64,000 nt of DNA from Lysobacterales bacterium (lineage in GTDB: Bacteria > Pseudomonadota > Gammaproteobacteria > Xanthomonadales > SZUA-36), in contig JABDJL010000023.1 in the NCBI GenBank assembly GCA_013002505.1, positions 1-64,000 on the forward strand, read 5' to 3'. The first letter of the stretch is position 1. Each line of letters starts with the position of its first letter. The position numbers and the translations under genes were made by a program. Below the pieces are notes generated by a model that saw only the letters and a program-made list of their open reading frames with translations, made no database searches and was not told the origin of the DNA. Positions 1-64,000 of the stretch are shown in pieces.

Positions 1-555
1 CAGATCTTTATCGAGAGTCCCATTCCGAATCCCACGGCGATGTTCCGCAGAGACGCCATCGACCAGCTGGGCGGTTACCGGGACCCGGAGTGGCCCGAAG
101 ACTATGATCTGTACCTGCGTGCCGACCAGGCAGGAATGAAGCTGGCCAAGACCGGTGGCGTGTACTTGCGCTGGCGTGAACATGACCGCCGCCTGACCCG
201 GACCGATGTTCGCTATTCCCGAAGCCGCTTTCAGCAGGCCAAGGCACACTACCTGGCGGCCGGCAGGCTGCCGGAACGGCCGTTTCTCATCTGGGGTGGC
301 GGGCCGTCCGGCGCGGAAATGTTTGACCTGCTGCTGGACTGCGGGCGGGCGGCCGAGGGCTTTCTTGATGTCCACCCGCGGCGTATCGGGGGCAACAAGC
401 GGGGCTTGCCGGTGTATCACGTTGACGAAGCCCTGGGCGGCCACGATCATTTCATCCTGGTCGCGGTTGGCGCCCGGAATGTGCGCGGAGAAATTCGCCA
501 GTTTCTCGAGCACGGCCGTCGCCGGGAAGGGCGAGACTTCCTGTTCGTGGCCTGA
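1..555 (+). CDS. glycosyltransferase family 2, C-terminal part (5' end outside window)
   Basis: The reading frame is open from base 1, so the catalytic start of the gene lies upstream. The visible first half matches the tail of a family 2 (GT-A) glycosyltransferase: PTAMFRRDAIDQLGGY followed by PEDYDLYLRA is the usual acceptor-side region of WcaA-like enzymes. From about residue 95 of the visible part the protein continues into a second domain that starts with IWGGGPSGAEMFDLL, a glycine-rich Rossmann-type loop, and has LVAVGARNVRGEIRQFL near the end. This looks like a nucleotide- or sugar-binding domain fused behind the transferase. The acceptor and sugar cannot be told. It is followed after 44 bases by the nitrilase gene on the same strand. 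Confidence 0.75.
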   Translation, partial: QIFIESPIPNPTAMFRRDAIDQLGGYRDPEWPEDYDLYLRADQAGMKLAKTGGVYLRWREHDRRLTRTDVRYSRSRFQQAKAHYLAAGRLPERPFLIWGGGPSGAEMFDLLLDCGRAAEGFLDVHPRRIGGNKRGLPVYHVDEALGGHDHFILVAVGARNVRGEIRQFLEHGRRREGRDFLFVA

Positions 556-599
556 GCCTGGGCAAAAACTATTTTTGAAACCTGTGTCACAATTGTTCC

Positions 600-1388
600 A
601 TGTCAGCCAGCGAAACCGGGCAATTGAATGTACTGCTGGTGCAGGCCGATCTGGCATGGGCGGCACCGCAGCGAAACAGGGATCACCTCGAAGCCCTGAT
701 CGATACACAGGGCGGCCGGGCCGACCTCGTGGTATTTCCGGAAACCTTCACCACCGGCTTCCTCGGCGATCACGTCAGCGAGCCGGAAGCCATGAACGGT
801 GAGACGATGAGCTGGATGCAGTCCCTGGCCAGGCGCCACCGGGCAGTCATTTGCGGCAGCGTGGCGCTGCAGGACGGGGGACGGCGCAACCGTTTTTTGT
901 GGGTGAGCCCGGACGGGCCGGTGCAATTTTACGACAAGAAGCACCTGTTCAGTTTTGGCGGCGAAGACCAGCAATACTCGGCGGGCCAGCAGCAGGTGAC
1001 GTTCACCATGGGTGACTGGCGGATCAGACCCCAGGTCTGTTACGACATCCGCTTCCCGGTCTGGTGCCGAAACCGGAATGATTATGATCTTTTGCTGGTC
1101 GTGGCGAATTGGCCCGCTACGCGCATTGATGCATGGACGGCACTACTGCGTGCCAGGGCCATTGAGAACCAGTGTTACGTCGTGGCGGTTAATCGCACCG
1201 GCGAGGACGGTAAGGGGATTCGGTATAACGGACATAGCGTGGTATTTGAGCCCACCGGCAAGACCCTGCTTGAGCCCGGCGAACCGGAAGCTGTTTGCCT
1301 GGTGGCACTGGACCTGCAACAGGTTCGAAAACTCCGCCGGAAATATCCCTTCCAGGACGATGCCGACGACTTTACGCTACTCGCTTGA
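600..1388 (+). CDS. nitrilase-superfamily omega-amidase (YafV-like)
   Basis: A 262-residue carbon-nitrogen hydrolase. The catalytic triad of the nitrilase fold is visible: Glu48 in FPETFTTGF, Lys113 in YDKKHLFSF and Cys147 in QVCYDIRFP. The length and the DKKHLF and CYDIRFP contexts fit the YafV/omega-amidase branch, which hydrolyses alpha-ketoglutaramate and related omega-amides of keto acids in the cytosol (methionine salvage and repair of glutamine transamination products). The exact substrate is inferred from family membership. The ATG at 600 is the first in frame. The 3' end overlaps by 12 bases the end of the convergent potassium-channel gene. Confidence 0.85.
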   Translation: MSASETGQLNVLLVQADLAWAAPQRNRDHLEALIDTQGGRADLVVFPETFTTGFLGDHVSEPEAMNGETMSWMQSLARRHRAVICGSVALQDGGRRNRFLWVSPDGPVQFYDKKHLFSFGGEDQQYSAGQQQVTFTMGDWRIRPQVCYDIRFPVWCRNRNDYDLLLVVANWPATRIDAWTALLRARAIENQCYVVAVNRTGEDGKGIRYNGHSVVFEPTGKTLLEPGEPEAVCLVALDLQQVRKLRRKYPFQDDADDFTLLA

Positions 1389-3101
1389 ATTGTCTGCCTG
1401 CGCACCTCTCTGACGGCGCCACAGCCAGCGCCAGATGGCGCCACGAGGCAGTTGCTTGTTGGTCGCGTAACCGAGCAGGGAGTTAGCATCTGACAGCCCC
1501 CACAGCATTTCACGGCGCGCCGAACCGCGACCGGCAAACAGCAAACGGTCGCTTTCCAGCAGTTCGTAATCAGCATCGGGCAGGAAAATTCGCTGCGCGC
1601 CCCGTTCCAGAACCAGGCACACGCAGGACAGGTCCTCGGCGTCTTCGCTGCGCGTGTTATGCGTGATATGTCCAAGCTTCAGGCGGACGCCGTCTTCACG
1701 TGCATAGCGCAGCCCGTCGGCCATATTGCCTCTCAGGTCAACCACCCACAGATTGGGCGCCCGGCCGTCCAGCACACTTTTCAGGCGGCCAGCGGTACGT
1801 TCCGCAAACTCCGGGGGACTGGCCACCAGGTGTTGCAAAAAAGTCTGCAGCAGGGGCGTGGTCGCAACCGCCAGGATACGACGCGCGACGATCAGGCTGC
1901 GCCGCGCCACCAAGTGTGCGCCGGAGGCATCGAATAACTGGTCGTTTTCCTGGTTTTCCTGGCGGCCGACGACGAACAGGTTCCTGTTCAGGTCCAGCGC
2001 CGTCAGGATCACCGACAGGTTATCCACATCATCACCGGTACCGGCGATGATGCCCACCGCGTCCTTGATGCCTGCCTCGAGCAAGGTCGCAGCTTCGGTG
2101 CCGCGCCCAAGCACGCCATACTCGAATCCCTCGAGACGGTCCGGGTGCACGTCCACCACGGTAAACGGCATGGCGCTCTCCCTCAGCTGTTCGAGCATTC
2201 GTGAGCCAAAACGCCCGGCCCCGCAAACAATCCACCTGCCGGTCGGCGGATTGAGCGCTTCACGCAAGGTGCTGCCAGGAACGCTGATTAACCAGTCCTG
2301 CACCAGGTACTTGACGGGCGAACTGAGCGCCAGGAACAGGCGTTCTGAAAAAATAGCATAGGGATCTACAACGTAGTCGGTTCCGAAAGACGACATGTTG
2401 TCGGAAACCCGCCGGTTTTCGCTACGGGCCAGGACGGTCAGTTCGGGCCTCAACAGCTTGGCGGTGATCGAAATCTTGAGATTGGCATGGTCGTCGTTGG
2501 TCGTGACGATAACGCCACGACAATTTGGCGCACTTAAACCGGCCAGTTCCAGGTGCGCCCGGCTGGCCGGGTTACAGGCCAGGCCCGGAACACGCTGGAA
2601 GCGTTCATCGAGAAACATACGTTGCACTGATTCGGCTTTCTTCTCCAGGACCACGGCATGCAGGCCACGGTGCATCAGTCCATTGACGACCATGCTGCCC
2701 GTATTGCCGAAGCCACAGACAATAAAAAAAGGATCGCCCAATCCGCGCACCCGCTGGCTGAAACGGCTACGTTGAAGTACCTCGCGGAACTGCGGATCAA
2801 GAAACAGGCCGAGGATCGTGCCAATTGAATACAGCCATGCCACCACGTTGGGTAATAGCAGGATATACGCGGTCAGGCGCTGGGCATCGGTGAAAGGGTA
2901 CGGAATCTCGCCAAAACCAATCGTGGTCGCCATGATCGCGACGAAATAGGCTGCTTCGAGGTAAGTCATGCGCGTTGGCGCACCTTGCGGGTCAATTCCG
3001 GGAACAGACGCGATGATGAATACCGAGCAGAAGTAGACCAGGATCAACGCGATCAGCGGCGTTCGCATGCGCCGCATTGTCAACCAGACGATGTCATTCA
3101 T
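1377..3101 (-). CDS. potassium channel protein with two RCK (TrkA-N) domains
   Basis: A 574-residue protein. Two membrane segments (about residues 14-32 and 75-98) enclose a pore loop whose filter reads TTIGFGE at 59-65, a variant of the TVGYG potassium filter. Two regulator-of-conductance domains follow, each beginning with a dinucleotide-binding loop: FFIVCGFGNTGS near 126 and WIVCGAGRFGS near 290. This is the plan of bacterial RCK-gated potassium channels, where NAD(H), nucleotides or ions bound by RCK open the pore. The substitution of Phe for Tyr in the filter is tolerated in some channels, but ion selectivity is inferred. It lies 33 bases downstream of the DUF6394-like gene, probably in one operon, and converges on the amidase gene. 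Confidence 0.85.
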   Translation of the reverse strand: MNDIVWLTMRRMRTPLIALILVYFCSVFIIASVPGIDPQGAPTRMTYLEAAYFVAIMATTIGFGEIPYPFTDAQRLTAYILLLPNVVAWLYSIGTILGLFLDPQFREVLQRSRFSQRVRGLGDPFFIVCGFGNTGSMVVNGLMHRGLHAVVLEKKAESVQRMFLDERFQRVPGLACNPASRAHLELAGLSAPNCRGVIVTTNDDHANLKISITAKLLRPELTVLARSENRRVSDNMSSFGTDYVVDPYAIFSERLFLALSSPVKYLVQDWLISVPGSTLREALNPPTGRWIVCGAGRFGSRMLEQLRESAMPFTVVDVHPDRLEGFEYGVLGRGTEAATLLEAGIKDAVGIIAGTGDDVDNLSVILTALDLNRNLFVVGRQENQENDQLFDASGAHLVARRSLIVARRILAVATTPLLQTFLQHLVASPPEFAERTAGRLKSVLDGRAPNLWVVDLRGNMADGLRYAREDGVRLKLGHITHNTRSEDAEDLSCVCLVLERGAQRIFLPDADYELLESDRLLFAGRGSARREMLWGLSDANSLLGYATNKQLPRGAIWRWLWRRQRGAQADNSSE

Positions 3102-3134
3102 GGCAATTTAACGCCCTGCACTTCGCCCCGGTCA

Positions 3135-3518
3135 CTATCTTCTGATGATGATGGTTTCCGCCACCAGCAAGGTGACTGACACCATGTTGGCCAACAACGC
3201 CCCGCCGGACAGCGATACGACCCTTGCGATAATGACGGAATCCACGCCGCCGGCCATCGCATAGGCCGCGTAGGCCCAGATGAATGCCGCGACCGCCAAC
3301 TGCAAGTCTGCTACGAGGCTGGTTGCCAACAGCACCGCTCCCATCTGGGAACGGTCGCCGAACTTGACCACGGTTGCAATCAGGCTGACGGCAAGGGCGG
3401 CGCCCAGTTCCATCGCATCATGGTGCGCCGGGTTGTCAATATCGCCCAGGAAAAACCCGAAATTCAGGGTCAGGGCCAACACGATAAAAAATGCGAACAG
3501 GACTTTTTCAAAATTCAC
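3135..3518 (-). CDS. small membrane protein, DUF6394-like
   Basis: 127 residues with four predicted hydrophobic stretches (about 5-25, 38-58, 63-83 and 100-122). The core FGDRSQMGAVLLATSLVADL is polar and hydrophobic in alternation and, from memory, resembles the DUF6394 family found beside TrkA-type potassium channels; no function is known to me. The start is a GTG at 3518, supported by GAGGTG 6 bases upstream. The channel gene begins 33 bases after the stop, so this may be an accessory membrane subunit or a regulator of the channel. That role is inference from gene order only. Confidence 0.65.
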   Translation of the reverse strand: MNFEKVLFAFFIVLALTLNFGFFLGDIDNPAHHDAMELGAALAVSLIATVVKFGDRSQMGAVLLATSLVADLQLAVAAFIWAYAAYAMAGGVDSVIIARVVSLSGGALLANMVSVTLLVAETIIIRR

Positions 3519-3612
3519 GATGACACCTCGGCCTTTTCAGTCAGTTTACTCAGGGTCCAGAAGGGTCAGGTTAATTCAAGCCGGCCTGCATCACCACCGG
3601 CAAGGCAAGTGG

Positions 3613-4341
3613 CTATTCACCTGTTGTGGCGGTAACCCGTGCAAGGACACCGAGGAAGGGGGAATCGAAATATTGCATCTGGCCGGTCCGGACCTGGCGA
3701 GACTGGCTGAGCCTATGCACCAGGGCAGGGCCGGGAGAATGCGCCAGTACTTGTGCGGCGTCTTCTTCCTGCAGCGATAGTGCATCTTCACGGTTCTCAG
3801 GAACAGGCTCCGGCCGCGGCAACAGGTCTGCACGGTACTCAAGGTCGAGGTTCAAGTGCAAAAAACGGCTGCGCCGCAGTTGCGCTGTTCCATCCAGGCG
3901 GTAATAGGGCGCCAGGTACTCACTTCCCACGTCCATGCTGCGCAAATCGAGAAATGCGGTCTGGTATGGAAAATGCAGTTGTTCTGCAATCACGTCGTCG
4001 TCGTGAATGCGAACGGGCGGGTGATAATCGATTCGGGTTTGCTCCCAGGTGACAAACAACAACGGCCTGAATGTGGCGCTGTTACGCAGTCGCTGCCAGG
4101 CATCCTGCATGGCGGTGCTCATGACATCCATTGGGTAAGGCGCAGGCTGAACAAGCACTTCGGCCAGGTCCGGCGCCTCGAGAAAGGCGCGTATCTCCTG
4201 TAGCTCTACTGGCGCCGCATCGCTTTCGAGATGATTGAAAACCAGCACCTCGACCCGGTACATGCCCGATTCGGCTCGCGCGGCAACGTGGGTAGCAAGC
4301 AGTACGGTCGCGAAAAGGGTCAGTGTCAGCAGCCGGGTCAT
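3613..4341 (-). CDS. csiV: CsiV-family periplasmic protein
   Basis: 242 residues from the ATG at 4341, which shares one base with the TGA of the aldehyde dehydrogenase gene (TGATG junction), so the two are translationally coupled. A longer open frame exists upstream, but the protein from MTRLLTLTLF onward starts with a clean signal peptide (about 23 residues, cleavage after ARA). The mature part has YRVEVLVFNHLE, the N-terminal signature of the CsiV peptidoglycan-binding family, and conserved LDGTAQLRRSRFLHLNLDLE near residue 150. CsiV proteins act in the periplasm; in Vibrio the protein is needed for lipoprotein-dependent activation of PBP1A. Its place a few genes from mfd is a gene order seen in other gammaproteobacteria. 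Confidence 0.7.
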   Translation of the reverse strand: MTRLLTLTLFATVLLATHVAARAESGMYRVEVLVFNHLESDAAPVELQEIRAFLEAPDLAEVLVQPAPYPMDVMSTAMQDAWQRLRNSATFRPLLFVTWEQTRIDYHPPVRIHDDDVIAEQLHFPYQTAFLDLRSMDVGSEYLAPYYRLDGTAQLRRSRFLHLNLDLEYRADLLPRPEPVPENREDALSLQEEDAAQVLAHSPGPALVHRLSQSRQVRTGQMQYFDSPFLGVLARVTATTGE

Positions 4342-5735
4342 CAGCGCAGCCTTCGCAACCATTTCATCTTGGCCGAACTGATCGGTGCGTAGCGCAGTGC
4401 CCAGTCCGGCCACAAGGACCGTGAAAGCACAGCCTTGTCGTGGCTCAGGTTGTGAAACCCGCCTTCTCCCTTGTAGTTGCCCATGCCACTGTTACCTACT
4501 CCGCCGAAGGGCAGGTCCTCGATGGCCATGAACAACATGACATCGTTGAGGCAAATACTGCCGGCGCTGACCTCGTCTTCAAACCTGGCCTGTGCCTTGC
4601 GGTCCTTGCTGAAGAGGTAAGCAGACAGGGGTTTAGGCTTGGAACGGATGTGTGCGATGGCGGTATCCAGGTCAGGGCTGTCCAATATAGGCAACAAGGG
4701 TCCGAATATCTCATCCTGCATGCACGCCTGGTCCGCCGCTGCAGGGCTGATAACGGTCGGTGCAATGTAAAGGGATTCACGCCGGGAGTCGCCGCCAACC
4801 ACGCACTGTGCGCCTTCCATCAGTCCCAGCAGGCGGTCGAAATGGGTTTCATTGATGATGCGCCCGTAATCGGGCGAGCGCGAGGGGTCCTCGCCAAACA
4901 TTTGCTCAATCTCGTTGCGCAGCAGGGGCACCAGGCGGTCACGGGTGTGCGCGTCGGTAAGCACGTAATCTGGTGCGATACAGGTCTGGCCAGCATTCGT
5001 AAACCGTCCCCAGGCAATACGCCTGGCAGCCACCTCGAGGTTGGCGTCAGGCAGTACAACGCAGGGTGACTTACCGCCCAGTTCGAGGGTCACGGGTGAA
5101 AGGTGCCGCGCAGCCGCTGACATGACGATCTTTGCCACCCGCGCTCCCCCGGTGAACACGATGTGTCCCCAGGGTTCATCCAGAAGTTGCGTAGACGCGT
5201 CCACGCCGCCTTCGATGACAACCACGCATTCCGGGTCGAGATAGCGGGGCAGCAGCCTGGCCAGGGCGGAAGCAGTGGCCGGAGCCAGTTCCGAGGGCTT
5301 GATGACTGCGCAATTACCGGCCGAAATCGCCGTCACCAGCGGCGCCAGGCACAGCTGTAGCGGATAGTTCCATGGTGCAATGATCAAAACCGTGCCGAGC
5401 GGTTCCGGACGCACGCGGCTGCGACCTGGCATGGCAAAAACCGGCGTGTTGACCGGCCGCGACCGCGTCCACCGGTCGAGGTTCTTGCGCGCAAACTGCG
5501 AAGCCTGGATGACAAACGACACCTCGGTCAGCCACGCTTCCGGCGCCGGCTTGCCGAGATCACTCGACAGCGCCTCGCAAAATTCCGATTCTTCGGCGAC
5601 CAACATGCGCTCCAGCGCTTCGAGCTGGCCGCGGCGCCACGCCACGGGCCGGCTGGCGCCGCGCCGGAACGCGGTGCGGGCGCCCGCCACGCGCTCGCTG
5701 ATCGACCTGCTGTTGTTCATCTGGCTTGCCTGCAT
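4341..5735 (-). CDS. aldehyde dehydrogenase (coniferyl/fatty-aldehyde type)
   Basis: 464 residues, the size of the class 3-like aldehyde dehydrogenases rather than the 490-500 residue class 1/2 enzymes. The NAD(P)-binding region has IAPWNYPLQL near residue 115 and VFTGGARVAKIV near 195. The general-base glutamate is in LELGGKSPCV, and the catalytic cysteine in NAGQTCIAPDYVL. The C-terminal GGVGNSGMGNYKGEGGF motif is typical of coniferyl-aldehyde and long-chain fatty-aldehyde dehydrogenases. The reaction is oxidation of an aldehyde to its acid; the physiological aldehyde is not determined by sequence. The start at 5735 has no strong ribosome site, and Met6 (5720) is an alternative. Follows mfd after 57 bases. 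Confidence 0.85.
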   Translation of the reverse strand: MQASQMNNSRSISERVAGARTAFRRGASRPVAWRRGQLEALERMLVAEESEFCEALSSDLGKPAPEAWLTEVSFVIQASQFARKNLDRWTRSRPVNTPVFAMPGRSRVRPEPLGTVLIIAPWNYPLQLCLAPLVTAISAGNCAVIKPSELAPATASALARLLPRYLDPECVVVIEGGVDASTQLLDEPWGHIVFTGGARVAKIVMSAAARHLSPVTLELGGKSPCVVLPDANLEVAARRIAWGRFTNAGQTCIAPDYVLTDAHTRDRLVPLLRNEIEQMFGEDPSRSPDYGRIINETHFDRLLGLMEGAQCVVGGDSRRESLYIAPTVISPAAADQACMQDEIFGPLLPILDSPDLDTAIAHIRSKPKPLSAYLFSKDRKAQARFEDEVSAGSICLNDVMLFMAIEDLPFGGVGNSGMGNYKGEGGFHNLSHDKAVLSRSLWPDWALRYAPISSAKMKWLRRLR

Positions 5736-5792
5736 GAAATATCCGTGTTCATTGTTTCAGCCCAGCACACAGAATGTAACCCCGGGTTCTAC

Positions 5793-8700
5793 TCAATTTG
5801 CCAGTTTTGACAACAGTGATGCGGCCAGTTCCATTCGTTCGGCCGGATCCTCCAGCTGCGCTTCGATCCTCAACTTCAGGGGGCCGGACATTTTATAGCG
5901 CTCCGGCTGCTCGCGGATCAGCGCGACCAAACCCGCCGGGTCGGCATGACTGTTCTCGTCAAATTCAATACGCCCGCCTTGTGCACCGATATCAATCCTG
6001 TTGATGCCCAATGCCGCCGCCTCGAGGCGTAGACTTGCGAGCCGGAACAGGTTGCGCACCACATCCGGCAAGAGGCCGAAACGATCGATCATTTCAACCT
6101 GCAGATCCCGCAGCGCCGCCTCGTCTGCTGCGCTGGCGATACGCTTGTACAAGGTCAGGCGGCTGTGTACATCCGGCAGGTAATCATCGGGAATCAAGGC
6201 GGCAACGTGGAAATCGATTTCGATCCCCTGGCGCAGGGGACCCTCCAGCTCGGGCTCCTGCCCATGCCGCAGCGCATTAACGGCGCGGGTCAGCAGTTCA
6301 CTGTAGAGGCTGAAGCCGATTTGCTGTATCTGGCCACTCTGCTCCTCGCCCAGCAGTTCTCCAGCGCCCCTGATTTCCATGTCGTGGGTTGCCAGCGTGA
6401 AGCCCGCGCCAAGTTCTTCCATCGAGGCTATCGCTTCGAGCCGTTTCAACGCGTCGCGCGTCATCGAGCGCCGGTCGGGGACCACGAGGTAGGCGTAGGC
6501 GCGGTGATGCGAACGTCCGACGCGCCCGCGCAACTGGTGTAGCTGCGCCAGGCCGAACTTGTCAGCCCGGTTGACGATAATGGTGTTGGCGGTCGGTACG
6601 TCAATGCCGTTTTCGATAATCGTCGTGCAGACCAGGACGTTGAACCGCTGGCGGTAAAAATCAAGCATGATTTTCTCCAGCTCCTTTTCCTTCATCTGGC
6701 CGTGCGCCACGGCGATTCTTGCATTGGGCGCCAGTTCGGCGACTTCGCGGGCAATCCGTTGAATACTGCGCACCTCGTTATGCAGGAAAAACACCTGGCC
6801 GCCGCGTTGCAACTCCCGCGCCAATGCCTCGCGCATCATGGCGCGGTCCCACTCCAGGATCAGGGTCTTGACGGCCATCCGCCGGGCTGGCGGCGTGGCG
6901 ATGATAGACAGTTCACGGATGCCCGAAAGCGCCATATTGAGCGTACGTGGAATGGGTGTCGCGGTCAGCGTCAGCAGGTCAACCTCGGCCCGCAATTGCT
7001 TGAGGCGCTCTTTTTGCCGGACTCCAAAGCGCTGCTCCTCGTCAACGATGACCAGCCCCAGGCGCTCGAACTTCACGCTGCTTTGCAACAGGCGGTGTGT
7101 ACCGATCACGATGTCCACCTTGCCGTTTTCCAGGTCCTCCAGCACCTTCGCGGACTGCTTGCCAGTCCGGAAGCGGCTCAGCAATTCGATTCTGACCGGC
7201 CAGTCCGCAAAGCGGTCGGAGAATGTCGAGTGGTGCTGTTGTGCGAGCAACGTGGTCGGCACCAGCAGCGCAACCTGGCGGCCGCCCTGAACGGCCACGA
7301 AAGCAGCCCGTAGAGCGACTTCGGTCTTCCCGAAGCCCACATCTCCGCACACCACGCGGTCCATCGGCTGACTCGATTCCATGTCACGCAAAACACTGGC
7401 AATGCTTTGCTGCTGGTCCGGGGTTTCCTCGAACGGAAAGCCGGCACAAAATTCGGCATAAAGCTTTGCATCGAGTTCAAATCCGTGGCCCTGTCGCGCC
7501 TCCCGCCGGGCGTACAGGTCGAGCAATTCCGCGGCGACATCCCGCACCTGTTTCGCGGCGCGTTTGCGGACCTTGGCCCATTGGTCGCTGCCAAGGCGGT
7601 GAAGCGGCGCCGATTCGGGTGCGCTGCCGGTGTATCGGCTGATGAGGTGCAGCGAGGAAACCGGAACGTAAAGCTTGTCTTTCCCGGCATATTCCAGCAT
7701 CAGGAACTCTGCCGGCCGGCCGTCTATCTCCAGCACCTCCAGGCCCTGGTAGCGCCCGATACCGTGGTCCTCGTGGACCACCGGCGCACCGGTTTCGAGG
7801 TCGGCAAGGTTTCGAATGATCGATTCCGGGTCACGCTCCGCCGCTTCCGTCGAAACAGTGGTCCGTGCGCGCCCGCCGAACAGTTCGGTCTCGGTTATAA
7901 CGGCCAGTTCGCCGGGGACCACGAATCCGCTGCCGACTGGCAAAACGCAGATACCGGTAGCGGCATCCGATTCCATGAACGGACGCCATGCATCGAAACG
8001 CCGCGGCCGGATATCGAACGCCGCCAGGGTCTCGGTGAGAAATTCACGCCTGCCCGCCGAATCAGCGGCAAACATGATTCTGCCGGGGAAATCACTGGCA
8101 AATGACTGCAGCGCCTCGGCAGGGTTATGGCCCCTTTCATGGATATCGAGGCGCGGCGGTTCGGCGCTATCAAACGTTTTGGTTTCGATTCCTCGTACCG
8201 GCGATTCTGCCAGCAACAACTGGTCCAGTGGCATCATCCTGGCCTGGATGTCTGCGAGGTTGAAAAACAACTCGTCCGGCTCGAGCACCGGGCGTTCGGT
8301 ATCGTGGCGGCGCTGCTCCCACCGTTCCTGGACCTGTAGCCACAACGCTTGTAGCGAATCGTCGTAACCGTGTTGCAGTACCAGGCTGGGCGGCGTGTTG
8401 AAATAGTTGAACAGGTGCTCAGTATCGTCAAAAAACAACGGCAGGTATTGCTCCAGGCCCTGGGGATGAACGCCCTGGCGTAAATCCTGGTAAAGCGAGA
8501 TTTTGCGTGTATCGACCGCGAAACGATAGCGAAAAGCCCTCCTGAAGGCATCGAAAGCGGCAGGATTACCGGGGTATTCACGGGCGGGTGCCAGCGAAAG
8601 CTGTTCCAGGCTGGCATCAGAGCGTTGCGTTTCGACGTCAAAATACCTGATCGAATCGATCTCGTCGTCAAACAGGTCAATGCGCACGGGTTGGTCGAGA

Positions 8701-9239
8701 CCCGAAGGGTACAGGTCCATGACCGAGCCACGCACGGCAAACTGCCCGGACTGGTAAACCTGCTCGGTGACCTCGTACCCGCTGCGAACAAGGCTGTCCC
8801 TGAATGCTGCAATATCCAGCGACTGCCCCGGCGCAAGGTCAATGTGGTTCGCCAGCACGTGGCTGACGGGCGGCAATCGCTGCATGAGAATGGCGGCGGG
8901 GACAATGACCAGGCCTTTTTCCAGCTTCGCCAGCGCGCTGAGCGCCGCCAGTCGCTGTGACACGATATCCGGGTGCGCTGAAAATGGGTCGTAAGGCAGG
9001 GTCTCGCGGTCTGGCATCAACAAAATTGGTACGGAACCGGACGCGAGCAGGTCGAGATCCTGCTTGAGCATTGCGGCCTGGTGGCTGGACCGCGCAACCA
9101 GCAGGTGGACTTCAGCTGATGCCTCGGCAGCGCGCTCCAGTGCCAGCGCAAGGCTGCTGCCATGTAAACCGGACCACGCCGTTGTATCGCTTCCCGAAGG
9201 CGCGAATCGCGCCTGAAGTGGCGAACGAGCCTCGCCCAT
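5793..9239 (-). CDS. mfd: transcription-repair coupling factor Mfd
   Basis: 1148 residues, the normal length for Mfd. It removes RNA polymerase stalled at DNA lesions and recruits UvrA. The N-terminal UvrB-like module is followed by the RNA-polymerase-interacting domain (PVVHEDHGIGRYQGLEVL) and a RecG-like helicase: Walker A GDVGFGKTEVA, Walker B VDEEQRFG, motif III TATPIPRTL and motif VI QLRGRVGRS. The C-terminal autoinhibitory TRCF domain is present. The ATG at 9239 abuts the TGA of the upstream antiporter gene (no spacer), suggesting coupled translation. Everything required for activity appears intact. Confidence 0.97.
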   Translation of the reverse strand: MGEARSPLQARFAPSGSDTTAWSGLHGSSLALALERAAEASAEVHLLVARSSHQAAMLKQDLDLLASGSVPILLMPDRETLPYDPFSAHPDIVSQRLAALSALAKLEKGLVIVPAAILMQRLPPVSHVLANHIDLAPGQSLDIAAFRDSLVRSGYEVTEQVYQSGQFAVRGSVMDLYPSGLDQPVRIDLFDDEIDSIRYFDVETQRSDASLEQLSLAPAREYPGNPAAFDAFRRAFRYRFAVDTRKISLYQDLRQGVHPQGLEQYLPLFFDDTEHLFNYFNTPPSLVLQHGYDDSLQALWLQVQERWEQRRHDTERPVLEPDELFFNLADIQARMMPLDQLLLAESPVRGIETKTFDSAEPPRLDIHERGHNPAEALQSFASDFPGRIMFAADSAGRREFLTETLAAFDIRPRRFDAWRPFMESDAATGICVLPVGSGFVVPGELAVITETELFGGRARTTVSTEAAERDPESIIRNLADLETGAPVVHEDHGIGRYQGLEVLEIDGRPAEFLMLEYAGKDKLYVPVSSLHLISRYTGSAPESAPLHRLGSDQWAKVRKRAAKQVRDVAAELLDLYARREARQGHGFELDAKLYAEFCAGFPFEETPDQQQSIASVLRDMESSQPMDRVVCGDVGFGKTEVALRAAFVAVQGGRQVALLVPTTLLAQQHHSTFSDRFADWPVRIELLSRFRTGKQSAKVLEDLENGKVDIVIGTHRLLQSSVKFERLGLVIVDEEQRFGVRQKERLKQLRAEVDLLTLTATPIPRTLNMALSGIRELSIIATPPARRMAVKTLILEWDRAMMREALARELQRGGQVFFLHNEVRSIQRIAREVAELAPNARIAVAHGQMKEKELEKIMLDFYRQRFNVLVCTTIIENGIDVPTANTIIVNRADKFGLAQLHQLRGRVGRSHHRAYAYLVVPDRRSMTRDALKRLEAIASMEELGAGFTLATHDMEIRGAGELLGEEQSGQIQQIGFSLYSELLTRAVNALRHGQEPELEGPLRQGIEIDFHVAALIPDDYLPDVHSRLTLYKRIASAADEAALRDLQVEMIDRFGLLPDVVRNLFRLASLRLEAAALGINRIDIGAQGGRIEFDENSHADPAGLVALIREQPERYKMSGPLKLRIEAQLEDPAERMELAASLLSKLAN

Positions 9240-10925
9240 TCAGTCTTCTTCCGCTTCGATCAGCTTGCCGAAGAAACCCAGGGTCAATACCAGTATTGCC
9301 AGGCCGGCGGCCAGCCCAAGCCACCACGGCATGCCCAATGCGACCGGCACCATGCACGTGACAATTGCGGTCAGCCCGACCGCCACGGCATATGGCAATT
9401 GCGTGCGCACATGCTCGATGTGATCACAACCTGAAGCCAGCGAGGACAGGATGGTGGTGTCCGAAATAGGGGAGCAATGATCGCCCCAGACGCTTCCGGC
9501 CAGCACCGAGGCAATGGTGGAATACAAGATATGCATGTGTTCGGGGTCTGCCATGCCGTTAGCCTGCAGCACCGCCCAGGTCAGTGGGATCACCAGCGGA
9601 ATCAGGATGCCCATGGCGCCCCAACTCGACCCGGTGCCAAAGGCGGTTGCCGCTGCGATCAGAAACACCAGCAATGGCAGCATAAATGGAGGCAGGGTGC
9701 CGCCCAGCGCTGAAACGAGGAAGTCCGCGGTCCGCAAAATCTCCGATACCTCGCCCAGAGACCAGGCCAGGATCAGGATGATCAGTGCCATGAGCATGGA
9801 CTTCAGCCCCTGGTACCAGGCCGCCACGGTCTCCTCGAGATCCAGGATGCGTTGCGCCAACGTCAAAAATACGGCGCACAGCACGCCCAGGAATGAGCCC
9901 CACATCAGCGCCTTGTAAGAGTTTGCATTTCCGATGATGTCCGACAGGCTTGGGTCTGGAATATCCAGCCCACTGCGGCCGGTGACATAGAGCCCCCCAA
10001 CCACAGAAAAGATCAATACCACCACGGGCAGCAGCGCGTTGATGGCGCGGCGCGGTTTACCCTCGACCGGATCGATCGGCTTGCAGTCATCATCAAAATA
10101 CCCAGCCAGGTGTTGATCCGGGATGGCTCCGTGCCGCAAGGCATGGCGCTCGGCTTTCAGCATCGGGCCGAAGTCGCGGCCGCTCCAGGCGATCATGAAC
10201 ACAAAGGCTATGGCCAGCAGCGGGTAAAAACTGTAGGGGATAGTATTCAGGAATACCAGGTAGGCCTCGGCATCCAGGCCTGGCAGGCCGCCAATGGCTT
10301 CACCAATCAATCCGACCTCGTAACCGATCCAGGTCGTGACCAGCGCGATGCACGCTACCGGGGCCGCCGTCGAGTCAACAATGTAGGCCAGCTTGGCCCG
10401 CGAAATGCGCTTGGCATCGGTCACCGGCCGCATCGTATTGCCGACCACCAGCGTATTGGCATAATCGTCGAAAAATATCGCCATGCCCATCCAGGCAGTC
10501 GCCAGGCGTGCATGGCGTACCGAATCCGCCCACGTGACGATTCGGTCCACGATACCTTGCATACCGCCATTGCGGGAGATGATACCTACCATGCCGCCGA
10601 TCATCAGCGAGAACAGTATGATGGCCGCGTGGTCCGGGTCGGCCAAAGCGTTCAGCACGTAGACCTGGAATGAAGCGAGCAGACCATTCCAGAATCCGCC
10701 AAAACCGGGGCCGGCAATGATCCAGCTTCCCAGCCACACACCAAGGAACAGTGCCGGGATGACCCGTTTGAATATCAGCGCAAAAACAATGGCCAGTAAC
10801 GGCGGCAATACTGAGAGCGCCGTCGCTGCCGTTGCGGGGCTTTCTCCCGGGAAAGCTGAAGTGCTCAGAAAAATCCCATAAATAACAATGAATATGTTTA
10901 TTAACGTTTTGTTATTAATCATCAT
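9240..10925 (-). CDS. Na+/H+ antiporter, NhaC family
   Basis: 561 residues with about twelve hydrophobic segments. The run TAWMGMAIFFDDYANTLVVG, with its conserved Asp-Asp-Tyr-Ala-Asn, and SVWGDHCSPISDTTILSS near the C-terminus are hallmarks of the NhaC/ArsB-like ion-transporter superfamily. Members exchange protons for sodium or, in some branches, organic anions; the specific substrate is inferred. The start codon at 10925 overlaps the end of the DUF349 gene by 11 bases, and the stop abuts the start of mfd. The first hydrophobic segment ends in SAFPGE and could be a cleavable signal, which is unusual for the family. Confidence 0.85.
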   Translation of the reverse strand: MMINNKTLINIFIVIYGIFLSTSAFPGESPATAATALSVLPPLLAIVFALIFKRVIPALFLGVWLGSWIIAGPGFGGFWNGLLASFQVYVLNALADPDHAAIILFSLMIGGMVGIISRNGGMQGIVDRIVTWADSVRHARLATAWMGMAIFFDDYANTLVVGNTMRPVTDAKRISRAKLAYIVDSTAAPVACIALVTTWIGYEVGLIGEAIGGLPGLDAEAYLVFLNTIPYSFYPLLAIAFVFMIAWSGRDFGPMLKAERHALRHGAIPDQHLAGYFDDDCKPIDPVEGKPRRAINALLPVVVLIFSVVGGLYVTGRSGLDIPDPSLSDIIGNANSYKALMWGSFLGVLCAVFLTLAQRILDLEETVAAWYQGLKSMLMALIILILAWSLGEVSEILRTADFLVSALGGTLPPFMLPLLVFLIAAATAFGTGSSWGAMGILIPLVIPLTWAVLQANGMADPEHMHILYSTIASVLAGSVWGDHCSPISDTTILSSLASGCDHIEHVRTQLPYAVAVGLTAIVTCMVPVALGMPWWLGLAAGLAILVLTLGFFGKLIEAEED

Positions 10926-13593
10926 TTATCTCTAGTATCTGATCCAGAGCGGCACGAATTCGTTGCCGGTACTGATCATACTCGGCGGGCTTGAGCACGC
11001 CGAGGGTCAGCCATTCCCGTTCTGCTCGCAAGGCTTCCTGTACCGCGGACTGTCGTTCCAATTCGCCCGTCATCGACTGCGAGAGCCGTTCGACCTGGTA
11101 TTTCATCCGTGCCTCACGGTCTGATTCGGGCGAGGGCACCCCCGACAGGAACTCTAGCTGAATGCAAAGCATTCGGGCCGCATAAGATGACTGCTCATCG
11201 TATTCGGCTGCCTGCTCAGCACCTAATGCTTTCTTAAACCGTTGGTCCAGTATTTCATCCAGCTCCGAAGGTGCCTGCTCTCGTGGCCAGCGCTTTTTCA
11301 GTTGTTCACGGGTCTTGGCGTCCGCAATTCCTTCCAACAGGGCCGACTCCAGCTCGTGCAGCAATGCAGCCTTGTCCCACCAGCGCTGCCGCTGTTGCTG
11401 CTCCAGCTGCGCCTGGTGCGCCTTCAGGCGACGACCATAGTCTTCAAGCTGGTCGTCGAAACGTGCCCGGGTTTTGCGGTCAGGGCGCTCGATGTCCTTC
11501 CATTGGTCTGTCAGCCCCTGGACCCGTCCCTGGTGCTCTTCGAGCGACGAGTCGTCGGACTCGAGTATTGCTGCCATTTCCCGGACCAACTCATTTTGCT
11601 GGTCCAGTCGCGCCTTGAATTCCTGCTTGCGGGCTTGCTGCTCTTCGGCCAGTCCCTCGAAAAGTGGGTCCAGCGGTTTGCGAAACTCCTTCCAGAGGGC
11701 GTTCTCACGCCCGCGCCACAATGCACCGGCGCGCTTCCAGTCAGCCTGCAACCGCTTGGCCTGGTCAATGGCTTCCTTGCGGTCTTCGACATGAACCAGT
11801 TGTTCGGCGATGCGAATCAGCTTGCGCTTTTCTTTTTCAATCACTTCATAGTGCTGTTGCATGCGCTCGTTGGCGCTGGACAAGGCTTTGCGCAACGCGT
11901 TGGCTGCTTTTTTCCTGGACTTGTGGGGCAAGGCATCCAGTTCGCGCAACTGCGCGCGTGCGCCATTCATGCCCTTACGCAATTCAACCCAGTCCGGTTG
12001 TTCCACGGCCGCGAGTTCGCGCAGTTTACCGGCCAGGTCCAGCGCGCTTTGCACCCGTTTTTCCTGGATTTCGCTGCGCTTGTCGAGGAACGGTTTGGCT
12101 GCTTCGAATGCCGCGTTTCCAGCGGCCTGGAATTTGCGCCAAATCCATGGCGCAGCAGCGAAATGGGGATCACCCGGAATCTGCTCGCTGCGTTCCAATT
12201 CCTTCCATCGCTCCTGTAAGGTGTGAATGCGGCTCAGCAAGGCATCCGGATGAAGATCCGCTCTTGGCAGCAGTTCCATCTGCTTGACCAGGTCCTTGCG
12301 CACCTTGTCATTGGACCAGTGCTGCCAGTCGCGCAATTCTTTGAGGCGGCCATGCAAACCGGTCATTTGCTGGTTTAACGATTTCCAGCGCTTGTCGTTC
12401 TTCAGTGATCCGGCCATCGAGCGGATCTGCTGGCGCAATTCGAGCGCCTTGTGCAGGGCGCCATCCTCGAGTTCCTTGCGATACTGTTCAAACAGGGTGG
12501 CCGCTTTCGAAATTTGCGCTTCTGTTTGTTCCGAGAACTTTTGAAATCGCTGATCAAGCGCCTTGATGGCTTTTTCAAACTCAGCGCGCGATTCAGATGG
12601 AAGTGAAGCAAGTTGCTGGTTGACGGCCGCAAGCCTGTCGCGACGCAATTGTGAATCATCGAGGCTGGAAAGTTGTTCGAGGCTCGCCCGAAATTCGGCG
12701 ACCCGGGGATCATTGAGCCCGGCTTCCGGATCGGCGGGTTCAACAGGCGCCTCTTCTGTGGCCGGGGTGTCCGGATCGCCACCACTGTCATGCGCATCTG
12801 GCTCGGCAGCCTCCTGTTCTGCTTGTGCCTCGATACGTTGGACCGCCCGCGCGTGCCGCATACCCAGCTCCTTGGACACATGTTCCGCAATCCGCTGCCA
12901 GCGAAGGGCAAAGTTTTCGGGCACCGTTGCCGATTCATGCTGGTGCATCACGGCGTGCGCTTCAAGCTGCTTACATATATCCAGCGCTTCTTCGCCAACG
13001 GTTTGCGGGTCACCGGCGTCGAGCAATTCGCCTTTCAGCCTTTTCAGAAGCGCTGCATGCATCGCCTTATCACGGGTCCGCGTTTCATCGATAACCCGCT
13101 TTAACGTTGCGTGGCGGCTGATGGCTGCAGCCGCCTTGCGGCGGATGTTCGGGTCCGGGTCGTGAATGGCGCGATCACCGAGAAAGCCCTGCCGGTCAAT
13201 CCTTGAAAGGGCAAGCATGCGAAGCTCCGTTTCGGCCGCCTCGCAGGCCACGCGCTCGAGAAAATGCCGTTGCCCAGAGGCCTCGATATAGGCACGGCGT
13301 TGCGCGACCGAAGGCCGGTCGCTGTGGGTTTTGCAGACCAGGTCTTCACAACGCTGTTGAAGAAATTGTCGAAAGCTTTCGTCTTCGCTGGCCTGCCGGG
13401 CCCGGTCGAGGGCTTCGAGGTCCAAAACCCGCCGGGCTGCCGCCATCCGCACCGATAACTCCTCGTCTTCAACCATGATGCGCGGCAGCGCCTGCATCAT
13501 TTCCGCGTCGTTCGAATGCGTCACCGCGTGCACGCGTCGCTCGGCACTTCGGTGTTGCCAATCCGGTTTGAAAATGTGCTGTTTCCAGTTCAT
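10915..13593 (-). CDS. DUF349 domain-containing coiled-coil protein
   Basis: 892 residues from the ATG at 13593 (MNWKQHIFKPDWQH); an open frame extends further upstream but runs into the region before dusB and has no protein-like character. The N-terminal 200 residues form HEAT-like alpha repeats (conserved DPDPNIRRKAAAAIS). The rest is highly charged, Gln/Glu/Arg-rich helix with several DUF349 repeats (pattern W..W....LW..F...DP), for example LQADWKRAGALWRGRENALW. DUF349 proteins are of unknown function in gammaproteobacteria; roles with RNA or ribosomes have been proposed for relatives. It is the second gene of the leftward run after dusB. Confidence 0.8.
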   Translation of the reverse strand: MNWKQHIFKPDWQHRSAERRVHAVTHSNDAEMMQALPRIMVEDEELSVRMAAARRVLDLEALDRARQASEDESFRQFLQQRCEDLVCKTHSDRPSVAQRRAYIEASGQRHFLERVACEAAETELRMLALSRIDRQGFLGDRAIHDPDPNIRRKAAAAISRHATLKRVIDETRTRDKAMHAALLKRLKGELLDAGDPQTVGEEALDICKQLEAHAVMHQHESATVPENFALRWQRIAEHVSKELGMRHARAVQRIEAQAEQEAAEPDAHDSGGDPDTPATEEAPVEPADPEAGLNDPRVAEFRASLEQLSSLDDSQLRRDRLAAVNQQLASLPSESRAEFEKAIKALDQRFQKFSEQTEAQISKAATLFEQYRKELEDGALHKALELRQQIRSMAGSLKNDKRWKSLNQQMTGLHGRLKELRDWQHWSNDKVRKDLVKQMELLPRADLHPDALLSRIHTLQERWKELERSEQIPGDPHFAAAPWIWRKFQAAGNAAFEAAKPFLDKRSEIQEKRVQSALDLAGKLRELAAVEQPDWVELRKGMNGARAQLRELDALPHKSRKKAANALRKALSSANERMQQHYEVIEKEKRKLIRIAEQLVHVEDRKEAIDQAKRLQADWKRAGALWRGRENALWKEFRKPLDPLFEGLAEEQQARKQEFKARLDQQNELVREMAAILESDDSSLEEHQGRVQGLTDQWKDIERPDRKTRARFDDQLEDYGRRLKAHQAQLEQQQRQRWWDKAALLHELESALLEGIADAKTREQLKKRWPREQAPSELDEILDQRFKKALGAEQAAEYDEQSSYAARMLCIQLEFLSGVPSPESDREARMKYQVERLSQSMTGELERQSAVQEALRAEREWLTLGVLKPAEYDQYRQRIRAALDQILEINDD

Positions 13594-13664
13594 GTGTCTA
13601 CGGCTGCGCCTACGCTGTCGTGCCAGCGTTCGTGATTTTGCGGGATGCAGGGGCCAGATGCCAG

Positions 13665-14645
13665 TCAGGCGGCATGGCGCCTGGCAGTTTGAAAGTGATT
13701 GTCGATCAACTGTAACTGCTGCGTGGCGTCTTCGACACGCATCAGGCGGGCTCGCAAGGCCTTGCCCCCGGGACGGTCCTTCAAATACCAGCCAATATGC
13801 TTGCGCGCCACCCTCAGGCCTTGTCGTGGGCCGTAAAACGCATGAAGTCCACGTAGGTGACGGGTCAGTACCGCATGGACATCGGCTTCTGCTGGAGGGT
13901 CGATGCCCTGGCCGGTTTCCAGGACTGCCTGTATCTCTCGAAAAATCCACGGGTTGCCCTGTGCGGCACGCCCAACCATCAGCCCGTCTGCGCCGGTCAG
14001 GTCAAGTATTCGCAAAGCCTCGGCGGGGCTGCTGATATCGCCGTTGGCGAAAACCGGGATAGACACCGCCCGACATATCCTGGCGATGGTGCGGAATTCC
14101 GCGTTGCCGTTGAAACGGTCGGCACGTGTACGTCCGTGCACGGCGAGCGCGGAAATGCCGGCCTGTTCTGCGACCCTGGCAATGCGCAAGCCGTTGCGTC
14201 GTTGCGGGTCAGGGCCGGTGCGAATCTTCAGTGTCACCGGGGCGTCGACCGCGCCGACGACGGCCCGCAGTATTGCCTCGACCAGTCTTTCATCTTCCAG
14301 CAAGGCCGAACCGGCAAGCTTGTTGCACACTTTCTTGGCAGGGCAGCCCATGTTGATGTCGATGATTTGCGCACCCTGGTCGACGTTGTATTGCGCGGCA
14401 TCCGCCATCCAGGCAGGGTCGGCGCCGGCAATCTGAACAGCCCTGGGTTCAGGTTCACCTTCGTGGTTGGCGCGCAGTAAGGACTTCCGGGTCTGGCGTA
14501 AACGGGGATCGCTGGACAGCATTTCTCCGACCACGTAACCGGCACCCAGCTCGCGGCAAAGACGGCGAAACGGCAAATCCGTGACGCCCGCCATCGGCGC
14601 CAGCGCCAGCCGGTTGGGCAAGGAATATGGGCCGATGGAAATCAT
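13665..14645 (-). CDS. dusB: tRNA-dihydrouridine synthase B
   Basis: 326 residues from the ATG at 14645, the start that aligns with E. coli DusB; an ATG at 14660 would add five residues. A flavin-dependent reductase that makes dihydrouridine in the D-loop of tRNA (position 17 in E. coli DusB). LAPMAGVTDLPFRRLC forms the FMN-binding start of the barrel, the catalytic cysteine is in INMGCPAKKVCNKLAGSAL, VHGRTR and FANGDIS are FMN-phosphate loops. The usual partner fis does not follow; instead the DUF349 gene lies downstream. Confidence 0.95.
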   Translation of the reverse strand: MISIGPYSLPNRLALAPMAGVTDLPFRRLCRELGAGYVVGEMLSSDPRLRQTRKSLLRANHEGEPEPRAVQIAGADPAWMADAAQYNVDQGAQIIDINMGCPAKKVCNKLAGSALLEDERLVEAILRAVVGAVDAPVTLKIRTGPDPQRRNGLRIARVAEQAGISALAVHGRTRADRFNGNAEFRTIARICRAVSIPVFANGDISSPAEALRILDLTGADGLMVGRAAQGNPWIFREIQAVLETGQGIDPPAEADVHAVLTRHLRGLHAFYGPRQGLRVARKHIGWYLKDRPGGKALRARLMRVEDATQQLQLIDNHFQTARRHAA

Positions 14646-14673
14646 CTGGTCATCATGCACGTTTTAAGCGGGT

Positions 14674-15885
14674 TCAGCTCAGGGCGCCAAAAATCCGGAA
14701 CCCGGCAATCCAGGTCCCTAATGCGCTGCCCAGGTTTGACAAAAAGAATACCAGCAAAATGCGAGTTGCCGGATTACGATACCAACCCCTCAGGGTTGTT
14801 ATATCCTCCCGCAGCCGTTCCAGGTCTGAACCGCGCGGCTTGCGTATCCACGATTCAACCAGGCCGGTCACCATGCCGGCGGCAACGGCCGGGTTCAGCG
14901 AGGTCAGCGGCGCGGCCAGCACGGCGCTGATAATTGTCAATGGATGCCCGCGGGCCGCCAGGGCGCCAAGCCCGGCCAGGCCGCCATTGATGACCACCCA
15001 GGTCAGCACCAGCGACCAGCCCAGTTCCGGGCTGCGAGAAAAACCAATCGCAAAGCCGCTGATAACCAGTGCCGCGATGATCCAGGGAATGAATTTGGGC
15101 CAGCGCGCACGGGGCGGCAGCGCTTCGAGAGCCGCAATCTGTTCAGCGGTATTCTGATCGTCGTGCTCCAGCGCCTCGGCAAGCCCGGCAAGGTGCCCGG
15201 CGCCAACCACGACCAATACATGCTTTCCCTGGTTGTCTCCGTTCAGGGCCCGCAAACGAGCGGCCATGTAGTGGTCACGTTCTGCAATCAGTGCGCCGTA
15301 CAATTCAGGTGAATGGGAAGCAAACTCGGTAAACGTCGCTTCGAGTATGTCGCCTTCCTTGAGCTTCTCGATGGCCTCCTCGTCGATATCGTCCGAGGAC
15401 ATCGAACTGAGCAGCAAACCGGTAGCGAGGTACATGCGCTTGTACCAGGGCACGGCCCGGAAACAACGTTTCAGCGTAATCGACAGTTCACGGTCAACGA
15501 GTTGCAAGGGCAAATCGCGTTGCCGGGCCGCGTCGGCCGCCGCCTTGAGCTCTGCACCGGGTTCAATCCCGAATTGATCAGCTATTCTTTTCTGGTAGCC
15601 ACTCAGCGCCAGGTTGGCCATGACCAGGCCTGCCTTCTTCTCGCGGATCAGGGAGTAAACATCCAGTTCCTGCCAGTCGCGTTCTCCGCTCAGCGCCTTC
15701 AGTCTTGGTTCACACAGCTCTACCGCAACGAGATCATAGTCACCGCTTTCGATTAGCCGGGAAACGGTTTCTGCACTGCTGCGGGATACGTGGGCTGTGC
15801 CCAGCAGGGTATAACGCACGCCGTCTCGTTCGACGGATTTCAGGGGCTGGTCGCTGACTGCTTGCAATGCGGCTTCGCTCATCAT
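14674..15885 (-). CDS. TraB/GumN-family protein with membrane C-terminus
   Basis: 403 residues. The N-terminal 220 residues are a TraB domain: LLGTAHVSRSSAETV with the GTAH motif, VAVELCEPRL, and VVVGAGHLAGL near residue 225. TraB-fold proteins carry conserved His and Glu residues and resemble Tiki-type metalloproteases; the Enterococcus prototype shuts down sex pheromone. The C-terminal half (about 260-400) contains several membrane helices, including LGWSLVLTWVVINGGLAGLG and a terminal ILLVFFLSNLGSALGTWIAG. The family of about 390-400 residues with this membrane domain is widespread in archaea and proteobacteria and is uncharacterised. It ends 13 bases before the region preceding dusB, on the same strand. 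Confidence 0.8.
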   Translation of the reverse strand: MMSEAALQAVSDQPLKSVERDGVRYTLLGTAHVSRSSAETVSRLIESGDYDLVAVELCEPRLKALSGERDWQELDVYSLIREKKAGLVMANLALSGYQKRIADQFGIEPGAELKAAADAARQRDLPLQLVDRELSITLKRCFRAVPWYKRMYLATGLLLSSMSSDDIDEEAIEKLKEGDILEATFTEFASHSPELYGALIAERDHYMAARLRALNGDNQGKHVLVVVGAGHLAGLAEALEHDDQNTAEQIAALEALPPRARWPKFIPWIIAALVISGFAIGFSRSPELGWSLVLTWVVINGGLAGLGALAARGHPLTIISAVLAAPLTSLNPAVAAGMVTGLVESWIRKPRGSDLERLREDITTLRGWYRNPATRILLVFFLSNLGSALGTWIAGFRIFGALS

Positions 15886-15973
15886 TCATGGTTCAGGGAT
15901 GGGGCGGCCAGAATACCCTATTGTGACCGTGTACGGCACCGCTATAGACCCCGGAAACGGTGTTTTTGGGGCA

Positions 15974-16006
15974 CAAAAAAACCCGACGCTGCTGCAGCGC
16001 CGGGTT
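15974..16006 (-). terminator. intrinsic terminator of the small secreted-protein gene
   Basis: Read on the minus strand, a GC-rich stem (CCCGG outer arm 16001-16006 with 15980-15985, inner arm CGCTG/CAGCG) with a 3-base loop and one internal mismatch is followed by seven T residues. It begins 13 bases after the stop codon at 16020. Confidence 0.85.
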
Positions 16007-16019
16007 CGATTCGAAGTGA

Positions 16020-16310
16020 TCAGGAACGCTCGATTACGCCACCGGGGTGCAGCACGCTGAACAGCACCAGGTCGTACTCGAAGTACACGCTGTAATCGCC
16101 GTAATCCCAGCGCGATATCGGCGGATCCCCGACCGCGCCGTGTTTCTGCTCCGGCGTTCCGTACCTGGACTCAATCGCGGCTTTGCTCTGCCCGTTTTCC
16201 GGCAGTTCCATCCGCTCAACCTGCCTGACCTCATCAATGATCAGGACATCGGCCAGCAACGGGCCACTGAGAACCAGTAAAAAAGCTATAAAAACAATCC
16301 GTGTCATCAT
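16020..16310 (-). CDS. small exported protein of unknown function
   Basis: 96 residues from the ATG at 16310, preceded by GGAG 7 bases upstream; the longer open frame seen further upstream has no protein-like features. It opens with a signal peptide (FIAFLLVLSGPLLA, cleavage near residue 20). The mature part has VERMELPENGQSKAAIE and a WDYGDYSVYFEYDLVLFSV stretch, which resembles small periplasmic proteins that carry an outer-membrane-assembly-like SmpA/OmlA alpha-beta fold, where short repeats of G-x-P and Y-F pair. The family was not recognised with certainty. A strong terminator follows directly. Confidence 0.6.
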   Translation of the reverse strand: MMTRIVFIAFLLVLSGPLLADVLIIDEVRQVERMELPENGQSKAAIESRYGTPEQKHGAVGDPPISRWDYGDYSVYFEYDLVLFSVLHPGGVIERS

Positions 16311-16378
16311 ATTTCTCCAGCCGTTTGTCGACCTCGGGTCAAGAATACCATAATTGTACCCAAGATTAGCATCCCCGC

Positions 16379-17365
16379 TCAGTCGCGATTCTGATCGGCC
16401 AGCCTGCAGTAAGCCGCGTAGCGCCACTCGAGGATTTCTCCGGCGCCTGCGGCAGCCTTGATGGCGCAAGCGGGTTCTGACAGGTGCCTGCAGTCGTTGA
16501 AGCGGCAATGACCCAGGTGGCGGCGAAACTCGATAAACCCGGACTCGAGTTCGTGGTTTTCCAGCTTCCACAAGCCAAATTCCCAGACCCCGGGCGAATC
16601 GATCAGGTATCCGCCTCCCGGCAGGGAATACATGATGGTCGTGGTGGTGGTATGCGTACCCTTTCCGGTGGCATCGGACAGGGCCCCGGTCTGGACCTCG
16701 ATATCAGGCAGCAGGCAGCGGACCAGCGAGGACTTGCCGACTCCCGACTGGCCAACCAGGATGCTTGAGCGTTTGCGAAGTTGCGGCACCAGGGCGTCAG
16801 TGCCACAGGCGGCCTTGCACGTAGTTTCCACGACGGTGTAACCCAACGACCGGTAGGCTTCGATCCGGTCGAATACCGCGGCGCCGGCCTGCGACCTGTC
16901 GTAGTCACTAATGTCAGTCTTGTTCAGCACGATCAATGGCTGAATGCCGAGGCTGTGCACGGCGACCAGGTAACGCTCCAGCAAGTCACGTGATGGCAGC
17001 GGCTTGCGCGCGATGACGATCGCGACCTGGTCGAGGTTCACCGCGACCACGTGCTTGCGTTGCCGGGCATCGCCGCGTAAAAACCGGTTGCTACGAGGCA
17101 TGATTTCCTCGACCACGCCGCGGTCCTCTTCCGACAAGCTGACCTGGACCCGGTCACCGCAAAACGGACGACCGACCTGGCGCCGGTACTGGCATGGCAG
17201 GTTTTCTCCACCTTCCAGCCGTACCACGCCGTGGCTGCCATAGGAAACCAGTACCAGGCCCGAAATTCGTTCTGTCAAGCCCGGCTCCGGGGCAAGTCCA
17301 TGAGTAAAATCAGCTGCATCGGCATATTGTAGCGGCCCACCAGGCCCATGACACCGTAAGGGCAT
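16379..17365 (-). CDS. rsgA: ribosome biogenesis GTPase RsgA
   Basis: 328 residues. The start at 17365 is chosen because GGAG lies 8 bases upstream; an in-frame ATG at 17416 lacks this and would collide with orn. RsgA checks maturation of the 30S subunit decoding centre. An OB-fold N-terminus precedes a circularly permuted G domain: G4 LNKTD near residue 145, then G1 [10 protein letters not shown], a threonine-rich switch [10 protein letters not shown], and G3 [10 protein letters not shown]. The C-terminal zinc site is present as [17 protein letters not shown]. Divergent from orn with 53 bases between start codons. Confidence 0.95.
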
Positions 17366-17418
17366 GGCGAACTCCGGGGCGGGCCGGTATAGTGGCCTGC
17401 ACCCTGAGAGAGGCAACT

Positions 17419-17991
17419 ATGCTGCAAGACACCAGTGCGCGCCTGATATGGATAGACCTGGAGATGACCGGGCTCGATACAGGCCGCGATTCAATCCTTG
17501 AAATTGCGACCCTGGTCACCGACGGCCAGCTCAACGAGCTCGCCGAGGGTCCGGTTTTCGCGGTTCATCACCAGCTCGAGACGCTGGAAGCCATGGACGA
17601 CTGGAATCGCAGCCACCATGCAGATTCAGGCCTGTGGAAACGCGTTGTGGAGAGCGAAGTTTCGATTGTCCAGGCAGAACAGCAGACCCTGGCGTTCCTG
17701 GCCGAGTGGACACTGCCCAAGACGTCCCCAATGTGCGGCAACAGCATCTGCCAGGACCGGCGCTTCCTGCACCGGCTGATGCCGGACCTGGAGGCCTGGT
17801 TCCATTACCGCAACCTTGATGTCAGCACGCTCAAGGAACTCGCGGCGCGCTGGAAACCGGAGATTCTTGAAACCCTGGATAAGAAAGGCCGCCACCTGGC
17901 GCTCGATGATATACGTGATTCGGTGGATGAATTACGCCATTACCGTCAATTCATGGGCGAGTTTGCCGGCCGGACCAGCGATAAGGATTAA
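17419..17991 (+). CDS. orn: oligoribonuclease
   Basis: 190 residues starting at the ATG at 17419 behind AGAGAGG. A DEDDh 3'-5' exoribonuclease that degrades 2-5 nucleotide RNAs and pGpG from cyclic-di-GMP turnover. The DEDD residues are in [10 protein letters not shown] (ExoI), [19 protein letters not shown] (ExoII) and [17 protein letters not shown] (ExoIII, with His and Asp). The rsgA/orn divergent pair is a common gammaproteobacterial arrangement. Converges with ppsA, leaving 15 bases. Confidence 0.97.
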
Positions 17992-18006
17992 GCAACCCGG
18001 CAAAGC

Positions 18007-20355
18007 TCAGCCGGCCAGCTTAAGCCAGGTTTCGACCACGGTGTCCGGATTCAGGGACATGCTGCCGATGCCCTCGTCCATCAACCACTGGGCCAGATCG
18101 GCATGATCTGAGGGCCCCTGGCCGCAAATACCCACGTATTTACCTTTTTTCCGGCATGCCGAAATGGCCATCGACAATAACGCCTTGACGGCCGGATTCC
18201 GTTCATCAAACAGTTCTGCAATTTCAGCCGAATCGCGGTCCAGGCCAAGCGTCAGCTGGGTCAGGTCATTTGAGCCGATCGAAAAGCCGTCAAACATCTC
18301 CAGGAAGTCATCCGCCAGCAATGCATTGGATGGCAATTCGCACATCATGATGATCTTCAGCTCTTCTGACTTCGACAGCCCAAAACTATTCATCAGCTTT
18401 AATACATCGCGGCCCTCGTCGAGGGTGCGTACGAATGGCACCATGGCCCAGGTATTGACCAGCCCCATCTGTTCACGCACCTTGCGCAGGGCGCGGCATT
18501 CGAGCTCAAAGCAATCCCGGAAATCTTCGGCCACGTAGCGCGATGCACCACGGAATCCGAGCATCGGATTTTCTTCATGCGGCTCATAGGCTCGGCCGCC
18601 GATCAGGTTGGCGTATTCGTTGGATTTGAAATCGGAAAGCCGCACGATAACCGGCTCGGGTGCGAATGCCGCGGCGATCGTGGCAATGCCCTCGGCCAGG
18701 CGATCCACGTAAAAATCAAGCGGGCTGGCATAGCCGCCCATGCGCTGGTCGATCAATTCGCGGATCTTTGCATCCTGCTGCTCATACTCGAGCAACGCGC
18801 GCGGATGGATTCCAATCATGCGGTTGATGATGAACTCCAGGCGCGCCAGGCCGACACCCGCATTGGGAATCTGGCAAAAATCAAATGCCCGGTCCGGGTT
18901 CGCGACATTCATCATGATCTTGACCGGAATATCGGGCATATCGCGCAGTTCATCCTGCTCGACAACGAAGTCCAGCTCGCCTTCGTACACCTGGCCGGTC
19001 TCTCCTTCCGCACAGGAAACCGTGACTGGCGCGCCGTGTGAAATGACGCCGGTCGCATCACGACAACCGACCACCGCCGGAATACCCAGTTCGCGGGCAA
19101 TGATGGCCGCGTGACAGGTTCTGCCGCCACGATTGGTGACAATGGCGGCGGCACGCTTCATGACCGGCTCCCAATCCGGGTCGGTCATGTCCGTGACCAG
19201 GACATCACCTTCTGAAACCTGGTCCATTTCGGCGATCGAGGCGACCACGCGCGCCGTGCCGGCGCCAATGCGATGGCCGATGCTGCGGCCTTCGCACAGT
19301 ACCTTGCCGCCTGACTCGAGCCGGTAGCGTTCAATACGTCCGCCGTGCTGGCTGCGTACGGTTTCTGGCCGTGCCTGGACGATGTACAACTTGCCGCTAT
19401 TACCGTCACGGGCCCACTCGATGTCCATCGGACGTCCATAGTGCTGTTCGATGGTCACGGCCTGCCGGGCGAGTTCCTCCAGTGCGCCATCGTCAAGGCA
19501 GAATCGGTTCTGGTCTTCGGGCGGCACGTCCTCGACGCGGACGCCGCGGCCATCTTCGCCATAAACCATGCGGGTCAGCTTGCTGCCGCGCGTGCGCCTG
19601 AGCACGGCGTCGTGTCCGGTTTCCAGCGCTCGCTTGTATACGTAGAACTCATCCGGGTTGACGGCGCCCTGGACCACCATTTCCCCGAGCCCCCATGAAC
19701 CGGTGATGAAAACCACCTTGTCGAAACCCGATTCGGTATCAAGGGTAAACATCACGCCGCTGGAAGCGAGGTCTGAACGGACCATGATCTGCACACCGGC
19801 AGACAATGAGACTGCGGCATGGTCAAAGCCGTGGTGTACGCGGTAGGCAATCGCCCGGTCGTTGTACAGCGACGCGAACACTTCGTGAATCCGGGCCAGG
19901 ACCTCGTCCAGGCCTTGCACATTGAGAAAGGTTTCCTGCTGCCCGGCGAACGACGCGTCGGGCAGGTCCTCGGCAGTGGCAGAGGAACGCACGGCAACCG
20001 CAGGTTCGCAACCAGCGGTATCGGACAGGGATTGCCAGGCTTCTGTGACCGCAGACTGAAGCGCTTGCTGGAAAGGGGTTTCCATGATCCACGCCCTGAT
20101 GCGCTCGCCGCTGCTTTGCAAGGCGGTAATGTCATCAACATCCAGCGCATCGAGCTCATTATCGATGCGTGTCTTGAGACCCGACTGTGACAGGAAATCC
20201 TGAAAGGCCAGGGCGGTCGTGGCAAAGCCGCCGGGAACCGAAACGCCGAGATTGCTGAGCTGGCTGATCATTTCGCCGAGCGAGGCGTTCTTTCCGCCGA
20301 CGCGCTCGATATCCTGCATTCCCAGTTCATGCAGCCATGCAATGTATTGGTTCAA
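18007..20355 (-). CDS. ppsA: phosphoenolpyruvate synthase
   Basis: 782 residues, initiated at TTG 20355 (GGGG lies 5-8 bases upstream). It converts pyruvate, ATP and water to PEP, AMP and phosphate in gluconeogenesis. The N-terminal ATP-grasp nucleotide domain begins with [12 protein letters not shown], the swivelling phosphohistidine domain has [20 protein letters not shown] with the catalytic His, and the C-terminal PEP-binding barrel carries [19 protein letters not shown] and the catalytic-cysteine region [16 protein letters not shown]. Divergent from the gene of its regulator PpsR, 163 bases away. Confidence 0.97.
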
Positions 20356-20518
20356 TCCCGGCCCCGCTGAATACGATTGGAAGGAGAAGCGATTCTAGCT
20401 TGGCGGGTGTACCTGCATCCAGCAATCAGGTGAATTTGTCATGATTTATGGCAATTTTGCCGTGCAGCGGCAAAAGCGGTACTGTGCAAAACCCATCTGC
20501 GAAAGTACCGGCGATGCG

Positions 20519-21364
20519 ATGAACCCGCAGTCTGCAACATCACGAAAAACAAGAAGAACGGTCTTTTTCGTTTCGGACGGCACTGCCATTACCACCGAGA
20601 CGCTGGGGCATAGCCTGCTGACCCAGTTCCCCGAAGTGGAATTTCAGCAGGAACGGCTGCCATTCGTAGACGACATGGCGGCCGCTGCTGAGGCCGTGAC
20701 GCGCATCAACGAGGCCAGTAGCCGTGACGGGGCGCCTGCGATCGTGTTCAACACCATCGTCAACGAGGATCTCTGTGACATCATTCATCGCAGCGACGGA
20801 ATCACGCTGGACCTGTTCGCCACCTTCCTCGGGCCGCTGGAGCGCGCCCTGGGCATGCAGCACTTGCCGACCGTGGGGCAGGCGCACGGGGTCAGCAACC
20901 TGCAGCGCTACGAGGATCGCATGGAGGCCACCAATTATGCGATGAACCACGATGATGGCCTGAGCATAGATTTCAAGGATGCCGACCTGATTTTGGTCGG
21001 TGTTTCACGATCCGGAAAAACGCCGACCTGCCTCTACATGGCACTGCATTTCGGCGTCAAGGCAGCGAACTATCCGCTGACACCGGAAGACCTGGACCAG
21101 ATGCGCCTGCCGCCGTTCCTGCGCCGGCACAAGCGCAAAATCGCGGGCTTGATGATCGAGCCTGAGCGACTGGCGCAAATTAGAGAGAACCGCAAACCGG
21201 GCAGCCGATATGCATCGCTGCGCCAGTGCCGGCAGGAGGTCGAAGCGGCCGAGAGCCTGCTGCGCATGGAAGGCATACCGGTATTTCTTACGACGCATAG
21301 TTCTATCGAGGAAATTGCCAGCCGCGTGCTGTTGCAACTGGGCCTGCAAAGAGAAATGTTTTAG
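20519..21364 (+). CDS. ppsR: PEP synthase regulatory protein (bifunctional kinase/pyrophosphorylase)
   Basis: 281 residues from the ATG at 20519 (E. coli PpsR is 277). The open frame extends upstream but homology begins at RTVFFVSDGTAITTETLG. PpsR inactivates PEP synthase by ADP-dependent phosphorylation of a threonine and reverses it by phosphate-dependent pyrophosphorylation. The P-loop GVSRSGKTPTCLYMA near residue 161-175 and LTPEDLDQMRLPPFL are family signatures (DUF299). Placed divergently from its target ppsA, so the two may share control elements in the 163-base gap. Confidence 0.95.
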   Translation: MNPQSATSRKTRRTVFFVSDGTAITTETLGHSLLTQFPEVEFQQERLPFVDDMAAAAEAVTRINEASSRDGAPAIVFNTIVNEDLCDIIHRSDGITLDLFATFLGPLERALGMQHLPTVGQAHGVSNLQRYEDRMEATNYAMNHDDGLSIDFKDADLILVGVSRSGKTPTCLYMALHFGVKAANYPLTPEDLDQMRLPPFLRRHKRKIAGLMIEPERLAQIRENRKPGSRYASLRQCRQEVEAAESLLRMEGIPVFLTTHSSIEEIASRVLLQLGLQREMF

Positions 21365-21447
21365 CGGAAAACGGGCAGGCGGGTCCCCCGAATATACCTG
21401 AAAAGTGCCGGTTGCCGCCAGTTGCACCTGCTGTGTATGCTCCCTTC

Positions 21448-21957
21448 ATGGTTTCATTCCGGCAAAAGAGCGCGTTATACCTCAAGCCCCGCCTGGCGCG
21501 GCTGCAGGATGTGCAGGAGGAACTCTACCGACAGTTGCAACTGCTGATACCGGAACAGGTCGCGTATCACGACTGGTTCCAGTCCAGGGTGGGTGATTCC
21601 CCGCTGCTGCGGATGGAAATCCTGGAGCGCCACCCATACACCCAGTTCCTGCGCCTGACCTACCAGTTCGACAACGGCGAAGATCCCGAATTGGCGCCCG
21701 ACGCGCATATACGGCTTTACCAGGATGCGCGGCTGGCTGAAGTCACCGCATTCGACGCGGGACAGGGCTGCCGGCGCTCGGCGCACCCCTGGTATCCGCC
21801 GCGCCAGTTGATGCAAAAAACCTGGCGCCTGAACCTGGCCCTGGACAAGTGGCTGGGTTACCTGCTGCAGCAGGGCCACAGCGTCGACACGATGAAGCTG
21901 GCGAGCGAGCGTATAGGTGACCGGTTGACGACCAAAATCGCCGTCACGGCCAGCTGA
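21448..21957 (+). CDS. DUF1249 family protein (YqiB-like)
   Basis: 169 residues from the ATG at 21448; an in-frame ATG at 21412 would add 12 unconserved residues. The region LEILERHPYTQFLRLTY, followed by PDAHIRLYQDARLAEVTAF and the C-terminal NLALDKWLGYLLQQGHS, follows the pattern of E. coli YqiB (DUF1249), a gene usually found near the cAMP phosphodiesterase cpdA. Function unknown. It sits 83 bases after ppsR on the same strand and 50 bases before the tRNA operon. Confidence 0.8.
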   Translation: MVSFRQKSALYLKPRLARLQDVQEELYRQLQLLIPEQVAYHDWFQSRVGDSPLLRMEILERHPYTQFLRLTYQFDNGEDPELAPDAHIRLYQDARLAEVTAFDAGQGCRRSAHPWYPPRQLMQKTWRLNLALDKWLGYLLQQGHSVDTMKLASERIGDRLTTKIAVTAS

Positions 21958-21965
21958 AAGTGCAA

Positions 21966-21994
21966 TTGACAGGGCATTGCGAACTCAGTAACAT
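21966..21994 (+). promoter_or_regulatory. sigma-70 promoter of the tRNA-Ala/tRNA-Glu unit
   Basis: A perfect -35 TTGACA (21966-21971), a 17-base spacer and -10 TAACAT (21989-21994), followed by the G+C-rich discriminator GGCGCGCC. That discriminator is typical of stable-RNA promoters under stringent control. Transcription would begin near 22001, seven bases before the tRNA. It overlaps the region immediately after the DUF1249 stop codon. Confidence 0.7.
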
Positions 21995-22007
21995 GGCGCG
22001 CCTTCCG

Positions 22008-22083
22008 GGGGCTATAGCTCAGCTGGGAGAGCGCTACACTGGCAGTGTAGAGGTCGGCGGTTCGATCCCGCCTAGCTCCACCA
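22008..22083 (+). tRNA. tRNA-Ala (anticodon GGC)
   Basis: 76 bases forming a full cloverleaf. Acceptor stem GGGGCTA pairs with TAGCTCC, including the G3-U70 wobble pair that identifies alanine tRNAs. The anticodon stem CTACA/TGTAG holds the loop CTGGCAG with GGC at 22041-22043. T-arm GGCGG-TTCGATC-CCGCC. The CCA end (22081-22083) is encoded. Confidence 0.98.
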
Positions 22084-22085
22084 CT

Positions 22086-22161
22086 GTCCCCATCGTCTAG
22101 AGGCCTAGGACACCGCCCTTTCACGGCGGCAACCGGGGTTCGAATCCCCGTGGGGACGCCA
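22086..22161 (+). tRNA. tRNA-Glu (anticodon TTC)
   Basis: 76 bases; acceptor stem GTCCCCA with TGGGGAC, anticodon stem CCGCC/GGCGG with loop CTTTCAC and anticodon TTC at 22120-22122, T-arm CCGGG-GTTCGAATC-CCCGT region, CCA encoded. Two bases separate it from tRNA-Ala, so both come from one transcript. Its 3' end is partly duplicated 195 bases downstream. Confidence 0.98.
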
Positions 22162-22168
22162 TATAAAC

Positions 22169-22199
22169 AAAAAGCCCGCCTTCAGGCGGGTTTTTTGTT
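22169..22199 (+). terminator. intrinsic terminator after tRNA-Glu
   Basis: CCCGCC (22175-22180), loop TTCA, GGCGGG (22185-22190) followed by six T residues. It starts 8 bases after the CCA end of tRNA-Glu, so it ends the tRNA transcript. Confidence 0.93.
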
Positions 22200-22208
22200 T
22201 ATACGTGA

Positions 22209-22332
22209 CCCATATCGGTATTCGAAGCTTATTTCGCGCAGCGAAATATATGGGCTCGACAAATCGGCAGGACAGCCGATTTGGACCGCGCAGCGACCCG
22301 AGCACAGCGAGGGCGAGGTACATGGAAGTACC
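22209..22332. repeat. three-hairpin element between the two tRNA-Glu 3' copies
   Basis: Three perfect inverted repeats in 124 bases. First, CCCATAT (22209-22215) with ATATGGG (22248-22254), enclosing ATTTCGC-gca-GCGAAAT (22231-22247). Second, AAATCGGC (22261-22268) with GCCGATTT (22275-22282). Third, GGTAC (22317-22321) with GTACC (22328-22332). No open frame is present. The layout resembles small non-coding repetitive elements (REP/MITE-like), but I recognise no named family. Confidence 0.6.
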
Positions 22333-22337
22333 GAGTC

Positions 22338-22369
22338 AATCCCCGTGGGGACGCGACATATAAACAAAA
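22338..22369 (+). repeat. partial direct copy of the tRNA-Glu 3' end and trailer
   Basis: AATCCCCGTGGGGACGC (22338-22354) is identical to the end of tRNA-Glu (22143-22159). After a 2-base insertion CATATAAACAAAA (22357-22369) repeats the tRNA trailer 22160-22172. The copy is followed by a second terminator, as in the original. Such a second tRNA 3' end is what an integration event, or a tandem duplication followed by deletion, leaves behind. Confidence 0.85.
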
Positions 22370-22391
22370 GGCCCGCAAACGCGGGCCTTCT
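22361..22391 (-). terminator. bidirectional terminator at the end of the subtilase gene
   Basis: AAGGCCCGC (22368-22376), loop AAAC, GCGGGCCTT (22381-22389). On the minus strand it is followed by TTTTGTTTAT, 25 bases after the subtilase stop codon; on the plus strand the T tract is weaker (TTCTGTT). Confidence 0.8.
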
Positions 22392-22416
22392 GTTACTTCA
22401 GTTAAAGAAGTGAGTT

Positions 22417-23748
22417 TTACGGCAGAACGGTGTTCGGCACGTTAATACGGCCTTTTCCGTAAAACGGATCGGTTCCAGACTGGCCAAGATCGTCTGCACC
22501 CATCTCCAGTGCTTCCTTGATCGCGCCTGGATCACGTCCGAGATCCTCAACCAGCAGTGCGGCAACACCGGCGGTATGTGGTGAGGCCATTGAAGTGCCA
22601 GCAAGCCATACTGCGCTCAATCCGCCCGCACAAGCGGGGATAATCAAGCTGCTAGATGAACAGGCTTGCAAAACGAATCCAGCGTCGTTGCCACCCGGTG
22701 CCGCGACGTTAATCGCTGAGCGGCCATAATTTGTGTACGAAGCCGGGTCATCAATGTTGTACCACGGGCCAAACAGAACATTGTCTGCTGAACTTGGTCC
22801 CGTAGCGGATACGCAGATGGTGCTGGGCGTTGAGCAATAGGTCTTGTAACCGTCTCCATCATGGTCAAGGTCTGCGGCAGAATTACCTGCAGAAACCACG
22901 ACTGTCATGCCCTGGGAACGGGCAAAGTTGAACAGGCGATTCAGGAAGCTGTGAAAACCCGGGAAATCGGACTTGGAATACGAGCCTCCGAGGCTCATGT
23001 TTGCCACGTCCGCACCATTGTCAACCGCATGCAACAGGCCCATGACGATACTGTCAAACGGGCAGGTGCCAAATACCGAGCAGACTTTAACGCCCATCAA
23101 CGTCGTCATAGAGGTAACGCCAGCAGTAACAATTGCATTACTTGAAACGGTCGACGCAACGTGGGTTCCGTGATAGTGCAAGTCGGTGATGGGGTGTCTT
23201 GCAGGGAAAAAGATCGCTGCGAGTGCGTCATCGTCTGGTACGAAAGAGGCTGAACGAGCAAGGTCAACCAGGCCAGCAGTATCGGCATGCAGATAGTCGA
23301 TACCGGTGTCGAGAATGGCAACGGTCACGCCTGGCGACCCAAGCCTGCCTTCAGCCCATGCAACATCCGCGCTGATTTGGGGGTGGCTCCACTGCAAGGG
23401 ATAAAAGAAAGCAGTCGCAGGGTCGCCCGGTGAGTTAATGACTGTGTCAATAGATTCGGTTCCCTGAATGTCATCGGGCCCTAATTCCATCGGAAGCGCG
23501 CCATTGGGAATGACATCCTGCACGACCTTTGACTTGGCGAGAATGGCAGCGCCATCCGCATCCAGGCCGTCGATGACGGCAACACGGGCACGTTGGTGGC
23601 TAAAGTAGACCGAGCCTCCGAGGCTTTCCACGGTGCTTTCAAGGTTAGAAACCTTGCCCTTGAACTGGACAAGATAGCGATCGGCGCTTGCCGGCAAGGC
23701 CAACATCAATGTCAACGCAGCAGCAAGTAAAGTTGAAATTCTTTTCAT
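22417..23748 (-). CDS. secreted subtilisin-family serine protease (S8)
   Basis: 443 residues with signal peptide (residues 1-22, cleavage after ASA). An I9-type propeptide domain (about 25-85, DRYLVQFKGKVSNLE) precedes the S8 catalytic domain. The Asp of the triad is in VAILDTGIDYLHAD, the His in HYHGTHVASTV, the Ser in LAGTSMASPHTAGVAAL, and the oxyanion Asn in VVVSAGNSAADLD. The protein ends shortly after the catalytic domain, with no sorting or pre-peptidase domain, so it is likely released to the medium or periplasm. The DHDGDGYK stretch may bind calcium. A 149-base structured leader precedes it and a terminator follows. Confidence 0.92.
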   Translation of the reverse strand: MKRISTLLAAALTLMLALPASADRYLVQFKGKVSNLESTVESLGGSVYFSHQRARVAVIDGLDADGAAILAKSKVVQDVIPNGALPMELGPDDIQGTESIDTVINSPGDPATAFFYPLQWSHPQISADVAWAEGRLGSPGVTVAILDTGIDYLHADTAGLVDLARSASFVPDDDALAAIFFPARHPITDLHYHGTHVASTVSSNAIVTAGVTSMTTLMGVKVCSVFGTCPFDSIVMGLLHAVDNGADVANMSLGGSYSKSDFPGFHSFLNRLFNFARSQGMTVVVSAGNSAADLDHDGDGYKTYCSTPSTICVSATGPSSADNVLFGPWYNIDDPASYTNYGRSAINVAAPGGNDAGFVLQACSSSSLIIPACAGGLSAVWLAGTSMASPHTAGVAALLVEDLGRDPGAIKEALEMGADDLGQSGTDPFYGKGRINVPNTVLP

Positions 23749-23898
23749 GTTTGAATAACCCTCGTTTGAAAATTGATGGCGTCAGACGTGAACAACCTGG
23801 GCGGGATGGCCAAAAAACCCGTCACGGATGATCTCCTTTCGGAGTGCCCGTTCCTTGTGATATGGCAATTAACGCCCCCAGGATGACTCGCGTCATCC
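23749..23898 (-). promoter_or_regulatory. structured 5' leader of the subtilase mRNA
   Basis: On the minus strand the transcript would begin with a perfect 7-base-pair stem with GCGA loop (GGATGAC/GTCATCC, 23881-23898). Next comes CTCC-GAAA-GGAG (23833-23844), and then a short stem ATCCG/CGGGT followed by six T residues (23812-23829), which looks like a weak terminator inside the leader. It does not match any riboswitch consensus that I can recall. A 5'-terminal stem could protect the message, and the internal terminator could give attenuation; both roles are inference. Confidence 0.5.
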
Positions 23899-23903
23899 GT
23901 TCA

Positions 23904-23934
23904 ATTATACGCATAACATTCGGGGTCGAGTCAA
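23904..23934 (-). promoter_or_regulatory. sigma-70 promoter of the subtilase gene
   Basis: On the minus strand TTGACT (23934-23929) and a perfect TATAAT (23909-23904) are separated by 19 bases, slightly longer than optimal. Predicted start of transcription is near 23897, exactly at the first leader stem. Confidence 0.55.
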
Positions 23935-23944
23935 AAGACAGCAA

Positions 23945-24529
23945 TCAAAACAACAAATCGACCAGCAGCGCCGCGGTACCCAGCGCAATACCGCCAAGCA
24001 ATGACTGGTAACTCCAGCGCAGGTAACGGTATTTCTTGGTCCGCAGCACCAGCCCGGCCATGTAAATATCCCTGGCCATCGAGCGGTAGTACGCGGGCGC
24101 GTCGGTCATGACCTTTTCGAATTCTTTCTCGAAATGCTTCATCGGCACCAGCGAGGCGTGCATGAAGAACAGCGGGTTGAAATGCGGTAGCTTGGAGGGG
24201 TGTTCAACGGGCTTTTGCTGTACACCGGCCGACGGCATGACCGTCAGGATGGCAAAAATCAGCGCCGGTATACAGAACAATGAAAAAGCCGCGATCGGAA
24301 TCACCAGGATGCCGGCTTCGAGCTTGGCCACGGCAAGGGACAGGAGGATGGAGCAGACAGTGATCATGATATTGGCCTTGGAATCGGCCAGTTCACTCAA
24401 TGACATCTGTGATTCTGCAATGCCGACCATGGCCTGAACGACCGCTTCGCTCCAGGGTTCGTGATCGTACAAGTCCCCTGCGAGGGCCTGTTCCTCGTCG
24501 CTTACGATGACTTCCACTTTGCTGCTCAT
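23945..24529 (-). CDS. Pycsar-effector-like membrane protein (DUF5706 type)
   Basis: 194 residues from the ATG at 24529, which has GGGGGCG just upstream; an ATG at 24589 would add 20 residues of no evident quality. The motif SELADSKANIMITVCSILLSL followed by a second membrane helix (ILVIPIAAFSLFCIPALIFA) and a third at the C-terminus (SLLGGIALGTAALLVDLLF) matches the membrane module of PycTM/DUF5706 proteins (typical core ADNKAN-I). The soluble part has APAYYRSMARDIYMAGLVLR, also typical. In Pycsar defence, such proteins bind cUMP or cCMP and damage the membrane. Many relatives are not linked to a pyrimidine cyclase, and a defence role here is unproven. A nucleotidyl cyclase gene lies 600 bases away, in divergent orientation. 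Confidence 0.7.
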   Translation of the reverse strand: MSSKVEVIVSDEEQALAGDLYDHEPWSEAVVQAMVGIAESQMSLSELADSKANIMITVCSILLSLAVAKLEAGILVIPIAAFSLFCIPALIFAILTVMPSAGVQQKPVEHPSKLPHFNPLFFMHASLVPMKHFEKEFEKVMTDAPAYYRSMARDIYMAGLVLRTKKYRYLRWSYQSLLGGIALGTAALLVDLLF

Positions 24530-24736
24530 AACGCCCCCGTGCGCTGTTCTTGTCAATGGCGCCTCGCTGCACCATGCCGCAAGCCACATTTTAAGGCAAA
24601 TGAATCGTCATTGGTGGTCATCCGTTCCAGGCTGCAGCCAGAATCGACAACGATGACGTAAGTGGCTGCTGTGGCTGGGAAACTGCCCGATTAGGCTTTA
24701 TGATTGGCGCTGGGTCCGTAATGAGGGTTTCGTGCC

Positions 24737-25063
24737 ATGGCGTTGTTCTTTGAACTGCTGGTCGGTCATGTATTGGCTGATTACGTGTTTCAGCGCCAGG
24801 TCATGGCGACCTCCAAGAGCCGCCACGCCGAAATATTCAAGACCGCCGGGCCACGATTTCCACCCTGGTATTACTGGCTGGCTTCACATGCGCTGGTGCA
24901 CGGCGGGGCCGTCTACCTGATTACCGGCAGCCTGATGTTCGGCCTCATAGAAACTGTTCTGCATGGCCTGATTGACCATGCCAAGTGTGAACACAAGATC
25001 GGCGTTCACACCGACCAGGGCCTGCACATCCTGTGCAAGCTTGCATATGTTTATTTCATATAG
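24737..25063 (+). CDS. DUF3307 family membrane protein
   Basis: 108 residues with three hydrophobic segments. HVLADYVFQRQVMATSKS at residues 10-27 and the closing ETVLHGLIDHAKCEHKIGVH with its spaced histidines and aspartate are DUF3307 signatures. The family is of unknown function; the polar His/Asp residues within membrane segments suggest a metal-dependent membrane enzyme, but this is speculation. It starts at ATG 24737 and ends 77 bases before the cyclase gene on the same strand, so it may be the first gene of that operon. Confidence 0.75.
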   Translation: MALFFELLVGHVLADYVFQRQVMATSKSRHAEIFKTAGPRFPPWYYWLASHALVHGGAVYLITGSLMFGLIETVLHGLIDHAKCEHKIGVHTDQGLHILCKLAYVYFI

Positions 25064-25140
25064 GGAGCCTAAGGCGCGTTAACACGCAGAGTCTGGCGAA
25101 AGTGGGAAGCATCGTACAGGAACAACATTCTCAGGCACGC

Positions 25141-27078
25141 ATGGTCAGTGCGCGGCTGGATATCCTGCGGCAGGAATTGCTGGCGCCGATCCTTTCGATA
25201 GAAGGGTATACCGAACTGTTGCGCGGCAGCCTCAAGGACGAGGATTTTCTCAGCGACCTGGAGAAGATCGAAAAGGCGTCTATCCAGACTCGCGGCCTGG
25301 TTTATGAAATGCTCGAAGCCGAATCATCGGAGCGCAGCGAGGAAGACCGGGATTCACAGCGTTCCAAGTACAAGCACGACCTGCGCAACTCGGTCGGCGC
25401 CATTGCCGGCTATTCTGAAATCATTCTCGAAGACATGGAGGACGATGGCGCGGGCGAGGGCGAGGACCACGAGTACCTGAATCACCTGGTCGGTGAAGCC
25501 AACAAGCTGCTCGACATGCTCGAAACCCTGTTCCAGTCCGACGATATTTTCAGCGAAGCGGCCGGTGAATCGCTGAATGTCGACATCCATTCAATATTCG
25601 ATTCCTTTGAAAAGGCCGAAGTGGAAGGTGTCGAGGTCATTACCGGCCATATCCTGATCGTTGATGACAATGAAAGCGTACGCAATATCCTGGCCCACAA
25701 GTTGAAGAAACAGGGCCACACGATTCGCATGGGCGGTTCCGGCCGCGAAGCCCTGAACCTGATCCGGGAACAGGTGCCGGACATCCTGCTGCTCGACCTG
25801 TTCATGTACGACATGAATGGCTTCGAAGTGCTCAAGGAGATGCACAAGGATGAAGACCTGCGCTCGATCCCGGTCATCATCATTACCGGGCTCAAGGACA
25901 AGAATGCAGCAGTTCGCTGCATCGAGGCCGGTGCCTTTGACATTCTGACCAAGCCGGTCAACCCGGCATTGCTCGATGCGCGCGTCACTGCCTGCCTGGA
26001 GAAGAAAGCCTGGCGCGACAAGGAACAGGAGTACCAGCGCGAGCTGGAGAAGAGTTTTGCCCTGATTCGCCAGGTTTTTGGCCGTTACATGTCCGACGAG
26101 GTCGTCAAGGAGATCCTGGAAGCAGACGATGGCATGGCGCTGGGTGGGGCCAAGCAGCAGATCACCATCATGATGACCGACATACGCGGATTCTCGATGC
26201 TGAGCCAGGAGCTGGATGCGGAAGATTGCGTCAGCCTGCTGAACAACTATTTCGGCACCATGACCCCGCTGATCCAGAAATACGGCGGCGTCATCAACGA
26301 ATTCCTCGGCGACGCGATCCTGGCCATTTTCGGCGCGCCCGTGGCTATCGAAGACCACGCGCCCAAGGCCCTGGCCTGCGCACTCGAAATGCAAAATGGT
26401 ATGAACGATGTCAACCAGCGAAACCGTGAAATGGGTTTGCCGGAGGTCGAGATGGGTATCGCGCTTAATACCGGCGAGGTCGTGGTGGGCAATATCGGCT
26501 CTGAACGCCGCCAGAAGTACGGTGTCGTCGGGCACCACGTGAACCTCACGGCGCGCATCGAGTCGTTCACGATTGGCCGGCAGGTCATGATTTCACAGTA
26601 CACGATGGAAGCGATCGAAACGGCAGTAAAGGTGGCGCAGACACTGGAAGTGGAAGCCAAGGGCATACGCAACCCCGTCAAGATTTACGAAGTGGTGGGT
26701 ATCGGTGAGCCGTTCAACGTTTCGCTGGTGCGCAAAGAAGTGACGCTGTTGCCGCTGGCCGAACCATTGCTAATGCATATGCGGACCCTGACCGGCAAAG
26801 CCGTTGCCGACGAAACGATACATGCACACATCATCGAGGCCGGCGGTCGGGCAGCGATCATGCAATGCGGCACTGAACTCGAGAAACTGACCAACCTGCG
26901 CGTCACGATTCCCAGTTTCCCCCAATCGCTTGATGAGCAACTGTTTGCAAAAGTCATGAAGTTGATTGACCGGCAAGACGATCGTTATATTTACCGTATT
27001 CAGATCACGTCGGCCGCCCAGGCCGCACGTGACTTTATTCTCTCCCAGGTTGTGGAACCGTCTGCAACTTCAGACTGA
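25141..27078 (+). CDS. response-regulator class III nucleotidyl cyclase, predicted guanylate type
   Basis: 645 residues from the ATG at 25141; GTG 25102 is an in-frame alternative. Order: a phosphotransfer-like helical region with KHDLRNS (His79) and no ATPase domain; a receiver domain (about 168-280) with HILIVDDNE and phosphoacceptor Asp219 in LLLDLFMYD; a class III cyclase domain (about 335-500); and a C-terminal PilZ-like barrel. The cyclase has both metal aspartates (Asp347 in MTDIRGF, Asp391 in LGDAIL) and the catalytic Asn468/Arg472 in VNLTAR. The purine-selecting positions are Glu387 (INEFLG) and Gly461 (KYGVVG), where adenylate cyclases have Lys and Asp/Thr. Glu at that place is the guanylate-cyclase pattern. 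Probably controlled by the downstream kinase. Confidence 0.85.
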   Translation: MVSARLDILRQELLAPILSIEGYTELLRGSLKDEDFLSDLEKIEKASIQTRGLVYEMLEAESSERSEEDRDSQRSKYKHDLRNSVGAIAGYSEIILEDMEDDGAGEGEDHEYLNHLVGEANKLLDMLETLFQSDDIFSEAAGESLNVDIHSIFDSFEKAEVEGVEVITGHILIVDDNESVRNILAHKLKKQGHTIRMGGSGREALNLIREQVPDILLLDLFMYDMNGFEVLKEMHKDEDLRSIPVIIITGLKDKNAAVRCIEAGAFDILTKPVNPALLDARVTACLEKKAWRDKEQEYQRELEKSFALIRQVFGRYMSDEVVKEILEADDGMALGGAKQQITIMMTDIRGFSMLSQELDAEDCVSLLNNYFGTMTPLIQKYGGVINEFLGDAILAIFGAPVAIEDHAPKALACALEMQNGMNDVNQRNREMGLPEVEMGIALNTGEVVVGNIGSERRQKYGVVGHHVNLTARIESFTIGRQVMISQYTMEAIETAVKVAQTLEVEAKGIRNPVKIYEVVGIGEPFNVSLVRKEVTLLPLAEPLLMHMRTLTGKAVADETIHAHIIEAGGRAAIMQCGTELEKLTNLRVTIPSFPQSLDEQLFAKVMKLIDRQDDRYIYRIQITSAAQAARDFILSQVVEPSATSD

Positions 27079-27089
27079 CGAGGTGAAAA

Positions 27090-27449
27090 GTGCCAAGTAT
27101 ATTGATTGTTGAAGACAACGAAATGAATCGCGACATGCTCAGCAGGCGGTTAAAGCGAAAGGGTTTCGACATTTCTGTAGCGGTTGACGGACAGCAGGGT
27201 GTCGTCATGGCATCCCATTCCAAGCCTGACCTGATCCTGATGGACATGAGCCTGCCCATCAAGGACGGCTGGACGGCGACCAGGGAGCTGAAGGAAAAGG
27301 CTGGTACCAGGGATATCAAGATTATTGCACTGACCGCGCACGCAATGGAAGGAGACCGCCAGCGCGCGTTGGGCGCCGGTTGCGACGACTACGACACCAA
27401 GCCGATTGATCTCAAGCGCCTGCTTGGGAAAATTGAAGCGCTGCTTTAA
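27090..27449 (+). CDS. single-domain response regulator (CheY-like)
   Basis: 119 residues, GTG start at 27090 behind GAGGTG. Only a receiver domain: acidic pair Glu-Asp at positions 8-9 (ILIVEDNE), phosphoacceptor Asp52 in LILMDMSLP, Thr in IIALTAHA, Lys in YDTKPID. No output domain, so it likely relays phosphate or acts through protein contacts. It lies 11 bases after the cyclase gene and 62 bases before the hybrid kinase, forming a three-gene signalling operon. Partner specificity is inferred from gene order. Confidence 0.9.
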   Translation: MPSILIVEDNEMNRDMLSRRLKRKGFDISVAVDGQQGVVMASHSKPDLILMDMSLPIKDGWTATRELKEKAGTRDIKIIALTAHAMEGDRQRALGAGCDDYDTKPIDLKRLLGKIEALL

Positions 27450-27511
27450 CCCTTGACGAGTAAAACAATAAACAACAACAAGAATGGAAAACAGTATCCC
27501 GGGGGAACCGC

Positions 27512-29803
27512 ATGAACCTGAGTAAACGAATTGCCCTTTCGTCGTCCGTCATCCTGCTCTTTTTCCTTGGCACCATCCTGGTGTTTCTGTGGGCCAATGA
27601 CGCACGCCGACAAACCATCGACGAGCTTCAGGCGACGATACGTTCGCAATACCTGATCAGCGACGTATCGGGCGAACTGGCTGAATTCAACAAGCGCCTG
27701 CTGGTGCTCGAGGCGTTCGCCTCGGCAGCGGGAACCGCAGGGCTGAATGACGAGGAACGCAATAATCTGTTGGTCAGTATTTCGGCCATCGACGACGCGC
27801 TGGCACATGTCCAGGCCACCGCAGAAGGTTCCATTGCCAGCCAGTTGAAGGGCAGCCGCGGGGCTGCAGCGATCATCATGGAATGGAAAGAGCTGATCAA
27901 CTGGACCATCGAGAACAATGAAAAGGTGAGGGTGGAAACCCTGACCGATTTTGCCGCTGAATTCGAGGAAACCCAGGCACAACTGAATACCGACAGCAAC
28001 CTGCTGCGCCAGCGCGCCCAGCAGCTGAATGAAGAAATCGAAGAGGTCGAGACGCTGATCAACGAGGTCTCGCTGATCGTGTTCGCGGTGTCAGTGGTCA
28101 TCGCGCTGATCCTGACCATTAACCTGATCCGGTTCACCAAGCGTTCGCTGAACCGCTTACGTGAGGGAACCCACCAGTGGAGCGAAGGCAACATGTCGCA
28201 CCGCATCCAGGTGACTGGCAAAGATGATCTTTCCCAGTTGGCCAGGGCCTTTAACGGCATGGCCAACAAGATTGACTCGGCGATGCAGGAACTCCAGGAA
28301 GAGCGCAAGCGGGCCAACGCGGCCAACAAGGCCAAGAGCGGATTCCTGGCCAACATGAGCCATGAATTGCGAACACCAATGAATGCCATTATCGGCTACA
28401 GCGAAATGCTGCTGGAGGAAATCGAGGATGAGGGCTCGCTGAGCGCCGAGGACGCCCAGGCCGACCTTGCAAAGATCCAGTCCGCGGGCCGGCATCTGCT
28501 CGAATTGATCAACGAGATCCTGGATCTTTCAAAGATCGAGTCCGGCAAGATGGGTGTCTATTACGAGGAAGTCGATGTCGTACGGCTGATCAAGGACGTC
28601 GGAACCACGGTGATGCCACTGATCGACAAGTTTGACAATGCGCTCGACCTGCGAATTGACCTCAAGGATTCAAAGATCGAAACCGACGTGACCAAGTTCC
28701 GCCAGGTCATGATGAACCTGCTTAGCAATTCGGCGAAGTTTACCAAGGAAGGCATGATTACCATCAAGGCTGAACGAAGGGTCGAAAAGGGCACCGAAAT
28801 GATCTCTGTGGCCGTCAAGGACACCGGTATCGGCATGTCGCCTGCACAACTGCGCAAGGTTTTCGACGAGTTCACCCAGGCCGATGAATCAACCACGCGC
28901 CAGTTCGGGGGTACCGGCCTTGGGCTGGCAATTTGCAGGCGCTTTGCGGAGCTGATGCACGGTCGAATCGATGTCGAGAGCACGCCCGGAAAGGGCACCA
29001 CGTTCACGCTGGTAGTACCGACCAAGAAGCCTGCAGAAACCACCAGGAAAGCGGCTCCGGTTGCTGATGAGCCGATCGACAAGTCAATCGAAGTCAGCGG
29101 CCTGGCGACGATACTGGTGATAGACGATGACACCACGTCACTGGACCTCACCGAGCGAATTCTCAAGAAACGCGGTTACTCGGTCATCAAGGCGACCAGT
29201 GGCCCGAAAGGTATCGAGCTGGCTTCGAAGAAGAAGCCGGACCTCGTGGTCCTGGATGTCATCATGCCAGGCATGGATGGCTGGCAGGTTCTGGACCAGC
29301 TCAAGGCAAGCGAGGTCACGAAGTCAATCCCGATCGTAATGCAGTCCATGCTCAGCGAACGCGAGCTCGGGCTGGCCAAGGGTGCTGATGACTACCTGAC
29401 CAAGCCTATCGACAAGGCCAAGTTGACCGGGGCTATCCACCAGTTGCTGCCCGGGGTCAATACTGACAAGGGCCTGTTGATTGTAGAACAGGGTAATGGC
29501 GTACTGGACCTGGTTTCGGAACACGCCAAAAAAGAAAAATGGGAAGTCAGGCACACCGAGGATCTTGACGAGGCGGAACGCTGGCTGTCCGAGCGTGAAT
29601 TTGGCATCGTGCTGTTGGGGCGCCACGAGAATACCGACCGCATGGCCGAGTTGATGGACAAGGTGTCAAGCCGGCCGGCAGATCACAGGACGCCCATGTT
29701 GCTGCTCAATTCGATCGAAGAAAAAGACAATAACCCCGCGCAGCTGCTCAGCTACCTGAACGTGGTCCACAAGTCCCGCGAGGAACCACCTGACGATTCG
29801 TAA
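27512..29803 (+). CDS. hybrid sensor histidine kinase with two receiver-like domains
   Basis: 763 residues. Membrane helices at about 8-28 and 185-207 bracket a helical periplasmic sensor, followed by HAMP (about 205-260), a HisKA domain with the phospho-accepting His284 in [18 protein letters not shown], and an HATPase with [16 protein letters not shown] and GGTGLGLA. A receiver follows ([15 protein letters not shown], Asp in [13 protein letters not shown]). The last 110 residues (from [15 protein letters not shown]) have the receiver fold pattern but lack the aspartate cluster, so this second receiver is degenerate. Likely the kinase for the cyclase and single-domain regulator directly upstream. 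Confidence 0.92.
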
Positions 29804-29809
29804 CCAGGG

Positions 29810-29827
29810 GCCTCCCGCGAGGGAGGC
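29810..29827. terminator. hairpin between convergent kinase and lipoprotein genes
   Basis: GCCTCCC (29810-29816), GCGA loop and GGGAGGC (29821-29827) form a perfect stem within the 36-base convergent gap. No T tract follows on either strand, so it may be a rho-assisted or bidirectional stop point rather than a classical terminator. Confidence 0.45.
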
Positions 29828-29839
29828 TCGGCGACAGCA

Positions 29840-30403
29840 CTAGTTGCCGATGGTCAGGCTTTTCAGCTTGTCCAGCGCGTCGTTGAGGCGCTGCTGTTCT
29901 GCGAGCAGGTCGTCACGTTCTTGCTTGAGGCGACCGAGTTCAACCGATGAGTTAGACACCTGGCGATTCAACGCGGTGATATCGGCTTCGACGCCAATCA
30001 GTGACGACAGGGAGTTGATCAACATGCTCGATTCTATGCTTGGATTGCCTTCAACGGACTCCGCCGCCTGCAGGCTCAACGCGGCCTTGTTGACATCACG
30101 CCATTGTCCGTCAGTACTCAGGTACACCAGTGCCTTGCCCAGGTGTGCGAGCCTGGCGGTGCGTGAATCGGCGGAGCCGGTAGCACGTTCATAGGCATTG
30201 TAGGCATCAGTAAAATCGCGCTTCTGGTAAGCATCAAAACCGACGCGAATGTCACCCTCGTTCGCGCTGCTGCTGGGCGTGGCCTGCGTTGGCGCGCCCG
30301 ATCCGTCTCCGGATGGCGCCACCGCGCAAGACACCAGTGCCGCCGCACAGACTGGCACTACCAGGATTTTAAAGAGTGGTTTCAGATTGGTTTTGATAAA
30401 CAT
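29840..30403 (-). CDS. lipoprotein with helical repeats and coiled coil
   Basis: 187 residues. A signal sequence ends in a lipobox-like ALVSC (Cys26), so the protein is probably lipid-anchored. A Ser/Thr/Pro-rich linker follows, then helices resembling tetratricopeptide repeats (FDAYQKRDFTDAYNAYERAT) and a long C-terminal coiled coil (about 145-185, ELGRLKQERDDLLAEQQRLN). No enzyme residues are seen. Such lipoproteins often serve as periplasmic scaffolds; the actual function is unknown. It converges on the kinase gene. Confidence 0.7.
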   Translation of the reverse strand: MFIKTNLKPLFKILVVPVCAAALVSCAVAPSGDGSGAPTQATPSSSANEGDIRVGFDAYQKRDFTDAYNAYERATGSADSRTARLAHLGKALVYLSTDGQWRDVNKAALSLQAAESVEGNPSIESSMLINSLSSLIGVEADITALNRQVSNSSVELGRLKQERDDLLAEQQRLNDALDKLKSLTIGN

Positions 30404-30508
30404 AATACGAGCCCTTTTTAATTTGAGTTTTTCGCCTGGGGGGGTGGACGAACCCAGACAGGATTATGGTCAAGTCGCGTGTGCAGCGCAAGCAGCCTTG
30501 GCCGTTGG

Positions 30509-30544
30509 CCTGGCAGTTGCCAGGCGCCACGATAAAGTGGCGCC
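30509..30544. repeat. two adjacent perfect inverted repeats
   Basis: CCTGGCA-gt-TGCCAGG (30509-30524) is followed directly by GGCGCCAC-gataaa-GTGGCGCC (30523-30544). They lie in the 168-base gap between the DUF885 gene and the lipoprotein gene. They may terminate the former without a T tract or be a repetitive extragenic element. The rest of the gap holds a ribosome site (AAAAGGG) for the lipoprotein gene and nothing else recognised. Confidence 0.6.
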
Positions 30545-30571
30545 GCTGCGATCAAGAGCATCCCCGTAGTG

Positions 30572-32365
30572 TCAGCCCCCCGATCCCAGCCGTGGCGCAA
30601 TAAATTCTTCTTCGACAGAACTGCGCAACACATCGGGTGGTAACAATCCCTGCGCAAGAATGAAATCGTGGAATTGCCCGGCATTAAAGAGGTCCTTTAA
30701 TCTCATCTCGGTCATGGCGCGCAGGGCCCACAATTTTTCATATCCGAAATAGTAGGCGGTGGCTTGTCCGGGTGAGCGGAACGTGTAACGGTCGAGTTCG
30801 GTCTGGGCTCCGAGTTCATCTTCGACCACTTCCTCGATCAATACCCGGCGGGCCTCGTCCACCGAGGTTAAACCCAGGTTCAGCATCGGATCCAGCCAGA
30901 TCCTGGCGGCTCGCAGCAGCCGGTACTGAAGCGAGACCAGTTGAGCATCGAGCGGCATGTAAGGCTTGGCAATCGCTTCGGCATACAGGCCCCAGCCTTC
31001 GACGTTGGCGGAATTGAACGCAAACAGCGCGCGCGCCGTGGACACACCGCCACGCAACATCGTTGTGAACTGCATTTCGTGGCCCGGGCGCGCCTCGTGC
31101 GCAGTCAGCGTCCACAACATGGCACGGTAGGCATAATCACTTTGCGGCCAGCTGCCATCGTCGTTCTGTTCGATCTTGGGAACAATGAATTCGGGAAATT
31201 CGCCGGTATTTCCGACCAGCCGGGGAATATCGAGATGCGCAGATGGCACCTGGGCGGTTTCGGCCGCGGTGGCCATCCTGACCCTGGCCGGCTCATCGGG
31301 GACCGTTGCCAGGTTTTCGCGTTGCATGATGACATCCAGTTCAGCAATGACGTCACGATAAGCCTGCATCAGTTCTTCGCCATGAATCTGGTCTTTCTTG
31401 AGCCGCTTCAAGACTTCTCGATAATCATCGGTATCAAAGCCGTGCTGTTCGGCCACCAGCGGCGCCAGCGCAATCATTTCATTACGAATATTCATAAATG
31501 CCACCTGGCCGATCTTGATCAGTTCTTCCGGGCTGGCGTCTACGCCAAAATTCTTCAGTTGCAGTTCGTACAACTCCCTCGGCAAAGCAGCGCTTTCGCG
31601 CGTATTGGGCAGGATGGTCTCGCGAACCCATTCGTTGTATTCGGTCAGCTGCTTGCTGAGCAACGCCAAGTCTTGTTCATAGCCTTCGACATGGGACGCC
31701 TTGAACACCTGTTCGAGCCCGCCAATCATGATCGGCGCGCGTTGCAGGTCCTGTTGAACCTCACCCACAAACGGTTTGATCAAACCGGGGACGCCGGCGC
31801 GTTCGCTGAGGCGTTTCATGGCCAGTTCGGTCAATGGTTCATAACCTTCTTCACGGCCGGTGTACTTACGCAGGCGTACCAGCGCGGCCTGCTGGCGTTG
31901 TGCCGGAACCTGCTTGTCGAGCAGGCCGCTGAAACCGGCGAAAACCAGGCCTGTCAGGTTTCCGTACGGTAATACTTTCTCATAGTTGATCGTTGTCGCC
32001 TCGATATTGTCCTCGGCGTTCTTGATCATGATCTCGATATCCTGCCGCACCCGGGGATCTTCCTCGGACTCGAGCAGGCCCTGCAGCATTTCGAGGTTAT
32101 CGCGGGCGTTTTGAATTTGCCGTTCAAACAGATTGGGCCCGAGGTCGAAGATTTCCTCGTCATAGCCCGTGACGCCGGTTTGCCCTGCAAATTCGGGCGC
32201 AAACTTTGCGCCTGATTCAAGCACCCTGTAGGCAATTTCGTTGGACCGCTGTACCCAGTCAGGCAGAAAATTGGACGCACCCTGCGCCGCAGCCTCGTTC
32301 GCTACGCCGGCTAAAAACAGGCTGGCTGTCATCAGGAAGGGGCTTAATATCTTGGTAATCTTCAT
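30572..32365 (-). CDS. DUF885 family protein (putative secreted metallopeptidase-like)
   Basis: 597 residues with a signal peptide (1-27, cleavage after AAA). DUF885 proteins are alpha-helical and resemble thermolysin-clan peptidases of the M3/M2 type: the His-Glu motif appears as TAHEARPGHEMQFTTMLRGG at about residue 410-430, with NSANVEGWGLYAEAIA following, the pattern HEA.PGH...E GW expected for zinc binding. The C-terminal ATAYYFGYEKLWALR is conserved in the family. Substrate unknown; peptides are likely. An 8-base-pair hairpin precedes its ribosome site. Confidence 0.82.
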   Translation of the reverse strand: MKITKILSPFLMTASLFLAGVANEAAAQGASNFLPDWVQRSNEIAYRVLESGAKFAPEFAGQTGVTGYDEEIFDLGPNLFERQIQNARDNLEMLQGLLESEEDPRVRQDIEIMIKNAEDNIEATTINYEKVLPYGNLTGLVFAGFSGLLDKQVPAQRQQAALVRLRKYTGREEGYEPLTELAMKRLSERAGVPGLIKPFVGEVQQDLQRAPIMIGGLEQVFKASHVEGYEQDLALLSKQLTEYNEWVRETILPNTRESAALPRELYELQLKNFGVDASPEELIKIGQVAFMNIRNEMIALAPLVAEQHGFDTDDYREVLKRLKKDQIHGEELMQAYRDVIAELDVIMQRENLATVPDEPARVRMATAAETAQVPSAHLDIPRLVGNTGEFPEFIVPKIEQNDDGSWPQSDYAYRAMLWTLTAHEARPGHEMQFTTMLRGGVSTARALFAFNSANVEGWGLYAEAIAKPYMPLDAQLVSLQYRLLRAARIWLDPMLNLGLTSVDEARRVLIEEVVEDELGAQTELDRYTFRSPGQATAYYFGYEKLWALRAMTEMRLKDLFNAGQFHDFILAQGLLPPDVLRSSVEEEFIAPRLGSGG

Positions 32366-32381
32366 TGGCAGTCCTCCAAAA

Positions 32382-32413
32382 CCAGGCGCTCATGCTAATG
32401 CTTGGGCGCCTGG
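32382..32413 (-). promoter_or_regulatory. hairpin in the DUF885 leader, just before its ribosome site
   Basis: CCAGGCGC (32382-32389) and GCGCCTGG (32406-32413) form a perfect 8-base-pair stem with a 16-base loop. On the minus strand it ends 4 bases before GGAGGA and 17 bases before the start codon of the DUF885 gene. It could affect translation or message stability. Confidence 0.5.
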
Positions 32414-32578
32414 CGAGCATGGCCGAAAGGTCATGTTGCGGAGATTATTCTTGTTGAAATTTACGGTAAATTCAGTATCTTTTGATCAGGGGTGACAATC
32501 AGGGGATTGTCATAAAAGCCATCAGCAAATGGGGTGGCGGCTATGGCGGGCATGGCCCGCTTGAGGGGAGAGATTTTT

Positions 32579-32659
32579 ATGCGCGCCAAGACCGCGATTC
32601 GCATCGTACTCGTCATTGCTGCGTTCTGGCTCATGTTCCGATATTTTTCACCGCTTTAA
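32579..32659 (+). CDS. possible 26-residue single-pass membrane peptide
   Basis: MRAKTAIRIVLVIAAFWLMF followed by RYFSPL: a positively charged N-terminus, one hydrophobic helix (about residues 8-21) and a basic/aromatic end. The ATG at 32579 is preceded by an unusually strong ribosome site (GAGGGGAG, 7 bases upstream). It occupies the middle of the 449-base gap between the DUF885 gene and moaA, which otherwise holds only the DUF885 leader hairpin and a short A+T-rich stretch before moaA. The composition, ribosome site and length are typical of small membrane proteins, but no family is known to me and expression is unproven. Confidence 0.45.
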   Translation: MRAKTAIRIVLVIAAFWLMFRYFSPL

Positions 32660-32814
32660 ATTCTTTTTCCAGGCTGGCCAATCGGTCATCCCCAACAAGA
32701 TATTTTCCGCCCGATACGGGTGGAATCTTTATTGGGATATGGGATCATAGGTTTCGGTACTTACTTTGACGGAGTAACACTATCTCGGTACTTGAAAAGC
32801 CTGCCGCCGCTGCA

Positions 32815-33816
32815 GTGCATGACCAGTTCGCCAGGCCGCTGCGGGACTTAAGACTTTCAGTGCTCGATCGCTGCAACCTGCGTTGCACGTATTGCATGCC
32901 GGCGGAATCGTTCGAAGGCCGTGGCATTTTCCTGCCGCCGGGGCGCTTGTTGAGCGACGCGGAACTAGAACAGCTGGTTCGGGTTTTCACCAGCCTTGGC
33001 GTGCACAAGCTGCGAATTACCGGCGGCGAACCGCTGCTTCGGCCAGGGCTGCCGGAACTGGTGCGAAGTCTTGCCGCCATCGACGGTATTGATGATTTGG
33101 CGATGACGACCAACGCGATGCTGCTGCCCGGCCTCGCGCTGCCGCTCAAACGCGCCGGGCTGGGAAGAATTACGGTCAGCCTCGACAGCCTGGACAACTC
33201 GGTATTTCGCGAGATGTCGGGTGGGCGGGGCAGCGTGCAGGAGGTGCTGGACGGTATCACCGCAGCCGAGGTGGCCGGATTCGGCAAGCTCAAGATCAAT
33301 ACGGTTGTGCAAAAGTCCATCAATGATCACACGGTGCTGGACCTCGTTGACCATTTCAGGGGGTCGGGCCACACCGTGCGCCTGATTGAGTTCATGGATG
33401 TTGGAAATCTCAATCACTGGTCACGCGAGCAGGTTGTTCCCAGTGCCACGCTGCTCAAGACCATCCATGACCGCTGGGACTTAAAGCCCGTTTCGAACCC
33501 ATTGCCGGGAGAGACGGCGCGCCGCTATGAATTTCTCGATGGGCAGGGTGAAGTAGGCTTCATCAGTTCGATCACCGAACCATTTTGCGGCGATTGCAGC
33601 CGTGCGCGCCTGACGGCCGACGGCGTTTTCTACAGTTGTTTGTTTTCCTCAAGCGGTACCGATCTTCGCGGGCTGGTCAGAAGCGGCATCAGCGAAGGAC
33701 AGTTAGAGGAACTCGTCACCGCCTTGTGGTCGGGTCGCGATGACCGCTACAGCGAACTACGCGGCAAGGAAAGCCCCGGTAATGACAAGGTCGAAATGTT
33801 CAGGATGGGGGGATGA
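32815..33816 (+). CDS. moaA: GTP 3',8-cyclase MoaA
   Basis: 333 residues from GTG 32815. A radical-SAM enzyme that begins molybdenum-cofactor synthesis by making 3',8-cyclo-GTP. The first [4Fe-4S] site is LDRCNLRCTYCMPAESF; the second is FCGDCSRARLTADGVFYSC. GGEPLLR is the SAM-binding motif. C-terminal GG is present (MGG). The GTG has no ribosome site nearby, while GGAG at 32771 stands 7 bases ahead of an in-frame ATC at 32782 that would give an N-terminus resembling other proteins of this type; a rare ATC start is possible. First gene of the coupled moaA-moaD-moaE-sufU operon. Confidence 0.95.
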   Translation: MHDQFARPLRDLRLSVLDRCNLRCTYCMPAESFEGRGIFLPPGRLLSDAELEQLVRVFTSLGVHKLRITGGEPLLRPGLPELVRSLAAIDGIDDLAMTTNAMLLPGLALPLKRAGLGRITVSLDSLDNSVFREMSGGRGSVQEVLDGITAAEVAGFGKLKINTVVQKSINDHTVLDLVDHFRGSGHTVRLIEFMDVGNLNHWSREQVVPSATLLKTIHDRWDLKPVSNPLPGETARRYEFLDGQGEVGFISSITEPFCGDCSRARLTADGVFYSCLFSSSGTDLRGLVRSGISEGQLEELVTALWSGRDDRYSELRGKESPGNDKVEMFRMGG

Positions 33817-34055
33817 AGCAGGTCACAGTTCGTCTGTTTGCCGTTTTCAGGGATGCCATCGGTGTCAATGAAATTGACCTTCAAACGGGCGCGCACACTG
33901 CCAAAGACCTGTACGCAGAATTATGCCGGGACCACCGGGGGCTGCACCACGAACCCAATGCACTGGTCGCCATCAATGAAACGATATCGGACTGGAACGA
34001 CGTTATCGATGACGGCGATGTCATTCTGCTGTTCCCACCTGTGGCGGGCGGATGA
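33813..34055 (+). CDS. moaD: molybdopterin synthase sulfur-carrier subunit MoaD
   Basis: 80 residues of ubiquitin-like fold ending in the obligatory Gly-Gly (PPVAGG). The terminal glycine is adenylated by MoeB and thiocarboxylated, then gives its sulfur to cyclic pyranopterin. The ATG at 33813 overlaps the moaA stop by 4 bases (ATGA), indicating coupled translation. Confidence 0.93.
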   Translation: MKQVTVRLFAVFRDAIGVNEIDLQTGAHTAKDLYAELCRDHRGLHHEPNALVAINETISDWNDVIDDGDVILLFPPVAGG

Positions 34056-34495
34056 GCTTTTCGATCAGTGACAGCGATATTGACCGCACAGCTTTGAGAA
34101 AGCATTTGCTCAATCGTTCCTGCGGCGCATTCGTGTCGTTCGAGGGATGGATTCGCGATCACAACGATGGCCGTGAAGTACTGAGACTGGAATACGAGGT
34201 TTACCGGCCCCTGGCGGTGTCTGAAGGGGAGCGTATCCTGGCCGAGGCCCTGCAGCGCTTCGAGATCGCCGACGCGGCCTGCATCCACCGGGAAGGCTTG
34301 CTCGAATTGGGAGACACGGCGGTCATTGCCGCTGCCGTCGCCGCGCACCGGGATGAAGCCTTCAAAGCTTGCCGATACATCATCGATGAGGTCAAGCACC
34401 GCCTGCCGATCTGGAAACGCGAACACTACGGCAATGGCGAAGCGCACTGGGTCAATTGCCAGAAAACCGTTGAAGACGCCAAGGCTCAATCATGA
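34052..34495 (+). CDS. moaE: molybdopterin synthase catalytic subunit MoaE
   Basis: 147 residues. With MoaD it converts precursor Z into molybdopterin. The family signatures FVSFEGWIRDHNDGREVLRLEYE and AACIHREGLLELGDTAVIAA are clear, and the active-site lysines lie in the C-terminal IIDEVKHRLPIWKREHYGNG. Overlaps moaD by ATGA and is overlapped in turn by the SufU-like gene. Confidence 0.95.
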   Translation: MSFSISDSDIDRTALRKHLLNRSCGAFVSFEGWIRDHNDGREVLRLEYEVYRPLAVSEGERILAEALQRFEIADAACIHREGLLELGDTAVIAAAVAAHRDEAFKACRYIIDEVKHRLPIWKREHYGNGEAHWVNCQKTVEDAKAQS

Positions 34496-34947
34496 GCGCT
34501 GCCGGGGCCGAACGCCGCTGGCAGGATTTAATCGTCGACCACAGCCAGTTCCCGCGACACCACGGCAGCCTCGAAAAGCCGACCCACCATGCCGAGGGCG
34601 AAAATCCACTGTGTGGTGACCGCGTGCGCCTGTACCTGGACGTTGGAGCATCAGGGACCATCGACAAAGCGCGTTTCGAGGCGACCGGTTGCGCGATTTC
34701 GCTGGCATCCGCCTCGCTGTTGGCCACGGCCATACAGGGCCTGAAGCGGGACCAGGCCTTGCAACTTTTTGACCAGGCGCGCGCCATGCTGACCACCGGA
34801 GAAGCGGTATCCGGAATCGATGATGCCGAACTTGAAGCCTTGCGGCTCATCAGTCGTTTTCCGATGCGAGTCAAGTGTGCCAGCCTGTGCTGGCACACCC
34901 TGCGCCAGGCGCTGCGCGGTGCAGAGGGCACGGTCAGCACCGAGTAA
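34492..34947 (+). CDS. SufU-like iron-sulfur/zinc sulfurtransferase scaffold
   Basis: 151 residues, SufU/NifU-N fold. The ligands are all visible: Cys41-Gly-Asp43 in NPLCGDRV, Cys67 in ATGCAISLASASLL and Cys129 in RVKCASLCWHTL, with a fourth cysteine at 133. SufU proteins bind zinc and take persulfide sulfur from SufS, or serve as scaffolds. Here the gene is the last of the moa operon (ATG overlaps the moaE stop), far from any suf genes seen in this window. A job as sulfur carrier for molybdopterin synthesis is an attractive inference, not established. Confidence 0.8.
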   Translation: MSAAGAERRWQDLIVDHSQFPRHHGSLEKPTHHAEGENPLCGDRVRLYLDVGASGTIDKARFEATGCAISLASASLLATAIQGLKRDQALQLFDQARAMLTTGEAVSGIDDAELEALRLISRFPMRVKCASLCWHTLRQALRGAEGTVSTE

Positions 34948-34959
34948 ACCCCCGGCCTT

Positions 34960-35685
34960 TCAGGTATCGGCGCACTCCGGGCAATGCGGGTTTCGTGTCA
35001 AGGCGAGCCGCTGCCATTGGTTGCTGCGGCCGTCGAACACGTGTAGCCCTGTTCCAGAATCCAGGCCCGCCAGGTGCATCAGTGCCAGGTGAGCCATGCT
35101 CACGCCGACGATTCCGGCTACCGACGCAAAAATGCCCGCACCCGGGCAGTCCTCGAGCATCTGCGCCGCTTCCCGGTAAACACAGCTGTAACAGGCGCCG
35201 CCTGGTTTGAACAGGGCCAGCTGGCCTTCCATGCGAATTGCTGCACCCATGACCCACGGAACGCGCGCCGACAGGCAGGCACGGTTTACCGCCTGGCGCG
35301 TGCCATAGTTGTCGCTGGCGTCCAACAACAGGTCGAGCGATAACAGTTGCGCCTCCAGGTATTCCTGGTCGACTCTCACATCATGAATTTCAAGGGCGAC
35401 CTGTGGATTGTCAGCTGCAAGACGCGACTTTGCGACCTCCGTTTTGCGCAATCCCACATCTTCGGGACGGTAGAGGAACTGGCGCGCGAGATTACTCTCG
35501 GACACCGTGTCGAAATCGAACAGGGTGAGCGAGCCAACGCCCGAGGACACCAGGTACTGGGCGACGGCGCAACCCAGCCCGCCCAGGCCAACCAGGCCGA
35601 CGCGCGCATCCAGGATTCCCTGCTGGCCTGCTGTTCCTATGGGCTCCAGGCCCAGGTGTGCAGAATATCGGCTACTTGCGCTCAC
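34960..35685 (-). CDS. moeB: molybdopterin-synthase adenylyltransferase MoeB-like
   Basis: 241 residues starting from GTG 35685, supported by GGAG 8 bases upstream; a longer open frame exists but overlaps moaC deeply. It overlaps the end of moaC by 14 bases. The Rossmann fold GLVGLGGLGCAVAQYL binds ATP, FDFDTVSESNLARQFLY and DASDNYGTRQAVNRAC are the E1-like adenylation motifs, GAAIRMEGQLALF is MoeB/ThiF specific, and a C-terminal zinc pair is in PHCPECADT with CYSCV. It adenylates the C-terminal glycine of MoaD. It lacks the rhodanese domain of eukaryotic MOCS3. Confidence 0.9.
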   Translation of the reverse strand: MSASSRYSAHLGLEPIGTAGQQGILDARVGLVGLGGLGCAVAQYLVSSGVGSLTLFDFDTVSESNLARQFLYRPEDVGLRKTEVAKSRLAADNPQVALEIHDVRVDQEYLEAQLLSLDLLLDASDNYGTRQAVNRACLSARVPWVMGAAIRMEGQLALFKPGGACYSCVYREAAQMLEDCPGAGIFASVAGIVGVSMAHLALMHLAGLDSGTGLHVFDGRSNQWQRLALTRNPHCPECADT

Positions 35686-36182
35686 TGTAGCGCTCCAGCA
35701 ACTGCCGGGCTTCAGCGGGCAGGCCATCGGGGTGCTGCCAGGTGCCATTTTTGCCACCGCTTTTGAACAGCAAGCGCGTGCCGGAAATCCTCAGGGCGGG
35801 GTTGACCGGCTTGGCGAGGTCCCAGACGGTCAGCAATGCGACAGACAGCCCGCACAGGGCCTCCATCTCGACGCCGGTACGCTCGGCGATCTCGGCATAG
35901 CAGAAAATCTCGACAGCGCTTGTTGCGGGCCTGGCTACCGGGTGCACGGCCACGCGATTCAGCGATATGGGGTGGCACAACGGTATCAGTGCCGGGGTTT
36001 GCTTGGCGGCCATGATGCCGGCAAATTCGGCCAGGGAAAGGGCGTCACCCTTTTCCAGGCGATTTTCGACAACCTGTAGAAACGCCTCCTCGCCGAGGTA
36101 AATGCTGCCGCAGGCCAGCGCGCGGCGGTGTGTCACCGCTTTACCGGAAACGTCCGCCATCGAACTGCCATCGGCCCTGTGC

Positions 36183-36190
<8 letters not shown>
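35672..36190 (-). CDS. moaC: cyclic pyranopterin monophosphate synthase MoaC
   Basis: 172 residues. It rearranges cyclo-GTP from MoaA into cyclic pyranopterin monophosphate. The motifs IMAAKQTPALIPLCHPISL and GVEMEALCGLSVALLTVWDL and the closing ISGTRLLFKSGGKNG are characteristic, with the active-site Lys and Asp in place (Lys in AAKQT, Asp in VWDL). Its ATG at 36190 overlaps the end of puuD by 8 bases, so moaC lies downstream of the purine genes in a leftward operon although its partners moaA/D/E are divergent. Confidence 0.95.
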
Positions 36191-39417
<3,227 letters not shown>

Positions 39418-39420
39418 GCT

Positions 39421-41724
39421 TTAGTCCCGCCGGCCGGCAGCAATGGCGTTCAGAATTCGCTCGGGTGTGGCCGGTGCATCCAGCGAGGACAAGTCCCCGC
39501 CCGCCGCAACGACTGCCTGGCCCAGCGCGCTGAACACGGAAATAGCCAGCATCAATGGCGGCTCGCCAACCGCCTTGGACTTGTGAATGGTTTCCTCGCG
39601 GTTACAGCCTTGCTGCCAGATGCGTGCATGAAATTCCTCCGGAACATCTCCGCAAGTAGGGATCTTGTAGGTCGAGGGTGCATGCGTTCGCAGTTGCCCT
39701 TTTTCGTCCCACCACAGTTCTTCCGAGGTCAACCATCCCGCGCCCTGCACAAACCCGCCCTCAATCTGGCCCATGTCCACCGCCGGGTTCAGTGATTGGC
39801 CGGTGTCATGCAGGATATCGACTCGCAAGATACGGTTTTCGCCGGTCAACGTGTCGATTTCCACTTCGCTCACTGCGGCGCCATAGGCAAAGTAAAAAAA
39901 TGGCCTGCCGCGCGCTTGTTCGCGATCGTAGTGAATCTTCGGAGTCTTATAAAATCCCGTTGCAGAAAGGGAAATCCGGGCCATCCATACCCGCTCGATG
40001 ATGGCCGCAAAAGCCTCAGATTGCGGGCCGTAACGGACCATGCCCTGCTCAAAGTGAATATCACTGCGCGACACGTCTTGTTCGTCTACCAGGAAGTCAG
40101 TGATCCGTTCGCGTATCGTCCTGCACGCAGCACGCGCCGCCATCCCGTTCATATCGGACCCCGCCGAGGCGGCCGTGGCGGTTGTGTTGGGGACCTTGGC
40201 GGTGGTCGTGGCGGTAATCTTGACCTGCGCCAGCGGTACGCCAAATTCATCGGCAACGACCTGCGCTACCTTGGTCATCAGGCCCTGGCCCATTTCGGTG
40301 CCGCCATGGTTCAGGTGGATACTGCCGTCCTTGTAGACGTGCACCAGCGCACCGGCCTGGTTGAGAAACGTGGTCGTGAATGAGATGCCGAATTTGACCG
40401 GTGTCAGCGCGATGCCCCTCTTGTGAATTTCATTGCTCTCGTTGAACGCCATGACGTCCGTGCGCCGGGCCGTGTAGCCCGATTCATCGGCCAGCTGGCT
40501 GCACAGCTCATCGAGCACACTGTCCTGCACTTCCATGAAGTAGGGGGTGATGTTGCGCGGCGCTTCGGCGTAAAAATTCGCCCGACGGACCTGCCAGGGG
40601 TCGGTTCCGAGATGTTGTGCAATTTCGTCAATGACGCGCTCGATGCCCATCATTCCCTGCGGTCCGCCGAAACCCCTGAAGGCGGTATTGGACACGGTAT
40701 GGGTCTTGCAGCGATGCGATTCGATATGGGCGGCCGGCAGATAATAGGCATTGTCGGCGTGGAACATCGCTCGATCAGCAATCGGCGCTGAAAGGTCGGA
40801 AGACATGCCGCAGCGCGCGGCGTGGAAAAAGCGGATGCCGTTAATGCGGCCCTGGTCATCAAAACCGGCCTGGTAGCGGATTATGAAGTCGTGGCGCTTG
40901 CCGGTGCTTTGCATGTCGTCATCGCGGTCGAGACGCAACTTGACGGGGCGCCCGGTTTGCTCTGCCAACAAGGCTGCAATGACGGCCCATTGTGCGGCCT
41001 GGGTTTCTTTCCCGCCGAAAGCGCCGCCCATGCGCCTGACTTCGACGGTCACCGCGTTGGCGGGTTTGTCCAGCACCCGGGCAATGGTCTGTTGCACCTC
41101 GCTGGGGTGCTGCGATGACGTGTAGACCTGCAGGTCGCCATCTTCCACCGGTATTACCATCGACACCTGGCCTTCGAGGTAAAAATGATCCTGTCCGCCG
41201 GTCCTGAGTACACCCTCGACCGAGGCTGGCGAGTTGCAAATGGCGTCTTCGGCATCCCCCCGCGACATGACATGGGCTTCGCTGACAAACAGGCCTGCAT
41301 CCAGGGCCGCGTCTATATCGACAATGGCGGGCTCGGGCTCGTATTCAATCCCGGCAAGCCGCACCGCCCTGCGCGCCAGGTCGCGGCTGGAAGCGGCTAC
41401 CGCGAACAGCGGCTGGCCGTAAAACTGGACGTGGTCATTGGCGAACACGCCTTCGTCAGCGGCGTGCACCGGGCTGATATCGTCCTGGCCCCTGATATCG
41501 GCACTGGTGATAACGGCCTTGACGCCCTCAGCCGCGCGCACCCTGTCAAGGTCCAGGCGCTTGATGCGGCCATGCGCGACGGTGCTGGTTCCAAAATAGG
41601 CATGCAACAGGTTCCTGGGCTCGGGGATGTCGTCAACGTACATCGCTGTTCCCTGCACGTGCTTGGCGGCACTGTCGTGCGCCACGGCGCGATGCACAGC
41701 CTTGTCACGGGCACTATCGGACAC
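39421..41724 (-). CDS. xdhB: xanthine dehydrogenase molybdopterin-binding subunit XdhB
   Basis: 767 residues starting from GTG 41724 with GGAG 9 bases upstream; this overlaps the xdhA stop by 11 bases. It carries the molybdenum site where hypoxanthine and xanthine are hydroxylated to urate. Signatures include RRMGGAFGGKETQA (Moco pocket with the Gln/Gly), AFRGFGGPQGMMGIE with the substrate Arg, GTEMGQGLMTKVAQ, and the catalytic Glu in AVGEPPLMLA. Two-subunit architecture (XdhA + XdhB) as in Pseudomonas and Rhodobacter. Confidence 0.95.
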   Translation of the reverse strand: MSDSARDKAVHRAVAHDSAAKHVQGTAMYVDDIPEPRNLLHAYFGTSTVAHGRIKRLDLDRVRAAEGVKAVITSADIRGQDDISPVHAADEGVFANDHVQFYGQPLFAVAASSRDLARRAVRLAGIEYEPEPAIVDIDAALDAGLFVSEAHVMSRGDAEDAICNSPASVEGVLRTGGQDHFYLEGQVSMVIPVEDGDLQVYTSSQHPSEVQQTIARVLDKPANAVTVEVRRMGGAFGGKETQAAQWAVIAALLAEQTGRPVKLRLDRDDDMQSTGKRHDFIIRYQAGFDDQGRINGIRFFHAARCGMSSDLSAPIADRAMFHADNAYYLPAAHIESHRCKTHTVSNTAFRGFGGPQGMMGIERVIDEIAQHLGTDPWQVRRANFYAEAPRNITPYFMEVQDSVLDELCSQLADESGYTARRTDVMAFNESNEIHKRGIALTPVKFGISFTTTFLNQAGALVHVYKDGSIHLNHGGTEMGQGLMTKVAQVVADEFGVPLAQVKITATTTAKVPNTTATAASAGSDMNGMAARAACRTIRERITDFLVDEQDVSRSDIHFEQGMVRYGPQSEAFAAIIERVWMARISLSATGFYKTPKIHYDREQARGRPFFYFAYGAAVSEVEIDTLTGENRILRVDILHDTGQSLNPAVDMGQIEGGFVQGAGWLTSEELWWDEKGQLRTHAPSTYKIPTCGDVPEEFHARIWQQGCNREETIHKSKAVGEPPLMLAISVFSALGQAVVAAGGDLSSLDAPATPERILNAIAAGRRD

Positions 41725-43171
41725 TCGAAGTCTCCTGCATTCTGCGCTCCGGTACATCGTGTTCAATAAAGAAACGCAACAGCAGGTTACGCGCCACACG
41801 CATCCGGTAGGCCGCACTGGCACGCATATCACTGATCGGTGTGAAATCTTCTTTCAGCGCCTGCATCGCGCTCTCGAAGGTATCCCGCCTCCATGGCTTT
41901 CCTGTCAACGCCTTTTCGCACTGCCCGGCCCTGGAGGGCGTCCCGGCCATACCGCCGAAACAAATCCGGGCTTCTTCAATCGCATCCCTGTCAAGGCGCA
42001 TGAATATTCCAGCGCACAGCGCCGATATGTCCTGCTCCGGCCGCTTGGATATCTTGTAGCAGGCAAATTGCCCGTCGTCGTGAATCGGCAGCAGCACAGC
42101 CGAGACCACCTCATCGGGTTTCAGATCCTGTCTGCCGTAGTCAATAAAGAAATCTTCCAACACGATTTCACGCCGCGATTCTAGTGAGTGCAGTTCCAGG
42201 CGCGCGCCAAGCGCAATCAGGGCAGGGGGCATGTCGCCGATCGGTGAACCGTTGGCGATGTTTCCGCCAATGGTGCCGGCATTGCGAACCTGCGCGCCAC
42301 CGAATCGCTCGAGCATGTCGCGCATCGAAGGGTAATGGCGAATCAATTCAGGTAGTGCATCGCGAAGGCGAACCGCGGCGCCGATTTTGATAAGTTCGTT
42401 CTCCTTGCTGATCTCCAGCAATTCGGCCACCGCGCCGGTATGGATCACCGTGTCGAATGTCTGCAGGTCCTTGTTGACCCACAAGCCAACATCGGTCGCC
42501 CCGGCGACCAGCGTTGCAAGCGGATGGTTTTTTCTCAGCTCCAGCAGTTGCGCCAGGGTTCTGGGGGCAAATACGCGGCCGTTGGTACCTTCAACGGACA
42601 AGGGCGGGTCTGATTCGAGGAATTCCAGTTCAGTTGTTACGCGCTGGTCCAGTTCCTTTACCAGCGTGCTGTCGCGCGATACCAGGGATTGCTCTGCGGC
42701 CCGCACAATCGGTGCGTAGCCGGTGCAACGGCACAAGTTACCGGCGAGATTAAGATTCAGGTTTTCACGCGAGTAGGGTTGTTGATCATGGTCTTGGTAC
42801 ATGGCCGCGAGCGACATGACAAACCCCGGGGTGCAAAATCCACACTGGGAACCATGCTGTTCCACCATTGCCGCCTGCACCGGGTGCAGCGCCCCGTCCC
42901 CGAGCGCGAGACCGTCGACACTGATCAGCGATTTTCCGTCAATTGCAGCGAGAAACAAAATGCACGAATTCATGGCCAGGTACTCGGTGCCCGTGGATCC
43001 GGCTTCGGCCACGATCAGTGTACAAGCGCCGCAATCGCCCTCGGCACAACCCTCCTTGCTCCCGGTCAGCCGGCATTCATTTCGCAGATAGTCGAGTACC
43101 GTCAGCGTGGGCGGACAGTGTTGAACTTCGTGCAGTTCGCCATTGAGATGGAAGCGGACCTTGCTGCGCAT
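41714..43171 (-). CDS. xdhA: xanthine dehydrogenase FeS/FAD subunit XdhA
   Basis: 485 residues. The N-terminal plant-type ferredoxin (CAEGDCGACTLIVAE) and the four-helix second [2Fe-2S] domain (CGFCTPGFVMSL and CRCTGYAPIVRAAEQ) are followed by a FAD-binding domain of the CO-dehydrogenase type (LVAGATDVGLWVNKDLQ, GGNIANGSPIGDMPPALIAL) and its C-terminal part. It passes electrons from Moco to NAD+. Preceded by hiuH 10 bases upstream in the same transcription unit. Confidence 0.95.
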   Translation of the reverse strand: MRSKVRFHLNGELHEVQHCPPTLTVLDYLRNECRLTGSKEGCAEGDCGACTLIVAEAGSTGTEYLAMNSCILFLAAIDGKSLISVDGLALGDGALHPVQAAMVEQHGSQCGFCTPGFVMSLAAMYQDHDQQPYSRENLNLNLAGNLCRCTGYAPIVRAAEQSLVSRDSTLVKELDQRVTTELEFLESDPPLSVEGTNGRVFAPRTLAQLLELRKNHPLATLVAGATDVGLWVNKDLQTFDTVIHTGAVAELLEISKENELIKIGAAVRLRDALPELIRHYPSMRDMLERFGGAQVRNAGTIGGNIANGSPIGDMPPALIALGARLELHSLESRREIVLEDFFIDYGRQDLKPDEVVSAVLLPIHDDGQFACYKISKRPEQDISALCAGIFMRLDRDAIEEARICFGGMAGTPSRAGQCEKALTGKPWRRDTFESAMQALKEDFTPISDMRASAAYRMRVARNLLLRFFIEHDVPERRMQETSSVR

Positions 43172-43181
43172 GCCTCCTACC

Positions 43182-43517
43182 TCAGCTTCCGCGGTACGTG
43201 CTGTAGCCGTAAGGAGAGATCAAAAGGGGTACATGGTAGTGTTCTGTGGAATCGTGGACACCGAACCTGACCACTACCCGGTCCAGGAAGCGGATTTCGT
43301 CAAGCCCGTAGTAATCACCGGCCCCGAATTCAAGCTCGTATACGCCTGCTGAGAACGCCTCGCCAGCGACAAGCGGCGCGTCGCATCGGCCGTCAGCATT
43401 GGTCTGTGTCGATGCCAGTTTCTCGCGGGACTGTCCGATCTTGTACAGCACGATAGAGACACCGGCAGCTGGGCGGCCAGACGCCGTGTCGAGAACGTGG
43501 GTGGTGAGCGCGGTCAT
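43182..43517 (-). CDS. hiuH: 5-hydroxyisourate hydrolase
   Basis: 111 residues of transthyretin fold. It hydrolyses 5-hydroxyisourate to OHCU, the step between PuuD and Ura[17 protein letters not shown] with the catalytic His, and the C-terminal [18 protein letters not shown] with the diagnostic YRGS tetrapeptide are present, with the active-site Arg in the sequence. First gene of the leftward hiuH-xdhABC-ade-puuD-moaC-moeB operon; a 159-base divergent gap separates it from puuE. Confidence 0.95.
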
Positions 43518-43676
43518 GCATTACTCCTGCGTCAACGGCGATATTGTCGCCTGGCTCTGCAATGGTCTATCTTAGGGGTGTCTGCCTTCGCTCAGAGTAT
43601 ATCAATTGCGTCGTTATCCGATAATCTGGCTCACCGAAACAAGTCCCATTCCCGACACCCACAGGGAAATCAGAGT

Positions 43677-44591
43677 ATGAGTGGTCAGAATCCACGGAAT
43701 TACACCGGCTACGCCGGTAACCCACCCCGGGTGCAATGGCCCGGAAACGCCCGCCTGGCCTTGTCCGTTGTTCTCAACTACGAGGAGGGTGCTGAGCGCT
43801 GCGTGTTGCATGGTGACGAAGAATCGGAGAGCTTTCTTTCAGAGCTCAGCAACGCGCAACCCCGCCACGGGATGCGACACCTGAGCATCGAGTCGGTCTA
43901 CGAATACGGCAGCCGCGTCGGTGTTTGGCGCCTGCGGTCGCTGTTCCGGCAATACAAGGTTCCGGTGACGGTTTTTGCTGTCGGCATGGCTGCAGAGCGG
44001 AATCCGCAGGCCGTTCGCGCTTTATTCGAAGACGGCCACGAGATTTGCAGCCACGGATACCGCTGGATCGATTACCAGCAGGTCGATGAGGACACTGAAA
44101 GAGATCACATCCAACGTGCCATCAAAAGCATTCAGGCGATCATCGGCGAACGTCCGCTGGGCTGGTATACCGGGCGCACGGGGCCCAATACCACCCGGCT
44201 GGTCGCAGAAGAAGGTGGGTTTCTTTACCACTGCGATGATTACAGCGATGATTTGCCATTTTGGGATACCGGCTTCGATCCGCCGCAACTGGTCATTCCG
44301 TACACGCTCGATGCCAACGACATGAGGTTTTGTGCCACCGGTGGATTCACCACCGGCAGCGATTTTTACCGTTACCTCAAAGACAGTTTCGACGTGTTGT
44401 ATGCAGAAGGCGCGCAACAACCCGGCATGATGTCCGTCGGACTACACTGCCGGATTGCCGGCCGCCCGGGGCGATTTGGTGCGGTCGAGCGGTTTCTGAA
44501 GTACGTACGCAGTCACGACGATGTATGGATGGCTCGGCGCGTGGATATCGCGCGGCATTGGCGCACTCATCACCCGCCGGAATCCGCATGA
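43677..44591 (+). CDS. puuE: allantoinase, polysaccharide-deacetylase-fold type (PuuE)
   Basis: 304 residues from ATG 43677; the upstream open frame enters the promoter region. Opens allantoin to allantoate. It is of the NodB-homology fold rather than the metal amidohydrolase fold: VVLNYEEGAER, SVYEYGSRVGVWRLRSLF, ICSHGYRWIDYQQVDEDTER and WYTGRTGPNTTRLVAEEGG match PuuE of Pseudomonas. Overlaps uraD by ATGA. First gene of the rightward half of the pathway. Confidence 0.93.
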   Translation: MSGQNPRNYTGYAGNPPRVQWPGNARLALSVVLNYEEGAERCVLHGDEESESFLSELSNAQPRHGMRHLSIESVYEYGSRVGVWRLRSLFRQYKVPVTVFAVGMAAERNPQAVRALFEDGHEICSHGYRWIDYQQVDEDTERDHIQRAIKSIQAIIGERPLGWYTGRTGPNTTRLVAEEGGFLYHCDDYSDDLPFWDTGFDPPQLVIPYTLDANDMRFCATGGFTTGSDFYRYLKDSFDVLYAEGAQQPGMMSVGLHCRIAGRPGRFGAVERFLKYVRSHDDVWMARRVDIARHWRTHHPPESA

Positions 44592-45082
44592 AATATGATC
44601 GTGAGCAATTCATGGCGCACTTTGGGCAGGTATTTGAGTCCTCTCCGTGGTTTGCAGAATCAGTTTACGAGCGTCATGGCGGGAAAATTGTCTCTGCTTT
44701 TGAACTCGCTGCTCAATTTGAAGCTGCATTACGCCGGGCAGGGCCTGAAGAACAGCTGAACCTGTTGCGAGCTCACCCCGAGCTTGCCTGTGCCGTGCGC
44801 GAAGACCTGACGGGTGAGTCCCGGCGTGAGCAGGCCGCAGCAGGACTGGATGCCTGCAGCAAGGCGGAATTCAAACAGTTTGAGGAATTGAACCGAATGT
44901 ACCGCGATCGTTTTGGATTCCCCTTTATTATCGCCGTGGCTGGCCTGGACCGGCATCAGATTCTGAGTGCTTTTCAAAGCCGCATCAACAACGAGCACGA
45001 ACAGGAGTTCCAAACGGCCCTTGATGAAGTGTGCAAAATCGCAAGCGTGAGGATCACCAATGCCCTCCATGAACGAGCGTAA
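44588..45082 (+). CDS. uraD: OHCU decarboxylase
   Basis: 164 residues, helical UraD. Decarboxylates 2-oxo-4-hydroxy-4-carboxy-5-ureidoimidazoline to S-allantoin. LLRAHPELACAVREDLTGESRREQAAAGLD contains the catalytic His in the HPELA motif, and RFGFPFIIAVAGLDRHQIL closes the site. Start by ATGA coupling with puuE; 23-base overlap with alc. Confidence 0.95.
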   Translation: MKYDREQFMAHFGQVFESSPWFAESVYERHGGKIVSAFELAAQFEAALRRAGPEEQLNLLRAHPELACAVREDLTGESRREQAAAGLDACSKAEFKQFEELNRMYRDRFGFPFIIAVAGLDRHQILSAFQSRINNEHEQEFQTALDEVCKIASVRITNALHERA

Positions 45083-46052
45083 GCCCTGCATCAACCTCGC
45101 CGAGCCGTCGAGAGGCGGCGCGGTGATATGGGTCAGCGACGAGTTTTTCGCCCCTGCCAAGCGTATGCTCAAACCCGATGAACCACACTTTGATCCGGAA
45201 CTGTTCGACCATAACGGTAAATGGATGGACGGTTGGGAAAGCCGGCGCAAGCGCGCACAAGGACACGACAGTTGCGTGCTGCGTATTTGCCCCGGGGTGA
45301 TTTACGGGGTGGACATAGATACGCGCCATTTTACCGGCAACTACGCTCCTGCAGCATCCATTGAAGCGTGCCGGGTAGTGCTTGATCCGGACCAGGCAGC
45401 CGGCTGGACAGAGATACTTGCCAGGACTGAATTACAGGGAAACGCCCATCACTACCTGCGCATCGCCAGCCGGGAAGCCTGGACCCATCTGCGCTTGAAT
45501 ATCTTTCCGGATGGCGGCATTGCGCGATTGCGGGTTTACGGCAAGCCTGAGTATGAAACCGAAGACCAGCAGCACCCGGGCCCCTTGGTCAACCTGGCCT
45601 GTGCCGGGGAGGGCGCCGCAGCACTGAGTTGCAATGACATGCATTTCGGTGACATGAGCAACGTGCTTCAGCCGCACCCGCCATCGGGTATGGCTGATGG
45701 CTGGGAAACGCGGCGACGGCGAACGCCGGGCAATGACTGGATGATCATCCGCCTGGCGCAGCCGGGCCGGATATGCCGGGCCGAGGTGGATACGGCGTTC
45801 TTCAAGGGCAACAGCCCGGCGCGCTGCAGCCTGCGCGGGGCCTTTCTGGACCATGATCCAGCTGACGATGGAAGCACTTTGCAATGGCCGGAGATCATGC
45901 CGCCCGTAGCCCTGGGCCCGGACCAGTTCCACAGTTTCGAACGCGAAATTGCCAACATTGGGCCGGTCAGCCACGTGCGGTTCGATATTTACCCGGACGG
46001 CGGTGTCGCAAGGTTTCGGCTGTTTGGCATACCCGGGGCAGAACCCTCTTGA
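45060..46052 (+). CDS. alc: allantoicase
   Basis: 330 residues made of two homologous jelly-roll halves (first about 20-165, second about 180-325), each with a W.GWE/TRR.R..G.DW pattern (KWMDGWESRRKRAQGHDS and DGWETRRRRTPGNDWMII) and a HFTGN/FFKGN..A motif. Hydrolyses allantoate to ureidoglycolate and urea. The ATG at 45060 lies inside uraD; a second ATG at 45069 is as likely. The alc stop is overlapped by the TTG start of allA. Confidence 0.95.
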   Translation: MPSMNERKPCINLAEPSRGGAVIWVSDEFFAPAKRMLKPDEPHFDPELFDHNGKWMDGWESRRKRAQGHDSCVLRICPGVIYGVDIDTRHFTGNYAPAASIEACRVVLDPDQAAGWTEILARTELQGNAHHYLRIASREAWTHLRLNIFPDGGIARLRVYGKPEYETEDQQHPGPLVNLACAGEGAAALSCNDMHFGDMSNVLQPHPPSGMADGWETRRRRTPGNDWMIIRLAQPGRICRAEVDTAFFKGNSPARCSLRGAFLDHDPADDGSTLQWPEIMPPVALGPDQFHSFEREIANIGPVSHVRFDIYPDGGVARFRLFGIPGAEPS

Positions 46053-46543
46053 GAGTCAGGCCGGAACCGTTAACGCCAATGGGGTTTGCCCCATTCGGGG
46101 AGGTTATTGAACTCGATGGCGGCCAGCCTTTGCTTATCAATGATGGCCGCACACAAAAGTATGCCCGCCTGGCGGAGCTCGAATCTCGTAGCGGATCGAG
46201 CTTTTCCTTGCACCTGTACCGCTCAAAAGCGGCGCCGAGACCGGTCACCATCGCCCGGCTTGAACGCCACCTGCTGGGCCACCAGGCGTTTATCCCATTG
46301 CATTCCCACCCATTCCCGGTAGTGGTGGCGCCGGCGGGGCCGCAGCCATCAACCGATCAGGTACAGGTGTTCATCAGTAATGGCCGGCAAGGCATCAACC
46401 TGTCACCCGGCACCTGGCACCATTACCAGATCAGTCTCGAAGAGGGCTGTGAATACCTCGTGGCGGAACGTACGGGAGCAGAAACTGACTGCGAGGAATA
46501 CGCGTTGCCGCAAGCGCTTATTTTACAGTTTGACAGCTCCTGA
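46049..46543 (+). CDS. allA: ureidoglycolate lyase
   Basis: 164 residues from TTG 46049, which overlaps the alc stop (TTGA). Releases urea and glyoxylate from ureidoglycolate. MGFAPFGEVIELDGGQPLLINDGRTQKYARLAELE and the cupin-like LLGHQAFIPLHSHPFPVVVA and SPGTWHHYQISL are family signatures, with metal-binding histidines. It completes adenine to glyoxylate in this window. Its 3' end overlaps by 26 bases the end of the convergent TusA-like gene. Confidence 0.9.
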   Translation: MRVRPEPLTPMGFAPFGEVIELDGGQPLLINDGRTQKYARLAELESRSGSSFSLHLYRSKAAPRPVTIARLERHLLGHQAFIPLHSHPFPVVVAPAGPQPSTDQVQVFISNGRQGINLSPGTWHHYQISLEEGCEYLVAERTGAETDCEEYALPQALILQFDSS

Positions 46544-46781
46544 TCTGCACCCGGATCACCAACCACGATTCATGTGACCAGTCGCCGAGGTAGCTGTGGC
46601 CTTTTCCCATGGCCCAGGCTTCGAAATCAATCGGGGCGGCAAGGTCGGTAGCGAGTACCTCGAGCACATCGTTGTCGGCCAGCTTTCGCGAAGCCAGTTC
46701 AGCCAGCCTGATAGGCTCCGGGCACATCAGTCCGCGCGCATCTAGCCGGTGGTCCGGTGGGTTTTGGTCGTCAATGTTCAT
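46518..46781 (-). CDS. TusA-family sulfur-carrier protein
   Basis: 87 residues with the TusA signature DARGLMCPEPIRLAELASRKL (catalytic Cys20) and a DLAAPIDFEAWAMGKGH loop. TusA proteins carry persulfide sulfur to tRNA thiolation or to molybdenum-cofactor enzymes such as formate dehydrogenase. Single gene, convergent with allA (26-base overlap). Next to a Moco/xanthine locus, it could feed XdhC or MoaD, but classical tRNA modification is equally possible. Confidence 0.85.
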   Translation of the reverse strand: MNIDDQNPPDHRLDARGLMCPEPIRLAELASRKLADNDVLEVLATDLAAPIDFEAWAMGKGHSYLGDWSHESWLVIRVQIRSCQTVK

Positions 46782-46833
46782 GCCATTGCTGCTAGAATTT
46801 CCGCCGGCACTTTAACATCCGGACAGCTTTACA

Positions 46834-47844
46834 TTGAAATCAATTCCGAACACGTTCTTCCTGCTACTCGGCGTCACCTGGTGCGCAGCCCTTGCAGCCG
46901 CGGATGCCGGGGCAGCCTGGGTGGCAGCGAATTTCCCGACACACTCCGTGGTTCCGCTGCAAGTCAATATTTTTGGTGACGGAAACCCGGCTAACGGAGT
47001 CGAAGATGATCGCATTGACATGTCTTCTCCGGACTGGAATGACCCCTCACGGCGATCCTGGAACATGGGCGCCGGGACCATTCATTGCGAAGGAAAGAAC
47101 CGTGGATCGGCCATCATACTGGACACCAGCAGTCTGGGCGGCCCGGTGACGGGAATGATTGTAGCGACTTCGGCTCACGTGGTATTCGATCTTGAGGAAA
47201 ATCGGCGGTTTCGCAGTTGCCGGTTTCACTACATGGCGCTGGACAGTCTTCCGGGATACCAGGCGGACATAGACCTGGACGCTTCGGTGCTGGGCCCGTT
47301 CAAGCCGGGCAAGGACCGCCGTCAACCGGAGTTTGGGAAACACGACTGGGCCTTCCTGTATGTGCCTTCGCCGTCAGCGGGCATCAACGGCAGTGGCCGG
47401 ATCAGGCTGATGCCTTTCGAATCACTAAGCCACGTAGATCAATCACGGGTTTCGTTCCAGTTCATTGCTTATAGTCGCTCGTCAGGAAGTATTTCGATCA
47501 GCACGCGGTGCTCAGTGGCTGAAAGCACGCCCCAGGACCTCGGCGGCGGTGCCTGGCGTGGCCAGTTACTGGATAACTGCGACTCAGAGGGTGGCGCTTC
47601 GGGGGGTGGGCTCGTGGCAGCCGTTGACGGTCAGCAGTTTCTGGTAGCGATTCGCAGCGGTGCGCACTGGAACAGCGACGCGTTTCCGGAAAAAGACTAC
47701 CCCCGGGGCCCGCCGGATGGGTCGAATTGGGACGTTGGCAGCAATACCAATTTCAGCCGCGCCATTGACCTCGACCTGCTCGACGCCCTGGCCCGCATGG
47801 TGGACCGGCTGTCGGCAGAAACCCAAACCCGGGGGCGCTTGTAA
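46834..47844 (+). CDS. secreted trypsin-like serine protease (S1-type fold, uncharacterised)
   Basis: 336 residues from TTG 46834. Signal peptide with cleavage near AALAAADA (about residue 22). The chymotrypsin triad can be followed: His in MIVATSAHVVFD (about residue 113), Asp in GKHDWAFLYV (about 172) and Ser in CDSEGGASGGGLVAAV (about 254), where GASGG is the GxSGG nucleophile motif. Several cysteines (IHCEG, RSCRFH, STRCSV, LDNCDSE) may form disulfides. No PDZ domain. The family was not recognised more precisely. It ends just before the long leader region of the PWGW gene. Confidence 0.65.
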   Translation: MKSIPNTFFLLLGVTWCAALAAADAGAAWVAANFPTHSVVPLQVNIFGDGNPANGVEDDRIDMSSPDWNDPSRRSWNMGAGTIHCEGKNRGSAIILDTSSLGGPVTGMIVATSAHVVFDLEENRRFRSCRFHYMALDSLPGYQADIDLDASVLGPFKPGKDRRQPEFGKHDWAFLYVPSPSAGINGSGRIRLMPFESLSHVDQSRVSFQFIAYSRSSGSISISTRCSVAESTPQDLGGGAWRGQLLDNCDSEGGASGGGLVAAVDGQQFLVAIRSGAHWNSDAFPEKDYPRGPPDGSNWDVGSNTNFSRAIDLDLLDALARMVDRLSAETQTRGRL

Positions 47845-47915
47845 ATTGTCAAATCAATTGTTTACGCGTAACACTTCAGATTTCTTGATGTCTGAAATCA
47901 GAGATCGAATTTTTG

Positions 47916-47924
47916 TGCTATAAT
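47916..47924 (+). promoter_or_regulatory. extended -10 promoter before the structured RNA
   Basis: TG at 47916-47917 followed by C and a perfect TATAAT at 47919-47924 form an extended -10 element; no good -35 is seen at 17 bases, which extended -10 promoters do not need. Transcription would start near 47931. It lies 72 bases after the protease stop codon. Confidence 0.6.
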
Positions 47925-47930
47925 CAGCGG

Positions 47931-48215
47931 GTTAGAACCTGACCCGTAGTGTGTATCGCAAGGACGCACATCCTGCCTCGGGTCTGGCCAGAGAAAGGTT
48001 TCCCGGCACGGAGTGCCTGGATGACCGGAGTGAGCCAAAGATTGGTTTCACACGCCGCCCTGGAATAGGGAAGGCGGGAATCGCAGCATGGGCAAAAGAA
48101 TTGGTCATGTTTCGAATCCCGGACGGCACGTCAGGGTTGAAGCAATCGCCCACGTGCTAAAAGAGGGCTTGTCGGACGGCTGATACGGAAAACGGTCGAA
48201 AAGCTTCCGGCATGA
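47931..48215 (+). ncRNA. candidate structured RNA or long leader upstream of the PWGW gene
   Basis: This stretch of about 285 bases has no credible coding frame and follows an extended -10 promoter. Stem-loops visible by eye: GTGTGT/ACGCAC (47949-47969, one G-U pair), GGCAC-gga-GTGCC (48005-48017), GTGAGCCAA/TTGG..TTCAC (48030-48051, one bulge) and CCGCC/GGCGG (48055-48077). I could not match it to tmRNA, 6S, RNase P, SRP, or c-di-GMP, glycine, cobalamin or Moco riboswitch consensus. It ends 15 bases before the preferred start codon of the next gene, without an obvious terminator, so it may be a leader. Confidence 0.45.
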
Positions 48216-48230
48216 ATGGGGTACCAAGTC

Positions 48231-48746
48231 ATGGTGTTTTACGTCTCGTTACTGCTTAGTTGCGTAGCGGTGTCAGTGATTATCGTCTGGCTTTATCGAT
48301 CATTTTCTGCTGTTGGTAAAGCCGTGTACCAAGCGTTTTTGCCCAGTTCCAAGAGCAATGTCAGTCGCAACCAGGACCTTGTCAAACATGTCGCACTCAA
48401 AGCGACGCCGTCACCCTGGGGCTGGGATTCCAACGGTGCGCGCCACCACGCCAGTCCCATTGAGAAACAATCGGAAAAAAGGGAAACGGTTGCGCCTTGG
48501 GGTTGGCAGGGTAACAAGCGCAATCCGGAAATTCGCAAACCTGTTGTCAGGGACAACCTCGATGTGGCCAGTTACGCATTCCGCAATGCCGTGTCGCGGG
48601 CCGTTGATCGTGTCAGCCCCGCCCAGGAAGCGAGTACCGAGTCGACTGAAGAATTCAAGTTCGCCGGTAAAAAGTACCGCGTAGTGCGCAAAAAGAAAAT
48701 GAGTAAGCGTAATGCCGGCGGTACAGGTAAACCCTGGGGCTGGTAA
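48231..48746 (+). CDS. small membrane-anchored protein with three PWGW motifs
   Basis: 171 residues from ATG 48231 (GGGG 9 bases upstream); ATG 48216 is an in-frame alternative without a ribosome site. One membrane helix (residues 4-22) is followed by a basic, low-complexity, probably cytoplasmic or periplasmic tail. The tetrapeptide Pro-Trp-Gly-Trp occurs three times, at 62-65, 89-92 and as the very last four residues 168-171. The middle has a helical DVASYAFRNAVSRAVDRV segment and a basic KKYRVVRKKKMSKR stretch before the final PWGW. I recognise no family. The long leader, the regular motif and the converging SRAP gene (10 bases) are the only context. Confidence 0.6.
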   Translation: MVFYVSLLLSCVAVSVIIVWLYRSFSAVGKAVYQAFLPSSKSNVSRNQDLVKHVALKATPSPWGWDSNGARHHASPIEKQSEKRETVAPWGWQGNKRNPEIRKPVVRDNLDVASYAFRNAVSRAVDRVSPAQEASTESTEEFKFAGKKYRVVRKKKMSKRNAGGTGKPWGW

Positions 48747-48755
48747 AGCGCTTGG

Positions 48756-49517
48756 CTAGGATCCTGTGGGTTTTTGCAGGCTTGCGGGGATTTTTACTGA
48801 CTGGTTTCCGGGTATTTTAATTCCCATGGGGATTGCTTCTACGCCCATGTTTTCATTGCTGTACGGGCGCAACAGCTTCAGCGCGTCCGATGACGAACCA
48901 TGCATCCAGGTCACTGCCTCGCCCGGATCACGAAGAATGGCCGGGCTGCGGTGATGGCCGACCGAAGTCAGCACCTTGTTCGGATCAACGGTGATGATCG
49001 CCACGCTTGACTGTTTATTCCCGTGACCATCCCTGAATGTGTTCGCCAGGCCGGCAAAAACCCAGAAGGGCTTGTCCAGCGGAAATACCGCGTACGGGAT
49101 TTGCGGTCTTACCCGGGCATCGAATTCATAGAACCAGGACACCACCACCAGCACGCGACCGCTGCCATTCCAGGCAGGTAAAAATGTCGGCGCGAACGGT
49201 GCGCCGTCCGTGCGCAGGCGGGCATTAGCAGTGGACAGCATCTTGCCCGCCTTGGTCCTGGGCAACTGGCCATTCGCCCAGAACGGGATGAAAGGCCAAA
49301 TGGCATTGACCGGTTGATCCAATTCGTCTTGCCTGTGGATAACCGGCAGCGTTTCCCAGACCATGGATTCGGGTTCATTTTTTCGCCGCAATCGCGAAGG
49401 GGAAATATTGATGCGTGACTCGGGATCAGGCGGTAATGATTCCGGTGCCTTCAGCGCGCTGGCCCAGGCATAAATGTCCTTCCACGAGAGGTGAGATACT
49501 GAGGCTTTACCGCACAT
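48756..49517 (-). CDS. divergent SRAP (YedK/HMCES-like) protein
   Basis: 253 residues. SRAP proteins form a covalent bond through Cys2 with abasic sites in single-stranded DNA. The start MCGKASVSH gives Cys2; ISPSRLR stands for the usual IAPG/Q region, STANARLRTDGAPFAP for the NARAET motif, SWFYEFDARVRP for GFYEW, and SVGHHRSPAIL for the IHdRMP histidine motif. All key residues (Cys2, Asn in NAR, Glu in YEF, His) are present but the flanks are far from typical, so it is a divergent member with possibly altered function. Converges with the PWGW gene. Confidence 0.7.
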   Translation of the reverse strand: MCGKASVSHLSWKDIYAWASALKAPESLPPDPESRINISPSRLRRKNEPESMVWETLPVIHRQDELDQPVNAIWPFIPFWANGQLPRTKAGKMLSTANARLRTDGAPFAPTFLPAWNGSGRVLVVVSWFYEFDARVRPQIPYAVFPLDKPFWVFAGLANTFRDGHGNKQSSVAIITVDPNKVLTSVGHHRSPAILRDPGEAVTWMHGSSSDALKLLRPYSNENMGVEAIPMGIKIPGNQSVKIPASLQKPTGS

Positions 49518-49584
49518 TAGATTATGATATCAAGGCTGACAGGATTCTCGAGAGCTAAATATTCTTCAAAGCCCAAGCAGACGT

Positions 49585-49926
49585 TTGATGCAGAGAACTC
49601 ATCACGCAATATTGTTCATACGCAATAACCTTGGAAATAGCCCGTATGACCTGGGGTACTCGATCGCCGCTGACTATAATCTTGTTTGCCATTTGCTGGC
49701 GAAGGGAATTCGCCCGTTGCGAGTCGACATGCTTGCAGCCCGATTTCACCGGGGAGGGCCCAGTGAGCGGCGTCACGGACAGACCCTCCTGGAAGAACAC
49801 CGGGTCCGGTGTCATTATTTCCCGTACAAGCGATGGATATCACCGGCGGTCATGGGCCTCAAAAGGGTACTGCAATACTTTTCCCGTTTTCCGGCCCTGA
49901 GACGGCTGTGGCGAAAACGCATTTAG
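49585..49926 (+). pseudogene. C-terminal fragment of a family 2 glycosyltransferase
   Basis: An open frame of 113 codons (first possible start TTG 49585) encodes only the last third of a WcaA/WcaE-like transferase: HHAILFIRNNL, then GYSIAADYNLVCHLLAKG, RVDMLAARFHRGGPS and a basic tail RRLWRKRI. The frame continues upstream to a stop at 49537 with sense-like residues (SPSRRL) but no GT-A nucleotide-binding half, which would need 150 more residues. In the 67 bases between this frame and the SRAP gene nothing else is seen. The likely story is deletion of the 5' part. A small functional protein cannot be excluded. Confidence 0.6.
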
Positions 49927-49969
49927 GGAGCGCCCGCCGGGGGACTTATTATCAACGAGGAGCAGACTT

Positions 49970-50854
49970 TTGCCTGGTAAATCAAGCGGGGCAGTAACCC
50001 GAATACTCAAGGAATGGGCGCGTGGCCTGGTCAGAAAAACGCAGGTGGCGCATTTTGAGAACGAGGTCATAGGCGGGCTGTACAGGCCCCCTGTGGCCAC
50101 CGACGATTCATCGCCGTTTGTTTTTGCTGACGATCAGCGCAGCGAAGGAATGGCGGAAGACGGATTCGCAATTCCACCCAAGTCACTGCGCATGGGTTAT
50201 GCGCAAGACGATGCCGAATACATCAGGAGCGGCCAATCCTCTTGCAATATCCTGCGGAGAACCCTGTCTGATCACGGTGTCGAACTGGGCCCCGGGTCTG
50301 CCATGCTGGACTGGGGTTCAACGACCGGCCGGGTATTGCGCGGTTTCGCCCCCGAGGCAGCCGCAGGTGAGGCCTGGGGCTGTGACGTGGACGGTCCTTC
50401 CATCGAATGGGCCAGGTCCAACCTGTCACCGCCATTCAGGTTTGTTACCGGCACCTCATTTCCGCATCTGCCGTTCGAAGACGGCAAGTTCCGATTCATA
50501 TACGGCCTGTCTGTTTTCACCCATATCGAGCACCTGGTGGATGCCTGGCTGCTGGAATTACATCGCGTACTGGAACCAGGGGGTTGCGCCATTTTCACCA
50601 TTCATGATGAGCACACGGTGGAATATCTCCGGCAGCACGAGCGGCCCAACTGGATGCCTTCCGGACTGGGCTGGGATGAGATCCTGCAACACGATGTGAC
50701 CGTGGTGCGTGGTGAGCGCTGGAGCAGGACGTACACGTTTTTCAGCGGCCAGCATATCCGCAGGCACTGGGGACAGGTTTTTGACGTGGCAGAACTTCGG
50801 CCGCACAGCGAGGGTTACCAGACCGCGGTCGTGCTGCGCAAACCCGCGCGCTGA
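49970..50854 (+). CDS. SAM-dependent methyltransferase, class I
   Basis: 294 residues from TTG 49970, supported by GAGGAG 7 bases upstream. The class I fold appears as MLDWGSTTGRVLRGF (motif I, with Trp-Gly in place of the usual Gly-x-Gly-x-Gly), WGCDVDGPSIEWARSNL (motif II acidic Asp), FRFIYGLSVFTHIEHLVDAWL (motif IV) and LHRVLEPGGCAIFTIHDE (motif V). A basic N-terminus precedes it. Its place in a polysaccharide locus suggests methylation of a sugar or lipid-linked intermediate; the acceptor is unknown. Confidence 0.75.
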   Translation: MPGKSSGAVTRILKEWARGLVRKTQVAHFENEVIGGLYRPPVATDDSSPFVFADDQRSEGMAEDGFAIPPKSLRMGYAQDDAEYIRSGQSSCNILRRTLSDHGVELGPGSAMLDWGSTTGRVLRGFAPEAAAGEAWGCDVDGPSIEWARSNLSPPFRFVTGTSFPHLPFEDGKFRFIYGLSVFTHIEHLVDAWLLELHRVLEPGGCAIFTIHDEHTVEYLRQHERPNWMPSGLGWDEILQHDVTVVRGERWSRTYTFFSGQHIRRHWGQVFDVAELRPHSEGYQTAVVLRKPAR

Positions 50855-50855
50855 T

Positions 50856-52028
50856 CTAGGCTGCCGAATCAATGGCGCGCCGGTAAGCGTCAATGATCAA
50901 CTTGTAATTCTGGTCGGCGGTGTAGCTGGTTTCATACGCCCGCCGAGCCGCATTTCGCATGGCGCTTAATGGCTCACCTTGCCTGAACATCCGCTCCGAT
51001 TCGCGCTGCAATGAGCGCGCTGACCCCGGTTCAAAGAATCGCCCGGTCTGATCTTCCCTGATCAGGTGTTGCATGACGCCGACGCGCGACGCCAATACCG
51101 GTGTGCCGACTGCAAATGCGTCGAGAATGGTTCGCGGCATCGCTTCGTACCAGCGCGAGGGAAATACCAGGAAGGCCGCATGTTTCATGGTTTCGTACAT
51201 TTCCTCCAGCGTCTGCCTGCCGAGCCACTCCACGTTTGGAAGGCGTTCAGTTGCCGCCGCGACAAGCTCAGCCAGCGGCCCGTCGCCGACGATGACCAGC
51301 TTGCGCTGAGGTTCGTGAAGTTTCCAGGCCCTGAGCAGGTCTTCAACTCCCTTTTCGGCATCGAACCGTCCGACGAACAGGGCATATCCACCCGCGCCGT
51401 CACCGATTCCGGGGTCCGGGGACACAAAGTTGGGTTTCAGGACAATTCGCGTGGGGTCAAGCCCCGCTTTTTCGAAACGGGCAAGGGCAAATTCAGTGGA
51501 ACCAAGCAGGAACAGGTCCACCTTGCTGGTCCACGTTGATGCCAGTGAATGAGTCGCCAGCATGGCGGCGACGGCCGCACTCTGCACGCGGCTGTCGTGG
51601 TAGCAGCCATGTTTCACCCCGGCAAGCGGTACCGTGCTGCCAACACAGTTCTCGCAGGGCTTAAGCTCGCGGAACAAAGAGGCGTTGACACACATCAGGC
51701 GGTAGTTGTGCAACGACTGGACCACCGTAGCGCCAGCGGATTTGGCGCCATGAATCGCGGCCGGCGATATCAGCGGAAAGGTGTTGTAGAAGTGAACAAT
51801 GTCCGGCTTTTCCTGCCGAACCAGGTCCCTGAATTCACGGTATTGGCGCTGATTCCAGAGCGCGCCTAAACCGGTCCTTAGCAAAGACCGTTGCCGGATT
51901 TCATCGTTGTGCGCGGTTCGAACGATAACCTCGTGACCCTCGCGGCGGAGCAATGCGGTTTCAAGATCGAATACTTCGTCTTCACCGCCACGGCGCTGAT
52001 AGTATTCGTGGCACATTACGATTTTCAC
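50856..52028 (-). CDS. GT4-family glycosyltransferase
   Basis: 390 residues of GT-B fold starting from GTG 52028 (GAGAGG 8 bases upstream). KIVMCHEYYQRRGGEDEVFDLET at the start is the glycine-rich acceptor loop of GT4 enzymes that join exopolysaccharides; a CENCVGSTVPLAGVKHGCYHDS segment is characteristic of a subgroup with conserved cysteines. The donor-binding C-domain has VGRFDAEKGVEDLLRAWK and PSRWYEAMPRTILDAFAVGTPV with the nucleotide-sugar Glu. Convergent with the methyltransferase gene, which ends one base away. A perfect inverted repeat covers its start codon. Confidence 0.88.
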   Translation of the reverse strand: MKIVMCHEYYQRRGGEDEVFDLETALLRREGHEVIVRTAHNDEIRQRSLLRTGLGALWNQRQYREFRDLVRQEKPDIVHFYNTFPLISPAAIHGAKSAGATVVQSLHNYRLMCVNASLFRELKPCENCVGSTVPLAGVKHGCYHDSRVQSAAVAAMLATHSLASTWTSKVDLFLLGSTEFALARFEKAGLDPTRIVLKPNFVSPDPGIGDGAGGYALFVGRFDAEKGVEDLLRAWKLHEPQRKLVIVGDGPLAELVAAATERLPNVEWLGRQTLEEMYETMKHAAFLVFPSRWYEAMPRTILDAFAVGTPVLASRVGVMQHLIREDQTGRFFEPGSARSLQRESERMFRQGEPLSAMRNAARRAYETSYTADQNYKLIIDAYRRAIDSAA

Positions 52029-52038
52029 GTAATGTGCC
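52010..52038 (-). promoter_or_regulatory. 11-base-pair hairpin over the GT4 start codon
   Basis: GGCACATTACG (52010-52020) and CGTAATGTGCC (52028-52038) are perfect complements with a 7-base loop ATTTTCA. On the GT4 message (minus strand) the 5' arm lies between the ribosome site and the start codon, the G of the GTG closes the stem, and the rest of the codon is in the loop. This could block initiation, or the same DNA could be an operator; the sequence does not decide. Confidence 0.6.
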
Positions 52039-52215
52039 TCTCGGGCTGATTGGATTGATGAATGAATCTGGTCAATTTGGGGCTGACGATCACATGGCCA
52101 GGCAGAGCATAATTGCTGATGATACGCAGAACCAACAATTGATGTGTCACTTTGGCGCTACTAAATTCATGTTTGCCGGGCAAAGGACCGAAGCCATGCA
52201 CCAGGTAAATACGAC

Positions 52216-52953
52216 ATGAAACGGGTCGAATTACTCGGCATGCCTGTGAATATCGGTTTGACGGGCAGCGATGTCGTCGCTGCGCTGGCAACGGGACCGC
52301 TATTGATCGGATACCTCAATCCATTTGCCTGGGCCGTGTCCGGGAATCAGGCCCGGTTCGCTTCACAGCTCTCCGCGCTCGATGTTGTCACCTGCGATGG
52401 CGTTGCCATCCAGAGGGCGCTCAGGCGCTTGCACGGACAGCAGACCCCAATCATCTCTTTGGATTATTCCGGAATCGCCCGTGAGTACCTGCAGTTTTTC
52501 AGGCAAAACACGCTCGACGTTTGCCTGGTTGGCGGCCAGCTTGAAACCGTGCGTACGGCGTCGCGCAGCTTACGCGAAGCCTTCCCCGGCCTGGAAATTT
52601 CAGGTGCTTTCCCCGGATACGGTGACGGGCCTGAATCTGCCACGCAATATATCCTGGCCAATCAACCCGCCGTGGTCCTGGCAGGCATGGGAATGGGCCT
52701 CCAGGAACCATTTCTGCTGCACCTTCGCGAAAAGGGATGGCGCGGGCGCGGTATTTGCGTCGGCGCGTTTCTCGACCGCCTTGCGGATCCCGGTCTGGAC
52801 TATCCGGAATGGAGCAAAAGGTTGAATGTCCGCTTTCTCGGGAACCTGGCCAGGCGCCCCGGTTATTACCTGAAGCGCTACGGGCTGGATTATTGGCCGT
52901 TTTATAAGCAGTATGTGTTCCATCTACTGGGCCGTTCGGACAGTTCATCATGA
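52216..52953 (+). CDS. WecG/TagA/CpsF-family glycosyltransferase (GT26)
   Basis: 245 residues. LNPFAWAVSGNQARFASQLSALDVVTCDGVA corresponds to the conserved N/H...A..D....DG region in GT26, VCLVGGQLETVRTASRSL to the nucleotide-sugar binding turn, and VLAGMGMGLQEPFLLHLR to the G-x-P-x-QE motif. The C-terminal AFLDRLADPGLDYPEWSKRLNVRFLGNLARRP is typical. GT26 enzymes add the second sugar to an undecaprenyl-linked primer, here probably made by the downstream sugar-phosphate transferase. Follows a 187-base divergent gap from the GT4 gene. Confidence 0.88.
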   Translation: MKRVELLGMPVNIGLTGSDVVAALATGPLLIGYLNPFAWAVSGNQARFASQLSALDVVTCDGVAIQRALRRLHGQQTPIISLDYSGIAREYLQFFRQNTLDVCLVGGQLETVRTASRSLREAFPGLEISGAFPGYGDGPESATQYILANQPAVVLAGMGMGLQEPFLLHLREKGWRGRGICVGAFLDRLADPGLDYPEWSKRLNVRFLGNLARRPGYYLKRYGLDYWPFYKQYVFHLLGRSDSSS

Positions 52954-52972
52954 CAGGGAATAGGGCGCGCTG

Positions 52973-54301
52973 ATGGGAAACCTTGCTTCGTTGCTGGTCA
53001 TCCTGGTGTCTTGTGTGTTGGCGTATTTCATCCGTTTCGACACGGCAGTGCTTAGCAATGCTTACCTGTTGGCGCTGTTAAGCGGATTGTTGCTGTCATC
53101 GGTCGTATTGCCTGCGACCGGCGCCTATCGTGATGAGTTTCGCTGGGACCCGATGCGAAAGTTGCGTCGAATCGTCGCGGGCTGGGCATTGGTCGTCATG
53201 ATGTTGATAGCCGCCGGCGCCTTGCTCAAGGTGAGCGCAAATTACTCGCGAATCTGGTTCGGTTCCTGGGTGCTTATTTCCCTGGCCGGCCTCATAACCC
53301 TCTCGCTATTGCAGTATGCCTGGACACGCATGTCCGGGCGTTCTGACAAGCGGCGCATGGTGCTGGTCGGAAGCGGCGCTGCGGCTGGTCGCGTTGAACG
53401 CAGGCTGGCTAACGACAAGACCCGCAATTTCGATGTGATGGCCCGCTTTGGCGAACGCTGGGCAGAGCAATCCACCCTACCGATAACAGACCTGGGCGAC
53501 TACCTGGCCGAACACCAGGTGGACGAGGTATGGGTGGCTGTCGAACTGGAAAATCAGCCCTTGCTGGACAGCGCACTGGCCGCGCTGCGCGACAGCCTGG
53601 TGGATGTTTACGTGGTGCCTGACCTGCACCAGTACCGTTTGCTCAATCAAAATGTTTCCGAGTGGCAGGGACTGCCGGTCATCTCGCTGAGCGGCACGCC
53701 CATGACAGGCTCTGAGTGGCGGCTCAAGGCGGCACTGGACCGGCTGGGGGCAGGCATACTACTCGCGGTCGCCATGCCGCTGTTGCTGGGCTTGTCGGTC
53801 CTGGTCAGGGCGTCCAGTCCCGGGCCGGTTATATTCAGGCAACTGCGCCACGGAATCGGCGGCGAGCCTATCAAGATTTACAAGTTTCGGACCATGAAGG
53901 TTCACCAGGAGCCTGATGGCCAATTCACGCAGGCAAGTCCCGGTGATCACCGTGTGACCTGGATCGGGCGCCTGCTGCGCCGCAGCAGCCTCGACGAGTT
54001 ACCGCAGCTCCTGAACGTGCTGCGCGGCGAAATGTCACTGGTGGGCCCGCGGCCGCACCCTGTTGAGTTGAATCACTATTACCTTGAACGCATCCCCCGA
54101 TACATGCTGCGTCACAAGGCCAAGCCGGGCATTACCGGCTGGGCGCAGGTCAATGGCTTCAGAGGTATGACCGACACTGATGAAAAGATGATCCTGCGCA
54201 TCGAGCACGACCTGTGGTACATCCAGAACTGGTCGCTGTGGCTGGACTTGCAGATTCTGTTCCGTACGCCATTTGCGATGTTCGGCCGCAATGCGCTTTA
54301 G
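52973..54301 (+). CDS. undecaprenyl-phosphate sugar phosphotransferase (exopolysaccharide initiation)
   Basis: 442 residues. Four N-terminal membrane helices (about 3-20, 28-45, 68-88, 94-115) and a Rossmann-like CoA-binding-type domain (MVLVGSGAAAGRVERRL, ISLSGTPMTG) lead to another helix (270-292) and the catalytic bacterial sugar transferase domain: SSPGPVIFRQLRHGIGGE, IYKFRTMKV, RSSLDELPQLLNVLRGEM, SLVGPRPHPVE and KPGITGWAQVNGFRG. It transfers sugar-1-phosphate (commonly glucose or galactose) from UDP-sugar to undecaprenyl phosphate. Overlaps the stop of the convergent small gene by 4 bases. Confidence 0.92.
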   Translation: MGNLASLLVILVSCVLAYFIRFDTAVLSNAYLLALLSGLLLSSVVLPATGAYRDEFRWDPMRKLRRIVAGWALVVMMLIAAGALLKVSANYSRIWFGSWVLISLAGLITLSLLQYAWTRMSGRSDKRRMVLVGSGAAAGRVERRLANDKTRNFDVMARFGERWAEQSTLPITDLGDYLAEHQVDEVWVAVELENQPLLDSALAALRDSLVDVYVVPDLHQYRLLNQNVSEWQGLPVISLSGTPMTGSEWRLKAALDRLGAGILLAVAMPLLLGLSVLVRASSPGPVIFRQLRHGIGGEPIKIYKFRTMKVHQEPDGQFTQASPGDHRVTWIGRLLRRSSLDELPQLLNVLRGEMSLVGPRPHPVELNHYYLERIPRYMLRHKAKPGITGWAQVNGFRGMTDTDEKMILRIEHDLWYIQNWSLWLDLQILFRTPFAMFGRNAL

Positions 54302-54747
54302 CGTTTTCCTGCACGGTGATTTTGCACCTTGGCGATGATTTCGTTCGGGCTTTTACCATCGAGGCGCGAGTAAAGTGTTGCCTTGTCGCGTTTTGCGCCA
54401 AGATCATAGAACAACAGGAAACTGATACTCGACATCAACTGGCGGTATTCCTCTTCACCGGCTTCCTTTTCAACCCGGTCCAGGCCTGCCTGGAACGTTT
54501 CAACTGAGCTGCCGTCCAGTGGCTGGTCTAGTAACGCCACCGGCTCGTCTTCAGTGCCTGGCGTGGCCTCTTCCACCGCGGCAGATGCTTCGACGCTGTC
54601 TTCCGTGTTGTGCTGTTCAGCGCTGGCGGCCACTTCCGGCTCAGCCTGGCTGGCATCGTCCGAATCTTCTGTGGCGGTCTGGGCACTGGCCGATGCGGCC
54701 ATCGACAGAAACACAAAGCACGTCATACTTGGCAATAATTTCATCAT
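54298..54747 (-). CDS. small secreted acidic protein (DUF6694-like C-terminus)
   Basis: 149 residues from ATG 54747 with AGGA 6 bases upstream; the frame continues to 54807 without support. Signal peptide (MMKLLPSMTCFVFLSMAASA, cleavage after ASA). A Glu/Asp/Ala-rich, disordered linker (about 25-70) precedes a helical domain EEYRQLMSSISFLLFYDLGA, then LYSRLDGKSPNEIIAKVQNH. The last pattern (LDGK-EIIA) is reminiscent of the DUF6694 family of small proteins, with no known function. It is the last gene of the rimO-rsmC run, 23 bases after rsmC. Confidence 0.6.
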   Translation of the reverse strand: MMKLLPSMTCFVFLSMAASASAQTATEDSDDASQAEPEVAASAEQHNTEDSVEASAAVEEATPGTEDEPVALLDQPLDGSSVETFQAGLDRVEKEAGEEEYRQLMSSISFLLFYDLGAKRDKATLYSRLDGKSPNEIIAKVQNHRAGKR

Positions 54748-54770
54748 GGTTTCCTGCATATATGTGCCCT

Positions 54771-55811
54771 TCAGCGTGCCGGGCGATTCGCGGTCCTGGG
54801 CTTGCAAGCCTGCAATACCTGGTACCTTGGGTTTTCAGCCAGAATTTCATGGCTGCCAAAAGCCTGGTCGAGCCATTTCTGGTACGGCAAATGACGATTG
54901 ACCACCAACAGCAATTGACCACCGGGACGTAGAAAGTTCCGTACCGGGTTCAACATATTAATACCATGGCTGTGTTTCGTCGCGAAGCCCTGGTGAAATG
55001 GCGGATTGCTGACGATCAGGTCAAAGTGTCCGCTGACTTCACTGAATCCGTCGGAACCCACGACTACCGCCCTGAGCTGGTTTGCAACCAGCGTTTCTCG
55101 TGCCGAGGACAGGGCCAGGGCGTCAGTATCGGTCAGTACCAGCTCGGAATCCGGATTCAGCACCTTCAACACTGCACCCAGGATGCCGCAACCACAAGCA
55201 ATATCCAGGATTCTGCCTGGCGCGGGCAATGTTTCCAGCGACTCAATCAGCAGGGCTGTCCCTTCATCGAGCCGGCCGTGAGCAAAGACGCCCGGCAGCG
55301 AGTGGACTTCAAGCTTGAATCCGCCCAGGTCCGGTGACCAGCGCGTGAGAAAATCACCAGGCTCAAATTCGCCATTCACCTTGGCCCGGCGGGCTTCGAA
55401 CAGCGCACAATGACGCGCTTTGTCCAGTATCTCCACCTGTTCAAATTTCGATTCCAGAACGCGCGCCGCAGAACGAATGCCTGCACGGTTTTCACCGGCC
55501 AGCCAAAGTCTTCCTTGTTGAGCCATCCCGGAAGCCAGGCACTCGACCATCATTGCCAGCCGCGCCTTGCTCTTGGGCAAATTCAATACCAGGTATTCAA
55601 ACGCCGCGCTGGCCGGAAAGTCACCAAAGGTGCGCCGCTCCGATGCGCCGCCTGCGTTTACAAAGGCCGAATAGTCCTGGAAAAAATATTCCGAGTTTGA
55701 GGTGAGGTCGGCGCCGGGCGAATAGCCTTCGGGCAAGTTGATCCACAGCGTTCTGGCGCCGCGGGCCAATATTTCCTGGTTACGCTGCAGAAGACGGCCG
55801 ACGGGGTTCAC
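54771..55811 (-). CDS. rsmC: 16S rRNA m2G1207 methyltransferase RsmC-like
   Basis: 346 residues of two methyltransferase-like halves, as in RsmC. The N-terminal half carries the RsmC-type [41 protein letters not shown] is the linker to the catalytic half, with [15 protein letters not shown] (SAM loop) and the catalytic [16 protein letters not shown]. RlmG (23S m2G1835) is similar, but GENR-x-G-RSA and PGVF point to RsmC. Its ATG overlaps the rimO stop by 4 bases. Confidence 0.88.
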
Positions 55812-57139
55812 GGCGACAGCACGGCCTCCAGGTCATGATCGTCCGCATCCTGAATGGTCGCTTCGACCTGCTGCCCGGCGGATAAATCTTGCCCGTCCAG
55901 GATGCGTACCTGGCCGTCAATCTCCGGCGCGTCAGCGTAGCTGCGCGCCAGGGCGATCCCGTCATTGATCTCGTCTACCAGGCACTCCATAACCGTTCCC
56001 ACCCGGCGGCGGAGCTTGGCGCGGCTGATCCGGGCCTGTGCCGCCATGAAGACGCGCTCCCGTTCCAGCTTGACCTCCTCGGGTACTGCGCCGGGCAAGT
56101 CATTGGCCGCTGCACCCTGGACCGCCGAATAACGGAAACAACCCACCCGGTCCAACTGCGCCTCCTCGATAAACTGGAGCAGGGTTTCAAAATGCGCTTC
56201 GGTTTCGCCCGGGAAGCCAACGATAAAAGTACTGCGAATGACCAGCTGGGGACAAACCTCACGCCACTGCCGCAAGCGTTCAAGCGTGTTTTCTGCGGCC
56301 GCCGGCCGTCGCATCAAACGCAGGATTTCCGGGCTACCATGCTGCAGCGGAATATCCAGGTACGGCAGCACCAGCCCATCGGCCATCAACGGGATCAAAC
56401 CGGAAACATGCGGGTACGGGTAGACGTAATGCAGCCTTACCCATGCGCCGAGCTGGCCCAGCGCTGAACTCAGTTCTGTCAGGCGGGACGGTATCGATTC
56501 ACCGTGCCAGGTGTCGGGCCGGTAACGCAGGTCCGCGCCATAGGCGGAAGTATCCTGTGAAATGACCAGCAATTCCCGGACGCCGGAGCGCACCAGCCGC
56601 TCCGCCTCGCGCAGCACCTCTCCGGCAGGCCGGCTGACCAGCTTTCCGCGCATCGACGGGATAATGCAAAAACGGCACTTGTGGTTACAGCCTTCAGAAA
56701 TTTTAAGGTAAGCGTAATGGCGCGGCGTCAGCTTGATCCCCTGTGGAGGCACGAGGTCAAACCTGGGGTCGTGACTCGCGTCATAAGGCGCATGTTCATG
56801 CACCGCTTCCATGACCTGTTCGTACTGGTGGGGCCCGGAAACCGACAACACTGAAGGGTGCACGTCAAGAATGTCTGACTCCCGCTTGCCCATGCAGCCG
56901 GTGACGATGACCCGGCCGTTTTCGCGCAGGGCCTCACCAATTGCTTCGAGGGACTCGGCCCGCGCACTGTCTATAAAACCACAGGTATTGACGATCACCA
57001 CGTCTGCGCCATCATAGTCAGGCGAAAGATCATAACCGTCAGTCCTCAGCTGGGTGACGATCCGCTCGGAATCCACCAGTGCCTTGGGGCAGCCCAGACT
57101 GACCATGCCGACGCGTGGCGGCCGTTGGCCGGCAGTCAT
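55808..57139 (-). CDS. rimO: ribosomal protein S12 methylthiotransferase RimO
   Basis: 443 residues. Radical-SAM enzyme that adds a methylthio group to Asp88 of ribosomal protein S12. The N-terminal UPF0004 domain has [27 protein letters not shown] and VTGCMGKRE (three cysteines of the second cluster); the radical-SAM motif is [19 protein letters not shown]; the C-terminal TRAM domain ends the protein. Located 9 bases after the cation diffusion facilitator gene. Confidence 0.96.
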
Positions 57140-57148
57140 GCGGAGCGC

Positions 57149-58063
57149 TCAGTTTTCATCGGTGGAATCTGGCTCAAAAAACAGCCATACGATTTGCGGA
57201 AATGCTGTCCGGAAACCGGTTTCGACCCTGTTGACTGCCTGTAGCAGGCCGGTTTCACTGCCCGTGCTGACCATGCGCGCCTTGACCGCCACCATGACAT
57301 CGTCGCCCATGTGCAGGGTGAGCACGTTATAGACCTTTTCAACCTCGGCTTGCTTTGAAAGAAAATGCTTCATTTCGCTCAGCACGCGGGGATCGACGCC
57401 CTGGCCAATCAGCAGGGCCTTGACCTCGCGTGCGATAAACAAGGCGATCACCAACAGCAGAATACCGATGAATATGGTGCCCAGCGCGTCATACACCGGG
57501 TTCCCGGTAATCATGGTCAAGCTGACAGCCACCAATGCCGCGACGAGGCCGAGCAGGGCGGCAATGTCTTCACCGAACACCACCACGAGTGCACTGCTGC
57601 GGCTTTGCCGGAACCACTTCCAGTACGACCTGCCGAATCGCTCCTTGTTCACTTCCCGGACACAGCCCCACAGGGAGACCGCCTCAGCCAATATGGCGAA
57701 CACCAACACTCCGATTGCAATCATCGGGCTGTTCAGGGGTTCGGGATGCTGAAATTTATGGATACCTTCGTAAACTGAAAACATGCCGCCCATGGTGAAC
57801 AACACGACTGCCACCAGGAATGACCAGAAAAAAATACTCTTGCCAAAACCGAGTGGATAATCAGGCGTGGGCGGGCGCGTGGATTGTTTGAGGCCCAGAA
57901 TCAGCAGCAGCTGGTTTCCGGCATCAGCCAGGGAGTGAACCGCCTCCGCGAGCATTGCGCCCGAGCCGGTGTACAGCGCAGCAAATCCCTTGGCGATGAA
58001 TATGGAAAAATTTGCACCCAGCGCGAACAGGATGGAACGCATTGAATTAGGGGAACCGGACAT
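57149..58063 (-). CDS. cation diffusion facilitator family transporter
   Basis: 304 residues with six membrane helices. Helix II has AMLAEAVHSLADAGNQLLLI (HxxxD site) and helix V VVVFGEDIAALLGLVAAL (ExxxxD site in place of the HxxxD of zinc transporters such as YiiP). A cytoplasmic C-terminal domain follows (VYNVLTLHMGDDVMVAVKARM). This pattern, with H-D in helix II and E-D in helix V, is the branch close to human ZnT9, and metal selectivity is uncertain. First gene of the run leading to rimO and rsmC. Confidence 0.88.
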   Translation of the reverse strand: MSGSPNSMRSILFALGANFSIFIAKGFAALYTGSGAMLAEAVHSLADAGNQLLLILGLKQSTRPPTPDYPLGFGKSIFFWSFLVAVVLFTMGGMFSVYEGIHKFQHPEPLNSPMIAIGVLVFAILAEAVSLWGCVREVNKERFGRSYWKWFRQSRSSALVVVFGEDIAALLGLVAALVAVSLTMITGNPVYDALGTIFIGILLLVIALFIAREVKALLIGQGVDPRVLSEMKHFLSKQAEVEKVYNVLTLHMGDDVMVAVKARMVSTGSETGLLQAVNRVETGFRTAFPQIVWLFFEPDSTDEN

Positions 58064-58188
58064 AGCGCTGCCAAAGCCTTGTTGTTAAATTGGGCTGGCA
58101 TTATGGGACTTGAGGGCGGGACGCTCAAGCGCGCATGCGCCCTTCAAGCTTGGTCAATGCTTCGGAACCCTGCCGGGCCCCGCAATCG

Positions 58189-59538
58189 TTACTTGTCTTG
58201 TTCTTCCGCGACCACGTGAAAGTAATGATCGTCTGCCAGTGGCGCAAAGTTGAAACCGAATGAGCGTTCCGGCAGTACGACTTCCAATGTCTCGTTTCGG
58301 CGATTTCGCTTGATCTGCAATTCGATGCTGGCGCCCGGCTCCCAGTCGCGCAGTGCGCGGATCACATCGGATGGCTTGCTGACCAATCGGTCACCGACCT
58401 GTAACACCACGTCACCGGACTGCAACTGCAGGTCATTGTCATCCATCGCGGACAGAATCAGCACCCCTTGCGCGACATCGAAATACTCGCCCAGCCCCTC
58501 GTTGACCTCGGCCATCTTGAGCCCGCGGGTGGCGGGCAGGCCGAACCAGACGTTGGTTTCAGTGAGCACGTCACCACCCAGGTCGGAAAGGGTTTCAAAC
58601 CGGTATTCCCAGGTTTCTTCCATGCCGTCACTGAGCGGCGCATGCCCGTCAGCATTGATAGTGATATCGATATTGCCCAGTTCTGAGCGGATCCGGTCAA
58701 GTTTTTCCTGGAGTTCCGCCGTCGCTACCTCGGGAATCCTGATGTGACGTTCAATACGCGTTACGCCGGGTGCATCGGGCGCCACCGGGGCTGTCGGCGC
58801 TGACGGAGCCGAGGGCAGCCGCACAATGCTCTGCCACGCAAAGGGTTCCCGCTTGTCTGCCGTGACCTTGAAATCCAGCACCTCGTCACCGCGCTGCACA
58901 CTGATCAGCAGCTCATCACCAACCTTTACGCCTTCCATGACTTCGGACAGCACCTGCCGTGCATCGGCATCGTCATTGTCCACCAACGGCTTCTCCATCA
59001 TCGAAACGATGACATCACCTTGCTTGATGCCCGCCCGTTCTGCCGGGCCATCGGGTGATACGCCGAGTACCGGCACACCGTCGTCGCCAGAATCGCCCAG
59101 CACCACGCCAATGATGGCCTTGTCGCCAACGTTTACAAAACCTCCAAAGGGCGCATGTCTGCGCGCATGGGTACGGTCAATTTCCCGGTGCACGCGGGCC
59201 ACTTCGCGAGAAGCCCGCCGGAGGTTTTCATGTACACGACTCAATTCTTCGCGCATGGCGTCAAGCTGCAGGCGTTCCGCTTCACTGATTTCCGCGGCCG
59301 CCCGTGATTGCTCAGCGGACCTGGCGCGTGATTCGGCCTGCACCCGGGCGAGGTCCGCGCGTGCGCGTTCGACCGACGCCTGAGCCTGCTGTTCTTCGGC
59401 CCGGGCTTGCTCAATCGTCTCGCGGACAGCGGCCTGTGCATCGGATTGCGCTTGGCCTTGATTATCCTGGGCCACGACAGGGGCGCTGATCAACATGGCC
59501 AGGGCTGCCGCCGGCAGCCTCTTAAAATAAGGGTTCAT
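58189..59538 (-). CDS. periplasmic protein with coiled coil and two PDZ domains
   Basis: 449 residues. Signal peptide (1-23, cleavage after VVA), a long charged coiled coil (about 30-125, Ala/Glu/Arg rich), a first PDZ domain (about 140-230, GVSPDGPAERAGIKQGDVIVSM), a Pro/Ala linker, a further helix, and a second PDZ domain (about 345-430, LQSGDVVLQVGDRLVSKPSDV). No protease domain is present, so it is not DegP or DegS. With the sigma and anti-sigma genes upstream it probably senses or reports envelope state, or it may be the regulon's effector. The 125-base gap after it has only imperfect inverted repeats. Confidence 0.78.
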   Translation of the reverse strand: MNPYFKRLPAAALAMLISAPVVAQDNQGQAQSDAQAAVRETIEQARAEEQQAQASVERARADLARVQAESRARSAEQSRAAAEISEAERLQLDAMREELSRVHENLRRASREVARVHREIDRTHARRHAPFGGFVNVGDKAIIGVVLGDSGDDGVPVLGVSPDGPAERAGIKQGDVIVSMMEKPLVDNDDADARQVLSEVMEGVKVGDELLISVQRGDEVLDFKVTADKREPFAWQSIVRLPSAPSAPTAPVAPDAPGVTRIERHIRIPEVATAELQEKLDRIRSELGNIDITINADGHAPLSDGMEETWEYRFETLSDLGGDVLTETNVWFGLPATRGLKMAEVNEGLGEYFDVAQGVLILSAMDDNDLQLQSGDVVLQVGDRLVSKPSDVIRALRDWEPGASIELQIKRNRRNETLEVVLPERSFGFNFAPLADDHYFHVVAEEQDK

Positions 59539-59559
59539 AATTTCAGGTCTCCGTGAATC

Positions 59560-60093
59560 TCAAAGTGAAGCCATCTTTCCGTAATCCAGTTCCCACTGGT
59601 GTTGGTATATCTGTGCCAGGTCGAGCAGCAGGTTGACTCTTTGCCCCCACAAATTGACCGAATCCGGTGAATAGCTGAGTTCATGGTCAACCTGGGCCAC
59701 CAGGTCCTGTAATTCAGCGATATACACCGCTGAATCAGCCGGCATGGACCCGCTGCCTTGCCGCATACCGCGCAATTGCTGTTCGAGGGTCTGCGACAGC
59801 GCAATCAGCGATTCCAGGCTGTCGTCACCGCCATCGGCAAGTTGTTCCGTTACGGGCAGCGATGCCGGTCCGGCACCAGGAATATTCTCACTGGCCAGCC
59901 TCAGCGTCAGGCCAAAAGCCATGACCAGGCTGGCCGCCAAAGCCAGCCACGTGACGCGTTTCCGGTTACGGCTGCGCTCCTCGAGTGCAGCACGAATCCC
60001 GGGCCAGCCATCCTGCTGCGGCTCTATCCAGTCAAGGTGGCGCAAACCGAGAGGGTCGCGCGCTTGGTCAAACTTTTCATTCAATTCATTCAT
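59560..60093 (-). CDS. single-pass membrane protein, putative anti-sigma factor
   Basis: 177 residues from the ATG at 60093, which overlaps the sigma gene stop (ATGA). A 45-residue cytoplasmic N-terminus (DWIEPQQDGWPGIRAALEERSR) precedes one membrane helix (about 49-67, VTWLALAASLVMAFGLTLRL) and a helical periplasmic domain. This layout is that of transmembrane anti-sigma factors, and the gene order supports the role; but no zinc HxxxCxxC motif is present. Coupled to the ECF sigma factor above and followed after 21 bases by the PDZ gene. Confidence 0.7.
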   Translation of the reverse strand: MNELNEKFDQARDPLGLRHLDWIEPQQDGWPGIRAALEERSRNRKRVTWLALAASLVMAFGLTLRLASENIPGAGPASLPVTEQLADGGDDSLESLIALSQTLEQQLRGMRQGSGSMPADSAVYIAELQDLVAQVDHELSYSPDSVNLWGQRVNLLLDLAQIYQHQWELDYGKMASL

Positions 60094-60659
60094 GATGCGC
60101 AAATGTTCTGTGATTTTTCGGCCAATGCCATCACCTCGCGTAAACGTGCGCGGGCGCGGGCCAGGCGGGTCTTGGAGAAGCTCTCCGTCTTGGAAAACAG
60201 GCCAGCGATTTCCCGGTGTCGATAGCCTTCGACATCGTGCAACCAGACGATGGCCCTGTCCGTGCTGCTGAGTTGGTCGAGGGCCGATTCCAGGTCCATT
60301 GCAACCCCCATCTGCTCCTGCTGACCGCTGTCGCTGGCCTGGTAATCCTCAAACTCGATATGTTCCGCAGAAGGCTGTCGCCGGATCGCCGAAATGGCAT
60401 GATTGACCACCACCCGGCGAAGCCAGCCCCAGAAGGGCGCGTCGCCGCGAAATTGCCGGATTTTCCTGAACACCGTGATAAACGCCTCCTGGCAAATGTC
60501 GTTGGCCATTTCCGGGCAGCGGCAAATGCGAATTGCAGTATTGAAAGCCGGTCTTTGATACTTCCTGTAAATCTTTTCACAGGCATCCAGGTCGCCCCGG
60601 CGAGCACCCGCCAGGACCAGTTCATCGAGTGCAATATCGAAACCGGATTCAGCCATCAT
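60090..60659 (-). CDS. ECF-type RNA polymerase sigma factor
   Basis: 189 residues. Region 2 reads YRKYQRPAFNTAIRICRCPE, then DICQEAFITVFRKIRQFRGDAPFWGWLRRVVVNHAIS (-10 recognition), and region 4 ALDQLSSTDRAIVWLHDVEGYRHREIAGLF (helix-turn-helix for -35), with no sigma-1.1 or 3 region. A CRCPE cysteine pair in region 2 may sense redox. First gene of an operon with the membrane protein and the PDZ protein, divergent from greB (153 bases). Confidence 0.93.
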   Translation of the reverse strand: MMAESGFDIALDELVLAGARRGDLDACEKIYRKYQRPAFNTAIRICRCPEMANDICQEAFITVFRKIRQFRGDAPFWGWLRRVVVNHAISAIRRQPSAEHIEFEDYQASDSGQQEQMGVAMDLESALDQLSSTDRAIVWLHDVEGYRHREIAGLFSKTESFSKTRLARARARLREVMALAEKSQNICAS

Positions 60660-60812
60660 TGGTTAAGACGGTGGTTTGCAGGAAAAGGTCGCAGTATTTG
60701 CATTGAATTTTTCAGGTACCGTAATGCAGCGGTTGAGCGATCATGATAACGGCGCCCGATCGCAAAATGACAGGCCAGGCGGGCTAAAATTGGCGTATTG
60801 CGAAACGGACAG

Positions 60813-61337
60813 ATGACCATGCCCAGGTGGAGACCGCCAGCACCCGCTTCGAGCCCGTACATCACTGCGCCGGGCGCCGAGGCCCTGAAACGCGAACTGA
60901 AAGAACTTTGGGGCAAGAAGCGACCGGAAGTGGTTCGGGCGTTATCTGCCGCTGCCGCGGAGGGTGACCGTTCAGAAAATGCTGAGTACATTTACCGCAA
61001 GAAGCAACTCGGCGAAATAGACCGCCGTATTCGGTACCTGGGGAAACGCCTCGAAATCATCAGGATCGTTGACCAGGCGCCGGCAGATCCGTCAAAAATC
61101 CGTTTTGGCGCGTGGGTCACCCTGCGCTCGGCGGACGGCAAACAATTCTCCTACCGTATCGTCGGCGCCGATGAGACGCGTGCCAGGGAGGGCTGGATTT
61201 CGATTGACTCACCTGTTGCACGAAGCCTGTTGGGCGCCGCCATCGGTGACCAGGTCAAGGTCGCGCTTCCACAAGCAACCCGGGAACTGGAAGTGCTTGA
61301 AATCACATACGAAATTGAAAACCCTGGCCAAGCGTGA
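60813..61337 (+). CDS. greB: transcription elongation factor GreB
   Basis: 174 residues from ATG 60813; 60819 is an in-frame alternative. The coiled-coil N-domain has [20 protein letters not shown] and the catalytic acidic tip [20 protein letters not shown] (Asp and Glu that place magnesium in the RNA polymerase channel), followed by the FKBP-like C-domain ([28 protein letters not shown]). GreB rescues backtracked RNA polymerase. [13 protein letters not shown] is typical of GreB rather than GreA. Confidence 0.93.
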
Positions 61338-61354
61338 AATTTTTATTTTCTACC

Positions 61355-61383
61355 CTTGAAATTTCGCGATTCATTCCCATTTT
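61355..61383 (+). promoter_or_regulatory. sigma-32-type heat-shock promoter of the hsp20 gene
   Basis: CTTGAAA (61355-61361), 14 bases, CCCATTTT (61376-61383): an excellent match to the heat-shock sigma-32 consensus (CTTGAAA, 13-15 bases, CCCATnT). The message would start about 90 bases before the hsp20 start codon and so include the leader hairpins. Confidence 0.85.
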
Positions 61384-61390
61384 TTAAACC

Positions 61391-61476
61391 GTAGCCGCCG
61401 CAAGGGGCTACACATCGCTTCCCGCTTGATTGGGGAAGTCACTCAACAAACCGAATTGCTTCAAAGGAGAATACGG
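61391..61476 (+). promoter_or_regulatory. ROSE-like RNA thermometer in the hsp20 leader
   Basis: Three stems in a row: GTAGCC/GGCTAC (61391-61411), CTTCCC/GGGAAG (61418-61438), and a last one in which CCG (61451-61453) pairs with CGG (61474-61476) and TTGCT (61456-61460) faces the ribosome site AGGAG (61465-61469) over a TCAA loop. TTGCT opposite AGGAG, with a G-G mismatch, is the U(U/C)GCU motif of ROSE thermometers, which melt with heat and free the ribosome site. The arrangement of upstream stems and a final regulatory one is as in known ROSE leaders of small heat-shock genes. Identification is by pattern, not by experiment. Confidence 0.6.
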
Positions 61477-61478
61477 TA

Positions 61479-61946
61479 ATGAATACATTTGACTTTAAAC
61501 CGCTATACAGAACATCGGTCGGTTTCGACCGCCTCGCCAATCTGCTCGCCGCCGCGACGCGCTTGGAGCAGGGCAACAGTTATCCGCCCTACAACATCCG
61601 GTCTGAAGCGGAGAATCGCTACCAGATCACGATGGCCGTGGCTGGGTTTTCAGATGAAGACCTCTCCATCACCTACGAACAAAACACCCTGACGGTGACT
61701 GGTGAGCGCGAGCAGGAGGATGCAGAAACATCCGAATACCTGTACCGCGGTATCGCCAATCGCTCGTTCAAGCGCGTTTTCAACCTCGCAGACCATGTTC
61801 AGGTAACCGGCGCCAAGCTGGAAAATGGACTGTTGAACATTTTCCTCGAGCGTGAATTGCCCGAGGCGATGAAACCGCGCAAGATTGAAATTTCCTCCTC
61901 CCAGGGCCGCTTACTTGACGCTGATAAGGCCGAAAAAGCCGCCTGA
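61479..61946 (+). CDS. small heat-shock protein, Hsp20/IbpA family
   Basis: 155 residues. The alpha-crystallin domain (about 35-130) contains YPPYNIRSEAENRYQITMAVAGF, LSITYEQNTLTVTGERE and the closing GAKLENGLLNIFLEREL; an N-terminal FDFKPLYRTSVGFDRL is the IbpA/HspH type and the C-terminal ILEI-like tail appears as KPRKIEISS. ATP-independent holdase. It is preceded by a heat-shock promoter and a thermometer-like hairpin, and followed by a strong terminator, so it is a single-gene unit. Confidence 0.95.
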   Translation: MNTFDFKPLYRTSVGFDRLANLLAAATRLEQGNSYPPYNIRSEAENRYQITMAVAGFSDEDLSITYEQNTLTVTGEREQEDAETSEYLYRGIANRSFKRVFNLADHVQVTGAKLENGLLNIFLERELPEAMKPRKIEISSSQGRLLDADKAEKAA

Positions 61947-61959
61947 AACGCAAACCAGG

Positions 61960-61986
61960 GAAGGCGCCTTCGGGCGCCTTCTTTCT
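61960..61986 (+). terminator. intrinsic terminator of the hsp20 gene
   Basis: GAAGGCGCC (61960-61968), tetraloop TTCG, GGCGCCTTC (61973-61981) followed by TTTCTT. A perfect 9-base-pair stem 13 bases after the stop codon. Confidence 0.95.
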
Positions 61987-62022
61987 TGACCTTTATTTCG
62001 ATATATATAAAAATATCTAAAT
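61986..62022 (+). promoter_or_regulatory. A+T-rich promoter/operator region of the ArsR-SdpI pair
   Basis: TTGACC at 61986-61991 could be a -35 element (overlapping the T tract of the hsp20 terminator). The next 30 bases are almost only A and T, with imperfect symmetry (ATATATATAAAAATAT), as ArsR-type operators have. The ATG at 62023 has no ribosome site, so the message may be nearly leaderless. Confidence 0.4.
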
Positions 62023-62310
62023 ATGAGTGAACACGGCGAAAATCTTTTCAAGGCCCTGGCGGATCGCCAGCGGCGCAAGATCCTGGAAATGCTGCGTCGC
62101 GGTGAGTTGGCCGCAGGTGACATTGCCAGCGCCCTGGAACTTGCGCCGGCCACTGTCTCGCATCACCTGGCAAAACTGAAAGCTGCCAACCTTGTCAGGA
62201 CACGTCGTGCCGGACAACAACGCATCTATGCGCTGAACGTGTCGGTCGTGGAAGAAGCATTGCTGCTGATTGCCGGCCTGCTGAAATCGGAAAAGGAGCA
62301 CGAGCAATGA
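62023..62310 (+). CDS. ArsR/SdpR-family transcriptional repressor
   Basis: 95 residues: a winged helix with FKALADRQRRKILEMLRRG, then GDIASALELAPATVSHHLAKLKAANLVRTRRAGQQRIYAL. No metal-binding cysteines are present, which fits the SdpR branch, a group that pairs with SdpI membrane proteins and represses its own operon. Its stop overlaps the start of the SdpI-like gene by 4 bases (ATGA). Confidence 0.9.
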   Translation: MSEHGENLFKALADRQRRKILEMLRRGELAAGDIASALELAPATVSHHLAKLKAANLVRTRRAGQQRIYALNVSVVEEALLLIAGLLKSEKEHEQ

Positions 62311-62966
62311 AACTAAGCCGACTCAACTGGATGACCGGCATGGTGCTGGTGACCATGTTTGCAATCGCAGCCTGGTACATGCCGCAGTTGCCGGACCCGG
62401 TACCCACGCACTGGAATGCGGCTGGTGAAGTGGACGGTTGGACGCCGAAACCCTGGGGGGTGTGGTTATTACCGGTCATTTCGATGGCCACGTTTGTCGT
62501 GTTGTTGGTGCTGCCTGTCATTTCACCGAAGGGCTTTCGCCTCGAACAGTCGCGTAAGGCATATGACGTCGTCATTTTCGTCGTCGTTTGCTTCATGGCG
62601 CTGACGGAAGTGTTTTCATTCAGGTCAGCGGTTTCCGGGGGCCAGGAACTCATGCAATTTGTGCCGGTCGCGATCGGCATGCTTTTTCTCGTCCTGGGCA
62701 ACTACCTGGGTAAATTTCAGAAAAACTTTTTCGTTGGCATTCGCACACCCTGGACGCTGGCCAGTGATGAGGTCTGGAATCGCACGCACCGCTTGGGAGG
62801 ATATGTATTCATGGCCGGGGGCGCGGTGATTATCCTGACCGGCCTGCTGGGTCTGGGCGTGGAATGGTTCGTCGCCACGGCGATATTGGTGGCACTGATT
62901 CCGACCGTGTATTCGCTGCTGCTATATCGCCGCCTCGAGGGTTTCGACGATAACGACAAGCCCTGA
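62307..62966 (+). CDS. SdpI-family membrane protein
   Basis: 219 residues with six membrane helices. DPVPTHWNAAGEVDGWTPKPWGVWLLP is the DUF1648 signature, and NYLGKFQKNFFVGIRTPWTLASDEVWNRTHRLGG is the SdpI signature. In Bacillus, SdpI protects from the SdpC toxin and also signals by binding SdpR at the membrane; here no toxin gene is seen nearby. Coupled to the ArsR-like gene, so the pair forms a small membrane-stress switch. Confidence 0.9.
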   Translation: MKLSRLNWMTGMVLVTMFAIAAWYMPQLPDPVPTHWNAAGEVDGWTPKPWGVWLLPVISMATFVVLLVLPVISPKGFRLEQSRKAYDVVIFVVVCFMALTEVFSFRSAVSGGQELMQFVPVAIGMLFLVLGNYLGKFQKNFFVGIRTPWTLASDEVWNRTHRLGGYVFMAGGAVIILTGLLGLGVEWFVATAILVALIPTVYSLLLYRRLEGFDDNDKP

Positions 62967-63035
62967 TTTCGCAGGCCTTGCACGCTCTGGAGCGCTGATT
63001 TAGTCTGCAGGTTGTTTCCAGCGTCAACGGCGGTC

Positions 63036-63800
63036 GTGCGAAAAATCCTGTTTTGGCCCTACCAGCTTTACGCCTGGCTGTTTTTCTTTCCGGTGGCGTC
63101 CATCATCACCATCATTGCCGGATGGCTGGTGGTCATCCTGTCATGGCTGGTTTCACCGCGCTGGGCTTCCAGGCACATTGCGCGGCGATGGGCGAAATTG
63201 CTCGCATTGCTGACACCGATGCCGGTCACCATCGAAGGTGCGCAACACGTTGATGATTCCCGCTCCTGCGTGGTAGTTGCCAATCACGTCAGCCAGTTCG
63301 ATATTCTCGCACTATACGGATGGCTGGACCTGGATCTGAAGTGGGTCATCAAGAAGGAACTGGAAAAGCTTCCCGGTATTGGTATCGGCTGCCGCAAAGC
63401 CGGTCATATATTTATCGATCGCAGAAACCCCGAGCAAGCACGCAGTGCGGTAAATGATGCCTTGGGGCGTATCAAGGACGGCATCGGTATCCTGTTTTTC
63501 GCTGAAGGAACCCGCAGCCTGGACGGTCGCCTGTTGCCATTCAAAAAGGGCGCATTCCGAATCGCGGTGAACCAGGGACTGCCGGTGCTGCCCGTCACCG
63601 TGCTGGGCACGGAGAAGGTGCTTCCAGCCAAGACCATGAAATTGTTTCCTGGCCGCGCAAAAATCGTTGTTCACCCGATGATCGAGCCGGTGCCGGACGA
63701 CGCGAGATCACTCAATGACTTGATGAAACGCACCCGCGACTCCATAGCATCTGCATTACCCCATGCGGAAACCGCCGGCAATGCAACTACAAAAACCTGA
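63036..63800 (+). CDS. plsC: 1-acyl-sn-glycerol-3-phosphate acyltransferase
   Basis: 254 residues from GTG 63036 (GGCGG near); TTG 63012 is an alternative. The N-terminal hydrophobic region anchors it to the inner membrane. The four PlsC blocks are present: VVANHVSQFDILALYG (NHxxxxD), GCRKAGHIFIDRRNPEQA, LFFAEGTRSLDGRLLPFKKG (EGTRS) and LPVLPVTVLGTEKVLP. It acylates lysophosphatidate to phosphatidate. Overlaps the start of the rhomboid gene by 20 bases. Confidence 0.92.
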   Translation: MRKILFWPYQLYAWLFFFPVASIITIIAGWLVVILSWLVSPRWASRHIARRWAKLLALLTPMPVTIEGAQHVDDSRSCVVVANHVSQFDILALYGWLDLDLKWVIKKELEKLPGIGIGCRKAGHIFIDRRNPEQARSAVNDALGRIKDGIGILFFAEGTRSLDGRLLPFKKGAFRIAVNQGLPVLPVTVLGTEKVLPAKTMKLFPGRAKIVVHPMIEPVPDDARSLNDLMKRTRDSIASALPHAETAGNATTKT

Positions 63801-64000
63801 TCCGAGTTTCACGTCATCACGCAAGTCGCAGCGAAATTTCATGACCGCGTTGCAGGTTGGCTTGTGGGCTGCCGGAGTATTGTGGTTTATCACCATTACC
63901 AATGAGTACCTTGATCTGAACCTGGGGCGCTTCGGGCTCAGGCCCCGCGATGTGTTCGGGCTGTGGGGGGTATTGACGGCGCCGATGTTGCATGGTGGTC
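63781..64000 (+). CDS. rhomboid-family intramembrane protease, N-terminal part (runs off the window)
   Basis: An open frame of 73 codons from ATG 63781 (20-base overlap with plsC) to the window end. After a polar N-terminus a membrane helix (GLWAAGVLWFITITNEY) is followed by the luminal loop, and the frame ends in VFGLWGVLTAPMLHGG, the WR.lTapfLHg motif at the start of rhomboid helix 2, whose His is conserved. The catalytic Ser and His helices lie beyond the end. Rhomboids cleave membrane proteins inside the lipid bilayer. ATG 63841 is an alternative start. Confidence 0.75.
   Translation, partial: MQLQKPDPSFTSSRKSQRNFMTALQVGLWAAGVLWFITITNEYLDLNLGRFGLRPRDVFGLWGVLTAPMLHGG

Follow-up and report, generated by a model that had tools for sequence, protein, structure and literature searches.

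The locus described here raises the question of which nucleotide is cyclized by a class III cyclase that carries its own receiver domain, and of how such an enzyme is switched. Its gene occupies positions 25141–27078 of the forward strand in a 64,000-nucleotide stretch of DNA from a Lysobacterales bacterium (contig JABDJL010000023.1), and this whole stretch is referred to below as the window. Few bacterial guanylate cyclases have been characterized; those named in the literature that we found are Cya2, XC_0250 and the enzyme of Rhodospirillum centenum. The best explanation, to which we give a probability of roughly 0.6, is that the gene product is a soluble class III cyclase of the Cya2 type, that it most likely forms cyclic GMP from GTP, and that a phosphorelay starting at the hybrid kinase encoded two genes downstream would switch it. 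The cyclase probably makes cyclic GMP because both its active-site residues and its closest solved relative point that way. Sequence comparison and a structural model gave the domain order, the intact catalytic and receiver residues, the Glu/Gly pair, the placement in the clade of Cya2, the predicted PilZ fold of the C-terminus and the conservation of the gene cassette.

The open reading frame, Pfam matches and the model together predict a guanylate-type class III cyclase of 645 amino acids, in which two HisKA-like hairpins are followed by a receiver domain, a cyclase transducer element, the cyclase domain and a PilZ-like tail. The AlphaFold model has a mean pLDDT of 87.5. The start codon (ATG at 25141) was placed solely by the point at which similarity to the relatives begins, and an in-frame GTG lies upstream at 25033. 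Residues 1–65 (25141–25335) form a degenerate DHp-like helical hairpin, recognized by sequence comparison and by the model (helices 2–30 and 34–62), in which Gln11 occupies the site expected for the phospho-acceptor His. The second DHp-like hairpin (about residues 66–137; 25336–25551) has kept this residue as His79 in the motif HDLRN. Pfam HisKA matches two stretches of the protein, best at residues 78–131, and no HATPase match was found over the whole protein, so that His79 lies on a helical hairpin of the HPt-like DHp kind without an ATPase domain. The HDxRN box was found in all 10 orthologous loci of the window's lineage. The receiver domain (residues 171–282; 25651–25986; PF00072, E = 7e-27) has its phospho-acceptor at Asp219, and its key residues, D175, D176, D219, T249 and K271, are intact. 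The transducer element (26059–26103) contains the FGRY motif at residues 313–316, as described in PMC5995499. The catalytic domain comprises residues 338–517 (26152–26691; PF00211, E = 6e-28). A sequence-only reading of the window had noted the receiver and a kinase-like His box without ATPase; both are present, the box being one of two such hairpins and the only one with its His.

The catalytic residues are complete, as that reading had stated: the metal-binding Asp347 and Asp391 and the transition-state Asn468 and Arg472 are all present. At the base-selecting positions are Glu387 (26299–26301, in INEFLGD) and Gly461 (26521–26523, in KYGVVG), and the structural alignment that the reading had proposed as a check placed them exactly where expected, on the Glu and Gly of Cya2 in 2w01. 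The nearest PDB chains are 6fht, a Cya2 chimera (E = 1e-68), and 2w01, Cya2 itself (E = 1e-61); the adenylyl cyclase CyaB (3r5g) follows with E = 5e-34. The model superposes on 2w01 at 1.0–1.7 Å, with 51–52% identity and a target TM of 0.96–0.97. In the column of Glu387, which is equivalent to E488 of Cya2, 2w01 reads IDEFMGD and 6fht IDKFMGD, and the two chains differ exactly there; according to PMC5995499, 6fht is Cya2 with E488K, engineered for the use of ATP, and this change turns substrate use from GTP to ATP. Because 2w01 and 6fht differ at this column and the model superposes on 2w01, the position of Glu387 is secure. Cya2 does carry the Glu/Gly pair (PMC4215837), as that reading had stated, and since the same pair stands at the aligned positions of the window enzyme, the prediction of guanylate-type specificity is well founded.

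This prediction calls for qualification. The third determinant of Cya2, a Tyr three residues after the transition-state Asn, is replaced by Ala471. This Tyr was found in only nine of 80 loci, in a small, mainly cyanobacterial sub-branch, and thus marks the sub-branch of Cya2 and not the wider clade. It is important for the turnover of GTP in Cya2 (PMC4215837), so with Ala471 in its place a preference for GTP is likely but unproven. The adenylyl cyclase Ma1120 has Ala at the place of this Tyr, and its K101E/D157G mutant, in which the set of Glu, Gly and Ala is identical to that of the window, gains GTP activity (414–518% over the wild type) and loses 53–84% of its ATP activity, keeping a measurable remainder (PMC4215837). 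Because of Ala471 and of the ATP activity retained by these mutants, the substrate is left unsettled by the residues. The GTP preference of Cya2, moreover, lies in turnover, as its affinity for both nucleotides is equal (PMC4284465, PMC4215837), and for this reason the residues indicate a preference, not exclusivity. Weighing these points, we estimate at about two in three that the window cyclase would prefer GTP.

The same observations give some weight to a rather unlikely alternative, namely that the protein is an adenylate or promiscuous purine cyclase with ATP as the main or an equal substrate in the cell, despite Glu387 and Gly461. The loss of only part of the ATP activity in Ma1120, the equal affinities in Cya2 and the Ala at 471 all fit it, as do the CRP-like proteins encoded in the genome. 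Furthermore, no class III cyclase besides the Glu-type enzyme was detected in seven of the 11 carrier genomes (the bins being incomplete), and this enzyme could be the source of cyclic AMP there if no other class of adenylate cyclase exists. Against this alternative stand the effect of Lys at the first position, which makes Cya2 an adenylyl cyclase (PMC5995499), the near-invariance of Glu at this position across the clade, and the separate branches on which the sampled Lys/Thr cyclases of the same order fall.

Glu occupies the first position in all 13 aligned relatives of the same order as well as in Cya2, and one further, distant relative of the order (L017) has Glu/Thr. At the second position, the window's family, L038 and the short forms L044–L046 have Gly, and the other members of a second family have Ala. 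Among 80 loci from named genomes, Glu was found in 79 and Gly in 71; the set was recruited by two DNA patterns, one of which demands Glu, so the Glu count is biased. In a profile search that made no such demand, 27 of the 30 best loci retrieved from the phylum had Glu, and the profile scores listed separated into one group above about 258 bits and another below about 218 bits. The Glu pattern is accordingly not a product of chance. A genome scan with the window protein alone gave no match, and a scan based on an alignment yielded at least 544 confirmed candidates, so that the window protein is one of hundreds, at least, of relatives of the Cya2 catalytic domain. The 80 loci examined span at least 13 named phyla. 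In a tree computed without the two base-selecting columns and the column of the Cya2 Tyr, all Glu-type rows including Cya2 formed one group (support 94) with the Lys/Thr rows outside it, although the tree is a quick one with some long branches. The other class III cyclase detected in the window genome (L002) is of the Lys/Thr type and closest to CyaB, and provides an internal contrast. A search of plasmids gave just distant cyclases, below 40% identity, among the matches listed. According to the sequence-only reading, cyclic GMP signaling is rare in bacteria; this may not hold, because a large clade, with members in at least 13 named phyla, shares the Glu/Gly pair. In the literature found, Cya2 is the sole member of the clade that was tested, and no assay was found for the window protein or any close relative.

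Two kinds of variant were seen. A clade member of Desulfococcaceae HSG9 (L139) has Ala/Asp at the base-selecting positions, which may reflect a switch of substrate within the clade. In other genomes of the order, the shorter Glu/Gly REC-cyclases L044, L045 and L046 lack the HisKA and the PilZ-like tail and are transcribed divergently from a hybrid kinase.

The C-terminal tail (26752–27048), which had been called PilZ-like, is placed in the PilZ fold by modeling. A tail of about 95–130 residues follows the cyclase domain in nearly all relatives, and about 110 residues of it could be aligned across 71 of them; a model built from these 71 tails (pLDDT 87.7) has a six-stranded barrel and a final helix, and in a Foldseek comparison with the PDB the top 23 matches were all PilZ domains or PilZ-bearing proteins. 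Lys553 (window numbering) is invariant in all 71 aligned tails. These findings might suggest that the domain is a sensor of c-di-GMP and that the protein integrates c-di-GMP with the phosphorelay, since many of the 23 matches were solved with c-di-GMP and Pfam PilZ recognizes 21 of the 71 tails (best E = 8e-7). We regard such a role as improbable: of the c-di-GMP motifs, RxxxR occurs in seven of the 71 tails and [DN]xSxxG in two, never both in the same tail, and the window's own tail has neither motif and no Pfam match. Moreover, the Cya2 extension supports activity, and in the available part of PMC5995499 no added c-di-GMP is reported.

That extension comprises 118 residues and is structurally uncharacterized, and its removal left very low activity (PMC5995499). 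The PilZ-fold tail matches it in place and length, and the Cya2-like CHASE2 cyclases L117, L131 and L159 show the tail in the alignment. We infer that the Cya2 extension is a PilZ-fold domain of the same kind, a comparison made through cyanobacterial Cya2-like relatives and not with the tail of Cya2 itself. By analogy, the tail would stabilize or stimulate the active dimer rather than sense c-di-GMP. A literature search, with most subscription journals outside its scope, found no earlier description of PilZ-tailed guanylate cyclases.

The cyclase gene was thought to share an operon with a hybrid kinase, and the order found agrees: the cyclase is followed after 11 bp by a stand-alone CheY-like receiver (27090–27449, forward strand) and, after a further 62 bp, by a hybrid kinase with HAMP, HisKA, HATPase and REC domains (27512–29803, forward strand) and two membrane segments predicted by eye. 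The two genes were identified by Pfam, the receiver also by its conservation beside the cyclase and the kinase by its orthologues. Upstream lies a DUF3307 gene (Pfam; 24737–25063, forward strand), which directly precedes the cyclase in the four nearest relatives as well. The order of cyclase, single receiver and hybrid kinase is kept in 10 orthologous loci belonging to two families of the order; at one locus (L043) the contig ends within the kinase gene. In Acidobacteriota (L094, L140), Nitrospirota (L104) and Myxococcota (L103) the cassette is rearranged: receiver genes adjoin genes for HisKA-REC-cyclases, in which the HisKA has kept its His and lacks HATPase, and a kinase is nearby in L103 and L140.

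No Hpt domain was found in the window's hybrid kinase or in two of its orthologues, and the ATPase-less HisKA of the cyclase is therefore the obvious candidate for the phosphotransfer step; judging from sequence, it may supply what these kinases lack. The hybrid kinase would autophosphorylate and pass the phosphate to its own receiver, from which His79 of the cyclase would relay it onward to Asp219 of the cyclase receiver or to the free receiver, the latter perhaps acting as a competing sink or as a carrier. Phosphorylation of the cyclase receiver would then rearrange the helical FGRY transducer and the cyclase dimer. Spo0B and ChpT are ATPase-less phosphotransferases that likewise consist of a DHp-like helical hairpin with a His and no working kinase. 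The window hairpin differs from theirs in being fused to a receiver and a cyclase and in being preceded by a second hairpin without the His.

No cyclic GMP receptor or phosphodiesterase was identified in the window genome. The genome encodes five cNMP-binding domains, none of them near the cassette. On one contig (C126; L078:776-2073), a CRP-like regulator and a stand-alone cNMP-binding domain are encoded in tandem, and in the regulator the canonical phosphate-binding residues and a Leu at the place of Thr127 of E. coli CRP were recognized by eye; the two products are possible cyclic nucleotide receptors. Another contig (C93; L080:1420-2214) encodes two small proteins in tandem that each consist of a single cNMP-binding domain, and L082 encodes an FNR-like protein with such a domain. 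The CRP-like proteins are possible receptors, with no link to cyclic GMP over cyclic AMP. In a Nitrospirota metagenome-assembled genome (L104:4945-7800), a HisKA-REC-cyclase of the clade is fused at its C-terminus to an Apyc1-type metallo-beta-lactamase domain (PF23023, E = 1e-24), and this chain combines a cyclase with a likely phosphodiesterase of cyclic nucleotides. A search of the 11 carrier genomes for an Apyc1-type phosphodiesterase as degrading partner gave no match above the cut-off.

On the opposite strand, 552 bp from the cyclase, lies a gene of the PycTM family of Pycsar effectors (PF18967; 23945–24589, reverse strand), the sole copy in the window genome. It might accordingly be supposed that the cyclase belongs to a Pycsar-like defense in which cUMP, cCMP or another cyclic nucleotide activates this PycTM. 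The protein is a clear member of its family, PADLOC models of PycC match the catalytic domain, and a PycTM gene would fall this close to either of the two cyclases by chance with a probability of roughly 0.2%, a figure not corrected for the many other coincidences that might have caught attention. The pairing, however, is not conserved: neither 14 order-level loci nor the 80 loci from named genomes (six being from the same genomes) have a PycTM near the cyclase, no cyclase lies within the 1.5 kb flanks of 30 PycTM loci of the order, and of 300 genomes of the order 72 carry PycTM, the ten nearest cyclase carriers not being among them. PycC selects pyrimidines through an aromatic residue, which precedes the first metal Asp by two positions, and through Arg, Lys or Asp at a second site (PMC11224242); at these two sites the window has Met345 and, by our own alignment, Glu387. 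The two genes also stand on opposite strands with the DUF3307 gene in between. As there is neither a conserved pairing nor the set of residues that selects pyrimidines, a Pycsar system was rejected as very improbable, and the proximity is treated as coincidence or a lineage-specific arrangement. The likeness to Pycsar (PMC11224242) is limited to the class III fold and, in the window genome alone, the nearby PycTM.

Most likely, then, the gene product is a guanylate cyclase of the Cya2 clade that is controlled by a phosphorelay and has a new input architecture. Beyond what had been read from the window at first, the analysis found the conservation of the cassette, the clade-wide PilZ-like domain and the neighboring PycTM gene. 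Because the clade is widespread and has hardly been assayed, cyclic GMP signaling may be commoner in bacteria than thought; if a non-cyanobacterial member makes cyclic GMP, the scarcity of such signaling becomes a question of what was assayed. A broader proposal, for which the odds seem somewhat short of even, is that the Glu/Gly PilZ-tailed cyclases are the principal clade of bacterial guanylate cyclases, in at least 13 phyla, and that in some of them a fused, ATPase-less HisKA acts as a built-in phosphotransferase and so connects the enzyme to two-component systems. If so, cyclic GMP would be a common bacterial messenger and not a rarity. The conserved cassette of kinase, receiver and cyclase offers an input pathway that is ready to be tested, and the clade-wide PilZ-fold tail suggests what structure the Cya2 extension, needed for strong activity, may have.

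Among known systems, Cya2 of Synechocystis (2w01) is the most similar: its catalytic domain is about 52% identical, the Glu/Gly pair, the metal and transition-state residues and FGRY are shared, and both proteins have a C-terminal extension of about 110–118 residues; that of the Cya2-like cyanobacterial relatives can be aligned to the PilZ-fold tail. Cya2 is a membrane-bound protein with CHASE2. The window cyclase, a soluble one, carries two HisKA-like hairpins and a receiver and has Ala in place of the Cya2 Tyr. Adenylyl cyclases of the CyaB type (3r5g) have the same fold, with 34% identity in the structural match, but carry Lys/Thr at the base-selecting positions, and the window genome encodes its own CyaB-like paralogue. 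Bacterial cyclic GMP signaling is also represented by XC_0250 of Xanthomonas (PMC3770947) and by R. centenum (PMC4681086). XC_0250, a guanylate cyclase with a link to a cNMP-binding diguanylate cyclase, lacks the usual transition-state Asn and Arg (PMC3770947), so that not every bacterial guanylate cyclase is defined by the usual residues. In R. centenum, gcyB-gcyC adjoin the CRP-like cgrA (PMC4681086), whereas the cyclase of the window adjoins a receiver and a hybrid kinase.
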